A DNA stretch of 64,000 nt from Halobacteriovorax sp. GB3. Lineage in GTDB: Bacteria; Bdellovibrionota; Bacteriovoracia; Bacteriovoracales; Bacteriovoracaceae. Below are positions 1 to 64,000 of this stretch, piece after piece. The translations under genes were made by a program, and so were the position numbers. Position 1 is the stretch's first letter. Each line of letters opens with the position of its first letter. Location: contig NZ_JAQSLN010000002.1 in NCBI RefSeq assembly GCF_028649655.1, positions 1 to 64,000 on the forward strand. Direction: 5' to 3'. Below the pieces are notes generated by a model. It was not told the origin of the DNA and did not search any database. It saw nothing but the letters and a program-made list of their open reading frames with translations.

Positions 1-90
1 TCTGTTTTGTCAGTGTTAAAGGAGCAAAAGTACTTGACCGGAACTTTTGCTAAGTATATAAACCGGTTACCCAAATTTAAATTCAAATTT
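1..90 (+). other. rRNA operon spacer upstream of 5S rRNA
   Basis: This stretch lies just before the 5S gene and is probably the 23S-5S spacer; I cannot recognise any 23S sequence in it. It holds two perfect inverted repeats. One has 8-bp arms at 24-31 and 43-50 (GCAAAAGT/ACTTTTGC). The other has 9-bp arms at 70-78 and 85-93 (CCCAAATTT/AAATTTGGG). The second overlaps the first three bases of the 5S gene. They are plausible RNase III-type processing stems, but that is inference. Confidence 0.5.
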
Positions 91-206
91 GGGTGTGTCG
101 ATAGCGACGAGGAAACACCTGATCCCATCCCGAACTCAGCAGTTAAGCTTGTCAGCGCCGAAAGTAGTGCCAGGGGGACTTGGTGTTAGGATAGGACGAT
201 GCACCC
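91..206 (+). rRNA. rrf: 5S ribosomal RNA
   Basis: The sequence carries the conserved 5S core: CCCATCCCGAACTC at 124-137, then AGTTAAGC and CAGCGCCGA with the following GTAGT. The ends GGGTGTGTC (91-99) and GATGCACCC (198-206) form the expected terminal helix of nine pairs, two of them G-U, and set the limits at about 116 nt. A terminator follows directly. This is the 5S RNA of the large ribosomal subunit and the last gene of an rRNA operon whose 16S and 23S genes lie outside the window. Confidence 0.93.
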
Positions 207-214
207 ATCATATT

Positions 215-247
215 AAAAAAGGAAGCTTTATTGCTTCCTTTTTTTTT
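215..247 (+). terminator. Rho-independent terminator of the rRNA operon
   Basis: GGAAGC (221-226) pairs with GCTTCC (233-238). The stem is extended by flanking A/T pairs and followed by a run of nine T. It lies directly after 5S rRNA and ends the rRNA transcript. Confidence 0.85.
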
Positions 248-322
248 GCCTTTTTTTCAACTTTCCTATTAATAAAGAGTACTTAAGATTGCTTTTTAAA
301 TCTTAAGGATTAAAATAGTTGT

Positions 323-2755
323 ATGATATCTAAAATCCTTAAAATACAACTAGTTTCGCTTTTTATTTTTACGGCCTTGGCATTTCTTGCATTCTGCTAT
401 TCAGATTTATTGCCGGATAATTATTTTTCGATTTCTTCGGAAAATACTTCAATTAATTTCTTTACCTACTTTGTTTCTAGTATTGTAACAATGATTGGAT
501 ATTATTCTGGTCCGTGGTTACTTGTTTCATTTGTAGGCTTTGGAGCTTTTTATTCATTTCTCTATTCTAAACGTGAATCGGCACTAGATTTACTAAATAT
601 CGTTACATTGTCACTAACAGTAATGTTTTTCACATATATCTTTGTACCTTCGTTCTTAGGCCAAGGCTTAAGGTATGTTCTGAATTTTGCTTTTTCTGAT
701 ATTATGATTGCTGTTTTAGGGATGATCTCAATAATTTCATTTTTAGCAGGTAGTTTCCGTGATTCTTTTAAAGATTTTGTTTTGAAGACTCTTGACTCTA
801 TAGCTAATTTTCCACGACTTGTTCACCAGCTTAAGTCTAATATTGATAACAGAAAAGATGTTAAAGCCTTAACAAACGATAAGCCTTCATTGATTGAAAA
901 TATTAAAATGAAAGTACCTTCAATGCTCAAAGGCGATGAAGAAGATAAGCCTAAGTCATTGCCTTCTTTTGTACAAAAGCGTTCTGAGTCTAAGTCTGTA
1001 AACGAACAAGAGACTCAAGAAGAAATTGATTCTAGAGAAGTTCCTTTGTTAACTAAAATAGGAAATCCTTTCGCCAAACCTGAGAAGAATGAAGAGTTTT
1101 TGAAAAAAGATTTTCAGGAAAAACAGCTTGATGATCAAGTTTTAGTAACTAGAGAAGTTGCTCAAGCTAGTAGTGTTGGTGAAGCTGCGGCCACTGATCA
1201 TTTAATGAAGCAACCAAGGGTACTAAAAAGTACACGTGATGGAAAAGAAGATACTCAGTATTATTCACTTGTTAGTGATCTATCTAGCAAAAAAGAAGAA
1301 AACCGTGTTCAGCACCCCGACGATAAGTACTTTGAAGAAATTATTGAGCTTATTGAAGATAAGCTTGGTGAGTTTAAAATTGATGGGAAAATTATCAATG
1401 TTTTAAAAGGTCCTGTTGTAGATACTTTTGAACTCGAGCTTGGAACTGGTGTGAAAGTTTCAAAGGTTACGGGTGCAACTGAAGATCTTTCTCTTGCACT
1501 ATATGGAGCACCGATAAGAATTGTCTATCCTATGAAAGGAAGAACTACTATCGGTATTGAAGTTCCAAGAAATCCGCGTGAGATTATTTATTTAGATGAA
1601 GTTTTAAATACACGAGATTTTCAAACTTCTACAAAACAATTACCTGTTGCGATGGGAAAAGATGCCTTTGGTGAATCTTTTGTTGTTGATCTTGCATCAA
1701 TGCCTCACATGCTAGTTGCTGGAGCTACAGGTGCTGGTAAGTCTGTTTTTATCAACGCTTTACTAGTATCTTTATTAGTTAAAAAATCTCCAAAACAAAT
1801 GCAGTTAATCCTAATTGACCCTAAGCAGCTCGAATTAGCCCTTTACCAGAACCTACCGCATTTAATTATGCCAGTTGTAACAGATGCAAAGACAGCTTCT
1901 ATTTCGTTACTATGGGCCGTTCAGGAGATGGAGAGAAGATATTCAATCCTTAAAGAGTTTGGTGTTCGTAATATTAGTGGCTTTAATGAGAAATTGAAAA
2001 AAGCTACTCCAGATATGCTAGCAGGGATACATCAGCATTACGAAGACTCAGGCGCTGAGGAATATGAGCTACCTTATTTAGTTGTTATTGTGGATGAGTT
2101 TGCTGACCTTATTCTTACTAAGGCTGGAAAAGAAATTGAAAACAATATTGCTAGACTCGCTGCCAAAGCTAGAGCTGCTGGAATCCACCTTGTTTTAGCG
2201 ACTCAAAGACCTTCTGTAGATGTTATTACAGGTGTAATTAAGTCAAACTTTCCTACAAGGGTTTCTTTTAGAGTGACTTCTCCAACGGACTCGAGAACGA
2301 TTCTCGATAAAATGGGAGCAGAAAAACTTCTTGGTAAAGGGGATATGCTTTACAAACAAGGAATCGAGACAACCCGTGTTCACTCATCATATGTCGATGA
2401 GGAGGAGATTGAAGCGCTGACTGCAAAGCTCTCAGATATGCCGCAAGAATTTAATCAAAATGCTATGGAGTTTCTCGAGAATGGTGGAGAAGTTGAAATG
2501 GATGAATATACGTTCGGCTCACATATTAGTGGAGTAACGGACGATAAATCAACAGATAGTCTTTATAAAGAAGCGGTCGGAATCGTTATGGAGCAACGCT
2601 CAGCAAGTGCATCAATGCTGCAGAGGCGACTTCGAATTGGATATAACCGAGCCGCTAACCTTGTTGAGGAGATGGAGTCAAAAGGTGTTGTTGGGCCAGC
2701 TCAAGGCTCCAAGCCACGTAAGGTATTGATAAGCGGTGAAATGACTGCTGAATAA
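323..2755 (+). CDS. ftsK: DNA translocase FtsK/SpoIIIE
   Basis: This is the septal DNA pump that moves chromosome ends away from the closing division septum and activates XerCD recombination at dif (known for the family). The 810-residue protein starts with about four membrane segments (residues roughly 8-150). A charged linker follows, then the RecA-like motor with Walker A GATGAGKS near residues 470-477 and Walker B VVIVDEFADL near 590. The C-terminus resembles the winged-helix gamma domain that reads KOPS. The length suits a full FtsK. The ATG is preceded by AAGGAT. The gene stands alone between the rRNA terminator and its own terminator. Confidence 0.95.
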   Translation: MISKILKIQLVSLFIFTALAFLAFCYSDLLPDNYFSISSENTSINFFTYFVSSIVTMIGYYSGPWLLVSFVGFGAFYSFLYSKRESALDLLNIVTLSLTVMFFTYIFVPSFLGQGLRYVLNFAFSDIMIAVLGMISIISFLAGSFRDSFKDFVLKTLDSIANFPRLVHQLKSNIDNRKDVKALTNDKPSLIENIKMKVPSMLKGDEEDKPKSLPSFVQKRSESKSVNEQETQEEIDSREVPLLTKIGNPFAKPEKNEEFLKKDFQEKQLDDQVLVTREVAQASSVGEAAATDHLMKQPRVLKSTRDGKEDTQYYSLVSDLSSKKEENRVQHPDDKYFEEIIELIEDKLGEFKIDGKIINVLKGPVVDTFELELGTGVKVSKVTGATEDLSLALYGAPIRIVYPMKGRTTIGIEVPRNPREIIYLDEVLNTRDFQTSTKQLPVAMGKDAFGESFVVDLASMPHMLVAGATGAGKSVFINALLVSLLVKKSPKQMQLILIDPKQLELALYQNLPHLIMPVVTDAKTASISLLWAVQEMERRYSILKEFGVRNISGFNEKLKKATPDMLAGIHQHYEDSGAEEYELPYLVVIVDEFADLILTKAGKEIENNIARLAAKARAAGIHLVLATQRPSVDVITGVIKSNFPTRVSFRVTSPTDSRTILDKMGAEKLLGKGDMLYKQGIETTRVHSSYVDEEEIEALTAKLSDMPQEFNQNAMEFLENGGEVEMDEYTFGSHISGVTDDKSTDSLYKEAVGIVMEQRSASASMLQRRLRIGYNRAANLVEEMESKGVVGPAQGSKPRKVLISGEMTAE

Positions 2756-2759
2756 TATG

Positions 2760-2783
2760 ACCGGCTGAAAAGCCGGTTTTTTT
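2760..2783 (+). terminator. Rho-independent terminator after ftsK
   Basis: CCGGCT (2761-2766), GAAA tetraloop, AGCCGG (2771-2776), then seven T. It begins five bases after the ftsK stop codon. Confidence 0.9.
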
Positions 2784-2809
2784 AACTGGAACCTTTTTTT
2801 ATACTCCAC

Positions 2810-2943
2810 TTGCTACACTTTTTCGTGTATGTTAATTACTCAAAAATTACTATCGCAATATTGCGAAATAACAATCACCTTACGTGAAGGTCTATTGGCA
2901 ATTCAATAGTTGAGGTGATCAGACTAACCTTTAGGAGCATGTT
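2810..2943 (+). promoter_or_regulatory. Structured 5' leader of rpsB-tsf (candidate S2 autoregulatory leader)
   Basis: The 160-base gap before rpsB is full of complementary segments. ATCACCT (2874-2880) pairs with AGGTGAT (2913-2919), enclosing a 6-bp hairpin CTATTG/CAATAG (2892-2897/2904-2909). ACCTT (2877-2881) can instead pair with AAGGT (2887-2891), so the two folds exclude each other. A self-complementary TCGCAATATTGCGA lies at 2853-2866. The Shine-Dalgarno AGGAG is at 2933-2937. Ribosomal protein S2 represses its own mRNA through a leader in many bacteria; that this leader works so is inference. A -35-like TTGCTA is at 2810, but I see no convincing -10. Confidence 0.45.
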
Positions 2944-3738
2944 ATGTCTAACGAACTTAAGTTGAAAGAGTTACTAGAAGCAGGTGCACACTTCGGTCAC
3001 CAGACTCAGAAGTGGAACCCAAAAATGAAAAAGTATGTTTACGGTGAGAGAAACGGTATCTATATCGTTGATCTTGCAAAAACAATCCCAATGGCCAAAA
3101 AAGCATATGACTTCCTTAAGAAGACAGCTGCTGAAGGAAAGCCAGTTCTTTTCGTTGGAACAAAAAGACAAGCATCTGAAACTGTAAAAATGGCCGCTGA
3201 GTCTTGTGGTGCTTACCACGTAACTTCTAGATGGCTAGGTGGAATGCTTACTAACTACAAAACAATCACACTTTCAGTTGATAAACTTAGAAAAGTTGAA
3301 AAAATGAAAGAAACTGGTGATTTCGAACTTCTTACTAAAAAAGAAAGATCAAAAATCAACAAAGACGTTGTTAAGCTTGAGAAAAACCTTGGTGGTATCA
3401 AGGATATGAGAAAGCTTCCAGGTGCTCTTTTCATCGTTGATCCAAACAATGAAAGAATTGCTATTCAAGAAGCGAATACACTAGGTATTCCAGTTGTAGC
3501 TATTACAGATACTAACTGTAACCCAGATGGTGTTTCTTATGTTGTTCCAGGTAACGATGACGCTATTAAGTCTGTTACTCTTTTTGCTGACTACTTTGCA
3601 AGTGCAGTATCTGAAGGTTCTGGTACAGCTAAGAAAGGTTCTAAAGCTAAGAAAGATAACGTTAGAGATAAAGCTCTAGAAGATGAAATTCTTTCTAAGT
3701 ATGAAAAAGACATCGACCTAATCGGTGAAGACGAATAA
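2944..3738 (+). CDS. rpsB: 30S ribosomal protein S2
   Basis: S2 sits on the solvent side of the 30S subunit, between head and body, and is needed for S1 binding. The 264-residue product shows the family's opening LLEAGAHFGHQTQKWNPKM and the conserved DLAKT, FVGTKRQA, RWLGGMLTN and VAITDTNC motifs. The lysine-rich tail after residue 220 varies in the family. AGGAG lies seven bases before the ATG. The gene is followed 36 bases later by tsf, the usual rpsB-tsf pairing, with no terminator between. It uses a structured leader (see 2810-2943). Confidence 0.98.
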   Translation: MSNELKLKELLEAGAHFGHQTQKWNPKMKKYVYGERNGIYIVDLAKTIPMAKKAYDFLKKTAAEGKPVLFVGTKRQASETVKMAAESCGAYHVTSRWLGGMLTNYKTITLSVDKLRKVEKMKETGDFELLTKKERSKINKDVVKLEKNLGGIKDMRKLPGALFIVDPNNERIAIQEANTLGIPVVAITDTNCNPDGVSYVVPGNDDAIKSVTLFADYFASAVSEGSGTAKKGSKAKKDNVRDKALEDEILSKYEKDIDLIGEDE

Positions 3739-3774
3739 TTATTTTTTTAATCTATAATTTTTAAGAGGTAACAA

Positions 3775-4656
3775 ATGGCCATTACAGCTAAAGATGTTAA
3801 AGACCTAAGAGAAAAAACTGGTGCAGGGATGATGGACTGTAAAAAAGCCCTAACTGAAACTGGTGGAGACCTTGAAGCAGCTATCGACTTTCTAAGAAAG
3901 AAAGGACTTGCAGCGGCTCAAAAGAAGCAATCACGTGTTGCTGCTGAAGGTGCTGTTGTTACACTATCTGAGGGGAACCTTGGTGTAGTTGTTGAAGTTA
4001 ACTGTGAAACAGACTTTGTTTCTAAAGGTGATGACTTCCAAAACTTTGCAAAAAGTGTTGCTGAATATGTACTTGCTGAAAAACCAGCTAATATCGAAGC
4101 TCTTCAAGAAGCTAAGAATGCATCTGCAACTGAACTTACACTAAAGTGTGGTGAGAAGATCGATCTAAGAAGATTCTCTGTTGTTGAATCTAAAGGTGTT
4201 CTTGGAAACTACAATCACGGTGGAAGAATTGGTGTTCTAGTTAACCTAGAGACTACTGCTACTGGCGCTGAAGTAGAAGAACTTGCTAAAGATCTAGCTA
4301 TGCACGTTGCTGCTGCTGATCCAAAGTTTCTTTCTGGTGATGAAATTGACGAAAGCTTCAAAAATAGAGAAGCAGAAATTTACACTGCTCAACTAAAAGA
4401 AGAAGGTAAGCCAGAGAATATGATCGATAAGATCGTTCAAGGTAAACTTGGAAAGCTAGCTAAAGAAGTTTGTCTTCTTGAGCAAGTTTTCATTAAGAAC
4501 CCAGACTTTACAGTTAAGAAGCTTGTTGCTGACGTAGCTGGAAAAGTTGGTTCTGAAATTACTGTTACAGGATTTACAAAATTTGCACTTGGTGAAGGTA
4601 TCGAGAAAAAAGAAGATAACCTTGCTGATGAAGTTGCAAAAATGACTAAACAGTAA
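3775..4656 (+). CDS. tsf: Elongation factor Ts
   Basis: EF-Ts is the guanine-nucleotide exchange factor that recycles EF-Tu from the GDP form. The 293-residue protein has the N-terminal UBA-like domain with VKDLREKTGAGMMDCKKAL, and the TDFVSKGDDF and HVAAADPKFL motifs of the core and dimerisation regions. AGAGG precedes the ATG by six bases. It is cotranscribed with rpsB and closed by a terminator, so rpsB-tsf forms a two-gene unit. Confidence 0.98.
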   Translation: MAITAKDVKDLREKTGAGMMDCKKALTETGGDLEAAIDFLRKKGLAAAQKKQSRVAAEGAVVTLSEGNLGVVVEVNCETDFVSKGDDFQNFAKSVAEYVLAEKPANIEALQEAKNASATELTLKCGEKIDLRRFSVVESKGVLGNYNHGGRIGVLVNLETTATGAEVEELAKDLAMHVAAADPKFLSGDEIDESFKNREAEIYTAQLKEEGKPENMIDKIVQGKLGKLAKEVCLLEQVFIKNPDFTVKKLVADVAGKVGSEITVTGFTKFALGEGIEKKEDNLADEVAKMTKQ

Positions 4657-4678
4657 GAATTATTTCAAAATAATATAG

Positions 4679-5440
<762 letters not shown>

Positions 5441-5452
5441 TTGAGGTGATTT

Positions 5453-6010
5453 ATGTTGAATGAAATTAAAGCTGAATTAGAAACATCAATGAATAAAGCA
5501 ATTGATTCTTTAAAGTATCAAATGACAAAAGTAAGAACAGGAAGAGCTTCGGCATCTGTACTTGATGGTGTTAACGTTGATTACTATGGAGCACCAACTC
5601 CAGTTAATCAAGTTGGACAAGTTTCAACTCCAGAAGCTAGACTTCTTCAAATTCAACCATTTGATAAAACATTGATTCCTGAAATTGAAAAAGCAATTAT
5701 CAATGCAAACTTAGGACTAACCCCAACAAATGATGGAAACTTAATCCGTATTTCTTTTCCGGCATTAACTGAAGAGAGAAGAAAGGAACAAGTTAAAGAC
5801 ATTAAGAAGCTTGGTGAAGACGCTAAAATTTCAATTCGTAATGCTCGTAGAGACCAAAACGAAGTGATCAAAAAAGCTGAGAAGAATAAGGAAATTTCAG
5901 AAGATGATTCTAAGAAGTTTCAAGCTGAAGTTCAAAAAATAACTGATAAGTTTGTTGCTGACGTTGATGTTGTTGTAGAAGCTAAAGAAAAAGAAGTTCT
6001 CACAGTATAA
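5453..6010 (+). CDS. frr: Ribosome recycling factor
   Basis: RRF, with EF-G, splits post-termination ribosomes. The 185-residue length is exactly typical. It has the helical-bundle motifs KVRTGRASASVLDGVNVDYYG, PIQ-type LLQIQPFDK, and IRISFPALTEERRKE followed by IRNARRDQNEVIKK. AGGTGA precedes the ATG. It sits between pyrH and uppS, as in many bacteria; the stop is one base from the uppS start, which suggests translational coupling. Confidence 0.98.
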   Translation: MLNEIKAELETSMNKAIDSLKYQMTKVRTGRASASVLDGVNVDYYGAPTPVNQVGQVSTPEARLLQIQPFDKTLIPEIEKAIINANLGLTPTNDGNLIRISFPALTEERRKEQVKDIKKLGEDAKISIRNARRDQNEVIKKAEKNKEISEDDSKKFQAEVQKITDKFVADVDVVVEAKEKEVLTV

Positions 6011-6011
6011 T

Positions 6012-6779
6012 ATGACTCAAAATGAAATATGTGGACCTCGTCATGTTGCCATCATTATGGATGGCAACGGACGATGGGCACAAGAGAGAAAACATCCTAG
6101 AGTTTGGGGTCACATACGTGGTTCACAAATTGTCTCACAAATAGTTGAGCAGGCAGATGATTGCGGTGTAAAAGCTTTAACTCTCTACGCATTTTCTACT
6201 GAAAACTGGAGTCGTCCAGTTACTGAAGTGAAAGTTCTTTTCACGCTATTAAGAAAATTTCTAAAAAAAGAAAGAAAGAGAATCCTTGCTAACAATATTA
6301 GTTTCAAGGTTATTGGTGATATTTCTGATTTGCCAGCGGCCACTCAAAAATTGATTCTAGATCTTGAAGAAGAAACAAAAGACTTCGAAGGTTTAAAATT
6401 AACTTTTGCTTTTGGTTACGGTGGACGTAAAGAAATCATCGATTCAATTAATAAGTTTATAAAAGAAAATCCAGGTAAAGAGCTAGAGGAATCTAAGCTT
6501 AATTCACTTCTTTATCGTCCTGAAATTGGTGATGTTGATCTATTGATTAGAACTGGTGGCGATAAAAGAATTTCAAATTATCTTCTTTGGCAGATTGCCT
6601 ATGCGGAGCTTTGGTTTACGAAAACGAAATGGCCCGATTTTACGAGAGAAGAATTCAAGAATATACTTTTAGAAGTATCAAAGAGAGAAAGACGATTTGG
6701 AATGGTTTCAACAACTGATTGTCTTGAAAACTCTCGCAAGCAAGCGGATGAGAATTTAAAAATTATTCGCAAAAACTAG
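6012..6779 (+). CDS. uppS: Isoprenyl transferase (undecaprenyl diphosphate synthase)
   Basis: UppS adds isopentenyl units in cis to farnesyl diphosphate, giving the C55 carrier lipid for peptidoglycan and other surface glycans. The 255-residue protein has the catalytic HVAIIMDGNGRWA segment with the Mg-binding Asp near residue 17, the conserved TLYAFSTENWSRP, and the C-terminal LLIRTGGDKRISNYLLWQ with AYAELWFT. The carrier-lipid pathway fits the neighbours cdsA and rseP. The start lies one base after the frr stop. Confidence 0.96.
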   Translation: MTQNEICGPRHVAIIMDGNGRWAQERKHPRVWGHIRGSQIVSQIVEQADDCGVKALTLYAFSTENWSRPVTEVKVLFTLLRKFLKKERKRILANNISFKVIGDISDLPAATQKLILDLEEETKDFEGLKLTFAFGYGGRKEIIDSINKFIKENPGKELEESKLNSLLYRPEIGDVDLLIRTGGDKRISNYLLWQIAYAELWFTKTKWPDFTREEFKNILLEVSKRERRFGMVSTTDCLENSRKQADENLKIIRKN

Positions 6780-6789
6780 GAAATTCCCT

Positions 6790-7614
6790 ATGAGTAATAC
6801 GCAACTGAGAATTATATCTGCAGCTGTAATGGCACTAATTGTGTCTATTTGTTTGTTTCTTGGTGAGAAAACGACATTATTATTTATAATGGTTGCCGGA
6901 GTTTTATCAACGGATGAAATTTACTGTAACTTTTTAAAGAAAAAGAGATTTGGTGGACTGTACTTTGTTTCACAAGCACTCTTTGCTGCACCTTTCATTT
7001 ATTTTAATTTTATCTCAGATAATGGAGAAGCATTCGATCACTTTATTTTGTCTTCTCTCGTATTAAACTTTTTTCTTATTTATTATCTCTTCTTTATGAA
7101 AATGAGCTCGAGAAATGTCATAAAAGTAATGACGAAGGCTCCATTCTTAGCAGGTATAGTTCTCTTGCTACCATTTATGTCGCTTACAGCTTTGTTTAGT
7201 TCTGAAAAGTGGCTTTCTTGGATTGCTGTAATTTTACTTGTGAATTTTGGAATGGACACTGGGGCTTGGTTTTTTGGAAAAAACTTCGGTAAGAGAAAAT
7301 TATGGCCGAGTGTAAGTCCAAAGAAAACGGTCGAAGGGCTGCTTGGAGGTATGCTTACTTCTTCAGTTCTCGGTGGTTTAGCCTTTTACTTTCTTTTTGA
7401 AAGATCAGCTTTTTTTGTTTGGCCATTGTTCTTTATGCTTGGTGGTGTATCTCAGCTCGGAGATTTGGTACAATCTAAGCTGAAAAGGCAATTTGGAATT
7501 AAAGATAGTTCTTCTCTAATTCCAGGTCATGGTGGAGTTTACGACAGAATTGATAGCTTGCTTTTTCTGTCACCATTTTTTGTTTGGGCCTTGAAGGCCG
7601 CAGGAAGAATTTAG
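6790..7614 (+). CDS. cdsA: Phosphatidate cytidylyltransferase (CDP-diglyceride synthase)
   Basis: CdsA converts phosphatidic acid and CTP to CDP-diacylglycerol, the precursor of bacterial phospholipids. The 274-residue protein is a polytopic membrane protein with about seven or eight hydrophobic segments. It carries the signature near its C-terminus: SPKKTVEGLLGG, then QLGDLVQSKLKR and the active-site stretch KDSSSLIPGHGGVYDRIDS. It supplies the substrate for PssA (10458). In many bacteria dxr lies between cdsA and rseP; here it is absent and rseP follows 11 bases on. Confidence 0.95.
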   Translation: MSNTQLRIISAAVMALIVSICLFLGEKTTLLFIMVAGVLSTDEIYCNFLKKKRFGGLYFVSQALFAAPFIYFNFISDNGEAFDHFILSSLVLNFFLIYYLFFMKMSSRNVIKVMTKAPFLAGIVLLLPFMSLTALFSSEKWLSWIAVILLVNFGMDTGAWFFGKNFGKRKLWPSVSPKKTVEGLLGGMLTSSVLGGLAFYFLFERSAFFVWPLFFMLGGVSQLGDLVQSKLKRQFGIKDSSSLIPGHGGVYDRIDSLLFLSPFFVWALKAAGRI

Positions 7615-7625
7615 GATAGATTTTT

Positions 7626-9200
7626 ATGATAGAAAAAATTGGAATTTTTGTTTTATTTTTAGGTCCACTTGTATTTTTTCACGAGCTTGGACACTTCTTT
7701 TTTGCAAGACTCTTTGGAGTTAGAGTAGAGGTTTTCTCTATTGGTTTTGGGCCGAAGCTTTTTTCTTTCAAAAAAGGTGATACTCAATACGCAGTTTCAT
7801 TAATTCCACTTGGTGGATACGTTAAAATGTATGGAGATGATCCATTTAACAAAGACGCTGTACCTGAAGAAGAAAGAAAATACAGCTTTAACCATAAGAG
7901 TAAGTGGGCGAGATTTTGGATTGTATTTGGTGGTCCTCTCGCTAACTTTATCCTTGCTTACTTTTTATTTTTCTCACTTTTTCTCAGTGGAGAAAGAGTT
8001 CCAGAAGTTAAAATCGGAGCAGTTCCAAATACTTCAGTAGTATATAGTTTAGGTGTTCGCTCCGGTGATGTTTTAGCTCAAATCAATGACAAAGTTGTTA
8101 CGGGGCCAAGTGATGTTGCTTTGGTTGCAACAAGTGATATTGATACGATTGCTGTTCAAAGACTTAGTAAAAGAATTGAACTAAAGATAAATATGAAAGG
8201 CGAAGATTTTCTAAAAGCTTTTATGAAATTTCCTCCGTTTACTTTAAGAAGACCAATCGTTTCTGATACCGATGGACAGATGTACTACCTTTCTACAAGT
8301 GATCAGAAAGTCGATTGGAATTTCTCGCTTGAAGAAATAGCTTTGGCCCAAATTAAGAGCCTTTATATGGTTAAACTTCCAAAGGAGGTAGACCTTTCTC
8401 AAAAGGATTTAGGACCAGCGAAGTTTGAATCGTCTCCACTTAATATCGAGTACACAAATAATGAAGAATTCTATTCTGCCCTTCAACAAAAGGGACTCTA
8501 TACAATCGATATGATTGTTAAGTCCGTATCAATGAAGTCACCTGCAGATAGAGCAGGGATCTCGGCCAATGATATTATCTTGGCGCTTAATGGTCAGAAA
8601 ATTTATAGCTTTGAAACATTGAGAACGACGCTTCAAAAAATAGACTCTAATTCAGTCAAAGTTCAAACATTGAAATCCAATGGAGACAGAAGAGAATATG
8701 AGTTAATACCAGATAAGAAGATGATTGAAGATCAAGAAGTGAAACTTATTGGTGTTTATAGTAATGGTGCCTTTAATGGTGTGAGATTCATTGATACTCC
8801 ATCAAAAGGATTCGTTAATTCATTTATGATGTCGTTTCCTAAAACATGGGAGACTATGGGCAAAACGCTAGAGGGTTTTGGGAAGCTTATCTCTGGAGAA
8901 GTTTCTGTTAAAAATATTGGTGGTCCAATTGCTATTGGTAAAGTTGCATCGGATTCATTTAATACGAGTTTAACTTACTTCTTTCAGTTAATGGCCTTAT
9001 TTAGTGTTCACTTAGGAATTATTAACCTTTTTCCAATACCTGTTTTAGATGGTGGACACATTATGTTTATTTTTCTAGAAATCGTTAATAGAGGACCTCT
9101 TTCTCGTAGGAAAATGGAAATTGCTCAGCAGATGGGGCTTTCAGTTCTTCTTATGCTTATGATTGGGGCGATTTTTAATGATTTCTCGAGATTCTTTTAA
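7626..9200 (+). CDS. rseP: RIP metalloprotease RseP
   Basis: RseP is a site-2 zinc protease that cuts anti-sigma factors and signal-peptide remnants within the membrane. The zinc motif HELGH is at residues 19-23 in the first membrane segment. The second metal motif PIPVLDGGHIMF is near residues 467-478. Two PDZ-like regions lie between them (around 140-190 and 290-370). At 524 residues it is longer than the roughly 450 usual, because of extra sequence between the PDZ regions (about residues 195-285). The stop overlaps the tsaB start (TAATG). Confidence 0.94.
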   Translation: MIEKIGIFVLFLGPLVFFHELGHFFFARLFGVRVEVFSIGFGPKLFSFKKGDTQYAVSLIPLGGYVKMYGDDPFNKDAVPEEERKYSFNHKSKWARFWIVFGGPLANFILAYFLFFSLFLSGERVPEVKIGAVPNTSVVYSLGVRSGDVLAQINDKVVTGPSDVALVATSDIDTIAVQRLSKRIELKINMKGEDFLKAFMKFPPFTLRRPIVSDTDGQMYYLSTSDQKVDWNFSLEEIALAQIKSLYMVKLPKEVDLSQKDLGPAKFESSPLNIEYTNNEEFYSALQQKGLYTIDMIVKSVSMKSPADRAGISANDIILALNGQKIYSFETLRTTLQKIDSNSVKVQTLKSNGDRREYELIPDKKMIEDQEVKLIGVYSNGAFNGVRFIDTPSKGFVNSFMMSFPKTWETMGKTLEGFGKLISGEVSVKNIGGPIAIGKVASDSFNTSLTYFFQLMALFSVHLGIINLFPIPVLDGGHIMFIFLEIVNRGPLSRRKMEIAQQMGLSVLLMLMIGAIFNDFSRFF

Positions 9201-9808
9201 TGAGTGAAAAATATTTATTTCTAGATACATCTAAAGACTTAACAATTGGACTTCTCTGCTCGAAGGGAAGTTGGTTGGAGTTTAAAACGTATAGTGGTGT
9301 TAAAAGTTCGCAAATCATCCATGCTGAGATTGATGAGATCCTTTTAGCTGCCGATTTAGATATATCTAAGATAGATGGAATTATCTCCGCTGCTGGTCCA
9401 GGATCTTATACGGGTATGAGAGTCTCTGAGGGTTTAGCGCAAGTTCTTTCATGGCAAGGTATACCTGTTTTTGGCTTTTACCACTTCGAATTGCCCCAGA
9501 TCTTTGGGGAAAAAGAAGGACTGTGGGTAGCAAGAGCATTTAAGGGTGAATACTTTATTTATTCTTGGAAAGAAAATCATGTTGAAAAATCTTTGATTCT
9601 AGGGGATCAGCTCTCTGAGAAGTTAGGACAAGCTCTGCCATGTTACACACACTTTTCTGATGATTTAACAGACTATGATCTTAAGTTTACGAGCGATTTG
9701 GTAAAGAATAACCCCGATTTATTATTAACGCACGTCGTAGGGAAATCATTAAGAAGAGGGCCATACTATTATCGTTCAATAGAAGAAGAATTTAGTCCAT
9801 CCAAATGA
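9200..9808 (+). CDS. tsaB: tRNA threonylcarbamoyladenosine biosynthesis protein TsaB
   Basis: TsaB partners TsaD and TsaE to make t6A37 on ANN-decoding tRNAs. The 202-residue ASKHA-fold protein opens with YLFLDTSKDLTIGL and carries the hallmark GPGSYTGMR near residues 65-73, followed by GLAQVLSWQGIPVFGF. The C-terminal half is divergent and short, as is common for TsaB. It starts on the last base of the rseP stop, so it is translationally coupled. Confidence 0.9.
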   Translation: MSEKYLFLDTSKDLTIGLLCSKGSWLEFKTYSGVKSSQIIHAEIDEILLAADLDISKIDGIISAAGPGSYTGMRVSEGLAQVLSWQGIPVFGFYHFELPQIFGEKEGLWVARAFKGEYFIYSWKENHVEKSLILGDQLSEKLGQALPCYTHFSDDLTDYDLKFTSDLVKNNPDLLLTHVVGKSLRRGPYYYRSIEEEFSPSK

Positions 9809-9843
9809 ATGACAATTACCGCGTGAATTGATAAATTTAACGC

Positions 9844-10455
9844 ATGACATTTTCATACTTACCCAAAGTAGTACATTGGGTTTTTTTATTATTTACTCTT
9901 TTTATTCTGTTCTTTTCATTTAAGGCAGCATTTCTCATTTTTCTTCTTTATACATTGGTAGTGTTTCTTTTTAGAAAGAGAAAAATTTATTACAAAGATG
10001 ATCAAATTACGACGTCTGGTTTGGTGTTTTCACCAGTGACGGGAAAGATTGTTGATATTGATGAGAATGAAGAGACGTTAAATATTAAGCTTAAAAGTTT
10101 TCCATGGAATGAGATGGGAATACACATGCCTCTTACTGGGGAAGTCAAAGATGTTTCTCGTGAAAAAGGCGTTGTCGATCTCGCTTCTAATTTCCCTGGG
10201 AGAGTTGCAAAAGTATCGTTAGAAGGAAAAGAGAAAGATCTCATAGAGCTTTCTTTTGGAAAATCTATATTTGGCGGTCGCCCACAATTAATGGTTGCAC
10301 CAGGAGATAGGGGACGTCGACAAGTTAATATTGGTTTTATGCCATTAGGTGGAACTGTTGAACTTCGCCTGCCGAAAAATTGCGACTTAATGGTTAAAGT
10401 TGGTGATGAGTTAAAGGCGGCGGAGTCTGTTGTTGTTGGATTAAAGAGGAAATAA
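9844..10455 (+). CDS. Phosphatidylserine decarboxylase-like protein, probably catalytically inactive
   Basis: The 203-residue protein has two N-terminal membrane segments and a C-terminal domain that I align by eye to short PSD proenzymes. SPVTG (63-67) matches SPADG, PLTGEV (96-101) matches the P-x-x-G segment after the family's HVNR, and PLGGTVELRLP (167-177) matches FGSRVDVYLP/LGST. PSD makes phosphatidylethanolamine with a pyruvoyl group formed by self-cleavage at Gly-Ser. Here that Ser is Gly170, the SPADG Asp is Thr66, and the HVNR His is not clearly kept. It lies three bases before pssA. A lipid-binding or PssA-regulating role is inference; an active enzyme looks unlikely. Confidence 0.65.
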   Translation: MTFSYLPKVVHWVFLLFTLFILFFSFKAAFLIFLLYTLVVFLFRKRKIYYKDDQITTSGLVFSPVTGKIVDIDENEETLNIKLKSFPWNEMGIHMPLTGEVKDVSREKGVVDLASNFPGRVAKVSLEGKEKDLIELSFGKSIFGGRPQLMVAPGDRGRRQVNIGFMPLGGTVELRLPKNCDLMVKVGDELKAAESVVVGLKRK

Positions 10456-10457
10456 AA

Positions 10458-11216
10458 ATGATTTTAGATACACCAAAGAAGGTAGCCTTCTTTTTACCAA
10501 ATACATTTACTGCTCTCAATATGGGATGTGGTTTTGCTTCAATCATCTTTTCTTGGAAAGGTGATTTTCTAAGTGCTTGTACTATTTTATTACTTGGAGC
10601 AATCTTTGACTCTGTTGATGGGAGAGTTGCTAGAATGACAGGAACTCAATCTCAATTTGGAGAACAATTTGATTCTCTAAGTGATTTGATTTCATTTGGT
10701 GCGGCTCCTTCATTTATGGCCTATAATTATTTTTTAGCTGACTATGGAAGGCTTGGGATCGTTGTTGCCTTTATTTATTTGTTATGTGGAGCTTTAAGAT
10801 TAGCGCGATTCAATGCTAATATCACGAAAGTGTCTTCTGATTATTTCCAAGGCTTACCTATTCCTGGAGCTGCGTTAGGTTTAATCGGTTATGTTCTGAT
10901 TCATTTAGAAATTGAAAGTTTGAGAACTGTGAAGGTCATCTCGATTGCTTACGTACTCTTTTATTCTTTCTTAATGATTTCAAATATTCCATTTAATTCA
11001 TTTAAAAACTCAAACTGGGTTAAAAAATATAAGAAGGCGGTATTCTTTATTATTCTTCTTATTATTGGTCTTGTGATTTCTTATACTAAGTATATGGTCG
11101 TTACGCTTATTACGACTTATGTTGCATTTAGCTTAATCTATTTCTTTAAAAATAAAGGTAAGTTCGAGCACATCTTTGAATGGAGTAACGATAATGAAGA
11201 CGAAGAAGATTCTTAA
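10458..11216 (+). CDS. pssA: CDP-diacylglycerol-serine O-phosphatidyltransferase
   Basis: This enzyme of the CDP-alcohol phosphatidyltransferase family joins CDP-diacylglycerol and serine to make phosphatidylserine. The 252-residue membrane protein begins with the type-II motif FFLPNTFTALNMGCGF and has the DGxxAR(x8)GxxxDxxxD active site as FDSVDGRVARMTG, then GEQFDSLSDL. About six to seven membrane helices follow, then an acidic tail. It uses the product of cdsA in the same operon. AGAGGAAA precedes the ATG. Confidence 0.95.
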   Translation: MILDTPKKVAFFLPNTFTALNMGCGFASIIFSWKGDFLSACTILLLGAIFDSVDGRVARMTGTQSQFGEQFDSLSDLISFGAAPSFMAYNYFLADYGRLGIVVAFIYLLCGALRLARFNANITKVSSDYFQGLPIPGAALGLIGYVLIHLEIESLRTVKVISIAYVLFYSFLMISNIPFNSFKNSNWVKKYKKAVFFIILLIIGLVISYTKYMVVTLITTYVAFSLIYFFKNKGKFEHIFEWSNDNEDEEDS

Positions 11217-12147
11217 ATTAAGTTCTCTCTTGTTAGTGCTTGCCTGTAGTGCCTACGCTGACATGGGACAATCTCTCGAAGGACAGAAAGATTATTCTGA
11301 GTTTGAAAAATCTCTTCAAGATGTTGAAGGAGAATCTCATCTTTACAATAAAGAGAAGAAAGGCAGTTCATATTCTAAGTATAAAAAGAATTCACCTTTC
11401 TTGTTTGGAACGAAACAAAAAGAAGCTAATCCAAAGCTTAATGGAAAAGCACATTATGTTTTAGGAACGATTGCAGCTCCTGAAGTTTATAAAGACTTTA
11501 GTAACGAAGAAATTATGAAAGCTCTCTATGATAAGGGTGACAGAGCTTTTTCTATTTCATATTTCTCTGACTCATTTGATTATCAAGATGATACGGGAGT
11601 TTTTTCTAATACCTACGAAGCTGATTCTGCCGATTCTATAAAAGGTGGATTGCTTATGTTTAACTGGCAAAATTATTATACGAAACGTTTCCTAAGTCCT
11701 TTTTGGGGTGCGGGTGCTGGTCTTAGTTACAATACGGGTCATGGCCGTTTTGCAAATGGCTCTAAAAGTAGGGCGGCATTTAAGCTATGGACAGTTCCTG
11801 TTGATTTATACGTAGGTACGGATCTTTCTCTCGGTAAATATATGAAGCTTACTGTTTTTGGCGGTCCTTCTGTTATGGGGATTTGGCAAAATAGAGATGA
11901 TAAAGAAGATGGAGATCCGAAAAAGAATAAGCGCCAAATAAGTCCTGGTTATATGGGAACAGCTAAGCTTTCTATTAATTTTTCGAGAATGTCTGATAAC
12001 TATGCTTTTAGACTTTATCAGTTGAGTAATATTTCGAATCTTTCTATGAATATTGAAGCCCGTCACCATAGTTATAATAAGTTTCAGGATGATTTCAGCA
12101 TCTCTGGGACATCTTTTGGTTTAGGTTTTACATTTGAATTTCTATAA
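11194..12147 (+). CDS. Exported protein, probable outer-membrane barrel
   Basis: I do not recognise the family. I chose the ATG at 11194 over an in-frame TTG at 11176: GGAG (11182-11185) is well placed for it, and the product then starts with a clean signal peptide (MKTKKILKLSSLLLVLACSAYA). The mature protein has a lysine-rich N-terminal region. It then alternates polar and aromatic residues (for example GAGAGLSYNTGHGRF, YVGTDLSLGKYM) and ends GLGFTFEFL, as outer-membrane beta-barrels do. It overlaps pssA by 23 bases and truA by 14, so it belongs to this operon. Its function is unknown. Confidence 0.75.
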   Translation: MKTKKILKLSSLLLVLACSAYADMGQSLEGQKDYSEFEKSLQDVEGESHLYNKEKKGSSYSKYKKNSPFLFGTKQKEANPKLNGKAHYVLGTIAAPEVYKDFSNEEIMKALYDKGDRAFSISYFSDSFDYQDDTGVFSNTYEADSADSIKGGLLMFNWQNYYTKRFLSPFWGAGAGLSYNTGHGRFANGSKSRAAFKLWTVPVDLYVGTDLSLGKYMKLTVFGGPSVMGIWQNRDDKEDGDPKKNKRQISPGYMGTAKLSINFSRMSDNYAFRLYQLSNISNLSMNIEARHHSYNKFQDDFSISGTSFGLGFTFEFL

Positions 12148-12907
12148 AGCGGTTATTTCTTATAAGGGAACACGGTATCAAGGTTGGCAAATTCAACCAG
12201 GAGATGAACTGAAAACTGTTCAGGGTTCTTTAAATAAGGCCTTATCAAAAATATCTAAATCTTCTAATGTTCGTACAATTGGCTCTGGTCGTACAGACTC
12301 TGGTGTTCATGCATTTGGGCAAGTTGTTCGAATTGAAATTCCATTAGATATAAATGAAATGGGATTGCTAAAGGGATTAAACTCCAATTTGTCTGATGAC
12401 ATCAGAGTTTTAAGTCTCGAAAAGTCATCAGAAGATTTTCATCCTGTTTTTCATGCTAAAGAAAAAGAATATCATTATCGTTTTACTTGCAAAGAGATTC
12501 ATTCTCCATTCACTAAAGATCTAATGACGACATATCCATATGAATTAGATTTTGATGAAATGAACAAGGCCTGTAAGGCATTTGTTGGAAAACATGACTT
12601 TGCAGATTTTAGATGTGTTGGAACAGATATTGATAATACTGTGCGTGAGATTTTTGACTGTCGAATTGAGAAGATCATCGAGTCTTCCTGGCAATCGAGA
12701 TTTAACGATGAATATTATGTATTGATTGTGAGAGGGAGTGGCTTTCTCAAACAAATGGTACGTTTAATTATGGGGACAATTTGGAGCGTTGGGAAAGGTC
12801 GAACTCAAGTAGAGCAGATCTCGAAAGCTTTAAAAAATCCTACTGGAAATAAATTGGGAGTGGTAGCTCCTGCTGAAGGTCTTTATCTTATAAAAGTAGA
12901 TTATTAA
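12134..12907 (+). CDS. truA: tRNA pseudouridine(38-40) synthase TruA
   Basis: TruA isomerises uridines 38-40 in the anticodon arm. The 257-residue protein opens with YKAVISYKGTRYQGWQIQPG and has the catalytic-Asp segment IGSGRTDSGVHAFGQVV. FHPVFHAKEKEYHYRF and the C-terminal FLKQMVRLIMGTIWSVGKG follow, all family hallmarks. The start is TTG at 12134, inside the previous gene; no ATG gives the family's N-terminus. The stop overlaps the next start (TAATG). Confidence 0.94.
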   Translation: MNFYKAVISYKGTRYQGWQIQPGDELKTVQGSLNKALSKISKSSNVRTIGSGRTDSGVHAFGQVVRIEIPLDINEMGLLKGLNSNLSDDIRVLSLEKSSEDFHPVFHAKEKEYHYRFTCKEIHSPFTKDLMTTYPYELDFDEMNKACKAFVGKHDFADFRCVGTDIDNTVREIFDCRIEKIIESSWQSRFNDEYYVLIVRGSGFLKQMVRLIMGTIWSVGKGRTQVEQISKALKNPTGNKLGVVAPAEGLYLIKVDY

Positions 12908-14313
12908 TGAAAATTTTAAATTACCTTTCATATAAAAAGATAATTCTCTTATCATTATTTTTTCATATTTTGATACCTTTCTTTTCAAAAGGCTTTCATC
13001 ATCCTGATGAATTTTATTATGGGATCAATTATAGTTTTTTAAAACTTGGTCTATTTGATGCTTACGAACCATCTTGGGAGTATGTCTATAAAATACGCCC
13101 ATGGTTACTGCCAACTTTGTTTTCAGGATTGATAAGTTTTTTTAAAGTATTCACGTTGGATACTTTTACTTTGATTACTTTATTGCGAGTAACTTCATCT
13201 CTTTTTGGTTTTCTAGCGCATTTCTTTTTCTATCAAACAGTACAAAAGAAGTTTAATCTGAGTGAGAATGCTCTGAAAGTGTTTTGCTTTTTCAATTTCT
13301 TAATGTGGCCGATTCTCTATATGAATGCGAGAACATCCTCAGAAAACTGGTCTACTAGCTTTCTCTTGTTTGGAATGTGTTTATTTTTTTCAAAGAAAAC
13401 GTGGAAGCTCATTTTAGCAGGACTCTTTTTTGGTATTGCATACAGCCTGAGATTTCAAATTGGGCTAATTGCCTTTTGTTTGGGAGTTAATTATCTTGCT
13501 TTCAAAAAATTTCAGATCTTAGATTTTATTAAACTTTCTTTTGGGATACTCCTTGGTATTGGCCTTGGTATCCTTTCTGATTATTGGGGTTACGGAGATT
13601 GGACTTTTACTTTATATAATTATTTTGAACAGAATATCCTTCTTGGGAAAATGAGTAACTTTGGGGTCTCTCCATGGTGGTATTACTTTAAAAAGATTGT
13701 TCTCAACCTCTCTCCCTTTATTGGTATTCCAATTTTAATTAGCCTAGTCACTAGGATAAGAGAACATAAGTCAGATGCAATTGCTTGGTCTGTTATTATC
13801 TTTGTTCTTTTTCATTCCGCGCTTGGCCATAAAGAGTTTCGATTTATCTATAGTGCACTCCCTTTGGCGCTTATTCCATTTTCAATATGGATGGCCAAAC
13901 TAAAAAAGACGATCTGGCTAAATTTAGCAGTCGTGGCCAATTTAGTAGTTATTGTTCCCTTTAATTTAAAAGCAGCTTACACTCCCTATAAATTTTATGA
14001 GGCCCTTTGGAATAAAAAAGAGGTGTCAAAACTATATGTTTATCCTTCTTCGTCAGGAGGACATGCTAATTTTGAATTAGGGCTCTTACTTCGAAAAGAC
14101 TTAGAAATAATCAACTATAAGAAAGGGGAAAACATCGACCCTGTTTCATATATCTTTACGACTAAGTATGATCAATTGCAGTCTATAAAAGGTGCTGAAC
14201 TTGGTCATTGCGAATTAATTTATTCGACTTATCCTGAATGGGTTTTTGATTTCAATTATTTTAATTGGCTTAAAAGATCAAATATTTGGGCCCTAAGTAG
14301 ATGCGTAAAGTAG
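12907..14313 (+). CDS. GT22-type (Alg9/PIG-B-like) mannosyltransferase, multipass membrane protein
   Basis: The 468-residue protein has about ten membrane segments and the two marks of glycosyltransferase family 22. HPDE (residues 32-35) lies in the first extracytoplasmic loop, and GHKEFRFIYSALPL lies around residues 307-320. In eukaryotes this family transfers mannose from dolichol-phosphate-mannose to N-glycan and GPI precursors. A bacterial member would be expected to use a polyprenyl-phosphate sugar and decorate a surface glycan or lipid; the acceptor is unknown. It is the last gene of the pyrH operon, coupled to truA. Confidence 0.75.
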   Translation: MKILNYLSYKKIILLSLFFHILIPFFSKGFHHPDEFYYGINYSFLKLGLFDAYEPSWEYVYKIRPWLLPTLFSGLISFFKVFTLDTFTLITLLRVTSSLFGFLAHFFFYQTVQKKFNLSENALKVFCFFNFLMWPILYMNARTSSENWSTSFLLFGMCLFFSKKTWKLILAGLFFGIAYSLRFQIGLIAFCLGVNYLAFKKFQILDFIKLSFGILLGIGLGILSDYWGYGDWTFTLYNYFEQNILLGKMSNFGVSPWWYYFKKIVLNLSPFIGIPILISLVTRIREHKSDAIAWSVIIFVLFHSALGHKEFRFIYSALPLALIPFSIWMAKLKKTIWLNLAVVANLVVIVPFNLKAAYTPYKFYEALWNKKEVSKLYVYPSSSGGHANFELGLLLRKDLEIINYKKGENIDPVSYIFTTKYDQLQSIKGAELGHCELIYSTYPEWVFDFNYFNWLKRSNIWALSRCVK

Positions 14314-14339
14314 TCCTTAAACATTGACTTTTTGGCGTA

Positions 14340-14367
14340 TTGTCGATAGTTTTTGGCACTGTATAAA
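14340..14367 (+). promoter_or_regulatory. Candidate promoter of tig
   Basis: A -35-like TTGTCG (14340-14345) and a -10 TATAAA (14362-14367), with a TG just before it, are separated by 16 bases. Transcription would start near 14374, about 32 bases before the tig ATG. The preceding gene ends at 14313 without a clear terminator. Confidence 0.5.
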
Positions 14368-14405
14368 CGATCATATTAACGCGTTGAATATAAAGAGGAA
14401 TAATT

Positions 14406-15686
14406 ATGGCTTACTCTGTTGAAAGCATTAACGGATGCACGAAAAAAATCGCATTTAACTTCGACAAACTCGATCTTACTGAGCAAATCAAGTCTGCGGT
14501 AAAAGCAAAGCAAAAGCAAGTTAACATCAAAGGTTTCAGAAAGGGGAAAGCTCCTCTTGATATGGTTGAGAAAATGTATGGACCACAAATTGAGTCAGAT
14601 GCACTTAACCAATTTGTACAAAAAGAATTCTTCGAAGCAGTTAACGAAGAAAAACTAAGAGTTGTTGGATACCCTAACTTTGAAAACGTAAACTATGACT
14701 CAGGAAAATCTGTAAGCTTTGATGCTCTTGTAGAAGTGTTTCCACAAGTAGAAGTTAAAGATATGTCTAAGCTTTCTTTCACTAAAGAGAAAGTTGAAGT
14801 AACTGACGAAGAAGTAGAGAACGTTAAGAAGAACTATCTAAACTCTAGAGCAGAGATGAAAGAAGTTGAAGATGAGTCTACAACTTTAGATAAAGGTCTT
14901 TTTGCTGTTTTCAATTTTCAAGGTGAGAAAGAAGATGGTTCTAAGCCAGAGAATATGAAGGGTGAGGAATTCCTTCTAGAAATCGGTTCTGGACAATTTA
15001 TTCCAGGTTTCGAAGATGGAATGATTGGTATGAAAAAAGGTGATAAGAAAGTTATCGACCTTACTTTCCCAGCTGATTACCACGTAGATGAACTAAAAGA
15101 TGCTAAAGTAAAATTTGATGTTGAGCTTCTTGAAGTTAAAGCTAAGAACTACCCAGAGTTTACTGACGAACTAGCTAAAGAATTTGGTTTTGACTCTGTA
15201 GAAGACTTTGCTACTAAAACAAAAGAAAATCTAGTTTCTCAAAAAGAAAGACAAGCTCAGGAAAAACTTAACCAAGAAATTCTTGAAAAACTTATTTCTG
15301 AAAACTCATTTGAAGTTCCTTCAGCACTTGTTTCTCAACAAGAAGAGTACCTTAAGCAAGATCTTACGAGAACTCTTAAGCAACAAGGTTTTAACGATGA
15401 TATGGCCGAAGAGTACTTCTCTAAATGGGCCGGAGATATGACTGAAAAAGCTGTTTTCCAAGTTAAGTCTGGGCTAATCCTAGATGCACTTGCAAACCAA
15501 TTTAAAGTTGAAGCTTCTGATGAAGACTTCAATGCTAAGGTTGAGGAAAATGCTAAAATGTCTGGTCTTGATGTTGAACAAGTAAAGAAATATTATTCAG
15601 AAGCGAACGTAAAACAAAACCTTATGTACGCTATCAGAGAAGAAAAAACTTTCAGCAAGATTGCTGAAGTTGTTACTGTTAAGTAA
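14406..15686 (+). CDS. tig: Trigger factor
   Basis: Trigger factor is the ribosome-bound chaperone and peptidyl-prolyl isomerase that meets nascent chains at the tunnel exit. The 426-residue length is typical. The N-terminal ribosome-binding region contains the signature GFRKGKAPLDMVEKMYG. A central FKBP-type domain (around 155-245) has EFLLEIGSGQFIPGFEDGMIGMKKG in outline. The long helical C-terminal arms follow. AGAGGAA precedes the ATG. It is monocistronic between its own promoter and a strong terminator. Confidence 0.97.
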   Translation: MAYSVESINGCTKKIAFNFDKLDLTEQIKSAVKAKQKQVNIKGFRKGKAPLDMVEKMYGPQIESDALNQFVQKEFFEAVNEEKLRVVGYPNFENVNYDSGKSVSFDALVEVFPQVEVKDMSKLSFTKEKVEVTDEEVENVKKNYLNSRAEMKEVEDESTTLDKGLFAVFNFQGEKEDGSKPENMKGEEFLLEIGSGQFIPGFEDGMIGMKKGDKKVIDLTFPADYHVDELKDAKVKFDVELLEVKAKNYPEFTDELAKEFGFDSVEDFATKTKENLVSQKERQAQEKLNQEILEKLISENSFEVPSALVSQQEEYLKQDLTRTLKQQGFNDDMAEEYFSKWAGDMTEKAVFQVKSGLILDALANQFKVEASDEDFNAKVEENAKMSGLDVEQVKKYYSEANVKQNLMYAIREEKTFSKIAEVVTVK

Positions 15687-15719
15687 TTGAAAGATCAAAT
15701 AAGTAAATTATCTTAATAA

Positions 15720-15749
15720 GGCCCCGTCAATTAGACGGGGCTTTTTTTT
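15720..15749 (+). terminator. Rho-independent terminator after tig
   Basis: GCCCCGTC (15721-15728), loop AATTA, GACGGGGC (15734-15741), then eight T. Confidence 0.93.
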
Positions 15750-15811
15750 GACTGCTTTCTTCATTTAACATCCCGAAATTCCGATAATGTCATAATAAGA
15801 GTATACTTTTT

Positions 15812-15817
15812 TATAAT
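15812..15817 (+). promoter_or_regulatory. Candidate -10 box of the response regulator gene
   Basis: A perfect TATAAT lies 22 bases before the ATG at 15839. The corresponding -35 region (GTCATA) is poor, so an activator or another sigma factor may be needed. The GAGGGAG ribosome site follows at 15825-15831. Confidence 0.35.
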
Positions 15818-15838
15818 CATTATTGAGGGAGTCTTTGA

Positions 15839-16228
15839 ATGAATATTCTTGTCGTCGATGACGAAAAAATGCTGGTCGAATCCATTGCAGATACCCTGTC
15901 TGCTTATGATGCCATAAGAAATGTAATCAAGGCCTATGATGGCGCACAAGCATTACAAAAACTTAGTAATCAAAAGTTTGATATCATTATCTTAGATATC
16001 GATATGCCGAGAAAAAGTGGATTAGAGATTCTTAAGTTTATTAGAGATGATGATCTTAATTCATCAGCATTTGTTTTGATGATCTCAGGAAATTTTACGC
16101 CGGATTATATTAAAGAGGCCACGCAATCGACCAAGTATTTTCTGGCCAAGCCTTTTAAGGTAAATAACCTCAAAGAAAAACTCGGCCAGATACTTTTAGA
16201 AAAAAAGAAACAAGCTTCAGTGGCCTAA
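15839..16228 (+). CDS. Single-domain response regulator (CheY-like)
   Basis: The 129-residue protein is a lone receiver domain. The acidic pair DD is at residues 7-8, the phosphoacceptor Asp53 lies in IIILDIDMPRKSG, the switch Ser83 is in MISGN, and Lys104 is in FLAKPF. It has no output domain, so it must act through protein contacts, as CheY or a phosphorelay intermediate does. No histidine kinase is adjacent, so its partner is unknown. Its 3' end converges on the flavin reductase gene. Confidence 0.9.
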   Translation: MNILVVDDEKMLVESIADTLSAYDAIRNVIKAYDGAQALQKLSNQKFDIIILDIDMPRKSGLEILKFIRDDDLNSSAFVLMISGNFTPDYIKEATQSTKYFLAKPFKVNNLKEKLGQILLEKKKQASVA

Positions 16229-16248
16229 ATTATTTTTGAATTTGGGCC
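16222..16248. terminator. Shared hairpin at the convergent gene ends
   Basis: GGCCTAAATT (16222-16231) pairs with AATTTGGGCC (16239-16248), one pair being G-U, around a 7-base loop. It spans the ends of both converging genes. There is no proper T tract on either side, so termination is only suspected. Confidence 0.4.
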
Positions 16249-16856
16249 TTCATTAGTCTTTCCATCGCAAAAGTTTCAGTGCAACGGAACCAATCATTTC
16301 CAGCACCACGACCTACCGGTTGAAGCTTTTGCGTAATAATTCTACCATTCTCGTAAACTGATTCATCAATATGAACTTTTACAACTTCACCTGTGATGAT
16401 TTGACCACAACCTGGTTCATCCCCATAGCTAAGTCTATCTCTGAATTTACACTCAAAATGAATAAGACTTTCTTTGACTCTCTTTGGTGCAATGATATCT
16501 GAATCAATTGGAGTAAGACCTGCTATTTTGAACTCGTCTTCACCATAAGGAAGTTCAGTAGAAGCAAGATTAACTTGCTCAGCAATTTGCTCACTAACAA
16601 TGTTGATAACGAATTCACCATTTTCAATAATGTTCTTAGGAGTGTCTTTCATCTCTCCTGTGGCGCTTCTAATCATAGGAGAAAAAGCAATAATCATTGG
16701 GCTAGCACTTACGGCCGTAAAGAACGAAAAGGGTGCTAGGTTATTTGTTCCGTCACTATTAAGAGTCGAAACGAGTGCAATTGGTCTAGGTAGGATTGAA
16801 CCAATTAGAAATTTATAGTTGTCCTGAAAAGGTCCATTTGTATTAAATGAAAGCAT
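16230..16856 (-). CDS. Flavin reductase-like, FMN-binding split-barrel protein
   Basis: The 208-residue protein resembles the DIM6/NTAB flavin reductase family. Its start IGSILPRPIALVSTLNSDG and the following NLAPFSFFTAVSASPM are the usual FMN-binding strand and loop. DGEFVIN-type NGEFVINIVSE and HFECKF are also typical. It is the last gene of the minus-strand aromatic catabolism operon, nine bases after the dioxygenase gene. It may supply reduced flavin or be an auxiliary oxidoreductase of the pathway; the substrate is unknown. Confidence 0.85.
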   Translation of the reverse strand: MLSFNTNGPFQDNYKFLIGSILPRPIALVSTLNSDGTNNLAPFSFFTAVSASPMIIAFSPMIRSATGEMKDTPKNIIENGEFVINIVSEQIAEQVNLASTELPYGEDEFKIAGLTPIDSDIIAPKRVKESLIHFECKFRDRLSYGDEPGCGQIITGEVVKVHIDESVYENGRIITQKLQPVGRGAGNDWFRCTETFAMERLMKAQIQK

Positions 16857-16865
16857 AATGTCTCC

Positions 16866-17954
16866 TTACATCCAGCTTTTCCAATAGTCTTTTACTTCAT
16901 TCTTCTTAAACCATTCTGTAGGCTCAAGTGGGAATCTCGTATCGACCATGACAGCGTATTCATCAGTATATTCTTTGTCATCACCCGCTTTGAAGGCCTT
17001 TGGGTGAGGGCCGTGGTGAATTCCTTGAGGGTGGAATGTTAAAGCTCCAGCATCTATATTATCTCTACTGAAGAAATCACCTTGGTGATAGAAAAGAACT
17101 TCATCAAAGTCGATATTTGAATGATAGAAAGGAACTTTTAATACACCGTGTTTCTTATCTTCAAGTGGTCTCTCAACAAATGAGCATACAACAAAGTTTC
17201 TACAAACAAATGTCGTATGTCCTGAAGGAGGAATGTGATAGCGATGACTCATGATAGGACATAAGTCATAGATTGAAAGCTTACTTGGATAAACAGAACC
17301 TTTCCAACCTTTAGCATCAAGAGGATTAAATGGATAAGTCACTCTTGTTATTTTTCCTAATCTTTGAATTTCGAGAACATATTCTTCTAAATCTTGATCA
17401 GAACCTAGTGCAACTTCTGGAGTTTCAATGGCCGTTTGATCATAGAGAGCATTTGGTCCGAGCATTCCACGATCAGGTTGTTCAAATTCAGATCTCGAGT
17501 CTACTTTGAAAATTTTTGTAGGAGAGTCGATAAACATTTTATAAGTTGTTCCTCTTGGCATTGTGATGTAATCGCCTTTCTTATAATTGAGGTGACCATA
17601 AATACTTTCGAAACGTCCTTCTCCATCATGAATAAAGTAGAGTTCATCAAAATCAGCATTTCTAAAAAAGCAATTGAAGCTTCTTGTGAAATGGGCAATG
17701 GCAATCTGAACATCATTGTTAAAAAGAATTGGCTGAAAATAATTTTCTTTTAATTGAGAAGAAAACATTGGAGGCTGAAGTTGAGGTTTAAGTTCACCTT
17801 CAATATTAGTCCAATTTACAGGAGGATTTTGGTGGTAGATCTGAGATACACGACCAAAGAAACCATTTCTTCCGTGCTCTTCTTCATAAAGACCTTCAGG
17901 TATTTTTACGTGAGCTTGTTTTGTATAAATTCCACTTGATTTAAAGCTTTCCAT
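16866..17954 (-). CDS. hmgA: Homogentisate 1,2-dioxygenase
   Basis: The enzyme opens the ring of homogentisate to maleylacetoacetate in tyrosine breakdown. The 362-residue protein is shorter than the roughly 430 of the classical bacterial enzyme. It keeps a cupin metal site: FYH (His278), the acidic residue after it (Glu285 in DFDEV, or possibly Asp284), and HHGPHP (His314), matching the His-Glu-His iron ligands. The N-terminus keeps HGRNGFFGRVSQIYH. It shares the operon with a FAH-family hydrolase, starting on the last base of that gene's stop. Confidence 0.85.
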   Translation of the reverse strand: MESFKSSGIYTKQAHVKIPEGLYEEEHGRNGFFGRVSQIYHQNPPVNWTNIEGELKPQLQPPMFSSQLKENYFQPILFNNDVQIAIAHFTRSFNCFFRNADFDELYFIHDGEGRFESIYGHLNYKKGDYITMPRGTTYKMFIDSPTKIFKVDSRSEFEQPDRGMLGPNALYDQTAIETPEVALGSDQDLEEYVLEIQRLGKITRVTYPFNPLDAKGWKGSVYPSKLSIYDLCPIMSHRYHIPPSGHTTFVCRNFVVCSFVERPLEDKKHGVLKVPFYHSNIDFDEVLFYHQGDFFSRDNIDAGALTFHPQGIHHGPHPKAFKAGDDKEYTDEYAVMVDTRFPLEPTEWFKKNEVKDYWKSWM

Positions 17955-18961
17955 TACACTGTCCTCTTGTTACCAATTTTATTTCTTAGAGTTCCAATAC
18001 CTTCAACAAAGAGTTCTATTGTATCTCCTGATTGAATCCATTTATCTATTTCTAGTCCGCAACCAGTTCCAACCGTTCCCGATCCCATGAAGTCTCCAGG
18101 AAGAACCCACTCATCCATTGAGACATGAGCGATCATCTCACTAAAGCTGAAATGAGAGTCTCCAGATTGACCACGTGACCATTCTTGACCATTTATCGTT
18201 GCTGTCATGAGTAGGTCTGGTTCTTTATTATTGAACTCATCAATTGTCGTGATGACTGGACCAATAACAGAACAGAAGTCTTTACCTTTTGCTGGTCCCA
18301 ATCGAATTGCCATTTCTTTTCTTTGAATATCTCGAGCAGAAATATCATTTAGAATAGAAAAACCAAAAATATGATCAGTAGCATTCTCTGCTTTAATATT
18401 CTTTCCTTCTTTACCAACAATAACTCCAAGCTCTAATTCATAATCTAAAATATTAGAGTAGTGTGGCCACAGAACTTCATCCTCAGGTCCAATGAAACCT
18501 GCGGAAGGACCTTTGTAGTAAGCAGGTATTTCATACCATGCCTCAGGAATTGGCTCGTTACGCTTTTCAAAACCTTTTGCAACGTGTTTTTCATGTGCAT
18601 AAAAATCACGATAAGTTGTTATCTTGTCGATTGGCTTTGTTAGAGCGATGCTTTCATCATCTAGTGAGTAGAGTAACTTTCCATTTCCACTTAGATCAAG
18701 GTCTCCATCTTTTTGATATGTTTCAAAAAGTGTCTGAGTCATTTGAAAAAACTCAATAGGCTGATCTTTTAGAGTTAGGATTGTATGAAGAGAGTTTGGA
18801 CAAATGTAGTCAGCTCTCTCTTGAGAGTTGTAGCGATTATCTTTTGCATAGTACATTGACCAAACATGGTTCACATCGATAACTTGATTGTCATTGATAA
18901 GAATACCCATTCTTGTTTGAGTACCGTAACTTGTATTAATTTTAACCTGACAAATTTTCAT
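17954..18961 (-). CDS. Fumarylacetoacetate hydrolase family protein
   Basis: This 335-residue protein has the FAH fold. The metal-binding acids appear in DYELELGVIVG and the NDISARDIQ stretch, and the family's GKDFCSVIGP and MGSGTVGTGCG are present. FAH splits fumarylacetoacetate to fumarate and acetoacetate, the last step after homogentisate cleavage, which fits its place upstream of hmgA. Its size is closer to bacterial FAH-like hydrolases than to eukaryotic FAH (about 420). The isomerase that would link the two steps is not in this cluster. Confidence 0.87.
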   Translation of the reverse strand: MKICQVKINTSYGTQTRMGILINDNQVIDVNHVWSMYYAKDNRYNSQERADYICPNSLHTILTLKDQPIEFFQMTQTLFETYQKDGDLDLSGNGKLLYSLDDESIALTKPIDKITTYRDFYAHEKHVAKGFEKRNEPIPEAWYEIPAYYKGPSAGFIGPEDEVLWPHYSNILDYELELGVIVGKEGKNIKAENATDHIFGFSILNDISARDIQRKEMAIRLGPAKGKDFCSVIGPVITTIDEFNNKEPDLLMTATINGQEWSRGQSGDSHFSFSEMIAHVSMDEWVLPGDFMGSGTVGTGCGLEIDKWIQSGDTIELFVEGIGTLRNKIGNKRTV

Positions 18962-18970
18962 GATATGTCC

Positions 18971-20116
18971 TTAGTTTGGTCTTCCAAAGAGTTTATCGTA
19001 CTCAGGAAGAATCGCATTCATTGCTTCAAAGAAGTGGTCCATTTCTTCTGGTGTTCCGAGTGAAACACGAACATATTCTGGCATCTCATTTGCTTTTAGT
19101 GGTCGAATAATAACTCCAAAGTCGAGAAGTTTATCGAATAGCCAGTTACTTGCTTCAGGTGTTCCTGTCTTGAATGTAATAAAGTTTGTAATTGATTTAA
19201 TTGGATTGAAACCCTTATCTTCAAGAAACTTGAAAGTTCGCAAGTACTCTTCGTGATTAACTTTGATCGTTCTTTCTAGGTGTGGTTGGTCGTAGAGCGC
19301 ACCTTTTGCACCAAGTTGAGCAATTAGGTTAGGCTCAAATGGAAGTTTTACTTTTGAGAGGTTTTCAATGAGATACTCATGGGCAAAACCATATCCAACT
19401 CTAATTCCTGAAAGACCATAGGCCTTTGAGAACGTTCTCAAAGTTATAACGTTGTCGTAACGATAATCCATTGAATCTGGATAATCATCTTCCTGTCTTG
19501 CAAATTCAAAGTATGCTTCATCTAAGATAACAAGAACATGACCAGGAACATGATCCATTAAGTAATCAAATTCTTCTTTTGTGATATATGTTCCAGTTGG
19601 ATTGTTAGGATTCGCTATGTAGATTACTTTCGTTTTTTCTGTAATATTTTCAGCAAGTGCTTTGACATCAAAGCGATAGTCTTCTGTGAGTGGGACTGTC
19701 TTCAAGTGTGCCCCAACACTTCTTGCTAGAATATAAAAACCAATGAATGTTTTTTCACTTGTTAAAACTTCATCACCTGGCTGAATAAAGGCCCTTGCTA
19801 TATAGGCCATGATTCCTTCTGATCCATTACCAAGAATAATATTTTGTGGCTTTAGATCATAAAGTTCACATAGAGCTTGTTTTAAATTATAGGCGTGCAT
19901 ATCAGGGTAGCGGTGTAGCTCCCAAAGTCCTCCAGTCATTTCCTTAATAGCGTATGGAGAAGGTCCAAGTGGGTTCTCATTACTAGCTAATTTGGAAATC
20001 TTAGTGAGGCCTTTCTCTCTTGCAAGTTCATCAATAGGTTTACCTGCTTGATAAACTTGTAGGCTTTTTAAATACTCTGGAACAAGAGTTTTTGAAAACT
20101 CTACTTTTTTGACCAT
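18971..20116 (-). CDS. HisC-like PLP-dependent aminotransferase
   Basis: The 381-residue class I/II aminotransferase has LASNENPLGPSPYA, NPNNPTGTY and the PLP lysine in TFSKAYGLSGIRVGYG (about residue 229). The sequence is of histidinol-phosphate aminotransferase type. No other his gene is near. It heads an operon for homogentisate breakdown, so a tyrosine/phenylalanine aminotransferase role is more likely here (inference); HisC relatives are known to accept aromatic amino acids. GGGAGC lies before the ATG. Confidence 0.85.
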   Translation of the reverse strand: MVKKVEFSKTLVPEYLKSLQVYQAGKPIDELAREKGLTKISKLASNENPLGPSPYAIKEMTGGLWELHRYPDMHAYNLKQALCELYDLKPQNIILGNGSEGIMAYIARAFIQPGDEVLTSEKTFIGFYILARSVGAHLKTVPLTEDYRFDVKALAENITEKTKVIYIANPNNPTGTYITKEEFDYLMDHVPGHVLVILDEAYFEFARQEDDYPDSMDYRYDNVITLRTFSKAYGLSGIRVGYGFAHEYLIENLSKVKLPFEPNLIAQLGAKGALYDQPHLERTIKVNHEEYLRTFKFLEDKGFNPIKSITNFITFKTGTPEASNWLFDKLLDFGVIIRPLKANEMPEYVRVSLGTPEEMDHFFEAMNAILPEYDKLFGRPN

Positions 20117-20244
20117 GTGCGTGCTCCCGTTTCAGTTGTTTTTCTCAATGTACCATAAACATTATTAAGTGCCACTTTCTTTCCCTTTGAATGTTGCAGC
20201 GCAAACGTCGATCAGCATAGGAAAATGATCGTTTAAAGGTTATA

Positions 20245-20694
20245 GTGAACAAGATGGAAAAATATTATTTTGGACAATTTAGCGACGAACATCTTTTAGC
20301 GATTCGAGAGGGAATTAAGCTTTTTAATGGTCAGTTTTACTGGGAGTGCCATGAAGAGCTTGAAGATCTTTGGCTAGAACATGTAGGGGATAATGCTCGT
20401 TTTGTGTATTGGGCCATAATCCAAGTTGCAGCTTCATTATATCATTATCGAAATGGTAATATTTTAGGTGCTTGGGGTATGATGAAAAAGGCCCAAGATA
20501 AACTTAATCGACTTGAAAAAAATAAAGTCGAAACAGATTTATTATATAAGTATTTAAGTTGGCATAAATTTAAAAATGCAATTCGTAGAATTAACGAATC
20601 GACACCTTTAGATGGATATGAAGAACTCTTCAATTTTCGTTTTTCAAGTCCAGATAAATGGGATGTTTCTAAAAATGAGGATTCAAATGATTAA
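20245..20694 (+). CDS. DUF309 domain protein
   Basis: The 149-residue protein has the DUF309 core: GIKLFNGQFYWECHEELEDLW with its HxxxExxW pattern, then the IIQVAASLYHY helix and WGMMKKAQDKL. The family is small, helical and of unknown function. The GTG at 20245 is five bases from AAAGG; an ATG nine bases later would also serve. Its 3' end overlaps the following EI24-type gene, suggesting coupling. Confidence 0.82.
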   Translation: MNKMEKYYFGQFSDEHLLAIREGIKLFNGQFYWECHEELEDLWLEHVGDNARFVYWAIIQVAASLYHYRNGNILGAWGMMKKAQDKLNRLEKNKVETDLLYKYLSWHKFKNAIRRINESTPLDGYEELFNFRFSSPDKWDVSKNEDSND

Positions 20695-21367
20695 GGACTT
20701 TTTTTTGTCTCTTTCTATAATGTTTAAAGATGTAAAAATACTTCTTTTAAGTTTAATTCCAAGTGTGATTGGACTCGTTGCCTATTACTACTTGGGAGGT
20801 TGGTTTGTTACAAGTACGACAACATGGGGAAAAACTTATATCGATAGTTATTTTGAAAATGCAGAACTCGTTGCTTCAATTTTACAATGGACGCTAGGAA
20901 TTTTCTTTTTCTTTGTCGCAAGTTTTACTTTCTTTCTCTTTGTTTCTCTGATCTCTTCACCTTTTAATGACCTTATTAGTAAAAGAGTAGAGAAAATTTT
21001 AGGGGGAAGAGTCGAAGAAGCTCCTTTTACTTTTTCAGGGGTTTTTCGTGTATTAAAAAATGAAATTAAAAAGATTGGTTTTATTCTTTTGATTTCTATC
21101 ATTGGTTTGCTTTGCGGTTTTGTTTTTCCTCCACTTAGCTTCTTTATTTCAGCAATTCTCATGGCCGTAACATTTCTAGATTATTCTTGGTCGAGGCATG
21201 AAATGAGCGTTTCTGAGTGTGTTAATGATTTCAAAAGCTCTTTTGTCAGATATTTGCTGCCAGGTGTGGCCTATGTTTTCATCGTTTCGTTGCCGTTAAT
21301 AAACGTCATCTTTCTCCCTCTTGGGGTTATCTACTTTACGACGATCTTTACGAAGAAGAGAGTGTAA
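20687..21367 (+). CDS. EI24/CysZ-like integral membrane protein
   Basis: I chose the ATG at 20687, giving 226 residues, because GAGG (20677-20680) is well spaced for it and the product then begins MIKDFFLSLSIMF, as EI24-family proteins do. An upstream in-frame ATG at 20612 would add residues inside the previous gene. About four to five membrane segments are visible, with FLFVSLISSPFNDLISKRVE, the family's hallmark loop. CysZ of this family moves sulfate; the function here is unknown. It overlaps the DUF309 gene by 8 bases. Confidence 0.8.
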   Translation: MIKDFFLSLSIMFKDVKILLLSLIPSVIGLVAYYYLGGWFVTSTTTWGKTYIDSYFENAELVASILQWTLGIFFFFVASFTFFLFVSLISSPFNDLISKRVEKILGGRVEEAPFTFSGVFRVLKNEIKKIGFILLISIIGLLCGFVFPPLSFFISAILMAVTFLDYSWSRHEMSVSECVNDFKSSFVRYLLPGVAYVFIVSLPLINVIFLPLGVIYFTTIFTKKRV

Positions 21368-21424
21368 AGATAAGTTATTTGGCGCCGATAAGTTTTTAAA
21401 ATATCAGAACTTTAGAGGCGCCTT

Positions 21425-22360
21425 GTGCATAAAATCTTAATCCTTGCACCCTTTGAAAAAATTGAGGCCATTTTAATTTATCCCTTTCTTTTAAAAGTGA
21501 GAGAGCTCTATCCAGAGTCAGAGATTAATCTCTTATGCAAAGAGGGACAGAGGGTTTATTTCTCATTTCTCGATTTAAAAATTAAAACATATGAAGTACC
21601 ACTAGCAGATTATAAATTGGCCTTTATGCATAAATATGCTGTGAATCTGCACGATGTCTTTAATATTAATCTGTATATTGATCTTTCAGGAGAATTTCTT
21701 GGAGCAATGATTGGTGTCTTTTTTAGAGCAGAAACTAAGTTTGGATATCATCGCGATTTAAAATCAAAACTTATGTTCTCTAAATCAGTTGAGTTCAAAG
21801 ATACTGACTCCTTTGAAAAAAGAATCAATTCTATGCTTTCGCTTTTTGAGCAAGAAAATTTAGAAATCTATAAAACAGCGAGAACAGAATTCAAGAGAAA
21901 GAATAGTCCTTTAAAATTTTTCTTTTTTTATGAAGATTTATTAAAAGAAAAAGAAAGTTTACTTTGGATCGATCTTGTTAATCAGATTTATGAACAAGAA
22001 ATTATTTTCTGGCTCGATGAAAAGGATCGAGAAGAGTTTACGAGTAACTTGAACAATAAGAGTGAATACTTCTTTCATATGGGAGAGCTCTCTGCCTTAC
22101 AAAGATATTTTAGTGAAGTTGATGTGGTTCTAACTGATCAGCAATGGGTATTGTTCTTATGTGAATTTCTTGGAACGAGTTGCTTTTATTTTAAAAGAAA
22201 TGATATTGCTTTTGAGCAGAGTGGATCTTTCACGGGGCCATTTCCTGTGATTACCTTTGAAGAAGAATCGATTTTAGATATCATTGATGGTGGAGAAAAG
22301 AAGCCTATCAAAGTAGTAGATGAGGTTCTCGACTTTATACATGACAAATTGAAGATATAG
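21425..22360 (+). CDS. Glycosyltransferase family 9-like (heptosyltransferase-related) protein
   Basis: The 311-residue protein begins HKILILAPFEKIEAILIYPFLLKV and shows the GT9-like layout: an N-terminal Rossmann half with DLSGEFLGAMIG and FGYHRD (positions equivalent to the GARYRIG region), and a C-terminal half with LTDQQWVLFLCEFLG, where heptosyltransferases have the sugar-nucleotide loop. The match is distant. A role in LPS-type glycan assembly is plausible but not proven. The start is GTG, next to a GGCGCC inverted repeat (21381-21386/21417-21422) that could fold over the ribosome site. Confidence 0.55.
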   Translation: MHKILILAPFEKIEAILIYPFLLKVRELYPESEINLLCKEGQRVYFSFLDLKIKTYEVPLADYKLAFMHKYAVNLHDVFNINLYIDLSGEFLGAMIGVFFRAETKFGYHRDLKSKLMFSKSVEFKDTDSFEKRINSMLSLFEQENLEIYKTARTEFKRKNSPLKFFFFYEDLLKEKESLLWIDLVNQIYEQEIIFWLDEKDREEFTSNLNNKSEYFFHMGELSALQRYFSEVDVVLTDQQWVLFLCEFLGTSCFYFKRNDIAFEQSGSFTGPFPVITFEEESILDIIDGGEKKPIKVVDEVLDFIHDKLKI

Positions 22361-22383
22361 GGCATCGAAAAGAACTCGATGCC
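22361..22383. terminator. Weak bidirectional hairpin between convergent genes
   Basis: GGCATCGA (22361-22368) pairs perfectly with TCGATGCC (22376-22383). It lies between the GT9-like stop and the valS stop. No T tract follows on either strand, so it may be a 3'-end stabiliser or a weak terminator. Confidence 0.4.
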
Positions 22384-22393
22384 ATATAAATGA

Positions 22394-25069
22394 TTAAGAC
22401 TTAAAGTTTTCTAAGTTTTCTTTGATCGCAGTAAGCTTCTCTTCAAGAAGGGCTGCATTCTCTCTAACTTCAACAACAACATGGTCAGGAGCATTGCTCA
22501 TGAACTTCTCATTGTTAATTTTCTTTGCGTATTTATCATATTCTTTTTGAGTTTTAGTTAGGTCTTTTTCAAGTCTAGCAATTTGCTCATCCAGGTTGAT
22601 AACGCCTTCAAGAGGGAGAAAAATTTCAGTATGAGTTGTAGCACTCATAATCGATTTCTTTGGACGCTCGCTATCTTTTTGCTCAACAGAAAGCTCTTTT
22701 ACTCTCGCGAGGCTAGCAAAGTTTTCTGTATTTGAAGAAAAATAAGAAGTGAGCTCTTGTTCATCTGTGAAGAGCTTAACAGTTACTTCTTCTTTAGGCT
22801 TAATATTAACAGACGATCTTAAATTTCTAATGGCCGTTACTGTTTCAACAAATTTATTCATCTTATCCTGATCGTCAGTAAAGATTAGATCTTGTGAATA
22901 CTCTGGGTATTCTTGGATGATAAGAAGGTCTTCATTTTCTTCTTTCAGATAACCCCAAAGCTCTTCAGTAATAAATGGAGTTACAGGGTGAAGAAGAGCG
23001 ACAATTTTTCTAAATGTGTAGCGAAGAACTGTGGCTCTTTGTTCTTTTTTCGCTTCATCATCTCCATTGAGAATATTCTTCGAAATTTCAATGAACCAAG
23101 AACAGAATTTGTCATAAACAAATGAATAGATGGCCTGACATGAATCATCGTAACGAAATTCATCCATCGACTCATTCATAACTTTAGTTGTTTCATTTAG
23201 TTCAGATAAAATCCATCTCTCGTGGTGATCTAGTTCTTCTGGAAGCTCAATTCCTGCCTTATCTAGAGATGGTTGAATAAATCTAAACGCGTTCCAGATC
23301 TTGTTAACAAAGTTTCTATAACCACCAATTCTGTCAGGGTCTAAGTTGATATTTCTGTTGTACCCAGAACCTGCTGCAAGTGTGAATCTAAAGGCATCTG
23401 CTCCATATTCATTAACCATATCGATTGGATCGATTCCATTTCCAAGAGACTTACTCATTTTTCTACCTAGCTTATCTCTTACGATGGCGTGAATATAAAC
23501 TTTATCAAATGGTTTTTGATCAACCATCTTGTAAGACATCATCATCATTCTGGCGACCCAAAAGAAGATAATGTCGAAACCAGTTACAAGAACACTTGTT
23601 GGATAGAAAGTATCAAATTTACGTTCTTTCATTCTTTCTGGGTCTGGCCAACCGAGAGTTGAGAGTGGCCATAGTCCAGAAGAGAACCATGTATCGAGAA
23701 CATCTGGATCTTGAGTGTAGTTTTTCTCTGAACACTTTGGACAACCTGTCGGCTCAATCGCTTCATCGGCCCATTGATGATCACAAGACTTACAAGTGAA
23801 AACCGGAATTCTGTGTCCCCACCAAAGTTGTCTCGAGACACACCAATTTTTAGGTTCTCTTAGCCAAGAGAAATATGTGTTCTCCCAACCTTTAGGGTAG
23901 AAGCGTGTTGTATCATTTTCTACAGCTTCAACAGCTGTCTTGGCCATATCTTGTACATTAACAAACCATTGCTTTGAGACCATTGGCTCGATGATGGCCT
24001 TTGATCTGTCTCCGTGTCCAACTTGATGAACATGTTTTTCTTCTTTTACAAAGAGTTCAAGTTCTTTGAGTTTATCAACTACTTTCTTTCTAGCTTTCTT
24101 TGAAGTAAGACCTGCAAATTCAAGTCCGTACTTTTCATTGAGAGTTCCATCTAGATTTAGGATGTTGATGACTTCAAGTTTGTGGCGTTGACCAATTTCA
24201 AAGTCGTTGAAGTCATGACCTGGAGTAACTTTAAGACATCCAGTTCCTTTTTCTATATCAACATGCTCGTCACCAATAATTGGAACTTCTCTATTACAAA
24301 TTGGAACGATGGCCGTTTTTCCAATTAGGTGGTTGAAACGATCATCTTCAGGGTTAACTGCAACAGCAGTGTCTCCAAGAAGAGTTTCAGGTCTTGTTGT
24401 TGCAACTTCAAGAACGATATCAGAATCTTTAACTTTATAATGGATGTGATAAAAAGCACCTTGTACTTCTTTGTGTTCTACTTCTGCATCAGAAACAGCT
24501 GATTGAAGAGCAGGGTCCCAGTTAACGATATAATCAGATTGATAAATTAGACCTTCGTTATACATTGAGACAAAGCATTTTCTTACGGCTTCATTTGCTT
24601 CTGGATCCATCGTAAACATTGAGTAATCCCAGTCGGCCGAAGCACCCATTGTTCTTTGTTGGTGAGCAATCGTTCCACCGTATTCTTCTTTCCATTTCCA
24701 AATTAATTCTAGAAATTCTTCACGAGTATAATCGTGCTTTGTTTTCTTATGGTCATTCCAAACTTGCTCTTCAACTTTTGATTGAGTGGCAATCCCAGCG
24801 TGATCCATTCCAGGAAGGAAGAGTGTCTCGTAGCCCTTCATTCTTTTAAAGCGAATGAGAGCATCTTGAGTTGTAATATCTAGTGCGTGACCAGCATGGA
24901 GTTTTCCCGTAACATTTGGTGGTGGCATGATGATGCAAAAGCCTTCATCTTGCTTTCCTTTTTTAGGGGCGAAGTACTTCTCGTCTTCCCACTTTTGGTA
25001 CCACTTTTTTTCAACGTCCTCTGGAGAGTAAGTTGTAGATAATTCGTTGTTTTTGTTTTCTGTCGACAT
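22394..25069 (-). CDS. valS: Valyl-tRNA synthetase
   Basis: ValRS charges tRNA-Val. The 891-residue class I synthetase has its HIGH motif as HAGH in PPPNVTGKLHAGHALD (about residue 57). KMSKS lies in GRKMSKSLGNG (about residue 537). It has the editing domain region TTRPETLLGDTAVAVNP and the valine-specific GFDIIFFWVARM. The C-terminal coiled coil typical of ValRS (EQIARLEKDLTKTQKEYDKY) is present. It is monocistronic. Confidence 0.98.
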   Translation of the reverse strand: MSTENKNNELSTTYSPEDVEKKWYQKWEDEKYFAPKKGKQDEGFCIIMPPPNVTGKLHAGHALDITTQDALIRFKRMKGYETLFLPGMDHAGIATQSKVEEQVWNDHKKTKHDYTREEFLELIWKWKEEYGGTIAHQQRTMGASADWDYSMFTMDPEANEAVRKCFVSMYNEGLIYQSDYIVNWDPALQSAVSDAEVEHKEVQGAFYHIHYKVKDSDIVLEVATTRPETLLGDTAVAVNPEDDRFNHLIGKTAIVPICNREVPIIGDEHVDIEKGTGCLKVTPGHDFNDFEIGQRHKLEVINILNLDGTLNEKYGLEFAGLTSKKARKKVVDKLKELELFVKEEKHVHQVGHGDRSKAIIEPMVSKQWFVNVQDMAKTAVEAVENDTTRFYPKGWENTYFSWLREPKNWCVSRQLWWGHRIPVFTCKSCDHQWADEAIEPTGCPKCSEKNYTQDPDVLDTWFSSGLWPLSTLGWPDPERMKERKFDTFYPTSVLVTGFDIIFFWVARMMMMSYKMVDQKPFDKVYIHAIVRDKLGRKMSKSLGNGIDPIDMVNEYGADAFRFTLAAGSGYNRNINLDPDRIGGYRNFVNKIWNAFRFIQPSLDKAGIELPEELDHHERWILSELNETTKVMNESMDEFRYDDSCQAIYSFVYDKFCSWFIEISKNILNGDDEAKKEQRATVLRYTFRKIVALLHPVTPFITEELWGYLKEENEDLLIIQEYPEYSQDLIFTDDQDKMNKFVETVTAIRNLRSSVNIKPKEEVTVKLFTDEQELTSYFSSNTENFASLARVKELSVEQKDSERPKKSIMSATTHTEIFLPLEGVINLDEQIARLEKDLTKTQKEYDKYAKKINNEKFMSNAPDHVVVEVRENAALLEEKLTAIKENLENFKS

Positions 25070-25171
25070 GAGTTAACCTATTAGAATTATTAGTAAATAT
25101 AATTTCATTATCGCGATTTGGAATTTATAACACAACAGGGTAGATATTTATAGGGCCAAGGAAGCATTGAC

Positions 25172-26068
25172 TTACTCTTCTAGTAGCCAGTCATCACTAC
25201 CTTTTGGCAGGTTTTCGGCCTTGGTGTCATCAATTTTTGTTTCTTTGTTTAACTTGTCTTTCGACACCTCTGTTGACTCTTCTAGTTCTAAAACATCTCC
25301 AAGGGGAGTCCATTCATCTTGAGAACCTTCGGGGAGATTTTTAGGAGCAACATAGTTCTTTGAAGGTAGAGGAATTAGAGGAAGTCCATCTGGAAGTAAC
25401 TTCTCTTTTTGGATTTCTTTAATTGAAACATATTCAAAAAAACTTTCTTTCGGGTAAGCGTTATACTTAATCAGAAAATTCATCTTAGTAATTATTGAAG
25501 ATAAGATTCTTTCTTTGATTCGATTAAATTCTAGAGGATTCATTGGTCCCTCTTTAGCAAAAATTTCGATCCATGGAGTGAGTAGACGTAACTGCTTGTG
25601 GATCTCACGAATCTCTTTTGTCTTTAAAGGGAGTTTACTTCTAATATGTCTTAGATAATCTCTAAAGAAAGGGGACTCGTAAATCTCGTTGAGATCTTTG
25701 ATAACTCCTTCATACAATGATTTAACAAAAGGATCATTGATGCTCTTTGAGTTTTCATTGATCTTTCTAATAAAAGTTAGAGTCTCATTTGGTGGAAGTA
25801 TTTTTGGCGATTTCAAAGAGAGTATAGCTTTCAAATACTCTAGATGAACGACTTTTGTGAGTACTTCTTTTTCAAATTGATAATTCAAAAAATTGTTTAG
25901 CTCGAGAGCTTTTGCTGTAATGTTCTCGTCGATTTCTCTATTTGGATTGATCGATTTAATGAGTGCGGTAAGTTTTTCAGGAATCTTATTTCCTTGGATT
26001 TCAATACTCTTTGTTACGCTTGCTTGAGTGGACAAACTGAATAGGGTTAGAAATAGAAATGCCTTCAT
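25172..26068 (-). CDS. Exported helical protein of unknown function
   Basis: I do not recognise this 298-residue protein. It starts with a short signal peptide (MKAFLFLTLFSLSTQAS). A mostly helical body rich in Lys and Glu follows. The low-complexity acidic tail carries a repeated motif: NLPEGSQDEW near residue 248 and NLPKGSDDW near the C-terminus. It is the third of three exported-protein genes downstream of an Fe-S oxidoreductase; its start overlaps the preceding stop (ATGA-type, 4 bases). A shared pathway with the two preceding genes is inference. Confidence 0.7.
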   Translation of the reverse strand: MKAFLFLTLFSLSTQASVTKSIEIQGNKIPEKLTALIKSINPNREIDENITAKALELNNFLNYQFEKEVLTKVVHLEYLKAILSLKSPKILPPNETLTFIRKINENSKSINDPFVKSLYEGVIKDLNEIYESPFFRDYLRHIRSKLPLKTKEIREIHKQLRLLTPWIEIFAKEGPMNPLEFNRIKERILSSIITKMNFLIKYNAYPKESFFEYVSIKEIQKEKLLPDGLPLIPLPSKNYVAPKNLPEGSQDEWTPLGDVLELEESTEVSKDKLNKETKIDDTKAENLPKGSDDWLLEE

Positions 26069-27129
26069 TTACTAACCTCGGTCGTCTTTGTTTGATCTAA
26101 TTTGTCGATAAAAGGAAGATTATTATCCCCTTTAACGAGATAGATCTTTCCGTAGTGAGGGATTAAAAGCCTAGAGTCCATGTTAATTGCACTTGTGACA
26201 TTTTTTAGGTCACTCAGCTTTTTTATCGATTTATCTTGGGTATTGATTTCGACAAGCTCGGTTTCATCTGCTTGCTTGTCTCTTTGAATAAAGGCTATTT
26301 TTTGAGCTTCGTTATTACAGATAAGATTTCCTAAATCTTGTGATTCGGAGCTGTAGATGATGGTTCTTTTAGAAAAATCGTCCTTTCCTTTTTCTATAAA
26401 AGAAATAAGTGAACCTCCTTTCTTACTCGATAAAGGAAATTCCCCAATATAGATTCGCTCTTTTGACTCACATAACTCATATTTAAAAAGAGGTGAGGGG
26501 GCCTTAAGAGAAACTGTTGTCTTCTTCGTTTTTCTATCTAATTTGAGGATCGCTTGAACCCCATTTGAATTGATATCTGTGTAGTAAACGGTGGAAAGAT
26601 CAGATGTTGCTATTTCTGGTCTAAAAAAAGGATTAACTTTTCCATTTATTTTAATCTTCGCCATCTCTCTGTAAGTAGATGTATCGTAAAGAGAGATTTC
26701 TTTACTATAGGTATCGTAAAAACTAATTAATTTGTCATTGAAATGAAGCCTTGGATTTGAACCTTCACCGACAAGCTTGCTTTTGTCTTCACCATAGGCA
26801 ATGGTGTAGATCTTATTTCGTTTTCTAAGACTTAGAAAATTATGATAATTCTCATTGGCCTCAATTGTAATAAGTTTTCTCGCATACGAACTTGTTAGGG
26901 AATAATGTGTTCTTTCCTGAAGCTTTAAAGTGGTTGAAACTTTAAAATTTGTCGAAAGGAGTAATTGCCCATTTGAGTTTTGGTAATAAGTGAATTTCCC
27001 TGAGCTTGAGATAAATCTCAGATTTGAGACATCTTGCTTTGTCGCTAATTCAGGAAGTTTCGATGCAAAAACCGACGGACTGATGAGGGAGAAAAGAAAG
27101 ATCACTTTAATGATGTTATTTAATCCCAT
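26065..27129 (-). CDS. Exported protein with probable beta-propeller fold
   Basis: The 354-residue protein has a signal peptide (through SPSVFAS). Repeated blade-like segments follow, such as KLISFYDTYSKEISLYDTS, STVYYTDINSNGVQAILKLD and AQKIAFIQRDKQADETELVEI, which resemble TolB/WD40-like beta-propellers. I cannot name the family. It overlaps the Cys-rich exported protein gene upstream by 14 bases and the helical protein gene downstream by 4, so all three are probably made together. Propellers usually bind other proteins, so a scaffold role in the periplasm is possible. Confidence 0.65.
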   Translation of the reverse strand: MGLNNIIKVIFLFSLISPSVFASKLPELATKQDVSNLRFISSSGKFTYYQNSNGQLLLSTNFKVSTTLKLQERTHYSLTSSYARKLITIEANENYHNFLSLRKRNKIYTIAYGEDKSKLVGEGSNPRLHFNDKLISFYDTYSKEISLYDTSTYREMAKIKINGKVNPFFRPEIATSDLSTVYYTDINSNGVQAILKLDRKTKKTTVSLKAPSPLFKYELCESKERIYIGEFPLSSKKGGSLISFIEKGKDDFSKRTIIYSSESQDLGNLICNNEAQKIAFIQRDKQADETELVEINTQDKSIKKLSDLKNVTSAINMDSRLLIPHYGKIYLVKGDNNLPFIDKLDQTKTTEVSK

Positions 27130-29050
27130 AGAGCATCCATGTCTTTAAAGGGTGAAGCTTCTGGTAGTTTTTAAGAGAGTTAAAAATATGACTCCACTTA
27201 ACTTCTCTTGGAAGGTGAATGTCTTCAACTGCACTACGTAGAATAAGGGTTTTGCTTTCTTGAGAGATTTCTAAAAAACCATCAATGATAAAAGGAATTG
27301 GTGAGCACTGGTTCATACTTCTTCGAGAGAAGAACTCTGGGTGTAAGTCTTCAACACAGCCGAGCCCATGAATGATTCCTTTTGAATATTTCTCAAAAAA
27401 ATATTTGAGAAGAGTAAAGTTTTGAATGACTTTAGGCTCTATCTCATACACTTTGTTAAGCATTGAAGTAATAGCGAATTGAGACTTGGTATAGCTAGTT
27501 GGGAAATAATCAAAGGCCTGTATTCCTTGGTATTTGAAGTACTTTATCTCTCTCTTATTCAAGACCACTTTTTTTGGGCAGTGAATAGGTGAACAATTAT
27601 TTTGATCGAAGACAATAAAGCAGCCCGAAGCATATTCCAGTCGTGAAGGATTGTAGTTGTTACTGTTAACGAGTTCGCATTTTACATTGGATAGTGCAGA
27701 CTCATTTTGATAGAGAATATTGGCAATAACATTACTCTCTGAAAGCTTTTCATTTTGATTATTGCCAGGAATGTATTTACGACATTCTGTTTCTTTTGTT
27801 GCTTTGTTTGGAAAGCAAATTTCTAAAGGCCAATTATCCATGTTGTCATATTTTGTATAGAGTTCAGCTAGGATTTTATTGGTCTCGTTAATACAAGAAT
27901 TCGTTGTTGTGAGTCTCTTTTCTTTACTTATATGAGAAATGATTCTCGTGATATTTACAACAGAGAGGTTATCAAAGTTTCCAGGACAATCTTTATAGTC
28001 TGTAAAAAGATGAGACTTATTTAATTGATCAGAAATTTGCTGACAGCTTTGATGAGGAAAAAGGCTATTAAATCCTTTGGCAATATATGTTGAACAGAAC
28101 TCCTTGTCTGTTTTAAGCTTTTCTAGGCAGAGTTCTTTTTTTCTATTGTTAAGAGCATTTTCACCTTTTCCAGACAGACGGCAAAGGTGAGTGAATAAGT
28201 AATCTGGTTTTTCTTTGTTCTTAATTTTTGTCCAAACGTCATCCGCTAGATATGGGGCACAAAACTTTTGAGGTTTATTAAAATTTGAACAGAAATTCTC
28301 AAAAAACTTCAGTGATGATGGGTTAAATGAAGAAATTGTTGATTTTGCCCTGTTAATATCTGATGTTAACGCTAAGGGGATCGGACTCTTTGAAGTTTTA
28401 TATCTTAGTTCTCTTTTTCTTGCCTTATCAATGAATTGAATCTTCCCACAGATTAGAGGAAATCTTTGATCTTCTCTCCATTGTTTGATTACTTTAGAGC
28501 ATTCAGCAGAGGACTTGGGAGAGCTAGGATTAATTGCATTTAGAGCAGCTTTCTCATTAGTGCCAGTGTAGCTAATATTTAACTCTTTATTATTAAGGCA
28601 TGTCTTTCGATAAAGAATCTCAAAATAATTTTGCTTGCTGATGTAAGAGATGTTCTGACTATCCTTGAACTTGATGATCGCAAGTACATTGTCTTTAAAA
28701 TGGCGTGAACCTTTTATAAGATCATGTTCAAAAAGATGGTTAAAACGACACTCATCTCCTCTAAGAGCTTCATTAAGATAATTTTCTGGAGAGTGCAGAA
28801 TTAGTGAATCAAGGTAATCATTGTGTAGCTTTATACTTTCAATCTTATCGAGAGATTTTAGAAGTTCTGAGTAATTGGATTGATAAGATTTCTCAATCTC
28901 TTCAATTTTCTTTTTTTCTTGTTCTAGAATTGTTTTAAGATTTGAGATTGGTTGGAAAGAGGACGAAGAAAAAGCGACCTGGGAAGCGAGTGCTCCCAGG
29001 CCAAATATGATGATTTTATTCAATCGTTTTTGCAAGAATTGAGGCAACAT
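27116..29050 (-). CDS. Large cysteine-rich exported protein of unknown function
   Basis: The 644-residue protein has no family I recognise. It carries 20 cysteines spread through the chain, an even number that fits disulfides outside the cytoplasm. The ATG at 29050 lies 35 bases inside the preceding gene. A TTG at 29023 would give a cleaner signal peptide (MNKIIIFGLGALASQVAFSSS) and overlap the preceding stop only slightly, so the start is uncertain. The N-terminal mature part is predicted coiled coil (LKTILEQEKKKIEEIEKSY). It is probably secreted or periplasmic. Confidence 0.65.
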   Translation of the reverse strand: MLPQFLQKRLNKIIIFGLGALASQVAFSSSSFQPISNLKTILEQEKKKIEEIEKSYQSNYSELLKSLDKIESIKLHNDYLDSLILHSPENYLNEALRGDECRFNHLFEHDLIKGSRHFKDNVLAIIKFKDSQNISYISKQNYFEILYRKTCLNNKELNISYTGTNEKAALNAINPSSPKSSAECSKVIKQWREDQRFPLICGKIQFIDKARKRELRYKTSKSPIPLALTSDINRAKSTISSFNPSSLKFFENFCSNFNKPQKFCAPYLADDVWTKIKNKEKPDYLFTHLCRLSGKGENALNNRKKELCLEKLKTDKEFCSTYIAKGFNSLFPHQSCQQISDQLNKSHLFTDYKDCPGNFDNLSVVNITRIISHISKEKRLTTTNSCINETNKILAELYTKYDNMDNWPLEICFPNKATKETECRKYIPGNNQNEKLSESNVIANILYQNESALSNVKCELVNSNNYNPSRLEYASGCFIVFDQNNCSPIHCPKKVVLNKREIKYFKYQGIQAFDYFPTSYTKSQFAITSMLNKVYEIEPKVIQNFTLLKYFFEKYSKGIIHGLGCVEDLHPEFFSRRSMNQCSPIPFIIDGFLEISQESKTLILRSAVEDIHLPREVKWSHIFNSLKNYQKLHPLKTWMLYGIK

Positions 29051-31049
29051 CTTCTATTTCAAGTCCATCTGTTTTTGTTTTATCACTCTTCGATGAGTTA
29101 AAGTTAATCATACAGAAAGAACAGGCTGTAGCCAACTTCTCGACGCTTTTTGCCCCAACGTGCTCAAGACGTTTTTCAGCAAGGTGATCACCTTCATGGA
29201 TTTCATACCACATGTTTCCACCACCCATACCACAGCATAGGGCCTTATCTTTACTTTCTTCCATCTCATTGATCTGGATTCCTGTTGCCTCAAGAATTGC
29301 TCTTGGAGCATTGTATTCACCGTGGTGGCGACCAAGGTAACATGGATCGTGGAAAGTAAGCTTTTCGTCGAGTTTTTTACTCGGGTTTAGCTTTCCAGAC
29401 TTGAGAAGATCAGCAAGCAGCTCTGTGTGGTGAACTGTTTCAAATTGACCGTCATCAAATTGAGCATACTCTTTACCAATAGTGTGAAGACAGTGAGGGC
29501 AGTGAGTTACAACTTTATCGAAGTCGTACTGTCTCATGTTTGCAATGTTTTCAATAGCGATTTCAAAGAATGAATACTCATCTCCAAAACGTCTAATTGG
29601 GTCACCATTACACTTCTCAGTTTTCCCCATTACAGCAAAGCTTACTCCAGCTTTCTTTAGTAGGGTTACTGTGTCTTTTACTACTTTTTGGTTTGAAGCA
29701 TCGTAAGATCCTGCACAGCCAACATAGTAGAGGTAATCAACTTTTTTACCAGCTTCAATTACTGGAACATCCATTCCATCGGCCCACTTGAAACGGTCAT
29801 CCTGAGAAATACCCCAAGGGTTTCCGTTAATTTGAACTTTTTGAATAGCTGTTGCCGCATCTGCTGGAATATCTCCAAGTGTAAGCGCCTTGTATCTCTT
29901 TGCTTCCATGATCACATTTACGTGTTCAATGTTAGCTGGACACTCTTCCATACAGGCACCACAAGTTGTACATGAGTCAAGTTCTGTCGATGCATAAATT
30001 GGGTTTTCCCATAGATCAGCATCTTCTTTACCTTGAGTTTTTGCATCGAAAGCAAAGTCACGTAATTTTGTGATAATTGTTTTAGGGTTTAGTGGCTTCC
30101 CTGCATTATTGGCAGGACAAACTTGAGTACAACGACCACATTCAACACATGTTAAAAGGTCTAGTTTGTTTTTTTCAGTAAGCTCTGAAAGCTTAGCAAG
30201 TCCAAAAGTCTCGACATCTTCTGGCATATTTTCAAAATCCATCGCATTCATGATGGCCCCTCTTCTTGGAGGAGTTACAAGAGCACTAAATGGAAGCATG
30301 AAAATGTGTGAGAATTTAGTAAGACCAATAGAGGCCACGAAAACCATTGTGTTGGCCATATGGTAGAACCACATTCCTTTGTAGATCATGGCCCAAGTTT
30401 CAATTGAAAGTCCGAGGTTTTCAAAAACTCTAGCGATTGCCCAACCAACTGGTGACCAAGTTTGTTCTCCAACAGGCATTCCTGCAAGGAAAATTCTTAC
30501 ACCTTCAATGAGGTAACCGATAATAACAAGAGAGGCGAGCATTGCGTACATGAACATCTCTTGTTTTGGCTTTGTCGCTGTGAGGTAGTCAGGTCTTTTC
30601 ACATATCTTCTATAGTAAGCAAGGCTTAGTCCAAGAAGAACCATAAGACCGGCAATGTCAGCAGCAAATGAAACAACAATATAGACTGGACCGTGAAAGA
30701 TCTTTAGTGGAGTATCATAGTGAATTGCTACGACATCTGTTGCAATCCATAGAATGATGAATCCCCAGAAGATCAGACCGTGGAAAACAGCAACTTCCTT
30801 AAATCGAGGAACCTTTCCCGTCAGGAAAGCTGTCTTCATAAAGCTAGACCAGTTTAATTTCTCAGGTAAAAGCTTTTTAATTCCCTTGAAACCCTCTCCA
30901 GAAGTAATGAAAAGTAGCTTGTCATAAAGCCCTTTAATCATAATTCCCATACTGAGGAAGAGAAGTACATACATCGCCACTTTAAAAGACTGTGGGATGT
31001 GCATCATAATTTCACGACACGTGTCGCCAGGCGTACATTCGAAGGCCAT
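29016..31049 (-). CDS. HdrD-like (Fe-S)-binding membrane oxidoreductase
   Basis: The 677-residue protein joins an N-terminal NarI/gamma-like membrane part (about five or six helices, residues 20-270) to two 4Fe-4S motifs, CVECGRCTQVCP (about 303) and CTTCGACMEECP (about 363). Two CCG domains follow: YYVGCAGSYD with EKCNGDPIRR, and HDPCYLGRH with LCCGMGGGNMW. This layout is found in membrane-bound electron-transfer proteins that pass electrons between ETF-type or other donors and quinone. No etfAB is adjacent, so the donor is unknown. It heads the operon with three exported proteins. Confidence 0.88.
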   Translation of the reverse strand: MAFECTPGDTCREIMMHIPQSFKVAMYVLLFLSMGIMIKGLYDKLLFITSGEGFKGIKKLLPEKLNWSSFMKTAFLTGKVPRFKEVAVFHGLIFWGFIILWIATDVVAIHYDTPLKIFHGPVYIVVSFAADIAGLMVLLGLSLAYYRRYVKRPDYLTATKPKQEMFMYAMLASLVIIGYLIEGVRIFLAGMPVGEQTWSPVGWAIARVFENLGLSIETWAMIYKGMWFYHMANTMVFVASIGLTKFSHIFMLPFSALVTPPRRGAIMNAMDFENMPEDVETFGLAKLSELTEKNKLDLLTCVECGRCTQVCPANNAGKPLNPKTIITKLRDFAFDAKTQGKEDADLWENPIYASTELDSCTTCGACMEECPANIEHVNVIMEAKRYKALTLGDIPADAATAIQKVQINGNPWGISQDDRFKWADGMDVPVIEAGKKVDYLYYVGCAGSYDASNQKVVKDTVTLLKKAGVSFAVMGKTEKCNGDPIRRFGDEYSFFEIAIENIANMRQYDFDKVVTHCPHCLHTIGKEYAQFDDGQFETVHHTELLADLLKSGKLNPSKKLDEKLTFHDPCYLGRHHGEYNAPRAILEATGIQINEMEESKDKALCCGMGGGNMWYEIHEGDHLAEKRLEHVGAKSVEKLATACSFCMINFNSSKSDKTKTDGLEIEDVASILAKTIE

Positions 31050-31233
31050 AAGAAACCCCTAATAAGTAGTAGTTAAATAAATTTTTGTTCTTTTTTCAGT
31101 TTCCTCTAGAATAGTTTATTTAAGGTGAAAATTGAATGAGAAACTTATTACCAAGGCTATTCTTTAATTAATGTTCATTAGAAGATATTATTCAGGTAAT
31201 TATTATTAAATAGATGATCAAGGTTAAGTAAAA

Positions 31234-32235
31234 TTGAAAGCATTATATATCGTTCTTCTGTTTCTGCTCGCTTCATGTGCCAAAATTGATACCATCGGTA
31301 TGAAGAAGCATTCTTTTAGTAAGGCACCGTCAAAAATTGTATGGATTCAAATTCCAGGTCTCGATGAAGAACAGATTGCGATGTTGCGATTTTCTGCCCT
31401 CAATAATGCTCCTACTTCTTTTGAGTCTGCTATTTGCCTAGGGAAATCGTGGAATTATAATTTCTTTGATTTAAGAACAAACCCGGAAAGTGGACTTCTT
31501 GCCCAGCTCCAGGGGACGAAGAATATTAAAGGGCAGTGTGAGGATTATAATCAAAAGCCTGTTTGGCGCTACTTAGAAGAAAAGGGTTTTGTAACGGGAA
31601 TCCTTGAAAGAGGGGCAAAGAACCTAACTTTTGAAGAGGGGCTAAAGTGTAATCAAGACTATCTTTCTAAATCGATTGTCTGGTCCATGTCAAAAGCTCC
31701 AAGTAGTGGAGAACTTTTCCATTTTCAAGAGAAGAATGAATTTGAAGAAGGGAAGGTTTACTACGACAAAACTTGTCAGAATAGTGAATGCTTTAGTGGT
31801 CTACCAAAGAATGTTGAGTATATTTGGAAAGAATTAAATAAGCGACAAAATCAAACAATGCTTATTATTCGTGACTTCAGTTACTATAATGCCTTGAAGG
31901 CAAAAGATATTAAAAAGGCGAGAATGGCCCTTTTAGATATTGAAAAAATTTATAGCACATTCTCTTCTCAAGACTTAAGAAGAGAGTTCCTTGTGGTTTT
32001 ATCTTCAACAGCTGCCCGTCGGATTGAGTTTCCTAAAGCTGGAAAAGAATGGTTTGATTTTGAAAAGAAAGGAAGAAATATAAGCTATAAAAAGAGTGCA
32101 TTGATGTCGCCTGTTATAGCTAGCGGCCCTTTAAGCGAAAATTTTTGCGGTATATATGAGGAGTCCAGCTTGCTCGAGCGCTTTTTGTGGACACCTCAAG
32201 AAAATAAACTAATTTTTGAGTACTTTGGATTTTAA
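31234..32235 (+). CDS. Lipoprotein of unknown function
   Basis: The 333-residue protein starts at TTG and has a lipoprotein signal with lipobox LLASC (Cys at residue 15). The order of segments (IVWIQIPGLDEEQIAML near the start, VWRYLEEKGFVTGI, TMLIIRDFSYYNALKAKDIKKA, LVVLSSTAARRIEF) recalls a very degenerate alkaline-phosphatase/sulfatase fold. I do not see the metal-binding residues, so no enzyme activity is claimed. Its stop overlaps the hslO stop by four bases from the other strand. Confidence 0.6.
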   Translation: MKALYIVLLFLLASCAKIDTIGMKKHSFSKAPSKIVWIQIPGLDEEQIAMLRFSALNNAPTSFESAICLGKSWNYNFFDLRTNPESGLLAQLQGTKNIKGQCEDYNQKPVWRYLEEKGFVTGILERGAKNLTFEEGLKCNQDYLSKSIVWSMSKAPSSGELFHFQEKNEFEEGKVYYDKTCQNSECFSGLPKNVEYIWKELNKRQNQTMLIIRDFSYYNALKAKDIKKARMALLDIEKIYSTFSSQDLRREFLVVLSSTAARRIEFPKAGKEWFDFEKKGRNISYKKSALMSPVIASGPLSENFCGIYEESSLLERFLWTPQENKLIFEYFGF

Positions 32236-33068
32236 TTCAATGTAAGGTCAGAACGCTGAATGAGGTAGTGAGTCTTGCAGTAATCGCACTTAGTCTCAAT
32301 GTCGTTCTTATTTTCAAAAATCTCTTCAACTGAATGAGTTTGGCAAAGGCTCTGAATTCCTTGGACCATTCTCTCTCTTGAGCAAGAACATTTAAATGCA
32401 ACATCAACGCCCGAGAGGTATTCAAACCCTAGATCTTCAAAGGCTTTTTGAATTGTTTCCTGTTCATTAAGACTCTTCTCAAAGATTGCTTGAATTTTTG
32501 CTTGGGTTTTAATCCAGTACTCATTCAGAGAATCTCTCTCTTCTCTTTCTTCTTTGTTTACATTTCTATCTGGAAGTCTTGAGAGAAGAATCGATTGGTC
32601 CGATTTGTCACTAATAACGACCTTGGCATCCATTTGATAAGACTCTTGAATAATTTTATTGATGACATCATGAAAGTCGATCTGATTAAGCTGAATAATT
32701 GAAGTATATGGCTTTGGGTTGTTTGGAAAAGTCTTACTTAAACGAGCAATACCGCTGACCTTAGAAGGGAATTCTTGAAAATCTTCCGGAATTAGAAGAG
32801 TTCTCATGTAACCTGCTTGATTGGCCTCAATTTTCAGTCTGAAGAATGGGTCTTCAGAATCAAGAAAAATTCCCATACCTTCACCTTGCTTTAAATAGGA
32901 GATCAAAGGCATGGCCGTTAAAACAGAGTCTCTAAAATAGGCAAATCCCTTTCCTTTAATATTATGAATAATGGCCAAATCATGGATAAGCTTTTGACCT
33001 TCTAGAAAAGATAAGGTGAATGCATTTTTTGAGTCTATAAATGTATAAAGTCTACTTTCCAAAAGCAT
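32232..33068 (-). CDS. hslO: 33 kDa redox-regulated chaperonin Hsp33
   Basis: Hsp33 is a cytoplasmic holdase switched on by oxidation: four cysteines release zinc and form disulfides under stress. The 278-residue protein shows the C-terminal zinc cysteines as CSC (in FKCSCSRERMVQGI) and CDYC, with the family's substrate-binding N-terminal domain (KGKGFAYFRDSVLTAMPLI, EANQAGYMRTLL). It is divergent from the addB-like gene and convergent with the lipoprotein gene. Confidence 0.9.
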   Translation of the reverse strand: MLLESRLYTFIDSKNAFTLSFLEGQKLIHDLAIIHNIKGKGFAYFRDSVLTAMPLISYLKQGEGMGIFLDSEDPFFRLKIEANQAGYMRTLLIPEDFQEFPSKVSGIARLSKTFPNNPKPYTSIIQLNQIDFHDVINKIIQESYQMDAKVVISDKSDQSILLSRLPDRNVNKEEREERDSLNEYWIKTQAKIQAIFEKSLNEQETIQKAFEDLGFEYLSGVDVAFKCSCSRERMVQGIQSLCQTHSVEEIFENKNDIETKCDYCKTHYLIQRSDLTLN

Positions 33069-33145
33069 GACGAATTCCTTTATTAAAGCTAGAATTTGAA
33101 AATACTTAACATGATTGGACCTAGAGTGTCATTGGAAAATTTTTT

Positions 33146-35500
33146 ATGCTAAGCGTAAGCCTCTACGATAATACATCTACTGTTTTCTCCTTTGATTTTG
33201 TCAAAGATATTAATTTAGAGACTATTGTTGTTTGCCCTTCTCCAAGTGAAGCGGATAACTTTAGAGCACAAATGACATCTATTGATATGGCCAATGTTGT
33301 AACAATTTCTAAATTTATCTCTGAGCAAATTGAAGAAAATCTAGGTGAGTTAGAGATCATGAGAAAGTCAGATCTCATGGTTCATTTGGCATCAATTTGG
33401 AAAACTAAGTTTCAAGAATCTTCTTCTGAGTCTTTTTTTCAAGCATTCACGTTATTTACTGAATTGAGATCTTTTACTCTTTCACTAGAGATGGTCGAGG
33501 ATGTTCTAGAGACTCTTGATTCTGAATTAGCCGATGTCATTCGCTTTTTTTGGGCCTACCTTGAAGAGTTTCTTGTTGATGAACAAAAGTCTTATGTACT
33601 ATTAAATGAAAAATTGAAAATAAAAGATCATGAAAAAGATAAAAACTATATCTTTTGGGGCTTTCCTCATATGAACGCTCATCAAGTTGATCTACTTAAT
33701 TCTCTAGCGAGCTCTAGTCATGTCTATGTTCCATACTCTCGTGAGGTCTTTTCTCATACAACGAGACAGGATTGGGTTCGATGGATAGAAATTAATAAAG
33801 TTGAAGCAATTGAGAGAGAGATTAATCAGAAAATACCGACTATTCTCTATCCTAAAGGAAGAATGTCTGAATATCTTCGTAACTTCTTTGCATCAAAAGA
33901 AAATGAATCATTCGATATCGTTCTTGCTGAAAAGAATCCTAATTTAGAGTCTTTAATGGAAGTTCCATTTTCAGAAGCTGAATACAGAACAAAAGCAGAG
34001 TTATTCGATTTAGAGGAAAAGAAGGCGATCGCTCTTTTAGAGGAATTTGTTAATGAAACAAATGAAACGAAAGAAATCATCACAAAGCTAAAAGAATCAA
34101 TTAAAGAAACATTAAAAAATCAAGATTTTAAGTTATTAACAGTCTTGAGAGTCATCTATGACTTACTTCGTGAATATTATGACATTAGTGAAATTAATGC
34201 GAAGTTTACTTTCTTTGATTTAAAGATATTAAGAGAAGTCTTTCCTCTTGATTTACCGCGAACATATTTTGTTCCCTTGAAAACATCGACCAGTGGTATT
34301 CAAGTCTATGGCCTAGAGGGATTTAGTGAAAACTCCAAAAAAGATGTTCTCTTATGTGTGAGTAGTCAGCAAAACTCTCTTAAAGGTGGAGGTCAAAAGT
34401 TTAGTGAGGAAATTACATCTTTTCTCGCAACTCTAGGACCGATTCAAAGAAAGGAATTGGATTTTTTAAATATTAAAAGAATGATTCATGAAAGATGTGT
34501 TAACCAAAAGATAACACTCTTTTTAGAAGAAGGACTTATTGATCACGATCTTGCATGGAGTGATATCTTAGATGGGGGAGAGCTCATTAATCAGCAAGAA
34601 ATCGTCTTGAGTTTTAATGAAAAGAGTCCAGATGTTATTGCAGATAAAATTAATAAAGAGCAAGAAATAAAAAAACTTTCGGCTTCACGTTTACAGAATT
34701 ATCTTGATTGTCCAAGAAAGTACTACTTCAACTATATCGATAGAATCGCTCCAGATATTGTTCTTGAAAGAGACCTTATGCCTAATGAACTTGGGGAACT
34801 TGAACACTTTGTTCTCGGAGAGTTTTTTAAAGTAAATGATGAGTTGAATGAAGATGAACTTATCGAATTTTCGAGAGAAAAGATTGATGAGTATCTCGCG
34901 AAAAAGAATAAAGTATTAACTAAAGAGCTCTATGAAAAGTATGAGTCAGAAATTGTTCAATACGCAAAGAATGGATTGGTCGAATTATATAAATTGAAAG
35001 ATGTTTTTCCTAAAATGGAGTACGTCTTTGAGAAGAACTTGAATGAGTTCGGCGATTTCTCCGGAAGTATCGACTTCTATGCAAAAACTTCACTTGGAAT
35101 TGTTATTATTGATTTTAAAAGATCAATAAGTAGCATTCCAGACAATATTGAGTTGTTAAAATTTGATAAAATTCAACTATGGTTTTATATCAACGAAGCC
35201 TTGAAGAAAGAGGGCAGTAATTTATTTTTTGCTGGATATATGAACCTTTCAGATATCGAAAACTCAAAATTCTTAATTCCTGAACTTGAATTAGTTGAAC
35301 GTCTGTCAGAGCGAAATTTTTGTAAAGGAAGTTTGAAGCAGATAAGAAATTTTGAATTTGAAGAATCGCTTGATGAATTTCAGGACTTTGTTGAGGAGCT
35401 GATTTCGAGACTTAAAGTTGAAACTCATTTTAAACCAAAACCTCTTAAAAGCAGTGTTTGTACATATTGTAGTGTGAACAAAATCTGTCCGAGAAAGTAG
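33146..35500 (+). CDS. AddB-like PD-(D/E)XK nuclease subunit
   Basis: The 784-residue protein is the likely AddB/RexB partner of the following helicase. Its N-terminal two thirds is a helicase-like scaffold without a Walker A motif, as in many proteobacterial AddB. The C-terminal RecB-type nuclease has SGSIDFYAKT and IVIIDFKRS (Asp and Lys near 654-656). Four cysteines for an Fe-S cluster are seen: CPRKYYF (about 523) and CTYCSVNKIC (about 772-781). It is shorter than typical AddB (about 1,000-1,150). It processes double-strand breaks for RecA. Confidence 0.8.
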   Translation: MLSVSLYDNTSTVFSFDFVKDINLETIVVCPSPSEADNFRAQMTSIDMANVVTISKFISEQIEENLGELEIMRKSDLMVHLASIWKTKFQESSSESFFQAFTLFTELRSFTLSLEMVEDVLETLDSELADVIRFFWAYLEEFLVDEQKSYVLLNEKLKIKDHEKDKNYIFWGFPHMNAHQVDLLNSLASSSHVYVPYSREVFSHTTRQDWVRWIEINKVEAIEREINQKIPTILYPKGRMSEYLRNFFASKENESFDIVLAEKNPNLESLMEVPFSEAEYRTKAELFDLEEKKAIALLEEFVNETNETKEIITKLKESIKETLKNQDFKLLTVLRVIYDLLREYYDISEINAKFTFFDLKILREVFPLDLPRTYFVPLKTSTSGIQVYGLEGFSENSKKDVLLCVSSQQNSLKGGGQKFSEEITSFLATLGPIQRKELDFLNIKRMIHERCVNQKITLFLEEGLIDHDLAWSDILDGGELINQQEIVLSFNEKSPDVIADKINKEQEIKKLSASRLQNYLDCPRKYYFNYIDRIAPDIVLERDLMPNELGELEHFVLGEFFKVNDELNEDELIEFSREKIDEYLAKKNKVLTKELYEKYESEIVQYAKNGLVELYKLKDVFPKMEYVFEKNLNEFGDFSGSIDFYAKTSLGIVIIDFKRSISSIPDNIELLKFDKIQLWFYINEALKKEGSNLFFAGYMNLSDIENSKFLIPELELVERLSERNFCKGSLKQIRNFEFEESLDEFQDFVEELISRLKVETHFKPKPLKSSVCTYCSVNKICPRK

Positions 35501-35505
35501 TATTT

Positions 35506-38500
35506 ATGGCAAGAACACCTAATGAAGAACAGAAAAAAGCAATTGAACATTTTGGCGGAGTCCTTCTAAGTGCTGGGGCAGGATCGGGAAAAACTTTTGT
35601 TCTAGTAGAGCATATTGTTTATCTCGTGGAGAAGTTTATAGAAGACCATAGAAAAACAGGGAATTTCTCTGATGGAGAAGAATTTGTTTTTAAACTAAGG
35701 GCCTACTTGTCAAAAATTGTCCTTATGACATTTACTAATGAAGCAGCGGGAGAGCTCTCTCTTAGAGTTCATAAGAGATTAGAAGAAAAAATCGAGGAAG
35801 ATGGGACCCCATGGGATCTTGTCTTAGAGGCGATTCATTGTCTTAGCGTATCTACAATTCACGGTTTTTGTTTCAAGTTATTAACTGGCGGATATTTCAA
35901 AGACTTTAATCCAAATGCAGAGGTTATTGGTGATATTGAGTCGAAAAATAGAATTAATACTTTATATGATCAGTGGTTTAAGGGAGAGAAGTCGTCGCTT
36001 GATGACTCTATAAGAAAGTTACTCGTTCTTAATGAACGTTCGATTAAAGGGGCCTTACAATCAGTCTTTAATAATCCTGATTTAAGAATTTTTTGGGAGA
36101 CATGGGATAGTGAAGGTGATGAATTAGATTTTAGTAAGCATATTCATGATGTGGCCGAAATGTCAGGAGTGGACTTAAGTGATGCCTTAAATACAATCGA
36201 TGTTGATAGTTATGATGATGAAGTGAAAAGTAAATGGTTTCCTTATCTTGTAGATTTTGAGAATTATTTGCAATCCATAGACTTTTCGAAAGTTAATTTC
36301 TTTGAAGATATAATAGAACTATCGAATAAATACGGTCGAATTATGCCTCCTCGCAAAAAGGGGCTTGAAGAAGTTCAAGCGAGGATGAAGTATATTACTT
36401 CTCTTAAAAACTTTGTTAAGAAGTTTGCTGAAGACTATATTAACTATTTTCAGTTTAAAGACTCCATTGTCGGACAGTGGAATTCGATCTTTAAATCGGC
36501 CTTTCACTATATCAATACGAATTATCAGAATATCCCTGGGCTTACATTCTCGGACCTTGAATTTAATGTTCTTAAAGGTCTTGAATGCGAAGAGACTGTT
36601 GAGCGCATCCATAATGATTTTAACTATCTAATCATTGATGAATTTCAAGATACCTCTTGGGTACAGTTTGAAATTGTTCGCAAGATTATTAAGAGTGATT
36701 ATTCCCGCCTCTTTTGCGTTGGAGATGAAAAACAAGCAATCTATGGTTTTAGAGGAGGAGAGCTTGGAGTATTCATGGAGTGTTCTAAAAATGTTCCTAC
36801 AAATTTATCTCTCTTAAATAATTATCGTTCTGAAGAAAATGTTATTAATTTTAATAACCAATTTTTTGATGATGTCTTTGGTCTTGGAATAGGATTTGAG
36901 GGTGGTGATAATCATACTGTTGAGGTTAAGCACCAGAGGTTTCCTAGTGAAGTAAAAGAAGCTGGAAAGGGACTCGTCGAGGAAACTAAGGTTGAGATTT
37001 TAATTGATGAAGACCTCAAGAAAGGTCCTAAAGTATCTAATTTGGAGTTAAATGAAGTCGAAGCAGAGTACATTTTTAATAAAACTATTGAATTAAATGA
37101 GTTAAATGAACCTATCTGTGTCCTTTATCGAAATCTAAGACCATCGCTTAATCTCATTGAGAAACTCATCTTTGCAGATATTCCATTTACAGCACAGGTT
37201 AAGATTCCAAATGATGAAGATCCAATCGTTGCGATATTTGCATGCTTAATCGAGTATTTACTAGATAAAGAAAAAGACAAAAAGCAGTGCTTAATTACAA
37301 TCATGGGGATTAGTGAGTTATTACATTGTGATTTTGAAGGGGATTTAGAAGAATCTGTAGATTGTTTTTTTAATGATCTTAGTGTTTATGGAATTTACTA
37401 CTCGTATTGTAACTTTTTGATGAAATTAAATATTTCAAATTCTAATTATGAAAATAATTTAAAGGCCATTAAGATCCTTACTGATCTGAGCTTAGGCGAT
37501 GTTGAAACAATCTGGCAGTCAATTCGCCAAAACTCTTCTCAGAAATATTCCATTGATTTTAAGTTTAAAGAAAATCCGAATATTCGAATTATGACAGCTC
37601 ACGCTTCAAAGGGTCTAGAGTATGACCATCTCATCTTAGGTGGAATTCATACGAATGGCGGAAGTATTAATGAAGGACTTTTTTTAGGAAAACTACCTGG
37701 TAGTTTTAAATGGAAAAAAGATAGTTCACAAAAGACAGCATTTCGTTCGCCAATGTATATTTACGAGTCGCTCTTAACGAGAGAGAAAGACTTCTCTGAG
37801 TCTAAACGACTTTTCTATGTCGCTTGTACTCGTGCCGTGAAGGGACTCTATTGGGGAAATATTGGTCATAGACTTGGAGATCTTTCATATCTAAGTAATT
37901 CTTGGATTGATGGTCTGCGAGTGTGTCCGCAAAAGGGTGTTGTTCAAAAATATATTGAAACTGAGAAAGTAGAAGATGAATCTCTTCTAGTTGAATTAGA
38001 AAACAGAGCTCCTATTTTTCATATCGATAATATCGGAGTTTCAGGAAAAGATGGCCAAAAATCATCCTTAGGACTTGTTGCTGAACTTTCTGTTACAAAG
38101 CTTGCGACACTTAGTCAGTGTCCAAGAAAGTTTTATCTTCAAAATATTTGTAAATTAGATCCTGATTTTTTAAGCGACTTAGATTTAGAGGTTGGTCAAA
38201 AAAGAATCGATCTTTCTGAGGAAACTGTTGTTTCATCTTCAAAGCGTGGAAGTTTAATTCACGAAGTCTTAAGTGAATACGTCTTGACGGGGACAGGTGC
38301 GACTGATCTGAAGAAGAGGGACAAAATTGCCTATGACTTTGGAGTTGATGAAATTAAAAGTCTAGGAAGTGATGTTGAATTGATTTCAGAGAAATTAATA
38401 AAATTTCCAATCTTCGGACAAATGATCTCAGGTATTCCTGATCTTGTTGTAAAAAATGAGTCTTCAAAAGAAGCAGAAGTTTGGGACTATAAAACAGGGG

Positions 38501-38778
38501 CATTAAGTGAAGATAAGTTAACTCCGTATTGGTTTCAGCTAACTTGTTATGCACACGCTCTCTTTTTACAAGATAGTGAATTAGAAAATGTAAAAATTAA
38601 ACTTTTATTCCTTGATGAGAAAAATGTTTTAGAAAAAACTCTTGATAGAGCAGATGTGTCTGAGCAAATAACTCAAGTGTGGAATAAATTAGATCATTTA
38701 TATCAGGTAAATGAGAAGCACTGTGAGAATTGTTTCTTTAAAGAGATGTGTTACTACCAAACAGACCCAGTTGATTAG
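35506..38778 (+). CDS. AddA-like UvrD-family helicase-nuclease
   Basis: The 1,090-residue superfamily 1A helicase has Walker A GAGSGKT (about 24-30), FTNEAAGEL, Walker B IIDEFQDTSW (about 376), GDEKQAIYGFRGG and MTAHASKGLEYDH (motif V). The C-terminal RecB-type nuclease has GIPDLVV and WDYKTG (about 993). It also has four cysteines, CPRKFYL (about 872) and CENCFFKEMC (about 1072-1081), which in AddAB are normally found only in AddB. It lies five bases after the AddB-like gene. Together they unwind and resect broken DNA ends. Confidence 0.85.
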   Translation: MARTPNEEQKKAIEHFGGVLLSAGAGSGKTFVLVEHIVYLVEKFIEDHRKTGNFSDGEEFVFKLRAYLSKIVLMTFTNEAAGELSLRVHKRLEEKIEEDGTPWDLVLEAIHCLSVSTIHGFCFKLLTGGYFKDFNPNAEVIGDIESKNRINTLYDQWFKGEKSSLDDSIRKLLVLNERSIKGALQSVFNNPDLRIFWETWDSEGDELDFSKHIHDVAEMSGVDLSDALNTIDVDSYDDEVKSKWFPYLVDFENYLQSIDFSKVNFFEDIIELSNKYGRIMPPRKKGLEEVQARMKYITSLKNFVKKFAEDYINYFQFKDSIVGQWNSIFKSAFHYINTNYQNIPGLTFSDLEFNVLKGLECEETVERIHNDFNYLIIDEFQDTSWVQFEIVRKIIKSDYSRLFCVGDEKQAIYGFRGGELGVFMECSKNVPTNLSLLNNYRSEENVINFNNQFFDDVFGLGIGFEGGDNHTVEVKHQRFPSEVKEAGKGLVEETKVEILIDEDLKKGPKVSNLELNEVEAEYIFNKTIELNELNEPICVLYRNLRPSLNLIEKLIFADIPFTAQVKIPNDEDPIVAIFACLIEYLLDKEKDKKQCLITIMGISELLHCDFEGDLEESVDCFFNDLSVYGIYYSYCNFLMKLNISNSNYENNLKAIKILTDLSLGDVETIWQSIRQNSSQKYSIDFKFKENPNIRIMTAHASKGLEYDHLILGGIHTNGGSINEGLFLGKLPGSFKWKKDSSQKTAFRSPMYIYESLLTREKDFSESKRLFYVACTRAVKGLYWGNIGHRLGDLSYLSNSWIDGLRVCPQKGVVQKYIETEKVEDESLLVELENRAPIFHIDNIGVSGKDGQKSSLGLVAELSVTKLATLSQCPRKFYLQNICKLDPDFLSDLDLEVGQKRIDLSEETVVSSSKRGSLIHEVLSEYVLTGTGATDLKKRDKIAYDFGVDEIKSLGSDVELISEKLIKFPIFGQMISGIPDLVVKNESSKEAEVWDYKTGALSEDKLTPYWFQLTCYAHALFLQDSELENVKIKLLFLDEKNVLEKTLDRADVSEQITQVWNKLDHLYQVNEKHCENCFFKEMCYYQTDPVD

Positions 38779-38798
38779 ATTCTATGACATGTTAAAAT
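38771..38798 (+). promoter_or_regulatory. Candidate promoter of the gliding-type operon
   Basis: TTGATT (38771-38776) and TAAAAT (38793-38798) are 16 bases apart. The -35 overlaps the end of the addA-like gene. Transcription would start near 38805, with GGGAAGGATTCCC (an inverted repeat) in the leader before the ATG at 38858. Confidence 0.4.
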
Positions 38799-38857
38799 AA
38801 GCTCATGAAATCATATGGGAAGGATTCCCTTAATGAATTAACGCAGGATGCGAGAGT

Positions 38858-39562
38858 ATGAAGAGTTTATTGATTATTGTTTTAGCCTATTTAGGTTGTC
38901 TTACTGTTAATGCTGCTGAGTCAGATACTTATGATTTTTCTTGGCTTGATCCAGATAAGCAGGTCTTTGTTTTACAAAATAGAAAATTTAGAAAAGATGG
39001 TCGTTTTTATTTAAATGCTGGTTATGGAATTACAACTTCTGGAGCCTTTGTAGATGCGACTTCGATTCAAGGACGAGTAGGATATTTCTTCAAAGAAGAG
39101 CTTGGATTTGAATTTCTTTATGCCATGAATAGTGGAGAAGAAAACGATACAGCAAATTCTGTAAGGACATCGGGGAGTGCTGGTGGAGGTGCTCGTCCAT
39201 TTAGAAGAATAGTTCAAAACTACATGGGTGGGATGGTCCTTTGGTCTCCATTTTATAGCAAGATTAATACATTCAATAAAATCGTTTACATGGATTGGAT
39301 CTTTGGTTTAGGTCTCGCAAAAATCGAAGAAGAAAATAATCGTAATGAAGTAATTAACCAAGTTGATTCTGAAGATTTAAATGAAACTCATACAGGAATT
39401 CTTTGGAATGCTGGAGCTAAATTTTACTTAGATGAGCGTTGGAGTATTCGACTAGACTTAACAACTGTTCATTATCAAGCAAAAGAAGCCAAGAGCTCAA
39501 ATCCTGAAGACATTTGGTATTCAAACTATGATCTAGCAGTATCTTTAAGCGCTAGCTTCTAG
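38858..39562 (+). CDS. Outer-membrane beta-barrel protein of the gliding-type cluster
   Basis: The 234-residue protein has a signal peptide (MKSLLIIVLAYLGCLTVNAA). Alternating strands follow (FYLNAGYGITTSGAFVDA, QGRVGYFFKEELGFEFLY, HTGILWNAGAKFYLDERW), and it ends YDLAVSLSASF, an outer-membrane barrel signature. It looks like the OMP family seen in myxobacteria and their relatives. It is first in the operon with TPR proteins and an FHA/AgmX protein, so it is the likely outer-membrane part of the machine, analogous to GltA/GltB/GltH (inference). Confidence 0.75.
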   Translation: MKSLLIIVLAYLGCLTVNAAESDTYDFSWLDPDKQVFVLQNRKFRKDGRFYLNAGYGITTSGAFVDATSIQGRVGYFFKEELGFEFLYAMNSGEENDTANSVRTSGSAGGGARPFRRIVQNYMGGMVLWSPFYSKINTFNKIVYMDWIFGLGLAKIEEENNRNEVINQVDSEDLNETHTGILWNAGAKFYLDERWSIRLDLTTVHYQAKEAKSSNPEDIWYSNYDLAVSLSASF

Positions 39563-39570
39563 GAGGGAAG

Positions 39571-40986
39571 ATGAGAAAGTTAACTTTCATTTTTACACTG
39601 CTTCTCTCTTTCGCAACAAGTGCCAATGTTGATGAAGTTTGGAAACAGTTGGTTGATAGCAAGGGGAGTGTAAAAAACTATCCTAAAGTAATCGAAGTAC
39701 TTGTTAGAAATAACATGTACTTTACATCTGTTCCTTATATTAAAGAGTATCTCTTTCAATCAAATCGTAAAATGAGTAAGGGAATGGACCTACTCATTGA
39801 CGATGTTGTCGCAAATGTTGGCGTTAAGCAATTCGAAATTTTACCAGAGAAAGCTCTCGAAAATTCAAATTCTCAAACGCTAAAATATATTTTGGCGAAA
39901 AAGTATTTTCGTAAAAGACAGTATAAAAGCAGTTTAGCGACTCTGAAGGGAACAATTGGAAGAAATCATCCAGTTAAACCTTTTGCTCTATTTTTAGAAG
40001 CCGCAATCTTTTCGATTAACAAGAAGTATGCAACATCAATCAAAGCTTATGAAGAATGTATTGATAGTAGTGATTCATTAATTTCGAGAACAAGTGATGT
40101 TCGTAGACAGAATCAATATCGTATTAACCGTGATTATTGTGTTGTCGGAAGAGCAAGAGCTAATTTTGCTTGGGGAAAATATGATGAAGCGAACCTAGCA
40201 TATTTAGACCTGTCAAAAAGTTCATATATTTGGCCTGAAATCCTTTTTGAAGAAGCTTGGAATAGCTTTTATTTAAAAAACTATAATAGGACACTAGGAA
40301 AACTTGTAACTTATAAAGCGCCTGTTCTTGATTATATTTTTAATCCTGAAAGTGATGTACTACGTGGTTTGACGTATATGGAATTATGTCTATGGGATGA
40401 TGTAAAGAAAGTCGTTAATGAATTCTATGGGACTTATGAACGAGATACTCAGACACTAGAGTCTCTTTATAAAAGAACGGGTAGAAACTACAAGTCTTAT
40501 TACCTTCTAGCTAAATCGTTTAAAGAAGGAAAGAGTAGAAATAATAAACTACTAAACCAGGTTTTAAGTAATATCACGCGTGATCCTGCATATCTTGAAA
40601 TGTTTAATGCATTTCAAAATGGAAACGATGAAATTAATAAAGTTAATGGGACAAGACGTAAGGCCTTAAAGAGAATTCTAACAATTAATTTAAGAGATAC
40701 ATTAATTGTTCAAAGAAATTTGATTGGAGCCTATGTTAGAAAAACTGTCGCTCAATATTTAAGACAACTGAAAACTTCATTTGAAGACATGAGTTATATG
40801 AAACTTGAAGTACTAACTCAAAGAAAGAAAGAACTTTACTTGGATGAGAGAGTTTCTGAAAAAAGAGGTGATCTTAAAAATTTAAAGAGAACTGATAAGC
40901 AGTATTTCTGGTCATTTAACGGTGAGTTTTGGGCCGATGAATTAGGTGACTATGTCTTCTCTTTAAAATCGGAGTGTAGAGAATGA
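39571..40986 (+). CDS. Exported TPR-type protein of the gliding-type cluster
   Basis: The 471-residue protein has a signal peptide (MRKLTFIFTLLLSFATSA). It has helical repeats with TPR-like patterns, such as LKYILAKKYFRKRQYKSSLATL, YATSIKAYEECI and YDEANLAYLDL. It is probably periplasmic. AGGAGGG precedes the ATG, nine bases after the barrel gene. Its stop overlaps the next ATG (ATGA), so translation is coupled. In the Myxococcus glt clusters TPR proteins fill the periplasm; a precise counterpart cannot be named from the sequence alone. Confidence 0.75.
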   Translation: MRKLTFIFTLLLSFATSANVDEVWKQLVDSKGSVKNYPKVIEVLVRNNMYFTSVPYIKEYLFQSNRKMSKGMDLLIDDVVANVGVKQFEILPEKALENSNSQTLKYILAKKYFRKRQYKSSLATLKGTIGRNHPVKPFALFLEAAIFSINKKYATSIKAYEECIDSSDSLISRTSDVRRQNQYRINRDYCVVGRARANFAWGKYDEANLAYLDLSKSSYIWPEILFEEAWNSFYLKNYNRTLGKLVTYKAPVLDYIFNPESDVLRGLTYMELCLWDDVKKVVNEFYGTYERDTQTLESLYKRTGRNYKSYYLLAKSFKEGKSRNNKLLNQVLSNITRDPAYLEMFNAFQNGNDEINKVNGTRRKALKRILTINLRDTLIVQRNLIGAYVRKTVAQYLRQLKTSFEDMSYMKLEVLTQRKKELYLDERVSEKRGDLKNLKRTDKQYFWSFNGEFWADELGDYVFSLKSECRE

Positions 40987-43862
40987 GTAAATTAAAGAAA
41001 GTTTTAGTACTTTTTTTACTTATATCAAATTTACAAGCTTATGCTGATGTTAACTCCAGAAGACAGGAGTTAATGTCTATTATTGATGAAGAATTGAGAG
41101 AGATCGTTCGTCTTAATAAGCAAAGTAATGGAGGTCGACCAAGTCTTATGATTCGAATGGCCGAATTATGGCTTGAAAAAGCAAGAATCACAAGAGAAGC
41201 AGAGAATAAAAAGTTCCTACAGATTCCACCAAGAAAGAGGATGAATATCAATAAGGGGAAGTTCTTTGGTGAATCTCGTAAATATTTTAAGCAAGCGGAA
41301 AAGACAAGTGTTTCAATTCTTAATAAGTTTAGAAACTTCTCCGGTAAAGGGGATGTCTACTACATCTTAGCTTATAATGCTAAAGAGTTTAATCAAGATG
41401 CAAAAGCATTGAGATATTTTCAACTTGCAGTACAAAATTCTAACCTCAATAGTATGACGAGTGTGAAGTCTCATTTAGCGCTCGCGGAAATTTACTATAA
41501 TAAGCAACAATATTCCAAAGCTAGGCCACTTTATGAAAAAGCTCTTTCTAAAAAATCTTTAAGAGATAAGTGGTGGACTAAAGATGCTTACAATTTAGCA
41601 TGGTGTTACTATCGTCTTAACTTAAAAAGTAAAGCAATCGACTTGATGAAAGATGTTGAACGTATGAGTTCAAACTCTAAGTACATCGATATGAGTAATC
41701 AAGCAAGCAGGGATTTAGCGATCTTCTACGCAGAGTCAGGGTCTGTAAAAACAGCTGTTAGCTCTTTCAAAAAAACTGGTGGTGATGTCGCTAAAAAGCT
41801 TTTGAGTCTTGGGAACTATCTTGAAAGTAAAGCCAAGTATGACTCAGCAGAGGGGATCTATAGAGATGCCCTTAGAAACAATCCAGATACATATACGAAA
41901 AATGAAATCTATTCAAAGCAATTAAGTATCTATGAGAGATTTGGAAAGCAAGATCTACATATCGCAGTTATTGAAAAAATGACTGATTCCTTTAAAAAAG
42001 GTGAACTTAATAAAGACCAAAAAGAAATCCTCGAATACCACGTTAAAAGAAGTGGGGCCATCTTACAAAAGCAAGTCGTAGGAAATCTATACGAAAGAAG
42101 ACCTAAGGAAAGAAGAAGACGAGCGGATTTAGTTGTCCGTTATTTTTCAACTTATGCTTTGATTGTACCTAAAATGGCCGCGCAAGCTTATTATCTTTCT
42201 GGTGAAACAATGTATGCCATTAAAGATTTTGATTCTGCGATTAAGTATTATGAGCTTGCTAAAAATGAAGCTGAAAAATCTGGAAATAGAAAAATAGAGA
42301 GAAAATCTACAGAAGGGATGATTGCAGCCCTAGGAAGTGAAGGGGTATCAAAAAAGACAAAAGATCTTTATATGGCCAAGGCCCTTGAATCTTTTCTAAA
42401 AGAAAATCCAAGAGGTAAAAAATCTTTAGACGTATACCAAAAGCTGTTTGCTCTTTATATCGACGCTAAGGATGTGGCGAAGGCCGAATCGATCCTTATT
42501 CGTTTTAGAAAGTTTTTTCCACAGCAAAGTCAAAAACAGGAAGCGATGCTTGCTGAGATTATGGACTTTTACAAAGATAAAAAAGATAGAGCTGGAATTA
42601 GTAAATGGGTAGCATTAATTAAAAATGGAACATTTCGTGTTTCTCCAAAATATGCAAAGCAAGTAAATTTACTTCTATTAACGATGCAGTTTGAAGGGGT
42701 TAAAAATGCTCAAAGTAAAGGTGACAAGGTAAAGGCCTTAAGAATTTACTTTGAAGTATATAAATCTAAAGAAAGTTCTCCTGAAGCAAGAAAGAAAGCT
42801 GCCTATAACATGGCCGTCTATTTCTATGAACTTGGTGATGCCGAAAGGTCATACAAGTGGATGGAAAGAGCGATCAGTCATATGACGAATAAAGATGTTA
42901 AGACTTACGAAGATAGTATTCTCGTTACATCTAGAGACCTTTTTAATCAAAGAAGAGTTGCTTATGCCGCAGAAATTGCAGAAAAGGCATTTGAAAAACT
43001 TTGTAGACAGAGAAGCAAGAACAAAGATCTCTTTGTTAAGAATGCTGTTATCATGAATTTGGCAGAGAAAAATATTAAGAAAGCAGAAGCTCTTGTTTAT
43101 CAAGCAGCTTCATGTGGAGTCTCTAAGAAAAAAGTTAATGATCTTAAAGTAGAGATGCTCAATGCTTTCTACGAAGAGAAAAGATGGTCTAAATACAGTA
43201 GTTTGATTGCTGAACTAGATAAAGTCGATTATTTGAGACCTCTTGTCGCCGCTCATTATGTGAAACTCTACGACGTATACAAAGATAGTGGGCGTGCTTC
43301 TAATGCTGCTGACACAAGAAGAAAGCTCATTAGAAACTATACGACATCCAGAAGAAAAGATGAGTACCCAGTTGAAGCACTTGATGTAATCGCTCTCTAT
43401 AAATTAGAAGGACTAGAGAGCTTGTATCGTCAGTTTGAGAGAACGAATCTTCAATTTCCTGAGAAGACATATAACAATCTTTTGAAAAAGAAATTTTCAA
43501 TGATCAATAACCTTACTGATAGAACAGTTGAGATTTTCAAGTTGAGATCTGGGAAAGGAATGGTCGCAGCATATCGCTTACTCGTTAATTCTTATGAAAA
43601 ATTTGGTGAAGAGATTAGAGAATTCACACCTCCTGGAAAAAGTCCTGAGTATGTAAAATCTTTCAAAGGAAGTATGGCCCAAATTGCGAATCCTATCTTA
43701 CAAAAGGCTTCTAGCTTAAGAGATGAAGCGAAGAAAAATATTTTTCAATATAATATTTTGAGTAGAGACAATGGATTCTTTCTTAATAGTGGTCTCGATA
43801 ATGTAACTGAATTTATTCCACTTAAAGACCCAGTAATTATGGACCGTGGAGGGAGAAGATAA
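40983..43862 (+). CDS. Large periplasmic TPR protein, GltD/AgmU-like
   Basis: The 959-residue protein has a signal peptide (through NLQAYA). TPR repeats run along almost its whole length; examples are SHLALAEIYYNKQQYSKARPLYEKAL, AYNLAWCYYRLNLKSKAIDLM and AAYNMAVYFYELGDAERSYKWM. Its size and place before a TPR lipoprotein and an FHA/AgmX-type protein match GltD (AgmU) of Myxococcus, a periplasmic gliding scaffold (knowledge of the cluster; homology not tested here). It is coupled on both sides by overlapping start and stop codons. Confidence 0.75.
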   Translation: MSKLKKVLVLFLLISNLQAYADVNSRRQELMSIIDEELREIVRLNKQSNGGRPSLMIRMAELWLEKARITREAENKKFLQIPPRKRMNINKGKFFGESRKYFKQAEKTSVSILNKFRNFSGKGDVYYILAYNAKEFNQDAKALRYFQLAVQNSNLNSMTSVKSHLALAEIYYNKQQYSKARPLYEKALSKKSLRDKWWTKDAYNLAWCYYRLNLKSKAIDLMKDVERMSSNSKYIDMSNQASRDLAIFYAESGSVKTAVSSFKKTGGDVAKKLLSLGNYLESKAKYDSAEGIYRDALRNNPDTYTKNEIYSKQLSIYERFGKQDLHIAVIEKMTDSFKKGELNKDQKEILEYHVKRSGAILQKQVVGNLYERRPKERRRRADLVVRYFSTYALIVPKMAAQAYYLSGETMYAIKDFDSAIKYYELAKNEAEKSGNRKIERKSTEGMIAALGSEGVSKKTKDLYMAKALESFLKENPRGKKSLDVYQKLFALYIDAKDVAKAESILIRFRKFFPQQSQKQEAMLAEIMDFYKDKKDRAGISKWVALIKNGTFRVSPKYAKQVNLLLLTMQFEGVKNAQSKGDKVKALRIYFEVYKSKESSPEARKKAAYNMAVYFYELGDAERSYKWMERAISHMTNKDVKTYEDSILVTSRDLFNQRRVAYAAEIAEKAFEKLCRQRSKNKDLFVKNAVIMNLAEKNIKKAEALVYQAASCGVSKKKVNDLKVEMLNAFYEEKRWSKYSSLIAELDKVDYLRPLVAAHYVKLYDVYKDSGRASNAADTRRKLIRNYTTSRRKDEYPVEALDVIALYKLEGLESLYRQFERTNLQFPEKTYNNLLKKKFSMINNLTDRTVEIFKLRSGKGMVAAYRLLVNSYEKFGEEIREFTPPGKSPEYVKSFKGSMAQIANPILQKASSLRDEAKKNIFQYNILSRDNGFFLNSGLDNVTEFIPLKDPVIMDRGGRR

Positions 43863-44767
43863 TGAAATATCTTATTCTAATATCACTTGTACTACTGGCC
43901 TCTTGTGGAACTTCTACAAAAAAAGAGGTTGTTAATAAAGATGTCCCATTTTATTGGATTGATAACGCTGACTTCAAGCCAGTAGAAGAAATTAGCTACG
44001 ATGAAGGTGATGACTATTATTCGGGAGATATAGAGGAGCAGGATTCTGTTTCTGTTGAAACAATGGCAAAAATTCCGCCTTCGAGATTAATGGATCTTGT
44101 TGATGAAAATGATCCAATCTCTAAGCCTATCTCATTGTGTTATCAAAATAACTTTGTAGCTGCTTTTAATAAATTTGATCGTACATATAAAAAACTTAAG
44201 AATAATGCTTCTTATTGGAACCAAGTTGGGACGTGTTATCTTTTAAAGGGTGAAACAAGAAAGTCTCTACTTTATTACAATAAAGCACGTGATCTCGTTA
44301 AGGATTACTCACCTGCGATTAATAACATCGGCATTATTCATTTTAAAAATGGTAACAAAGAAAAAGCGATGGCCGCATTCAAAGAAGCCTATGATTTGAA
44401 TCAATTTTCGTTAACTCCAGCATACAATTTAGCAATGCTTTATTTGCAATATGGATTTATAACAAAAGCTGAGCCACTGCTAGTTGCCCTTTATAAGCGT
44501 AACAATAAAGACGTTGATATAGTAAATGGACTGGCCCATTTGTATATGATGAAAGGGAATTATGCGAAAGCGGTTCAGGCCTTTAGTCTTCTCCCTTCAG
44601 ATGTTATGAATAAACCGCAAGTCTCTATTTCTATGGGATATGCACTCTATAAGTTTGGAAGAAAAGATCAGGCGCTAAATGTTCTCAAAGGTGTGGAAGC
44701 TTCTTTAACTCCAGATTTTTCTAAGTACTACGTTAAAATAACTAAAATCATTAGGGAGGGGAAATGA
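43862..44767 (+). CDS. TPR lipoprotein, GltE/AglT-like
   Basis: The 301-residue protein has a lipobox LLASC (Cys at residue 16). An acidic linker follows, and then TPR repeats from about residue 85: ASYWNQVGTCYLLKGETRKSLLYYNKA, SPAINNIGIIHFKNGNKEKAMAAFKEA, and further units to the end. The combination and order match GltE/AglT of the Myxococcus gliding cluster. It is probably anchored in the outer membrane. Start TAATG overlaps the preceding stop; its own stop overlaps the next ATG (ATGA). Confidence 0.78.
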   Translation: MKYLILISLVLLASCGTSTKKEVVNKDVPFYWIDNADFKPVEEISYDEGDDYYSGDIEEQDSVSVETMAKIPPSRLMDLVDENDPISKPISLCYQNNFVAAFNKFDRTYKKLKNNASYWNQVGTCYLLKGETRKSLLYYNKARDLVKDYSPAINNIGIIHFKNGNKEKAMAAFKEAYDLNQFSLTPAYNLAMLYLQYGFITKAEPLLVALYKRNNKDVDIVNGLAHLYMMKGNYAKAVQAFSLLPSDVMNKPQVSISMGYALYKFGRKDQALNVLKGVEASLTPDFSKYYVKITKIIREGK

Positions 44768-45015
44768 AAGTCCTCGCACTCATCTTTTTATTTCTTTCAG
44801 TGAGTTCTTTTGCTCAAGGTGGAAAGGAAAAAATTATTTACAAATATAAGAAGTTCGAAAGTTTTGATTTCGAAAATATCGTGATTGAAGGAGAAACTGG
44901 GGCACCCGATTCTCTAAGTATTTCGCCACGTTTTGCAAAAAGATTTAAGAACAGATTGCCATATAGAAAGAATTTTAATGCCGAAATTAGAAAAGGTATT
45001 GAGAGAGTAAGGTAG
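44764..45015 (+). CDS. Small exported protein of the gliding-type cluster
   Basis: The 83-residue product has a signal peptide (MKVLALIFLFLSVSSFAQ), leaving about 65 mature residues. Their pattern, YKYKKFESFDFENIVIEG with APDSLSISPR and LPYRKNF later, seems to recall small myxobacterial motility proteins that lie next to the FHA/AgmX gene; this is memory, not a search. Position between the GltE-like lipoprotein and the GltG-like protein suggests it fills the place of GltF. The translational coupling (ATGA) supports it being a real gene. Confidence 0.65.
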   Translation: MKVLALIFLFLSVSSFAQGGKEKIIYKYKKFESFDFENIVIEGETGAPDSLSISPRFAKRFKNRLPYRKNFNAEIRKGIERVR

Positions 45016-45025
45016 GAGTGAGCCT

Positions 45026-47053
45026 GTGAACTTAGAAGTTCAAAAACCAACAGATTTAGAATTATATTCTAATAAATTGAAAAAAGGTATTCGCATCAAG
45101 AAGAAGCGCTTCATTATTGGTACTTCTCAAACGTGTGACCTTGTTATTAATAGCCCGAAAATTAATCCAATTCATGCGGTTCTAGAGATCTCTGGAACAT
45201 CGGCCTTAAAAGTCTATGACATGAATTCTAAATTCGGTACAAAAATCAACGGAGAGAGTGTTGTCGCAAAGGAATTAAACCTTTCTGATGTCATTACTTT
45301 TGGAGATATTGATTTTGAACTAAGGAAATATAATAAAGTAGATATTCCTAAAGCACCTCTTGCTGTTTTAGATGATCTGCCTCTACCAGGTAAAATTGAA
45401 GATCTTCCTCCAATTGCAGCTGTGCCAAATGAGCCTGTGCAAGTAGAAAAACCATCTTCTCCGGCTCTTCCGAGCAAGCCAATCGTTGTTAAAAAAGAAA
45501 CGAGTGGAAAAGAAGAGGTAAGTGTTGTCTATCCGTTAGGGAAAGATCCTAAGGCAGAATTCAGTGAATATATTTTCGAAGATGTTGAAACTCTTTATCC
45601 TATTTTTCACTACGATATCGCTCATGCCGCTGTTGAAGTAGTCACTCTTTTTCAAGGAGAGATCCTCTCTGTTGATTACCTTCCACAAAAGGATGGTCTC
45701 TACCACTTAAAGGGATGGGATGCTAAAGATTCTGATATTGAATATCCTTATTTAGGTAAAAATGAGAAGATTCCATTTGTTGATATCAAAGGTGGTGAGA
45801 CATTTGTAAGTCCTGTTCCTGGATTTGAAATGATGACTCTCACTGACAGTGGGAAAAATGAAAAGGTTAGTGGTTCAGTCATCCTGAATCAAGATGATAT
45901 TTTTAGATTCTCTAAGGGAGATCTTCAAATATTTGTTAGAGGTACGGATGCTCCACCACGAGTAGATGCAGCTCCTGTTTTTAGAAGAGATAACTCTTTG
46001 AAAAAGATTTTGCTGGCGGTATTTCTTTTTCTTTTAACTTTTCTCTTTGCCATGCAGCTTTTTGAAGTTGATAAAGAGTTGGAAAAGGAAAAGGCACCAG
46101 AGCGCCTTGCTTCTATTCTTTATAAGCCTAAGAAACTTGTTATCTCTAAGAATAAGGCCATCGATAAAACGAAAACAGCGCCTAAGGTGAACCAAAAATC
46201 ACCAACACAGACACGTAAAAAGCCGACTCCAGATGTGAAAAAGGAAGTCGCTAAAACGCAAAAGGCGACAAAGCAACCGAAGGGTGATCTTGCTGCTAAA
46301 AAAGTTGCACCAGTTAAAAAGGCGAATCCTCGTAAAGGTCCAACTAAGACGAAAACAACACGCGTAACACGAACTGATAATAAGCGTGGTGGTTCAAGAA
46401 ATAGTAAGAGTACAGCTAGAAGTAATAAAGTAAATGCGAAGTCTCAAGGTAGTGTTGATACTTATAAATCAATTGATTTCAAATCGTCACTTAGCTCTCT
46501 TATGGCCAAGGGGGGATCAACTAAAAGTATTCAGCCTGTTGTAAATAACAGAGGTTCTGGTGGAAGTACTTCAAGCTCGTTTGAGGGTGGAGAGAGTATG
46601 CAAGTCGAAACGGCCGAAGTCTCAACAGAAGTAGGGGATTTCAAAGGTGTCAGCTCTGGACGAGTCGATCGCTCAAAAGGTGTTGATGGAATCGTAAATA
46701 AAAAGAATATCGCAACAGCTGGTCTTCCGTATCGTACCGTTGTTCTTGGGTCAATGGATCCTGATATTATTAGAAGATTAATTATGGCCCATGCAAGTCA
46801 ATTTAGATCTTGTTATCAATCTGTTCTAGAGAAGTCTCCAAGAGCATTTAACGGTATCGTAAAACTAGACTTTACTATTGGAGCCTCTGGTCACGTTTCA
46901 AGAGTAGCAGCTCAGTCTCAAGACTCTCGTATGCCGCTCTCTGTAAGAAGCTGTGTGGCCAACGTCCTTAGAGGGATTAAATTCCCTGAGCCGATGGGTG
47001 GTGGTTCTGTTTCAGTTAAGCAACCAATTAACTTCTATCCAAAGTCAATTTAA
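45026..47053 (+). CDS. FHA-TM-AgmX/PglI C-terminal protein, GltG-like
   Basis: The 675-residue protein starts at GTG with AGGAG upstream. It has a cytoplasmic FHA domain (about 25-95), a second globular part (about 170-300), a single membrane helix (about 325-347) and a long Lys/Pro/Ser-rich periplasmic linker. The C-terminal TonB-like AgmX/PglI domain (about 570-675) has CYQ and SCV cysteines and KFPEPMGGGSVSV. This is the layout of GltG (PglI) of Myxococcus, which links the motor to the periplasm. In the FHA, the phosphothreonine-contacting Arg, Ser and Asn are replaced (Thr33, Asn47, Phe70). Confidence 0.82.
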   Translation: MNLEVQKPTDLELYSNKLKKGIRIKKKRFIIGTSQTCDLVINSPKINPIHAVLEISGTSALKVYDMNSKFGTKINGESVVAKELNLSDVITFGDIDFELRKYNKVDIPKAPLAVLDDLPLPGKIEDLPPIAAVPNEPVQVEKPSSPALPSKPIVVKKETSGKEEVSVVYPLGKDPKAEFSEYIFEDVETLYPIFHYDIAHAAVEVVTLFQGEILSVDYLPQKDGLYHLKGWDAKDSDIEYPYLGKNEKIPFVDIKGGETFVSPVPGFEMMTLTDSGKNEKVSGSVILNQDDIFRFSKGDLQIFVRGTDAPPRVDAAPVFRRDNSLKKILLAVFLFLLTFLFAMQLFEVDKELEKEKAPERLASILYKPKKLVISKNKAIDKTKTAPKVNQKSPTQTRKKPTPDVKKEVAKTQKATKQPKGDLAAKKVAPVKKANPRKGPTKTKTTRVTRTDNKRGGSRNSKSTARSNKVNAKSQGSVDTYKSIDFKSSLSSLMAKGGSTKSIQPVVNNRGSGGSTSSSFEGGESMQVETAEVSTEVGDFKGVSSGRVDRSKGVDGIVNKKNIATAGLPYRTVVLGSMDPDIIRRLIMAHASQFRSCYQSVLEKSPRAFNGIVKLDFTIGASGHVSRVAAQSQDSRMPLSVRSCVANVLRGIKFPEPMGGGSVSVKQPINFYPKSI

Positions 47054-47061
47054 GTGCCAAG

Positions 47062-47090
47062 TTCTGGAGGGAGCCTCCCTCCAGAATCTT
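47062..47090 (+). terminator. Terminator of the gliding-type operon
   Basis: An 11-bp perfect stem, TTCTGGAGGGA (47062-47072) and TCCCTCCAGAA (47076-47086), has a GCC loop, followed by a weak TCTTTCT tract. It begins nine bases after the stop. Confidence 0.7.
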
Positions 47091-47117
47091 TCTAAGTATT
47101 TATTATTACATGAAGAT

Positions 47118-47146
47118 TTTAATCTAACTTAATGAACTGCTATAAT
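47118..47146 (+). promoter_or_regulatory. Candidate extended -10 promoter of the 4-TM protein gene
   Basis: TGCTATAAT at 47138-47146 is a perfect extended -10 element. A weak -35 (TTTAAT, 47118-47123) is 17 bases upstream. Transcription would start near 47153, giving a very short leader before the ATG at 47169. Confidence 0.6.
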
Positions 47147-47168
47147 CTATCCGATAGGTTATAAGGTT

Positions 47169-47606
47169 ATGCAAAAGATATTGGAAGCATCTAAAATTCG
47201 ACTCGCACTCTTTGTCCTCTTCACAGTTCTGTGTTTACTGGAAGCTTTGGATGGATTTGAAGATAATACTGATATTGCCACACTACTTCTGGCGATCCTC
47301 TCTTATAATCACCTTACCAATCGTAACTCGCACGTTCTTAATCCTTTTGAAAAAGACCGAAATAAGTTTTTTGCACGGCTCATCTTTAGTCTCTTTGTAG
47401 GCCTTATTTTTATTATTGGGACTTTCGTTGATATCGTTCCATTTGATCCCTATACAATGATTGTTATTAAGTATTCAACAATAGGGTGGTCGACTTTACT
47501 CTTATTAGTTTCACTAAGAGAGTATAGAAAAAGCCAGAAGTTCACGAAAATCATTCATGCAAATCTGGCCATTATGGTAATTATTGGAAGTTTATTCTAT
47601 TTCTAG
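47169..47606 (+). CDS. Four-helix integral membrane protein of unknown function
   Basis: The 145-residue protein is almost entirely hydrophobic, with about four membrane segments (around 11-28, 68-88, 95-113 and 130-144) and a short charged loop (NRNSHVLNPFEKDRNKF). I do not recognise it. It has its own extended -10 promoter and lies between the gliding-type operon and the convergent motor operon. Whether it belongs to the machine or is a chance neighbour cannot be said. Its stop is six bases from the ExbD stop on the other strand. Confidence 0.65.
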   Translation: MQKILEASKIRLALFVLFTVLCLLEALDGFEDNTDIATLLLAILSYNHLTNRNSHVLNPFEKDRNKFFARLIFSLFVGLIFIIGTFVDIVPFDPYTMIVIKYSTIGWSTLLLLVSLREYRKSQKFTKIIHANLAIMVIIGSLFYF

Positions 47607-47612
47607 AAAAAT

Positions 47613-48119
47613 CTATTCTTCACCTAGAACAATAAATTTATAGGATTTGAAACCTGCTTCAGCACAAGTGAGCATTAGCTTTTTCATAAAACTATACTTG
47701 ATTGTTTTATCGATAATGAGATTGATATTACCTGAGAACTTGTCTGCATTAGGTGACATCTTCTCAACTCTTTTAATCTCATTTTTCTTTTTAACGAGTT
47801 CGTTATAAAGAGCGATAATTCTTCTGTCTCTAGAGTTATGGGCACCAGTTTCTGAATTATCTAAGATAAGCTTATCATCTACCCAAATTTTATCTGGTGA
47901 AACTTGAACCATTACACCGGAAGTATTAATTGAAGATGACTCAGACTTTGGTAGTTCAACACCTTTTGGGACATTGAGAACAACACCAGAGCTGTTATAA
48001 CTTCTAAGTAGAAAAACGAGAAGAATAACGAGAATATCGAGTAGGGAAGTGATATCTAGATCAAGTACTTCTTTCTTCCTAGATCTTCCTCTTTTACGAA
48101 TTAATCTACTATTTCTCAT
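47613..48119 (-). CDS. ExbD/TolR-family motor protein (AglQ/AglS-like), second copy
   Basis: The 168-residue protein has a basic N-terminus, one membrane helix with the proton-path aspartate (Asp28 in TSLLDILVILLVFLL) and a periplasmic domain. ExbD/TolR proteins form, with ExbB/TolQ, the proton channel that drives Ton, Tol and Agl machines. Two different ExbD proteins in one operon is the AglR-AglQ-AglS arrangement of the Myxococcus gliding motor. It is the last gene of the operon, seven bases after the other ExbD. Confidence 0.85.
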   Translation of the reverse strand: MRNSRLIRKRGRSRKKEVLDLDITSLLDILVILLVFLLRSYNSSGVVLNVPKGVELPKSESSSINTSGVMVQVSPDKIWVDDKLILDNSETGAHNSRDRRIIALYNELVKKKNEIKRVEKMSPNADKFSGNINLIIDKTIKYSFMKKLMLTCAEAGFKSYKFIVLGEE

Positions 48120-48125
48120 AACAAC

Positions 48126-48656
48126 CTAACTTTGAATATTTCCAAAAATAATTTTATTAAAAAGAGAGTCAACTTTTGTATCGAGACCGTCTTTTCCTTT
48201 AATAAAAATATCTGGATCTGTTTTTCTAAGATAGCGAACGGCATCCATTATTTGAACAATGTCGTCGTAAGCTAAATCAACAATCGGTTCTAATACAACA
48301 GTTGCTTCGTTTAGATTTCTCTTTTTAAGATCAATTAAGTAACCGTGTAACCTTTCTAAGTCATACTTTCCATCGGCTGTTTTACCGAAAGACCTAACTT
48401 TTCTAGAGGGAACTCCTGTGTAGAGAACAATAGAAGATTGGTAGATCTTTAAAGTTAGTGCCAGTGGCTTTTCCTTCGACTTTGGTGGCGGAGCACTTGA
48501 GACGATTGGAACATCACTTGGAATTTCATAAACTTTAATGAAGTTAGCAGACATGAGAAGGAAGAAAATGAAAATGAAAACAGAATCTAGAATAGGAATT
48601 AGATTCGGCTTCTTAACTTCACTTCTTGTTTTTCTTCTACTTGGCGCTTGATACAT
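48126..48656 (-). CDS. ExbD/TolR-family motor protein (AglQ/AglS-like), first copy
   Basis: The 176-residue protein has one membrane helix with the conserved aspartate (Asp24 in PNLIPILDSVFIFIFFLLM) and a periplasmic domain (residues about 60-176). It lies between the ExbB gene and the second ExbD gene. The two ExbD copies differ clearly in sequence (for example SVFIFIFF against ILVILLVF), so they are not a recent duplication. As in AglQ/AglS, both keep the Asp needed for proton flow. Confidence 0.85.
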   Translation of the reverse strand: MYQAPSRRKTRSEVKKPNLIPILDSVFIFIFFLLMSANFIKVYEIPSDVPIVSSAPPPKSKEKPLALTLKIYQSSIVLYTGVPSRKVRSFGKTADGKYDLERLHGYLIDLKKRNLNEATVVLEPIVDLAYDDIVQIMDAVRYLRKTDPDIFIKGKDGLDTKVDSLFNKIIFGNIQS

Positions 48657-48684
48657 TTGTATTCCTTGAAAAAGGCGAGGGGAA

Positions 48685-49338
48685 TTATTCCCCTTGCTCT
48701 TTCTTAGTTCCTAATAGGTCCATGAGCTTTACTGAAAACTCATCAATCTCGTTGATGATTTTTTCAGACTTACTTGATAGAAAAGTGTGAAGCATCATGA
48801 TTGTAATCGCAGCTAAAAGACCAAGAAATGTTGTGTTCATTGCTTGAGAAATACCTTTCGCAAGTAGTTCTGCTTTTTGAGCTGGATCGGCTGCAGCAAC
48901 AGCTGAGAATGATTGAATAAGACCTTGGATCGTTCCAAGTAGTCCAAAGAGAGTCGCGATATTTGCAATCAGTTGTAGGTAGTTAAGTCTAAGTTCAACC
49001 TTAGGGATAACTTCTAGTGCTGTAGCATCAATTGCATTTTGAACTTGTGAAGGAGTTGATGTGCTTCTTTTAAGTCCACTCTTTAGTACTTTTGGTAGGG
49101 CAGCAACTGAACCAGAGCAAACTCTGATTGCACCCTGAATGTCATTTGAAAGAATGTAGCGTTGAAGTTCGTTCATAAACGATGCTCCATCTACATCAAA
49201 CTTAAATGAGAGCTTCATAAATCTCTCTATCGCAATGGCGATACCAATTCCCCAAATTAAGAGGATGACCCACATAAATGCACCACCACTTTGGATGAAC
49301 GTAGCTACGCCGTTAATTCCATTTGTCAAAGCTTCCAT
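48685..49338 (-). CDS. MotA/TolQ/ExbB-family motor protein (AglR-like)
   Basis: The 217-residue protein has three membrane segments (about 20-38, 125-147 and 160-185) and the family's GLLGTIQGLIQSFSAVA followed by KGISQAMNTTFLGLLAAI. ExbB/TolQ pentamers surround the ExbD helices and turn proton flow into work. It is the first gene of the convergent operon that supplies the engine for the gliding-type apparatus; AGGAGAAG precedes the ATG. Confidence 0.9.
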   Translation of the reverse strand: MEALTNGINGVATFIQSGGAFMWVILLIWGIGIAIAIERFMKLSFKFDVDGASFMNELQRYILSNDIQGAIRVCSGSVAALPKVLKSGLKRSTSTPSQVQNAIDATALEVIPKVELRLNYLQLIANIATLFGLLGTIQGLIQSFSAVAAADPAQKAELLAKGISQAMNTTFLGLLAAITIMMLHTFLSSKSEKIINEIDEFSVKLMDLLGTKKEQGE

Positions 49339-49433
49339 GGTCGAACTTCTCCTTTTAAATCAAACCTTTAATGTATTTTAAGTTAAATAGAGAGTTCTGA
49401 ATGCTCGAGGAAAATTGTGCCGAATAATTTAGA

Positions 49434-49465
49434 GAAAAAAAAAGCCCCGAGAAACGGGGCTTTTT
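49434..49465 (-). terminator. Rho-independent terminator after trxA
   Basis: AAAGCCCCG (49441-49449) and CGGGGCTTT (49455-49463) form the stem. The A run on the left reads as a U tract on the minus strand. It lies just after the trxA stop. Confidence 0.88.
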
Positions 49466-49468
49466 AGA

Positions 49469-49792
49469 TTATGAAAGTTCTTCTAGAGTCTTTTTGATTT
49501 CTTCTTTTGTCTGAATTCCAACAAGAGTTTTTGCTGGTTCACCATTTTTAAAGAAGATCATTGTTGGAATACCGCGGATTCCATATTGTTGAGCTAGCTC
49601 ACCATTTTCATCAACGTTAACTTTTAGAACAGATGCATTTTCGCCAACCTCTGTTGCTACTTCGTCAAGAATTGGAGCAAGTGAACGACACGGACCACAC
49701 CACTCTGCCCAAAAATCAACAAGAACTGGCTTGTCAGAGTTTAGAACGTCATTTTGAAAGTTAGCTTTATCAGTTTTGTTTACATTGGCCAT
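49469..49792 (-). CDS. trxA: Thioredoxin
   Basis: The 107-residue protein has the active site WAEWCGPCRSLAP and the cis-proline in RGIPTMIFF. It reduces cytoplasmic disulfides, taking electrons from thioredoxin reductase. It has no signal peptide. It is monocistronic, with GGAG before the ATG and a terminator after. Confidence 0.97.
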   Translation of the reverse strand: MANVNKTDKANFQNDVLNSDKPVLVDFWAEWCGPCRSLAPILDEVATEVGENASVLKVNVDENGELAQQYGIRGIPTMIFFKNGEPAKTLVGIQTKEEIKKTLEELS

Positions 49793-49884
49793 TATAATTC
49801 TCCTAAGTATTTTAACCTTTTTTTGTAATACTATTATTATAATATAAGTGAGCTCTTGTGAAGTTTTGTTACATTTACATTTGC

Positions 49885-49913
49885 TGGACTTGGCAATAAA
49901 TGCCCAATATAAT
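49885..49913 (+). promoter_or_regulatory. Candidate promoter of the RDD protein gene
   Basis: TGGACT (49885-49890) and TATAAT (49908-49913) are 17 bases apart. The start would fall near 49920, with the ATG at 49943. The trxA gene is divergent. Confidence 0.6.
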
Positions 49914-49942
49914 TAAGAAATTCAATAAGATAGAATGGTTTT

Positions 49943-50437
49943 ATGGACAGAAAATATTTACTAAAAAAGAGCATTCGAGCAGCAAAATTGTCGCGATTGA
50001 TCGCGAAAGCTATTGATTTGTTTATAGTTTTAGTTCTTTCACTGTTCTATCCAGTAGGACTCATTCTAGCAATTGTTTATCTCTGTGTTTCAGACTCTCT
50101 GCAAAATGGGCAGTCGGTTGGTAAGCGTTTTATGGGATTCTCGGTTATTTCACTCGAAGATGGCAGTCCATGTAGCGTGAAGCAATCTATTGTTAGAAAC
50201 CTTCCAATCATTGTCCCTTTGGCATTTGCAATCATCCCTTTTTGGGGGTGGGTTATCTCTCTTGTTATAGGTATTCCTCTTTTGGTTCTTGAAGTCTACC
50301 TTCTTCAAAAACTCGACTCTGGGCATCGTTTAGGTGATGTCATGGCAGACACAACGGTTATGGCCAATGATGGGGAGAGAATCTCTTTAAATAAAAAAAC
50401 TAAGACTAGTTGGTTTGACGTAACTGAAAAAGCTTAG
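49943..50437 (+). CDS. RDD-family integral membrane protein
   Basis: The 164-residue protein has the RDD family's Arg-Asp-Asp pattern in a modified form: LSRLIAKAIDLFIVL in the first helix, then SVGKRFMGFSVI and about three membrane helices, and LGDVMADTTVM near the end. RDD proteins are small membrane proteins, some with sodium-proton exchange activity. The substrate here is unknown. polA follows after 55 bases. Confidence 0.8.
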   Translation: MDRKYLLKKSIRAAKLSRLIAKAIDLFIVLVLSLFYPVGLILAIVYLCVSDSLQNGQSVGKRFMGFSVISLEDGSPCSVKQSIVRNLPIIVPLAFAIIPFWGWVISLVIGIPLLVLEVYLLQKLDSGHRLGDVMADTTVMANDGERISLNKKTKTSWFDVTEKA

Positions 50438-50492
50438 TTTTCTATTGGTTCCCAATTTGATAAATTGATCCTTAGTAATAAGGAGCCTATTT

Positions 50493-53183
50493 ATGTCTAA
50501 ACGTCTCATTGTCGTCGATGTTTCAAATTTTATATTCAGAGCGTTTTTCGCTATCCGTCCACTACATTCGCCTGAAGGTGTTCCTGTTAATGCTGTTCAT
50601 GGCGTATTGAGTATGTTTTTAAAGCTTCTTTCTACGTATAGACCAACTCATGTTCTCCTTGCAAGAGATACAAAAGGTGGATCATTTAGAAATGAACTCT
50701 ATGATGCCTATAAGGCCAATAGATCTGAACCACCAGAAGATCTTGTTCCTCAATTTGCTCTGATTGGAGAGCTTATTGATCAAATGGGACTTCCATATTC
50801 GATGGATGACAATTATGAGGCCGACGATATTATTGGATCTGCCTGTGTTCAGTGGAAAAATGACTTTGATGAAATTTATATTGCCTCAGGTGATAAAGAC
50901 CTTATGCAGTTTGTGGGCGATAATATCTACATGCTCGATACGATGAAAGATAAGCTCTACGATTCGGAAGGTGTTTTTGAGAAGATGGGTGTAAAGCCAG
51001 ATCAGATCGTTGATTACCTTTCTATGGTGGGAGATACGTCTGATAATATTCCTGGAATGAAGGGGATTGGCGCTAAGGGTGCTGCTAAACTATTAGCAGA
51101 GCATGGTACGCTCGATGCCTGTATTGAGGCAAAAGATACGTTTAAAGGTAAAAAATTAACAACGGCTTTTAGTGAATATTTAGATGATGGTTTACTTTCA
51201 AAGAAATTAATTAAAATTGTTACTGATGTTGAATTAGGACATAAGGCCTCTGATACAGAGTATAAATTCTATCCAAGTGATGAACTCATTGAATATCTTA
51301 AGGGACTTGGGTTTAAGACGGTTCTTAAAAAGTTAAAAGATATGCAATATCAGATTGCTCAAACAGAGCAGAATGATGGCGGCTTAAGTGAACCAACTGT
51401 TTTTGAAAAGAAGGCCATTGATACTGAACTTGTTGCGATCTCCTCTGAAGAGCAAATTGAATTATTGAAAAAGCAAGTTAAAGAGAGCGAATTTTTCGCC
51501 CTTCATACTGAATATGACAGTGAAGATAAGATTATGAGAAATCTTATTGGTCTTGCTTTTTCTTTTGAGGAAGGAAAGGCTTATTTTCTAGATTTAAGAA
51601 ATAACAAAAATAAAGAATTATCTCTTGAATTGTTGAAAATGAGTTGGGGTGATGAGACCAAGAAAATTCAAACAGAACATGGGAAGAGAGATTATACCTA
51701 TGCTCTAGTTAATAATCTTCCTTTTAATGCTAGAGTCTTTGATGTTGTTCAGGTTCACTACAATATTAATACAGGTGGAAATCACAGTATTGAGAGTCTT
51801 GCACAAAGCATTGGAGAGGAAGTTCCTCCAATGGATAAAAAAAATCCCTTTATAACAGAATTAGATGATGAATCAGCTCTTCAGTTTGCTGGACTTAGGG
51901 CCGCTGTAATTTTTAATTTGTCAGCGTCTTATAAAGAAGATTTAAAAAAGCATGCGCTTGAAGAAATTTATTATAATGTTGATGCAAAGCTTATATCTGT
52001 TCTCGCTTCGATGGAAAAAGAAGGCGTTCTTATTAACCCTGCTTATTTTTCAAAGTTTGAAAAAGAGTTAACTGAAAAAATTGATTCAATTCAAGCAAAG
52101 ATTAATAAATATAGTGAGAATGAGGTTAATTTAAATTCTCCTAAACAAGTTGGAGAGTTTCTCTTTAATGAACTAGCACTTCCTGTTGTTAAAAAAACGA
52201 AGACTGGTTTTTCTACAGACTCAGAAGTATTAGAGGACCTCGCTTCGAGAAATATCTCAGAAGTTCCAAGTCTTATTTTGCAATATCGCGAAATTGGAAA
52301 AATTCTTTCAACTTATGTAAAAGCAATTCCACAATTGGTTAATGAAAAAGATAAAAAGATTCATACAAGCTTTAATCAGCATATCGCTCAAACGGGTCGA
52401 CTCTCGTCTGTGAATCCAAACTTACAAAATATTCCGATTCGTTCAGAGACGGGAAGACTTGTAAGAAAAGGTTTTATCGCGAGTCCTGGTAATCTCCTTT
52501 TAGCGGCCGACTATTCCCAAGTTGAACTTCGACTGCTTGCTCATTTCTCTGAAGATCCAACAATGCTTAAGGCCTTCAACGATGGAATTGATATTCACAC
52601 TCAGACGGCTTCTGAGATCATGGGTGTCTCTGTTGACGAGGTAACATCAAATGATCGTTCCAAAGCAAAGGCAGTTAACTTTGGTCTGATGTATGGACAG
52701 TCTTCTTTTGGATTAGCAAAGGCACTTAAAATTTCAAGAAGAGATGCAAAAGAATATATAGATAGATATTTCGAAAGATTTAATAAAGTTAAATCTTATT
52801 TAGACTCCTTAAAAGAAGAAGCTGAGGTTAAGGGATACTCAATAACATTGAATGGAAGAAAGAGATTTTTACCAGATATTATGTCGAGTAATAGAAATAT
52901 TAAAGCTAACGCCGAAAGAATGGCCATCAATAGTCCAATTCAGGGAACTGCCGCTGATATTATTAAAATTGCCATGATCAATATCCAAAAGACTCTTGAA
53001 GAAAAAGAGCTTAAGTCCAAGATGATTCTTCAGGTTCACGATGAGCTTATTTTCGATGTTCCTGAAAATGAACTTGAGCAAATGAAGGCGATTGTTCGTG
53101 AAGGGATGGAAAAAGTTGTCAATTTAAGAGTTCCACTTTCTGTTGATATGGGCTATGGGGTTAACTGGTTTGATCTTAAATAG
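50493..53183 (+). CDS. polA: DNA polymerase I
   Basis: Pol I removes RNA primers and fills gaps. The 896-residue protein has the N-terminal 5'-nuclease (NFIFRAFF, DNYEADDIIGS, GDKDLMQFV), a 3'-5' exonuclease-like part (about 310-490) and the C-terminal polymerase with motif A DYSQVELRLLAHF, motif B RSKAKAVNFGLMYG and motif C LQVHDELIF. The proofreading site looks broken: the motif I Asp is His338 (ALHTEYDS), and the motif III Tyr and Asp are Phe465 and Arg469. It is full length. Confidence 0.97.
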   Translation: MSKRLIVVDVSNFIFRAFFAIRPLHSPEGVPVNAVHGVLSMFLKLLSTYRPTHVLLARDTKGGSFRNELYDAYKANRSEPPEDLVPQFALIGELIDQMGLPYSMDDNYEADDIIGSACVQWKNDFDEIYIASGDKDLMQFVGDNIYMLDTMKDKLYDSEGVFEKMGVKPDQIVDYLSMVGDTSDNIPGMKGIGAKGAAKLLAEHGTLDACIEAKDTFKGKKLTTAFSEYLDDGLLSKKLIKIVTDVELGHKASDTEYKFYPSDELIEYLKGLGFKTVLKKLKDMQYQIAQTEQNDGGLSEPTVFEKKAIDTELVAISSEEQIELLKKQVKESEFFALHTEYDSEDKIMRNLIGLAFSFEEGKAYFLDLRNNKNKELSLELLKMSWGDETKKIQTEHGKRDYTYALVNNLPFNARVFDVVQVHYNINTGGNHSIESLAQSIGEEVPPMDKKNPFITELDDESALQFAGLRAAVIFNLSASYKEDLKKHALEEIYYNVDAKLISVLASMEKEGVLINPAYFSKFEKELTEKIDSIQAKINKYSENEVNLNSPKQVGEFLFNELALPVVKKTKTGFSTDSEVLEDLASRNISEVPSLILQYREIGKILSTYVKAIPQLVNEKDKKIHTSFNQHIAQTGRLSSVNPNLQNIPIRSETGRLVRKGFIASPGNLLLAADYSQVELRLLAHFSEDPTMLKAFNDGIDIHTQTASEIMGVSVDEVTSNDRSKAKAVNFGLMYGQSSFGLAKALKISRRDAKEYIDRYFERFNKVKSYLDSLKEEAEVKGYSITLNGRKRFLPDIMSSNRNIKANAERMAINSPIQGTAADIIKIAMINIQKTLEEKELKSKMILQVHDELIFDVPENELEQMKAIVREGMEKVVNLRVPLSVDMGYGVNWFDLK

Positions 53184-53191
53184 TTATAAGT

Positions 53192-53243
53192 AACGCGCTT
53201 ATCTTCTTGCTTATAAAAGCAGGTGAGGAGCGCGTTTTTTTGA
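53192..53243 (+). terminator. Rho-independent terminator after polA
   Basis: AACGCGCT (53192-53199) pairs with AGCGCGTT (53229-53236), with an inner stem CTTGCTT/AAGCAGG, and seven T follow. It is an unusually long branched hairpin. Confidence 0.8.
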
Positions 53244-53253
53244 ATCCTCTCTT

Positions 53254-55116
53254 TTAGAAGAATCCTTTGAGCCCGACTTCACTTGCAAGACCATCGAGAT
53301 TTATTGCTCGACCGAAACCTGATATTGATTCGAAGTTTAACTGTATATAATACTTTAAAAACGGACCTTTTCTTCTGTCGATTGTTAAAGACGAATTCCA
53401 CTCTTTTATTGTCTGACTGTGATCATAAAATAAATTTTGAGTTTTAAATTTCATTTCTAAATCTGTTTTTCTCGCTATGTTATAAAGTAAAAGATCAATA
53501 GAAGTAGAATTCATGACAGCTTGTTCTTGATTGTAATCGCGATGACCAAGAGAGATTGATGAAGAGAGTTCGAATTGTCGCGTTTTAAAGAAGTCTATTT
53601 CAGTTGAAAAAGAAAATAGCTTGCCGAGCTGTTGACTTTGATAAGATTCAAATGTTGTGTAATTTAATTTGAACTTCAGTTGTTTAAGACCAGAATAGTA
53701 AGTATTAAAACTTGTTCTAAAGTTAAGCTCTCTTGAATAGTAGTCAAAGTCACTTTCGTTATTTAGGTCGCGAAATGACAGCTTCATACGAGGTGTGAAG
53801 CTAAAATTGGCCATCTTTTTGAAAAGTAAGAATTTTCTTTTAAATTGAAGGGAGCCACCAAAAAAAGCCTCATCATTTCTTTTGGCCTCTTCATTTGATC
53901 TTCGGGAATTATAGCTTAGAGATCCAAAAAGAGAGGGGCGCCAATCGTAACGTTTATTGCTAAAAGTATTGTGTTGTAATTTCCCCTTTATATTTATCTG
54001 GTGGATATCTGTCTTCGTTATTCTATTTGGGACTAAGAAAAATCTTTCATAAGAATAGTTTTGATAGCGATAATTAGATTTAATCTCAGCACTTAGGTCT
54101 GCCTTCTCTTTCAATTCAAAAATTTCATTCTCAAGTTTTCTATTCAGTTTGTTTCTGATCTCCTTGAGCTTTTCAATTGATTCACCAACAACGCTGATGA
54201 ATCCTTTTAGTGGATCGAGGATAAGTCCTTTTGGTGGAATATATTCACCTGTAACTTGATCGATTTCTCCATACTCTTTGGGAATAACGCCTGAATCATT
54301 TGGTGGAGAGATATAAAAACCTGTATTGAGATCAAAGTAGCCTCCATCTAAAATCTTATCTGTATTATCTTCGAAGACACCCTCTTTTTCAGTGAGTTTA
54401 GGAGCGTGAGGGATTGATTCACTTGCATCGGTGGTAGAAGGAGAACTTTCTTTAGCCAGAGTTGTATTTTTTAAGAGGACATTGAATTGCTCGTTAGAAA
54501 TCTTAATTGCGTTTGTAGTCAATTGCTCTCCAGGATAGCTTGAAGAGAGTTCTCCTGGTTTTACAAAATTTTTTTGATAGGAATCAAGTTCGTTTCTAAG
54601 AACTTCTTGCTCAGGTAACGTTATATCTTCATCATCGAATATTTCGCTATCGGGTCTTTTTTGTATTTCTGTTTCTCCTCTTAAAGTTAATAAAGAGGAA
54701 ATTCTGTTAATAGGATTATATGTAACAATAAAGTCCGTTCCTCTAACACCAATAGCTGCCGATTTAGAGTGAATATAGAGCTTGCCTTGGTTTTTTTTCG
54801 ACCAAGACCTAATCTTTCCCTTAGTCAGATTAATCATTGAGTGAGTCTCTTTTTTTGAATTTGGGAGAGTGATTTGAACTTCGGAATTTGGCCCTATCGT
54901 CGTATTAATTCCGAGATACTGAATTTGGACAAAACTCTTCTCTTTAGTCTTAAATATTGTTTTAGTGGGATAAGTTTTTTTCTTAAAAACATGTTCTTCT
55001 TCCTGTTGAGTGGGGATAATGGATGAGACTTTTCCCGATAAATTTACAACAGTGATCAGGTTTGCATGTGCAAATCCGCATGCAAGGAACATAAGGGCGA
55101 GGGCGATAAGTTTCAT
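53254..55116 (-). CDS. FecR-domain protein with a probable outer-membrane beta-barrel
   Basis: The 620-residue protein has a signal peptide (through GFAHA), a FecR-like domain (about residues 25-155; IGPNSEVQITLP, SKSAAIGVRGTDFIVTYN), a disordered acidic stretch and a coiled coil (about 310-350). From about 370 to the end, amphipathic strands (RKFLLFKKMANFSFTPRMKLSF, FNTYYSGLKQLKFKLNYTTF) finish in GLKGFF. A FecR domain fused to a barrel suggests a surface-exposed or peptidoglycan-near outer-membrane protein; classical FecR is an inner-membrane signal protein. The function is unknown. Confidence 0.75.
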   Translation of the reverse strand: MKLIALALMFLACGFAHANLITVVNLSGKVSSIIPTQQEEEHVFKKKTYPTKTIFKTKEKSFVQIQYLGINTTIGPNSEVQITLPNSKKETHSMINLTKGKIRSWSKKNQGKLYIHSKSAAIGVRGTDFIVTYNPINRISSLLTLRGETEIQKRPDSEIFDDEDITLPEQEVLRNELDSYQKNFVKPGELSSSYPGEQLTTNAIKISNEQFNVLLKNTTLAKESSPSTTDASESIPHAPKLTEKEGVFEDNTDKILDGGYFDLNTGFYISPPNDSGVIPKEYGEIDQVTGEYIPPKGLILDPLKGFISVVGESIEKLKEIRNKLNRKLENEIFELKEKADLSAEIKSNYRYQNYSYERFFLVPNRITKTDIHQINIKGKLQHNTFSNKRYDWRPSLFGSLSYNSRRSNEEAKRNDEAFFGGSLQFKRKFLLFKKMANFSFTPRMKLSFRDLNNESDFDYYSRELNFRTSFNTYYSGLKQLKFKLNYTTFESYQSQQLGKLFSFSTEIDFFKTRQFELSSSISLGHRDYNQEQAVMNSTSIDLLLYNIARKTDLEMKFKTQNLFYDHSQTIKEWNSSLTIDRRKGPFLKYYIQLNFESISGFGRAINLDGLASEVGLKGFF

Positions 55117-55168
55117 AAACTTATTTTATGTAGCTTTGTCCGAGAGTAAAGAGGTAGTTTTTTCTTAA

Positions 55169-57004
55169 CTATTTTTTGGTTTCTTGAATTGAAGAAGGAG
55201 ACTCTATGTTTTGTAAGAGCTTCTCGTACTCCTGTTCATATTCTTCAAGTGGGCGTCTTTCTTCATCGCCTTCTTGGATGTGGTATCCAAATTGGCAGAC
55301 GATATTCTCAGCAGTAATGATTCCAATCAACTTTTTATCATTGATTCTACTTACAACAGGAAGACGGCTAACTTGAAATTTATTAAGTCTGTGAAAGGCA
55401 ACCATTAAAGATTGGTCTGGATAGATTTTAATTAATTTTCTCTCGCATAAATGTTCAATATGAGTGTCGCAATTTCCTTTCGCAAAATTGATTCCAATAT
55501 CTGAACGAGAGATCATTCCTATTAGGCGTCCATTTTTCAATACAGGAAATCCTGAGATATCAGTTCCCTTGACTCCTTGTAGAGCTTCTTTAACAGAGAG
55601 ATTTGCATTGAGCGAGACCACATCATGCACCATGGCCTCATCGACGGTTAAGGTCTCTAAGACATCGTGATCATCTCGATTAGGAAGGTGAATTCCATCC
55701 TGCTCAGAGATTTCTTCGTAAATCGAGCCGTTAGTAAAACGACTGGATATAACGTAGGCTACAATATTGGCAATCATGAGCGGAACAATAATGTTGTAGT
55801 CTCTCGTCATTTCAAAGGCGATAAGAATAGATGTAAATGGAGCGCGAATGACTGTCGCAAAATAAGCTCCCATCCCAACAAGGGCGTAAGCTCCTGTATT
55901 GGAAGTTATTTCAGGAAAAAGAGTTTGGGCCACTGATCCAACTAAACTTCCAAGAGTCGCACCCATGAGTAGAGTTGGCATAAAAAGTCCACCAGAAATT
56001 CCAGAGGCGTAACATAGACTTGTCCCAAAGAATTTTAAGACAAAAATAGTTAAGAGAATCTTCCAGTCAAGAATCAGAGAGAGAAGAGTTTCTTCGATTT
56101 TTCCGTGACCGCTACCAAGTACACCTGGATGGATAAGCGATAAAAGGCCAATCATTATGAAAACAGTTACCATTGGCGTAAGTTTATGGTGCTTGAAAAT
56201 GACGATACTCTTTTTTCTCATATAAAGAACGAGTTTCATCCATAGTGGTCCAAGAGCTGCAGCAACTAATCCAATAATGAGATAGAAAATGAGCTCTCTA
56301 GGATCACTTAACTTATAGTAAAGCTGAGAGAAGGTAGCATCTGTTCCGGTTAACATTGTGGCCGTAATTGATGCAACAACTGAAGAGACGACAATAGACC
56401 CAAGTACCTTAGCATTGAGATCGCCGACGACTTCTTCAAGAGTAAAAACAACAGCTGATATTGGAGTATTAAAAGCAGCAGCAATTCCACCAGCAGAACC
56501 TACTGCAACGAGGGCCTTAACTCTCTTTTTAGACATTTGAAAAAATGTTCCCAAAAATGATCCAATACCAGAGGCAATTGCGACAGTCGGTCCTTCTCGA
56601 CCGAGAGAAACTCCTGAAGATAAACTAAGTGCTGAGGTTACAAATTTGGCAAGAGTATCTTGAAGTTTGATCTTTCCATGGAAAACGGCCAAGGCAATTC
56701 TCACCCCTGGAACACCTGAACCCGATGTTGAAGGGAATTTTCTCGTCGTTAACCAACCTGATATGAGGATGAAGAGTCCACCAAAAAGAAAAGTCTTTAA
56801 AGTAAATGGCTCATGGCTCCCAATAAGGTCAGTTAAGTAGTGTGTTACTTTGTGCAGTGAGACAGCAACTAGTGCCGCGAGAAACCCTGTGATTAGGGTC
56901 AAGGCGAGGTAAGTTCTCTCTTCGGCCTTGTCGGTCTTAATGAACTTTCCAATGAAGTTAAATTTTCTGATTTGTCTGTCTTTCAATTTCTTTACTCGTT
57001 GCAT
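55169..57004 (-). CDS. ClC-family chloride channel/antiporter with CBS domains
   Basis: The 611-residue protein has the ClC selectivity-filter motifs GSGVPG, GREGPTVAI (with the gating Glu kept) and SGISGGLFMPTLLMGA. About ten or more membrane helices are visible up to residue 430. A CBS pair follows (about 455-585: VDEAMVHDVVSLNANLS; LCERKLIKIYPDQSLMVAF). The gating Glu fits a proton-coupled exchanger, but that is inference. It stands alone between the FecR-type gene and groESL. Confidence 0.93.
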   Translation of the reverse strand: MQRVKKLKDRQIRKFNFIGKFIKTDKAEERTYLALTLITGFLAALVAVSLHKVTHYLTDLIGSHEPFTLKTFLFGGLFILISGWLTTRKFPSTSGSGVPGVRIALAVFHGKIKLQDTLAKFVTSALSLSSGVSLGREGPTVAIASGIGSFLGTFFQMSKKRVKALVAVGSAGGIAAAFNTPISAVVFTLEEVVGDLNAKVLGSIVVSSVVASITATMLTGTDATFSQLYYKLSDPRELIFYLIIGLVAAALGPLWMKLVLYMRKKSIVIFKHHKLTPMVTVFIMIGLLSLIHPGVLGSGHGKIEETLLSLILDWKILLTIFVLKFFGTSLCYASGISGGLFMPTLLMGATLGSLVGSVAQTLFPEITSNTGAYALVGMGAYFATVIRAPFTSILIAFEMTRDYNIIVPLMIANIVAYVISSRFTNGSIYEEISEQDGIHLPNRDDHDVLETLTVDEAMVHDVVSLNANLSVKEALQGVKGTDISGFPVLKNGRLIGMISRSDIGINFAKGNCDTHIEHLCERKLIKIYPDQSLMVAFHRLNKFQVSRLPVVSRINDKKLIGIITAENIVCQFGYHIQEGDEERRPLEEYEQEYEKLLQNIESPSSIQETKK

Positions 57005-57141
57005 TAGCCAGAAGTGTATTTCTCATAACGTACACCCATTTCACCTTCGTGGTAAGAGGAAAATCAAGGTTTTTACAAGTTTTTAGACGCATTGCCACCA
57101 TTAAAGTGTCCAGGACCAAAAAAAATTTGGACTAACTACCA

Positions 57142-57166
57142 TTGACATTGGTTTAATACATACCAA
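57142..57166 (+). promoter_or_regulatory. Candidate groESL promoter/operator region
   Basis: A perfect TTGACA (-35) lies at 57142-57147. It is followed by an inverted repeat TTGGT-N9-ACCAA (57148-57152/57162-57166). The matching -10 is not clear. I do not see a CIRCE element (TTAGCACTC-N9-GAGTGCTAA), so heat regulation by HrcA in its usual form is not supported; the small repeat with the same 9-base spacing may be an operator. Confidence 0.4.
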
Positions 57167-57225
57167 CTTAGAGTTATTAAATATTTATCAATGCAATTGA
57201 AAACAATGTCTATTTAGGAGGACGT

Positions 57226-57513
57226 ATGCAAGTTAAGCCATTACAGGATAGAGTTCTTGTTAAGAGACTTGAAGAAGAAACTAAAACAGCTGGTGGGATC
57301 ATCATTCCAGATAATCACGCTGAAAAACCTTCTCAAGGTGAAGTTGTAGCAGTTGGTCAAGGTTATAGACTTAAAGATGGTACATTTGCTCAACTAACAG
57401 TTAAAACTGGAGATAAGATTCTTTTTGGGAAGTACTCGGGAACTGAAATTAAAGTTGAAGGTCAAGAGTATCTAATCATGAAAGAAGACGAAATTTTTGG
57501 TGTTCTACAATAA
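57226..57513 (+). CDS. groES: Co-chaperonin GroES
   Basis: GroES caps GroEL and closes the folding chamber. The 95-residue protein has [16 protein letters not shown], the mobile loop [18 protein letters not shown], and [22 protein letters not shown] is well placed before the ATG. groEL follows after 30 bases. Confidence 0.98.
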
Positions 57514-57534
57514 TTAAAATTAATCACATATTAG

Positions 57535-59190
<1,656 letters not shown>

Positions 59191-59225
59191 TAAACACTCA
59201 TTTTTCACTAAAAGTACTTAATAAT

Positions 59226-59252
59226 GGGGGGATTGAAAAATCCCCCCTTTTT
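59226..59252 (+). terminator. Rho-independent terminator after groEL
   Basis: GGGGGGATT (59226-59234), GAAA loop, AATCCCCCC (59239-59247), then five T. Confidence 0.92.
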
Positions 59253-59312
59253 ATTCTAGAGACAATCTTATAAAATTATCAAATAGATTATTTTAGCTAA
59301 GGAAAAATAAAA

Positions 59313-60080
59313 ATGCTTTGGACAAAAAAAGCGGAAGAAACTCCAGTGGATGATTTAACAAAGAAAGAGAAATTTATAAAGGAACTTAAGTCATACGTGA
59401 TTATCATCCTTTCTGTTTTCGCTTTTAGATCTTCTTTTCTAGAACCAAACCACATCCCATCAGGTTCTCTTTTGCCAACAAATGCCATTGGTGATTTTAT
59501 TGCTGTTAATAAAATGGCCTATGGATTTAAACTTCCATACTCTGATCTTTTTGGTGACCCTGTTTACTTAACAGGTCCGTCAGTTCCAGAAAGAGGAGAT
59601 ATCATTGTTTTCGAATTTCCAAAGGATAGATCTATTCTCTTTGTAAAAAGACTTATAGGGCTACCTGGAGACGAAATTGAAGTTATCGACAACACTGTTT
59701 ACCTAAATGGTGTAGCAATGGAGAAGGTAAGAGTAAGCGCTGAGGAGAGAAAGGATCATGTTGAGCTTTATGATGAGCCTAAGTATGATCGTTCTGCCCT
59801 AGAGTTTTATAAGTACAAGCTTTCTAATGGTAAGGAATTTGTTACAGCTGAAAATGTAACATATCCGAGGCATTTAAATATCTCTAAATTTACAGTTCCA
59901 GAGGGAGAGTACTTCTTTATGGGTGATAATAGAGATTATTCATCAGATTCAAGACAGTGGGGAACTGTTCCTCATTCACACCTTCACGGTCGTGCATTCA
60001 TGGTCTGGTTTAATATGGTTTATCCTTGGTCAGAAGAAGATTTTCATTTCAGACCTTGGCGAATCGGTAAGCTTCTTTAA
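59313..60080 (+). CDS. lepB: Signal peptidase I
   Basis: Signal peptidase I removes signal peptides from exported proteins on the outer face of the inner membrane. The 255-residue protein has one N-terminal membrane segment (about 27-43), the catalytic Ser in IPSGSLLPT (Leu in place of the usual Met), the catalytic Lys in FVKRLIGLPGD, and GDNRDYSSDSRQWG near the C-terminus. It lies between groEL and a convergent hypothetical gene. Confidence 0.95.
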   Translation: MLWTKKAEETPVDDLTKKEKFIKELKSYVIIILSVFAFRSSFLEPNHIPSGSLLPTNAIGDFIAVNKMAYGFKLPYSDLFGDPVYLTGPSVPERGDIIVFEFPKDRSILFVKRLIGLPGDEIEVIDNTVYLNGVAMEKVRVSAEERKDHVELYDEPKYDRSALEFYKYKLSNGKEFVTAENVTYPRHLNISKFTVPEGEYFFMGDNRDYSSDSRQWGTVPHSHLHGRAFMVWFNMVYPWSEEDFHFRPWRIGKLL

Positions 60081-60109
60081 AAAAAAAGGAGAGGTTTAAC
60101 CTCTCCTTG
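60079..60109 (-). terminator. Terminator whose loop is the stop codon of the minus-strand gene
   Basis: AAGGAGAGGT (60086-60095) and ACCTCTCCTT (60099-60108) form a perfect 10-bp stem. The three-base loop 60096-60098 (TTA) is exactly the stop codon of the minus-strand gene. A run of nine A on the left gives the U tract on the minus strand. It may also slow + strand transcription coming from lepB. Confidence 0.82.
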
Positions 60110-60398
60110 TTCTTCTTTCTAATTCTTGAATCAAATCAGTTGTCGCAACTTTTCCAAGAACACCTTGCTCTTCATCTGTTAGCTCACTCATGATTTTCAA
60201 TACACCCGCTTTATAAAGCATCGCTGTATACTGTTTTCTTGTAAGTACGTAGCCGTTGGATTTTTGATGAAAGTCTTCCTCAGAAAGTTGTAACTTCTTC
60301 AAGAAGTCTTCTAGAGAAAGTCCGGCCCTCGAGCCATACATAAACATCCCTTGGCGAGTTATGATAAAACATTGTTGTGTATTTTGATTATTTTCCAT
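60096..60398 (-). CDS. Small protein of unknown function
   Basis: I do not recognise this 100-residue protein. It has no signal peptide or membrane segment. The sequence is helical and charged, with LSLEDFLKKLQLSEEDFHQ in the middle and a basic C-terminus (LERRTRRG). It lies 24 bases after the start of the outer-membrane protein gene on the minus strand, in the direction of lepB. Its 3' end is built into a terminator (60079-60109), which supports it being real. Confidence 0.6.
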   Translation of the reverse strand: MENNQNTQQCFIITRQGMFMYGSRAGLSLEDFLKKLQLSEEDFHQKSNGYVLTRKQYTAMLYKAGVLKIMSELTDEEQGVLGKVATTDLIQELERRTRRG

Positions 60399-60422
60399 GT
60401 TCTCTATTAATCAAAATCTTAT

Positions 60423-61247
60423 TTAAAAAGCAAGACTGAACTTAGCTGTATAGCGATCAATATCCATGATTTTCGCATATTCAATTCCAATATGTAGGAG
60501 AAGAAGATCTAACTCTGATCCTACGAAGTAATGTGTTCCACTGTGCGATTTTGATTCTTTTTGATTTGTTGAAAAGCTCGTATCAAAGATCGTTCCCGTT
60601 GATGCGTCAACGTCGAGTTCTGTTTTTGTGCTAACGTAACCAAAGCCGGCGTAGGGTTTAAAGATAAAGAGGTTCGCACCTGCCATGAGATGAGCACCCC
60701 AAGTTGTAGTGTCTAAATCGATGGTAGAGTTAACATCAATATTTCCTGTTGAAGAGTTGTTAATTGTTTGATCGAAATCTAAATTAAAACTCGATCGGTG
60801 AACTCGAAGGGCCATATTTAAAATCGGTACCTTTGGAAAGAGAATTCGATCGAAGTTCCACTTGATTGCTTGAGAGTTACCTCCCACACTAACGTCTCCT
60901 AAGTCAGCACTAGGTAAGTATGTAAGTTCAAATGTAATTCCAAAGGGAACTGAAACGGCAGCAAAGAGGTTTGCATGGGGGATCGCTCCAATGGACACAC
61001 TTGAGTCTTGTTCTTTTACTAATTTTTCAATCTCTGGAGTCTTAGTTGCTCCTGCATTTATACCCGCTTCGACACCAAAAATTTCCCCTAGAGGGTTGGC
61101 CGGTGCAACGAGAGCGTGGACAGCGTTGGCTCCAAATTCTTTACTTATTTTATTGAAGTCATCTTGATCGATGGTATCGAACTTGGGACTTGCTGCAAGA
61201 CTGCTCGTCGTGAGTAGACTTAGAAGAACTAAAAAGAGAGATTTCAT
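60423..61247 (-). CDS. Exported protein, probable outer-membrane barrel (DUF6588-like)
   Basis: The 274-residue protein has a signal peptide (MKSLFLVLLSLLTTSSLAA). A Gly-rich N-terminal region follows, with strand-like segments (NLFAAVSVPFGITFELTYLP, TTWGAHLMAGANLFIFKPYAGFGYVSTKTEL in outline) and a C-terminus RYTAKFSLAF as in outer-membrane barrels. It resembles the DUF6588 proteins as I remember them; that is not checked. AGGAGGT precedes the ATG by six bases. The function is unknown. Confidence 0.72.
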   Translation of the reverse strand: MKSLFLVLLSLLTTSSLAASPKFDTIDQDDFNKISKEFGANAVHALVAPANPLGEIFGVEAGINAGATKTPEIEKLVKEQDSSVSIGAIPHANLFAAVSVPFGITFELTYLPSADLGDVSVGGNSQAIKWNFDRILFPKVPILNMALRVHRSSFNLDFDQTINNSSTGNIDVNSTIDLDTTTWGAHLMAGANLFIFKPYAGFGYVSTKTELDVDASTGTIFDTSFSTNQKESKSHSGTHYFVGSELDLLLLHIGIEYAKIMDIDRYTAKFSLAF

Positions 61248-61369
61248 AAGTTACCTCCTGTAACTATTCGTATTTTATTCTTACCTCAAACTGGAGCGGG
61301 ATATAGGGGGGAACTGTATTCCAGATGAAAATAGACTGGAGTAAAACAGTCGTTTTATACGTCATTTTT
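61248..61369. other. 5' part of the 474-base gap, between the outer-membrane protein start and the + strand promoter
   Basis: This stretch probably holds the promoter of the minus-strand outer-membrane protein gene, but I cannot pick a convincing one. It contains TCCAG-N11-CTGGA (61320-61324/61336-61340) and a further ACTGGAG upstream (about 61290). I see no gene in it. Confidence 0.4.
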
Positions 61370-61399
61370 TTGAAAACAAAAAAAGGGTGAAGCTAAAAT
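61370..61399 (+). promoter_or_regulatory. Candidate promoter of the intergenic RNA
   Basis: TTGAAA (61370-61375) and TAAAAT (61394-61399) lie 18 bases apart on the + strand, each matching consensus in five of six positions. The start would fall near 61406. No + strand gene follows before the terminator at 61679-61723. Confidence 0.45.
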
Positions 61400-61405
61400 G
61401 ATCCC

Positions 61406-61723
61406 ACTTAATGCCCTGTAAACAGGAGTAGAGGCAATATGGCCCAGATCACTTTGTCACTCATTTGACAGTGGCCATGAGGAATTAGACAGTTAGCCCG
61501 GTAAAAACTTGGCACCGTATTCGCAATGTATATAGACAGAAGTAAGGGGGATTCAAGGATGAAGAACCCGAAGAGTAGCTTAAATGATTCAAGGATGAAT
61601 GAACTGGTTGCAAAAAAGAGTAATTTCCATTCCCTCTCTCCCTTTTGAAAATTTCTCCTATCTAATGCAACCAAAATTAAGGCCCCTATTAACAATGAGT
61701 CTTTGTTAATAGGGGCCTTTTTT
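61406..61723 (+). ncRNA. Candidate small RNA (about 315 nt) with its own promoter and terminator
   Basis: Between two minus-strand genes, a + strand promoter (61370-61399) and a strong terminator (61679-61723) bound a stretch without a convincing long gene. Visible structure: hairpin TGCC/GGCA (61412-61436), hairpin ATGGCC/GGCCAT (61439-61444/61473-61478), GGTTGCA/TGCAACC (61606-61612/61666-61672), and the direct repeat GATTCAAGGATGAA (61550-61563 and 61586-61599). A 40-codon ORF (61526-61648) covers both repeats in frame, so a small protein is the alternative. I can match it to no known RNA family (not tmRNA, RNase P, 6S or SRP by eye). Confidence 0.45.
61679..61723. terminator. Very strong bidirectional terminator
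   Basis: A perfect 17-bp stem (61679-61695 with 61703-61719; core GGCCCCTATTAACAA) has a 7-base loop. On the + strand it is followed by TTTTTTATTTTTC, a better U tract than on the minus strand, where it would end the transcript of the exported protein gene at 61722. Confidence 0.88.
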
Positions 61724-62633
61724 ATTTTTCTTTTTTAATGAATTTTGCGAAGTCTGAACCGAAATTAGAAAGAACTTTCTTCATCGCAGTTGTGAGTTTA
61801 TCTGTATAAAGCTCATGAGGATGTCTAGTATAAAGATCTCTATACTCTTCAAGTTCTTCGGACGTAAGATTTCGATAAGTATAAAAGTTTGTTGCAAGAA
61901 AGTGTTCTTCCAACTGTTCTTTTGCATTTGTTACTACATTCGAAACTTTACTATCAATTTCTTGCTCAGATTGATCTGGCATAAGTCCAAGAAAGAGAGG
62001 CTTCATCATCGCTGTAACAACGGCTTCTACTTGTGCTTTTTGTTGTTTGAGATGATCTCCCTTTTTTAATATTTCTTTTGTTAATTGAATCTTTTTTGAG
62101 TCTTCATTTTCTTCGTCAAATTCAGAAAGGTATTCAACATATTTTTCGTTCTCAGCTGCAGACATCGCTGCTTGTTGAGCGAGTTCTGTTACTTTTTGCA
62201 CAAGAGGTGCTGTTGAAAATTCAATGAGGTTTTCTTTTTCTAATTCAGAAAGCTCTAAAAGAACTTCATCTTGAATCTTTTTAAAAAGTTTATATTCTTT
62301 TAAAAAACCTACAAATTCTTCAAGTTTCTTATTTTCTTTGTTCTGTTGCATTTTTACAGAAAGAAAAGCAACAATCTTATCATCTGTCTTGTCGATTTTA
62401 AGTGCGGCCTTAAACCTTTCATTGAGCTCGTCAAGATTTTGATCTTCAACAAGTTCTTTTGAAGATGCTTTTTTTATTGCACTTAATTGACTTGTCACTT
62501 TATCAACTTCAAAGGCCTTCTTTTCTTCAAAGATATCAGATGTTAACTCTTCAGAGTCAGATTTGAATAAAAAAGTAGAAGCACTACCAATGAGAATAGT
62601 TGCACTTAATCCTAAAACTAGTTTTTTATTCAT
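61722..62633 (-). CDS. Exported helical protein of unknown function
   Basis: The 303-residue protein has an N-terminal hydrophobic segment (KLVLGLSATILIGSASTFLF), a signal peptide or anchor, and is otherwise helical, Lys/Glu-rich and without cysteine. Its C-terminal part (FYTYRNLTSEELEEYRDLYTRH) recalls the DUF2059-like helical hairpins, but I do not claim membership. Its start lies four bases inside the stop of the protease gene, so the two are probably made together. Confidence 0.65.
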   Translation of the reverse strand: MNKKLVLGLSATILIGSASTFLFKSDSEELTSDIFEEKKAFEVDKVTSQLSAIKKASSKELVEDQNLDELNERFKAALKIDKTDDKIVAFLSVKMQQNKENKKLEEFVGFLKEYKLFKKIQDEVLLELSELEKENLIEFSTAPLVQKVTELAQQAAMSAAENEKYVEYLSEFDEENEDSKKIQLTKEILKKGDHLKQQKAQVEAVVTAMMKPLFLGLMPDQSEQEIDSKVSNVVTNAKEQLEEHFLATNFYTYRNLTSEELEEYRDLYTRHPHELYTDKLTTAMKKVLSNFGSDFAKFIKKEK

Positions 62634-63499
62634 TTTTTAATTCCTTTGATCAAATCGAGATCAATAAGGTTAGAGAAATTCGCCGCACCATAGCCCTCTT
62701 CTATTTTATTGCGTCCCCAGCGGTTACATTTCTTGTGGGGATCCTTTTTGAAATTAGTACCTGTTCCTCGTACGAGAACTCCTAAAATATTGTGATCTTC
62801 GTCGAAAATTGGAGAACCCGAGTTCACGCTAAATGTATCGAGCTGGTGTCGAAAGCTTGCTTTATTTTCTTTGACTTCGAGAACTGGAGAAGGCTCAACG
62901 TACTTTTGGCTTATTCCTAGAGGGAAGCCAATCATATAGATGAGTTCATTGAGTAGGGGTTTTCTATTCGACAGTTTTAGAGGTTTTCTATTTTTAACTT
63001 TTCGATCAAGCTGAATTACTGCGACATCTCTTGGAAAGAAATTTTCTCCAGCATCAACATAAACAACTTTTTTACATCGATATACGTCGTCTTTTGTTAC
63101 GGAGTATTCTTTTTGATCGAATGTTTTATTTTGATAATCGAAAACGACAGAATAGTTTTTGCATGTCTCTTCTTGTTCTGAATATTCACCAATACAATGA
63201 GCCGCTGTTAAATAGAGGTCTTCTGAGATAAGGGCGCCGGAACAATTTGCAATCGACTGCTGATGGGCAAAGGATTCATCAGAGCAAAAGTTGAAGTATT
63301 TCTTTTGTAGCTTGTAGCCAGATAGTTGATAAGTATCGAAATTAATATTTTCATTTGCTACAAAAGCTCCAACGGATCTTGCGATCTCTTGAACTTTTAA
63401 GGGTGCATCGAGGAGAACTTCTCTACGATTATCTTCACCGAAAATATCGGCGCGTGCTTGAAGGCATAAAAGGAGAGTAAAAAAGACGATTTTTTTCAT
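62630..63499 (-). CDS. Trypsin-like serine protease
   Basis: The 289-residue protein has a signal peptide (MKKIVFFTLLLCLQARA) and the S1 triad: His in LTAAHCIGE, Asp in RDVAVIQLD and Ser in VNSGSPIFDEDHNILGVLVRG. Cysteines near the triad segments could form disulfides. The product is probably secreted or periplasmic; the predatory setting suggests prey protein degradation, which is inference. It is coupled to the exported protein gene downstream. Confidence 0.85.
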   Translation of the reverse strand: MKKIVFFTLLLCLQARADIFGEDNRREVLLDAPLKVQEIARSVGAFVANENINFDTYQLSGYKLQKKYFNFCSDESFAHQQSIANCSGALISEDLYLTAAHCIGEYSEQEETCKNYSVVFDYQNKTFDQKEYSVTKDDVYRCKKVVYVDAGENFFPRDVAVIQLDRKVKNRKPLKLSNRKPLLNELIYMIGFPLGISQKYVEPSPVLEVKENKASFRHQLDTFSVNSGSPIFDEDHNILGVLVRGTGTNFKKDPHKKCNRWGRNKIEEGYGAANFSNLIDLDLIKGIKK

Positions 63500-63635
63500 A
63501 CTTTTTAATATGTGATATCGGGATTTTACACAAATACCCCCTGTAAGAATTACTGAAAAATGGCAAAAAGTTCCGACTTAATTTCAGTAGGTTATCTTTG
63601 CTTTTTAGTCTCCGATAAGTTGTTAGGAGGCTTGT

Positions 63636-64000
63636 ATGCATATTTTCTATCTTCAGTTTGAAAAGAATTTAAATAGTGAGTTTTTCTATCTCACAAGAGT
63701 TCTTAATGAATATGGCGTTAAGCTTATTCCAATTCGCCTTCAAGATCTCATTCAGATGAAGTTGAAAAATCGCGACTATATCATTTGTCTTGTAAAAAGC
63801 ATGGAAGCGAGATCAAAATTTCTTGTGGCAAAGAGAAGGTTTCTCGATTTCGCGATGAAATCGGGGCGCTTAGTTGTTTTCGATGCAAGCTCATTTGGTC
63901 CACAACATGTCGACTCATCTGTTCATCGTAAGGGATGTTATCACCACCTAAATTTGCCGGTAGATATTTACGAGCTTGTCGAAGAAATATCGCTTACAAT
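63636..64000 (+). CDS. Start of a further gene, cut by the window end (partial)
   Basis: An open frame begins with ATG at 63636, five bases after AGGAGG, and runs to the window end without a stop (121 codons visible). The product begins MHIFYLQFEKNLNSEFFYL and goes on with IIPIRLQDL-like and VVFDASSFGPQHVDSS segments. I do not recognise it; a glycosyltransferase-type or ATP-grasp-type start is possible but not shown. Strand and frame are supported by the strong ribosome site. Confidence 0.7.
   Translation, partial: MHIFYLQFEKNLNSEFFYLTRVLNEYGVKLIPIRLQDLIQMKLKNRDYIICLVKSMEARSKFLVAKRRFLDFAMKSGRLVVFDASSFGPQHVDSSVHRKGCYHHLNLPVDIYELVEEISLT

Follow-up and report, generated by a model that had tools for sequence, protein, structure and literature searches.

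psdL, encoded directly before pssA in Halobacteriovorax sp. GB3, is a phosphatidylserine decarboxylase relative that has lost its catalytic triad

Mutagenesis of the E. coli phosphatidylserine decarboxylase (PSD) has shown that self-cleavage is driven by D90/D142, H144 and S254 and that decarboxylation is lost when H144 is mutated (PMC7952604), and in the malarial PSD an Ala at any residue of the Asp/His/Ser triad abolishes processing, which occurs in cis only (PMC10172927). We found no described PSD pseudoenzyme in the literature that we searched, and a search for work on phosphatidylserine (PS) metabolism in Bacteriovorax/Bdellovibrio returned nothing informative. Here we describe psdL (9844..10455, + strand), a gene within a window of 64,000 nucleotides from Halobacteriovorax sp. 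GB3 (contig NZ_JAQSLN010000002.1) that is read without interruption from ATG to TAA as a protein of 203 aa. With short PSDs (PRK05305 / AS_decarb type) it shares the N-terminal hydrophobic segment, the SPxxG motif, the C-terminal strand motifs, the PF02666 domain and the position before pssA, whereas it lacks their triad Asp, His and Ser and their ARRI and HVNR motifs. With long PSDs (PRK00723 type) it has the Pfam domain in common; unlike psdL, these keep DYHR and FGGST within a 300-aa architecture.

Membership of the PSD family is supported by profile searches. PF02666 matches psdL with 26.3 bits (E 7.1e-6), above the gathering cut-off of 22, and matches 20 of 25 psdL family members tested at E 0.01 or better, while the NCBIfam short-PSD models recognize psdL at E 2e-11 with scores far under their equivalog cut-offs. 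For the short-PSD equivalog NF003678 it reaches 43.5 bits, well short of the 225 that mark a functional PSD, whereas the same model gives 251 and 255 bits to two triad-intact short PSDs of sister families. Because the PF02666 gathering score is reached and the NF003678 score is low, we regard psdL as PSD-related yet strongly diverged, that is, as a member of the PSD family by descent that falls outside the score defining functional PSDs. Searching PDB sequences with the psdL protein or profile returned no more than weak matches, unrelated ones and short ones to biotin carriers. The nearest named relative is in Bacteriovorax sp. BSW11_IV (56% identity), with the others coming from Bacteriovorax/Halobacteriovorax isolates and MAGs.

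The surrounding genes are all on the + strand. Upstream lie cdsA (phosphatidate cytidylyltransferase, 6790..7614; NF008635 E 4e-31), whose product makes the PssA substrate, an rseP-like membrane protease gene (7626..9200), a conserved neighbor named from its N-terminal HELGHF zinc motif, and a tsaB-like gene (9200..9808; PF00814 match). Downstream follows pssA (CDP-diacylglycerol--serine O-phosphatidyltransferase, 10458..11216), which is the only TIGR00473 match over cut-off in the genome (141 bits; cut-off 107). Nearly all family loci of sufficient length show the succession rseP-tsaB-psdL-pssA. A preliminary description of this DNA had read psdL as an intact, in-frame, PSD-like gene three bases from pssA; the uninterrupted reading frame and the PF02666 match, from a search which that description had proposed, agree with this, but the gap between the co-oriented genes is in fact two bases (TAA at 10453-10455, ATG at 10458). 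The gene after pssA (11176-12147, +), whose start overlaps the pssA end, is predicted to encode a Bd0486-type outer membrane beta-barrel (38.7 bits, under the cut-off of 370); many family genomes have this gene placed between pssA and truA.

We scored the triad columns in 115 psdL orthologues and in 20 triad-bearing short PSDs from sister families. In psdL the SPADG motif reads SPVTG (residues 63-67, 10030..10044, +) with Thr66 opposite the triad Asp, Met91 (10114..10116, +) takes the place of the triad His of HVNR, and within PLGGT (residues 167-171, 10342..10356, +) Gly170 lies opposite the Ser that is cleaved to become the pyruvoyl group. The substitutions that the preliminary description had assigned by eye (Ser to Gly170, Asp to Thr66, His out of register) are thus borne out, with a Gly and not a Ser at the psdL cleavage point. 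The sole nearby His, H94, lies three residues later in the HVNR Arg column and, judged by spacing to the invariant Pro, matches the place of E. coli His147, which is largely dispensable for cleavage (PMC7952604). Across the orthologues the cleavage column holds Gly in 112, Ser in 2 and Ala in 1, and both proteins with Ser there have lost the Gly just before it; Asp is retained in 5/115 and His in 6/115, while all three residues are present in 20/20 of the active short PSDs. Across the family SPADG is accordingly replaced by SPVN/TG and FGS by FGG, and the His of HVNR is missing. Not one of the 115 orthologues in this survey, likewise proposed in the preliminary description, carries the full triad, and 103 are devoid of any triad residue. 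Because the pattern recurs across 115 orthologues it is not a product of chance, and triad loss is a clade-wide state. Since the Ser that would become the pyruvoyl group is absent, it can be firmly inferred from the established mechanism that psdL would stay uncut and form no such group.

A profile search placed psdL in 120 of 129 family genomes and in 43 of 48 genera. It is absent, with tsaB directly before pssA, from at least five genomes (loci L085, L088, L091, L092 and L094), and as these keep both pssA and a long PSD the role of psdL is dispensable. In genome G004, scored as lacking psdL, an ORF of 193 aa that the profile missed lies between tsaB and pssA (L096:2274-2855, -); it has SPxxG, is otherwise barely recognizable, and represents an extreme of psdL divergence. 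When the psdL family profile was run against the wider phylum it matched sister-family short PSDs with E values from 1e-25 to 3e-8; its matches outside the family are short PSDs, and the 20 that were fetched all have the full triad. In a quick tree a branch supported at 100 sets the active short PSDs apart. A search for plasmid-borne relatives found none. In the sister families an active short psd lies directly before pssA at 20/20 loci, and one of these (L077) has the same cdsA-rseP-tsaB-psd-pssA order as the window together with a complete triad; for these reasons we consider psdL to be a degenerate orthologue of the ancestral short psd of a psd-pssA operon. The simplest history would be a single ancestral operon of this kind, in which a long PSD takes over and the short copy loses its triad once. 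Other families with long PSDs have pssA without a short psd before it in the loci that we examined, suggesting that a redundant short psd is usually lost; here it was kept.

Taken together these observations make a non-catalytic PSD pseudoenzyme a well-supported reading of psdL; its descent, the loss of its triad, its constraint (see below), its operon position and the presence of another PSD in the genome are directly shown. At the base of the family a separate long PSD would have carried decarboxylation, and in the short copy the self-cleavage Ser would have been replaced by Gly, with the Asp and the His lost as well. Without a pyruvoyl group the protein would remain uncut, membrane-anchored and non-catalytic, and could have been kept under selection through a binding role, gained or retained, in the PS/PE pathway. 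As its likeliest role it would, from a place in the membrane beside PssA, bind PS and/or PssA and so tune PssA output or pass PS on, a proposal to which we give about an even chance. We infer an absence of cleavage in the cell, the binding of lipid or of a partner, and PssA as that partner. PssA is favored because the two genes are adjacent, co-oriented and only two bases apart; since that position is inherited from an ancestral operon with an active psd, however, adjacency is weaker evidence for an interaction than it would otherwise be. A broader version, in which the dead PSD is now a dedicated regulatory subunit of phospholipid synthesis that controls PssA or the long PSD family-wide, we hold somewhat more tentatively.

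The preliminary description had also called for a search for a second, active psd, and one was found: the only other PF02666 match in the genome is a 299-aa long PSD 67 kb downstream (G000:C2:77023), whose motifs DYHRYHYP and FGGST keep the DYH motif and the cleavage Ser. Some PF02666 match is present in 127/129 family genomes, most of which have a long PSD above 140 bits, and the DYHR and G(G/A)ST motifs are intact in the aligned family long PSDs. The long PSD is likely the working decarboxylase. At the E. coli Asp90 site, the long PSDs of the family and those examined from five sister families (L001:1231-2127, equivalent to the C2:77023-77568 region of the same genome, and L033-L062) have a Glu in the contexts SEARY, CEARY and AEGR, with DYH and GGST kept; these proteins may still mature, because E. 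coli can use Asp142 instead. At the cleavage site some long PSDs have FGAST instead of FGGST (L054, L040 (genomes G025, G103), L207 and L213). Three genomes without psdL encode PSD-domain proteins of 511-541 aa (L249:1353-2888(-), L250:665-2290(+) and L251:1385-2968(-)) with a hydrophobic signal-like start and with DYH and FGGST/S kept, possibly exported PSD relatives, and genome G002 has a further 599-aa PSD-domain variant (L252:169-1968).

The main rival to the PssA reading is that psdL acts as a prozyme-like partner of this long PSD, forming a complex that aids its maturation or presents PS to it. By analogy this has a precedent in another pyruvoyl-dependent decarboxylase, the trypanosome AdoMetDC (PMC5201418), and the alpha-beta units of E. 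coli PSD assemble as a dimer (PMC7952604); the Glu at the Asp90 site of the aligned long PSDs would also fit. Nevertheless psdL derives from the short type and not from a duplication of the long PSD, no psdL precedes pssA at the examined loci of sister families whose long PSD bears the same Glu, and genomes without psdL still have the long PSD. A distance-matrix partial correlation links psdL more closely to the long PSD (0.46) than to pssA (0.20), with tsaB and the long PSD at -0.03, but branch-wise rate covariation did not repeat this preference, and psdL covaried with PssA no more strongly than with the long PSD or with tsaB, an unlikely partner. Because the branch-wise test disagreed and tsaB scored as high, we give rate covariation no weight. 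The earlier suggestion of a pseudoenzyme that controls PssA or handles PS is upheld in its pseudoenzyme part, through the absent triad, the selection on the gene, its place beside pssA and the separate PSD in the genome. The proposed role is plausible, and rate covariation did not single out PssA. On balance we consider the partnership with the long PSD unlikely, at roughly one chance in four.

Somewhat less probable still is that psdL is a conserved membrane protein outside the PS/PE pathway, such as a scaffold or an envelope or regulatory partner, built on a duplicated hybrid motif fold. An AlphaFold2 model built from 25 family members has a mean pLDDT of 91.1 and consists of two N-terminal helices and a beta domain; the helices, at residues 8-22 and 26-42 (9865..9969, +), are predicted to lie in the membrane from their hydrophobic sequence, with pLDDT 96-98 in a block at residues 11-40, and active short PSDs likewise start with a hydrophobic stretch. 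The best PDB matches of the model are IIA-Glc (Z 14.5) and LytM/M23 domains, including SpoIIQ (Z 8.6) and EnvC (Z 8.0), as compared to a Z of 7.9 for E. coli PSD (111 aligned residues, rmsd 3.3 A), the comparison there being with the cleaved beta chain. We take the duplicated hybrid motif fold to be common to the psdL model, PSD, IIA-Glc and LytM/M23. IIA-Glc and the degenerate LytM proteins act by partner binding. These being the closest solved folds speaks for a role elsewhere, as do the neighbors rseP and tsaB, which are not lipid genes. However, profile and synteny link psdL to short PSDs, and it is located between cdsA and pssA. Moreover, PSD chains in the PDB end at the cleavage site, so that the last strands are left unaligned and the E. 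coli PSD Z is lowered. The ranking of IIA-Glc over PSD is uncontrolled, and we do not read it as evidence against PSD descent. Nor does the psdL family have any conserved His, such as the active-site His residues of IIA-Glc and M23/LytM proteins, the H94 column being Tyr in 51%.

Could psdL still decarboxylate by another route, for example with Thr171 as the nucleophile or with help in trans? A Thr follows the Gly170 column in about half of the family and a Ser in 10/115, but this position varies (T, K, S, I and other residues), and the triad Asp and His are likewise absent. Conservation is highest at Pro64, Gly67, Pro96, Gly154, Asp155, Gly164, Gly169 and Gly170, as well as at Arg44, where the second helix ends, and no conserved side chain of a catalytic type is left; that the only strongly conserved polar residues are Asp155 and Arg44, the rest being mainly Gly and Pro, argues against a new active site. 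We therefore regard continued activity as very improbable. Among 39 computable closest pairs the psdL dN/dS has a median of 0.067 (range 0.03-0.11, maximum 0.114), the tsaB and pssA medians being 0.128 and 0.047, respectively. psdL is under strong purifying selection and hence is not decaying, which agrees with the earlier view that the gene is maintained. That it is a decaying pseudogene, the remnant of an old psd, is the least credible reading of all, since despite the lost triad, outright absence from at least five genomes and long branches in some lineages, the ORF is intact across most of the family, the Gly at the cleavage site is fixed over deep divergence and dN/dS values of 0.03-0.11, with a median under that of tsaB, already contradict it.

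Returning to psdL as a non-catalytic component beside PssA, we note that it is no stray mutant, as its state was apparently fixed once, is family-wide, and adjoins the gene for the substrate-making enzyme. It thus offers a tractable case of a redundant enzyme turned into a non-catalytic component, for which the intact sister-family orthologues at the same locus provide a before-and-after comparison, and it bears on the control of bacterial PS-to-PE flux; automatic annotation may call it an active decarboxylase. Like the trypanosome AdoMetDC prozyme, psdL would be related to a pyruvoyl-dependent decarboxylase, catalytically dead and retained alongside an active relative (PMC5201418), although the prozyme belongs to another enzyme family, is a paralogue of its partner and has been shown to activate it allosterically, whereas the partner of psdL is putative. 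From the degenerate LytM regulators EnvC and SpoIIQ and from IIA-Glc it is separated by other cellular partners, and neither synteny nor significant sequence similarity was found to link them, yet the psdL model has in common with these partner-binding proteins the duplicated hybrid motif fold.
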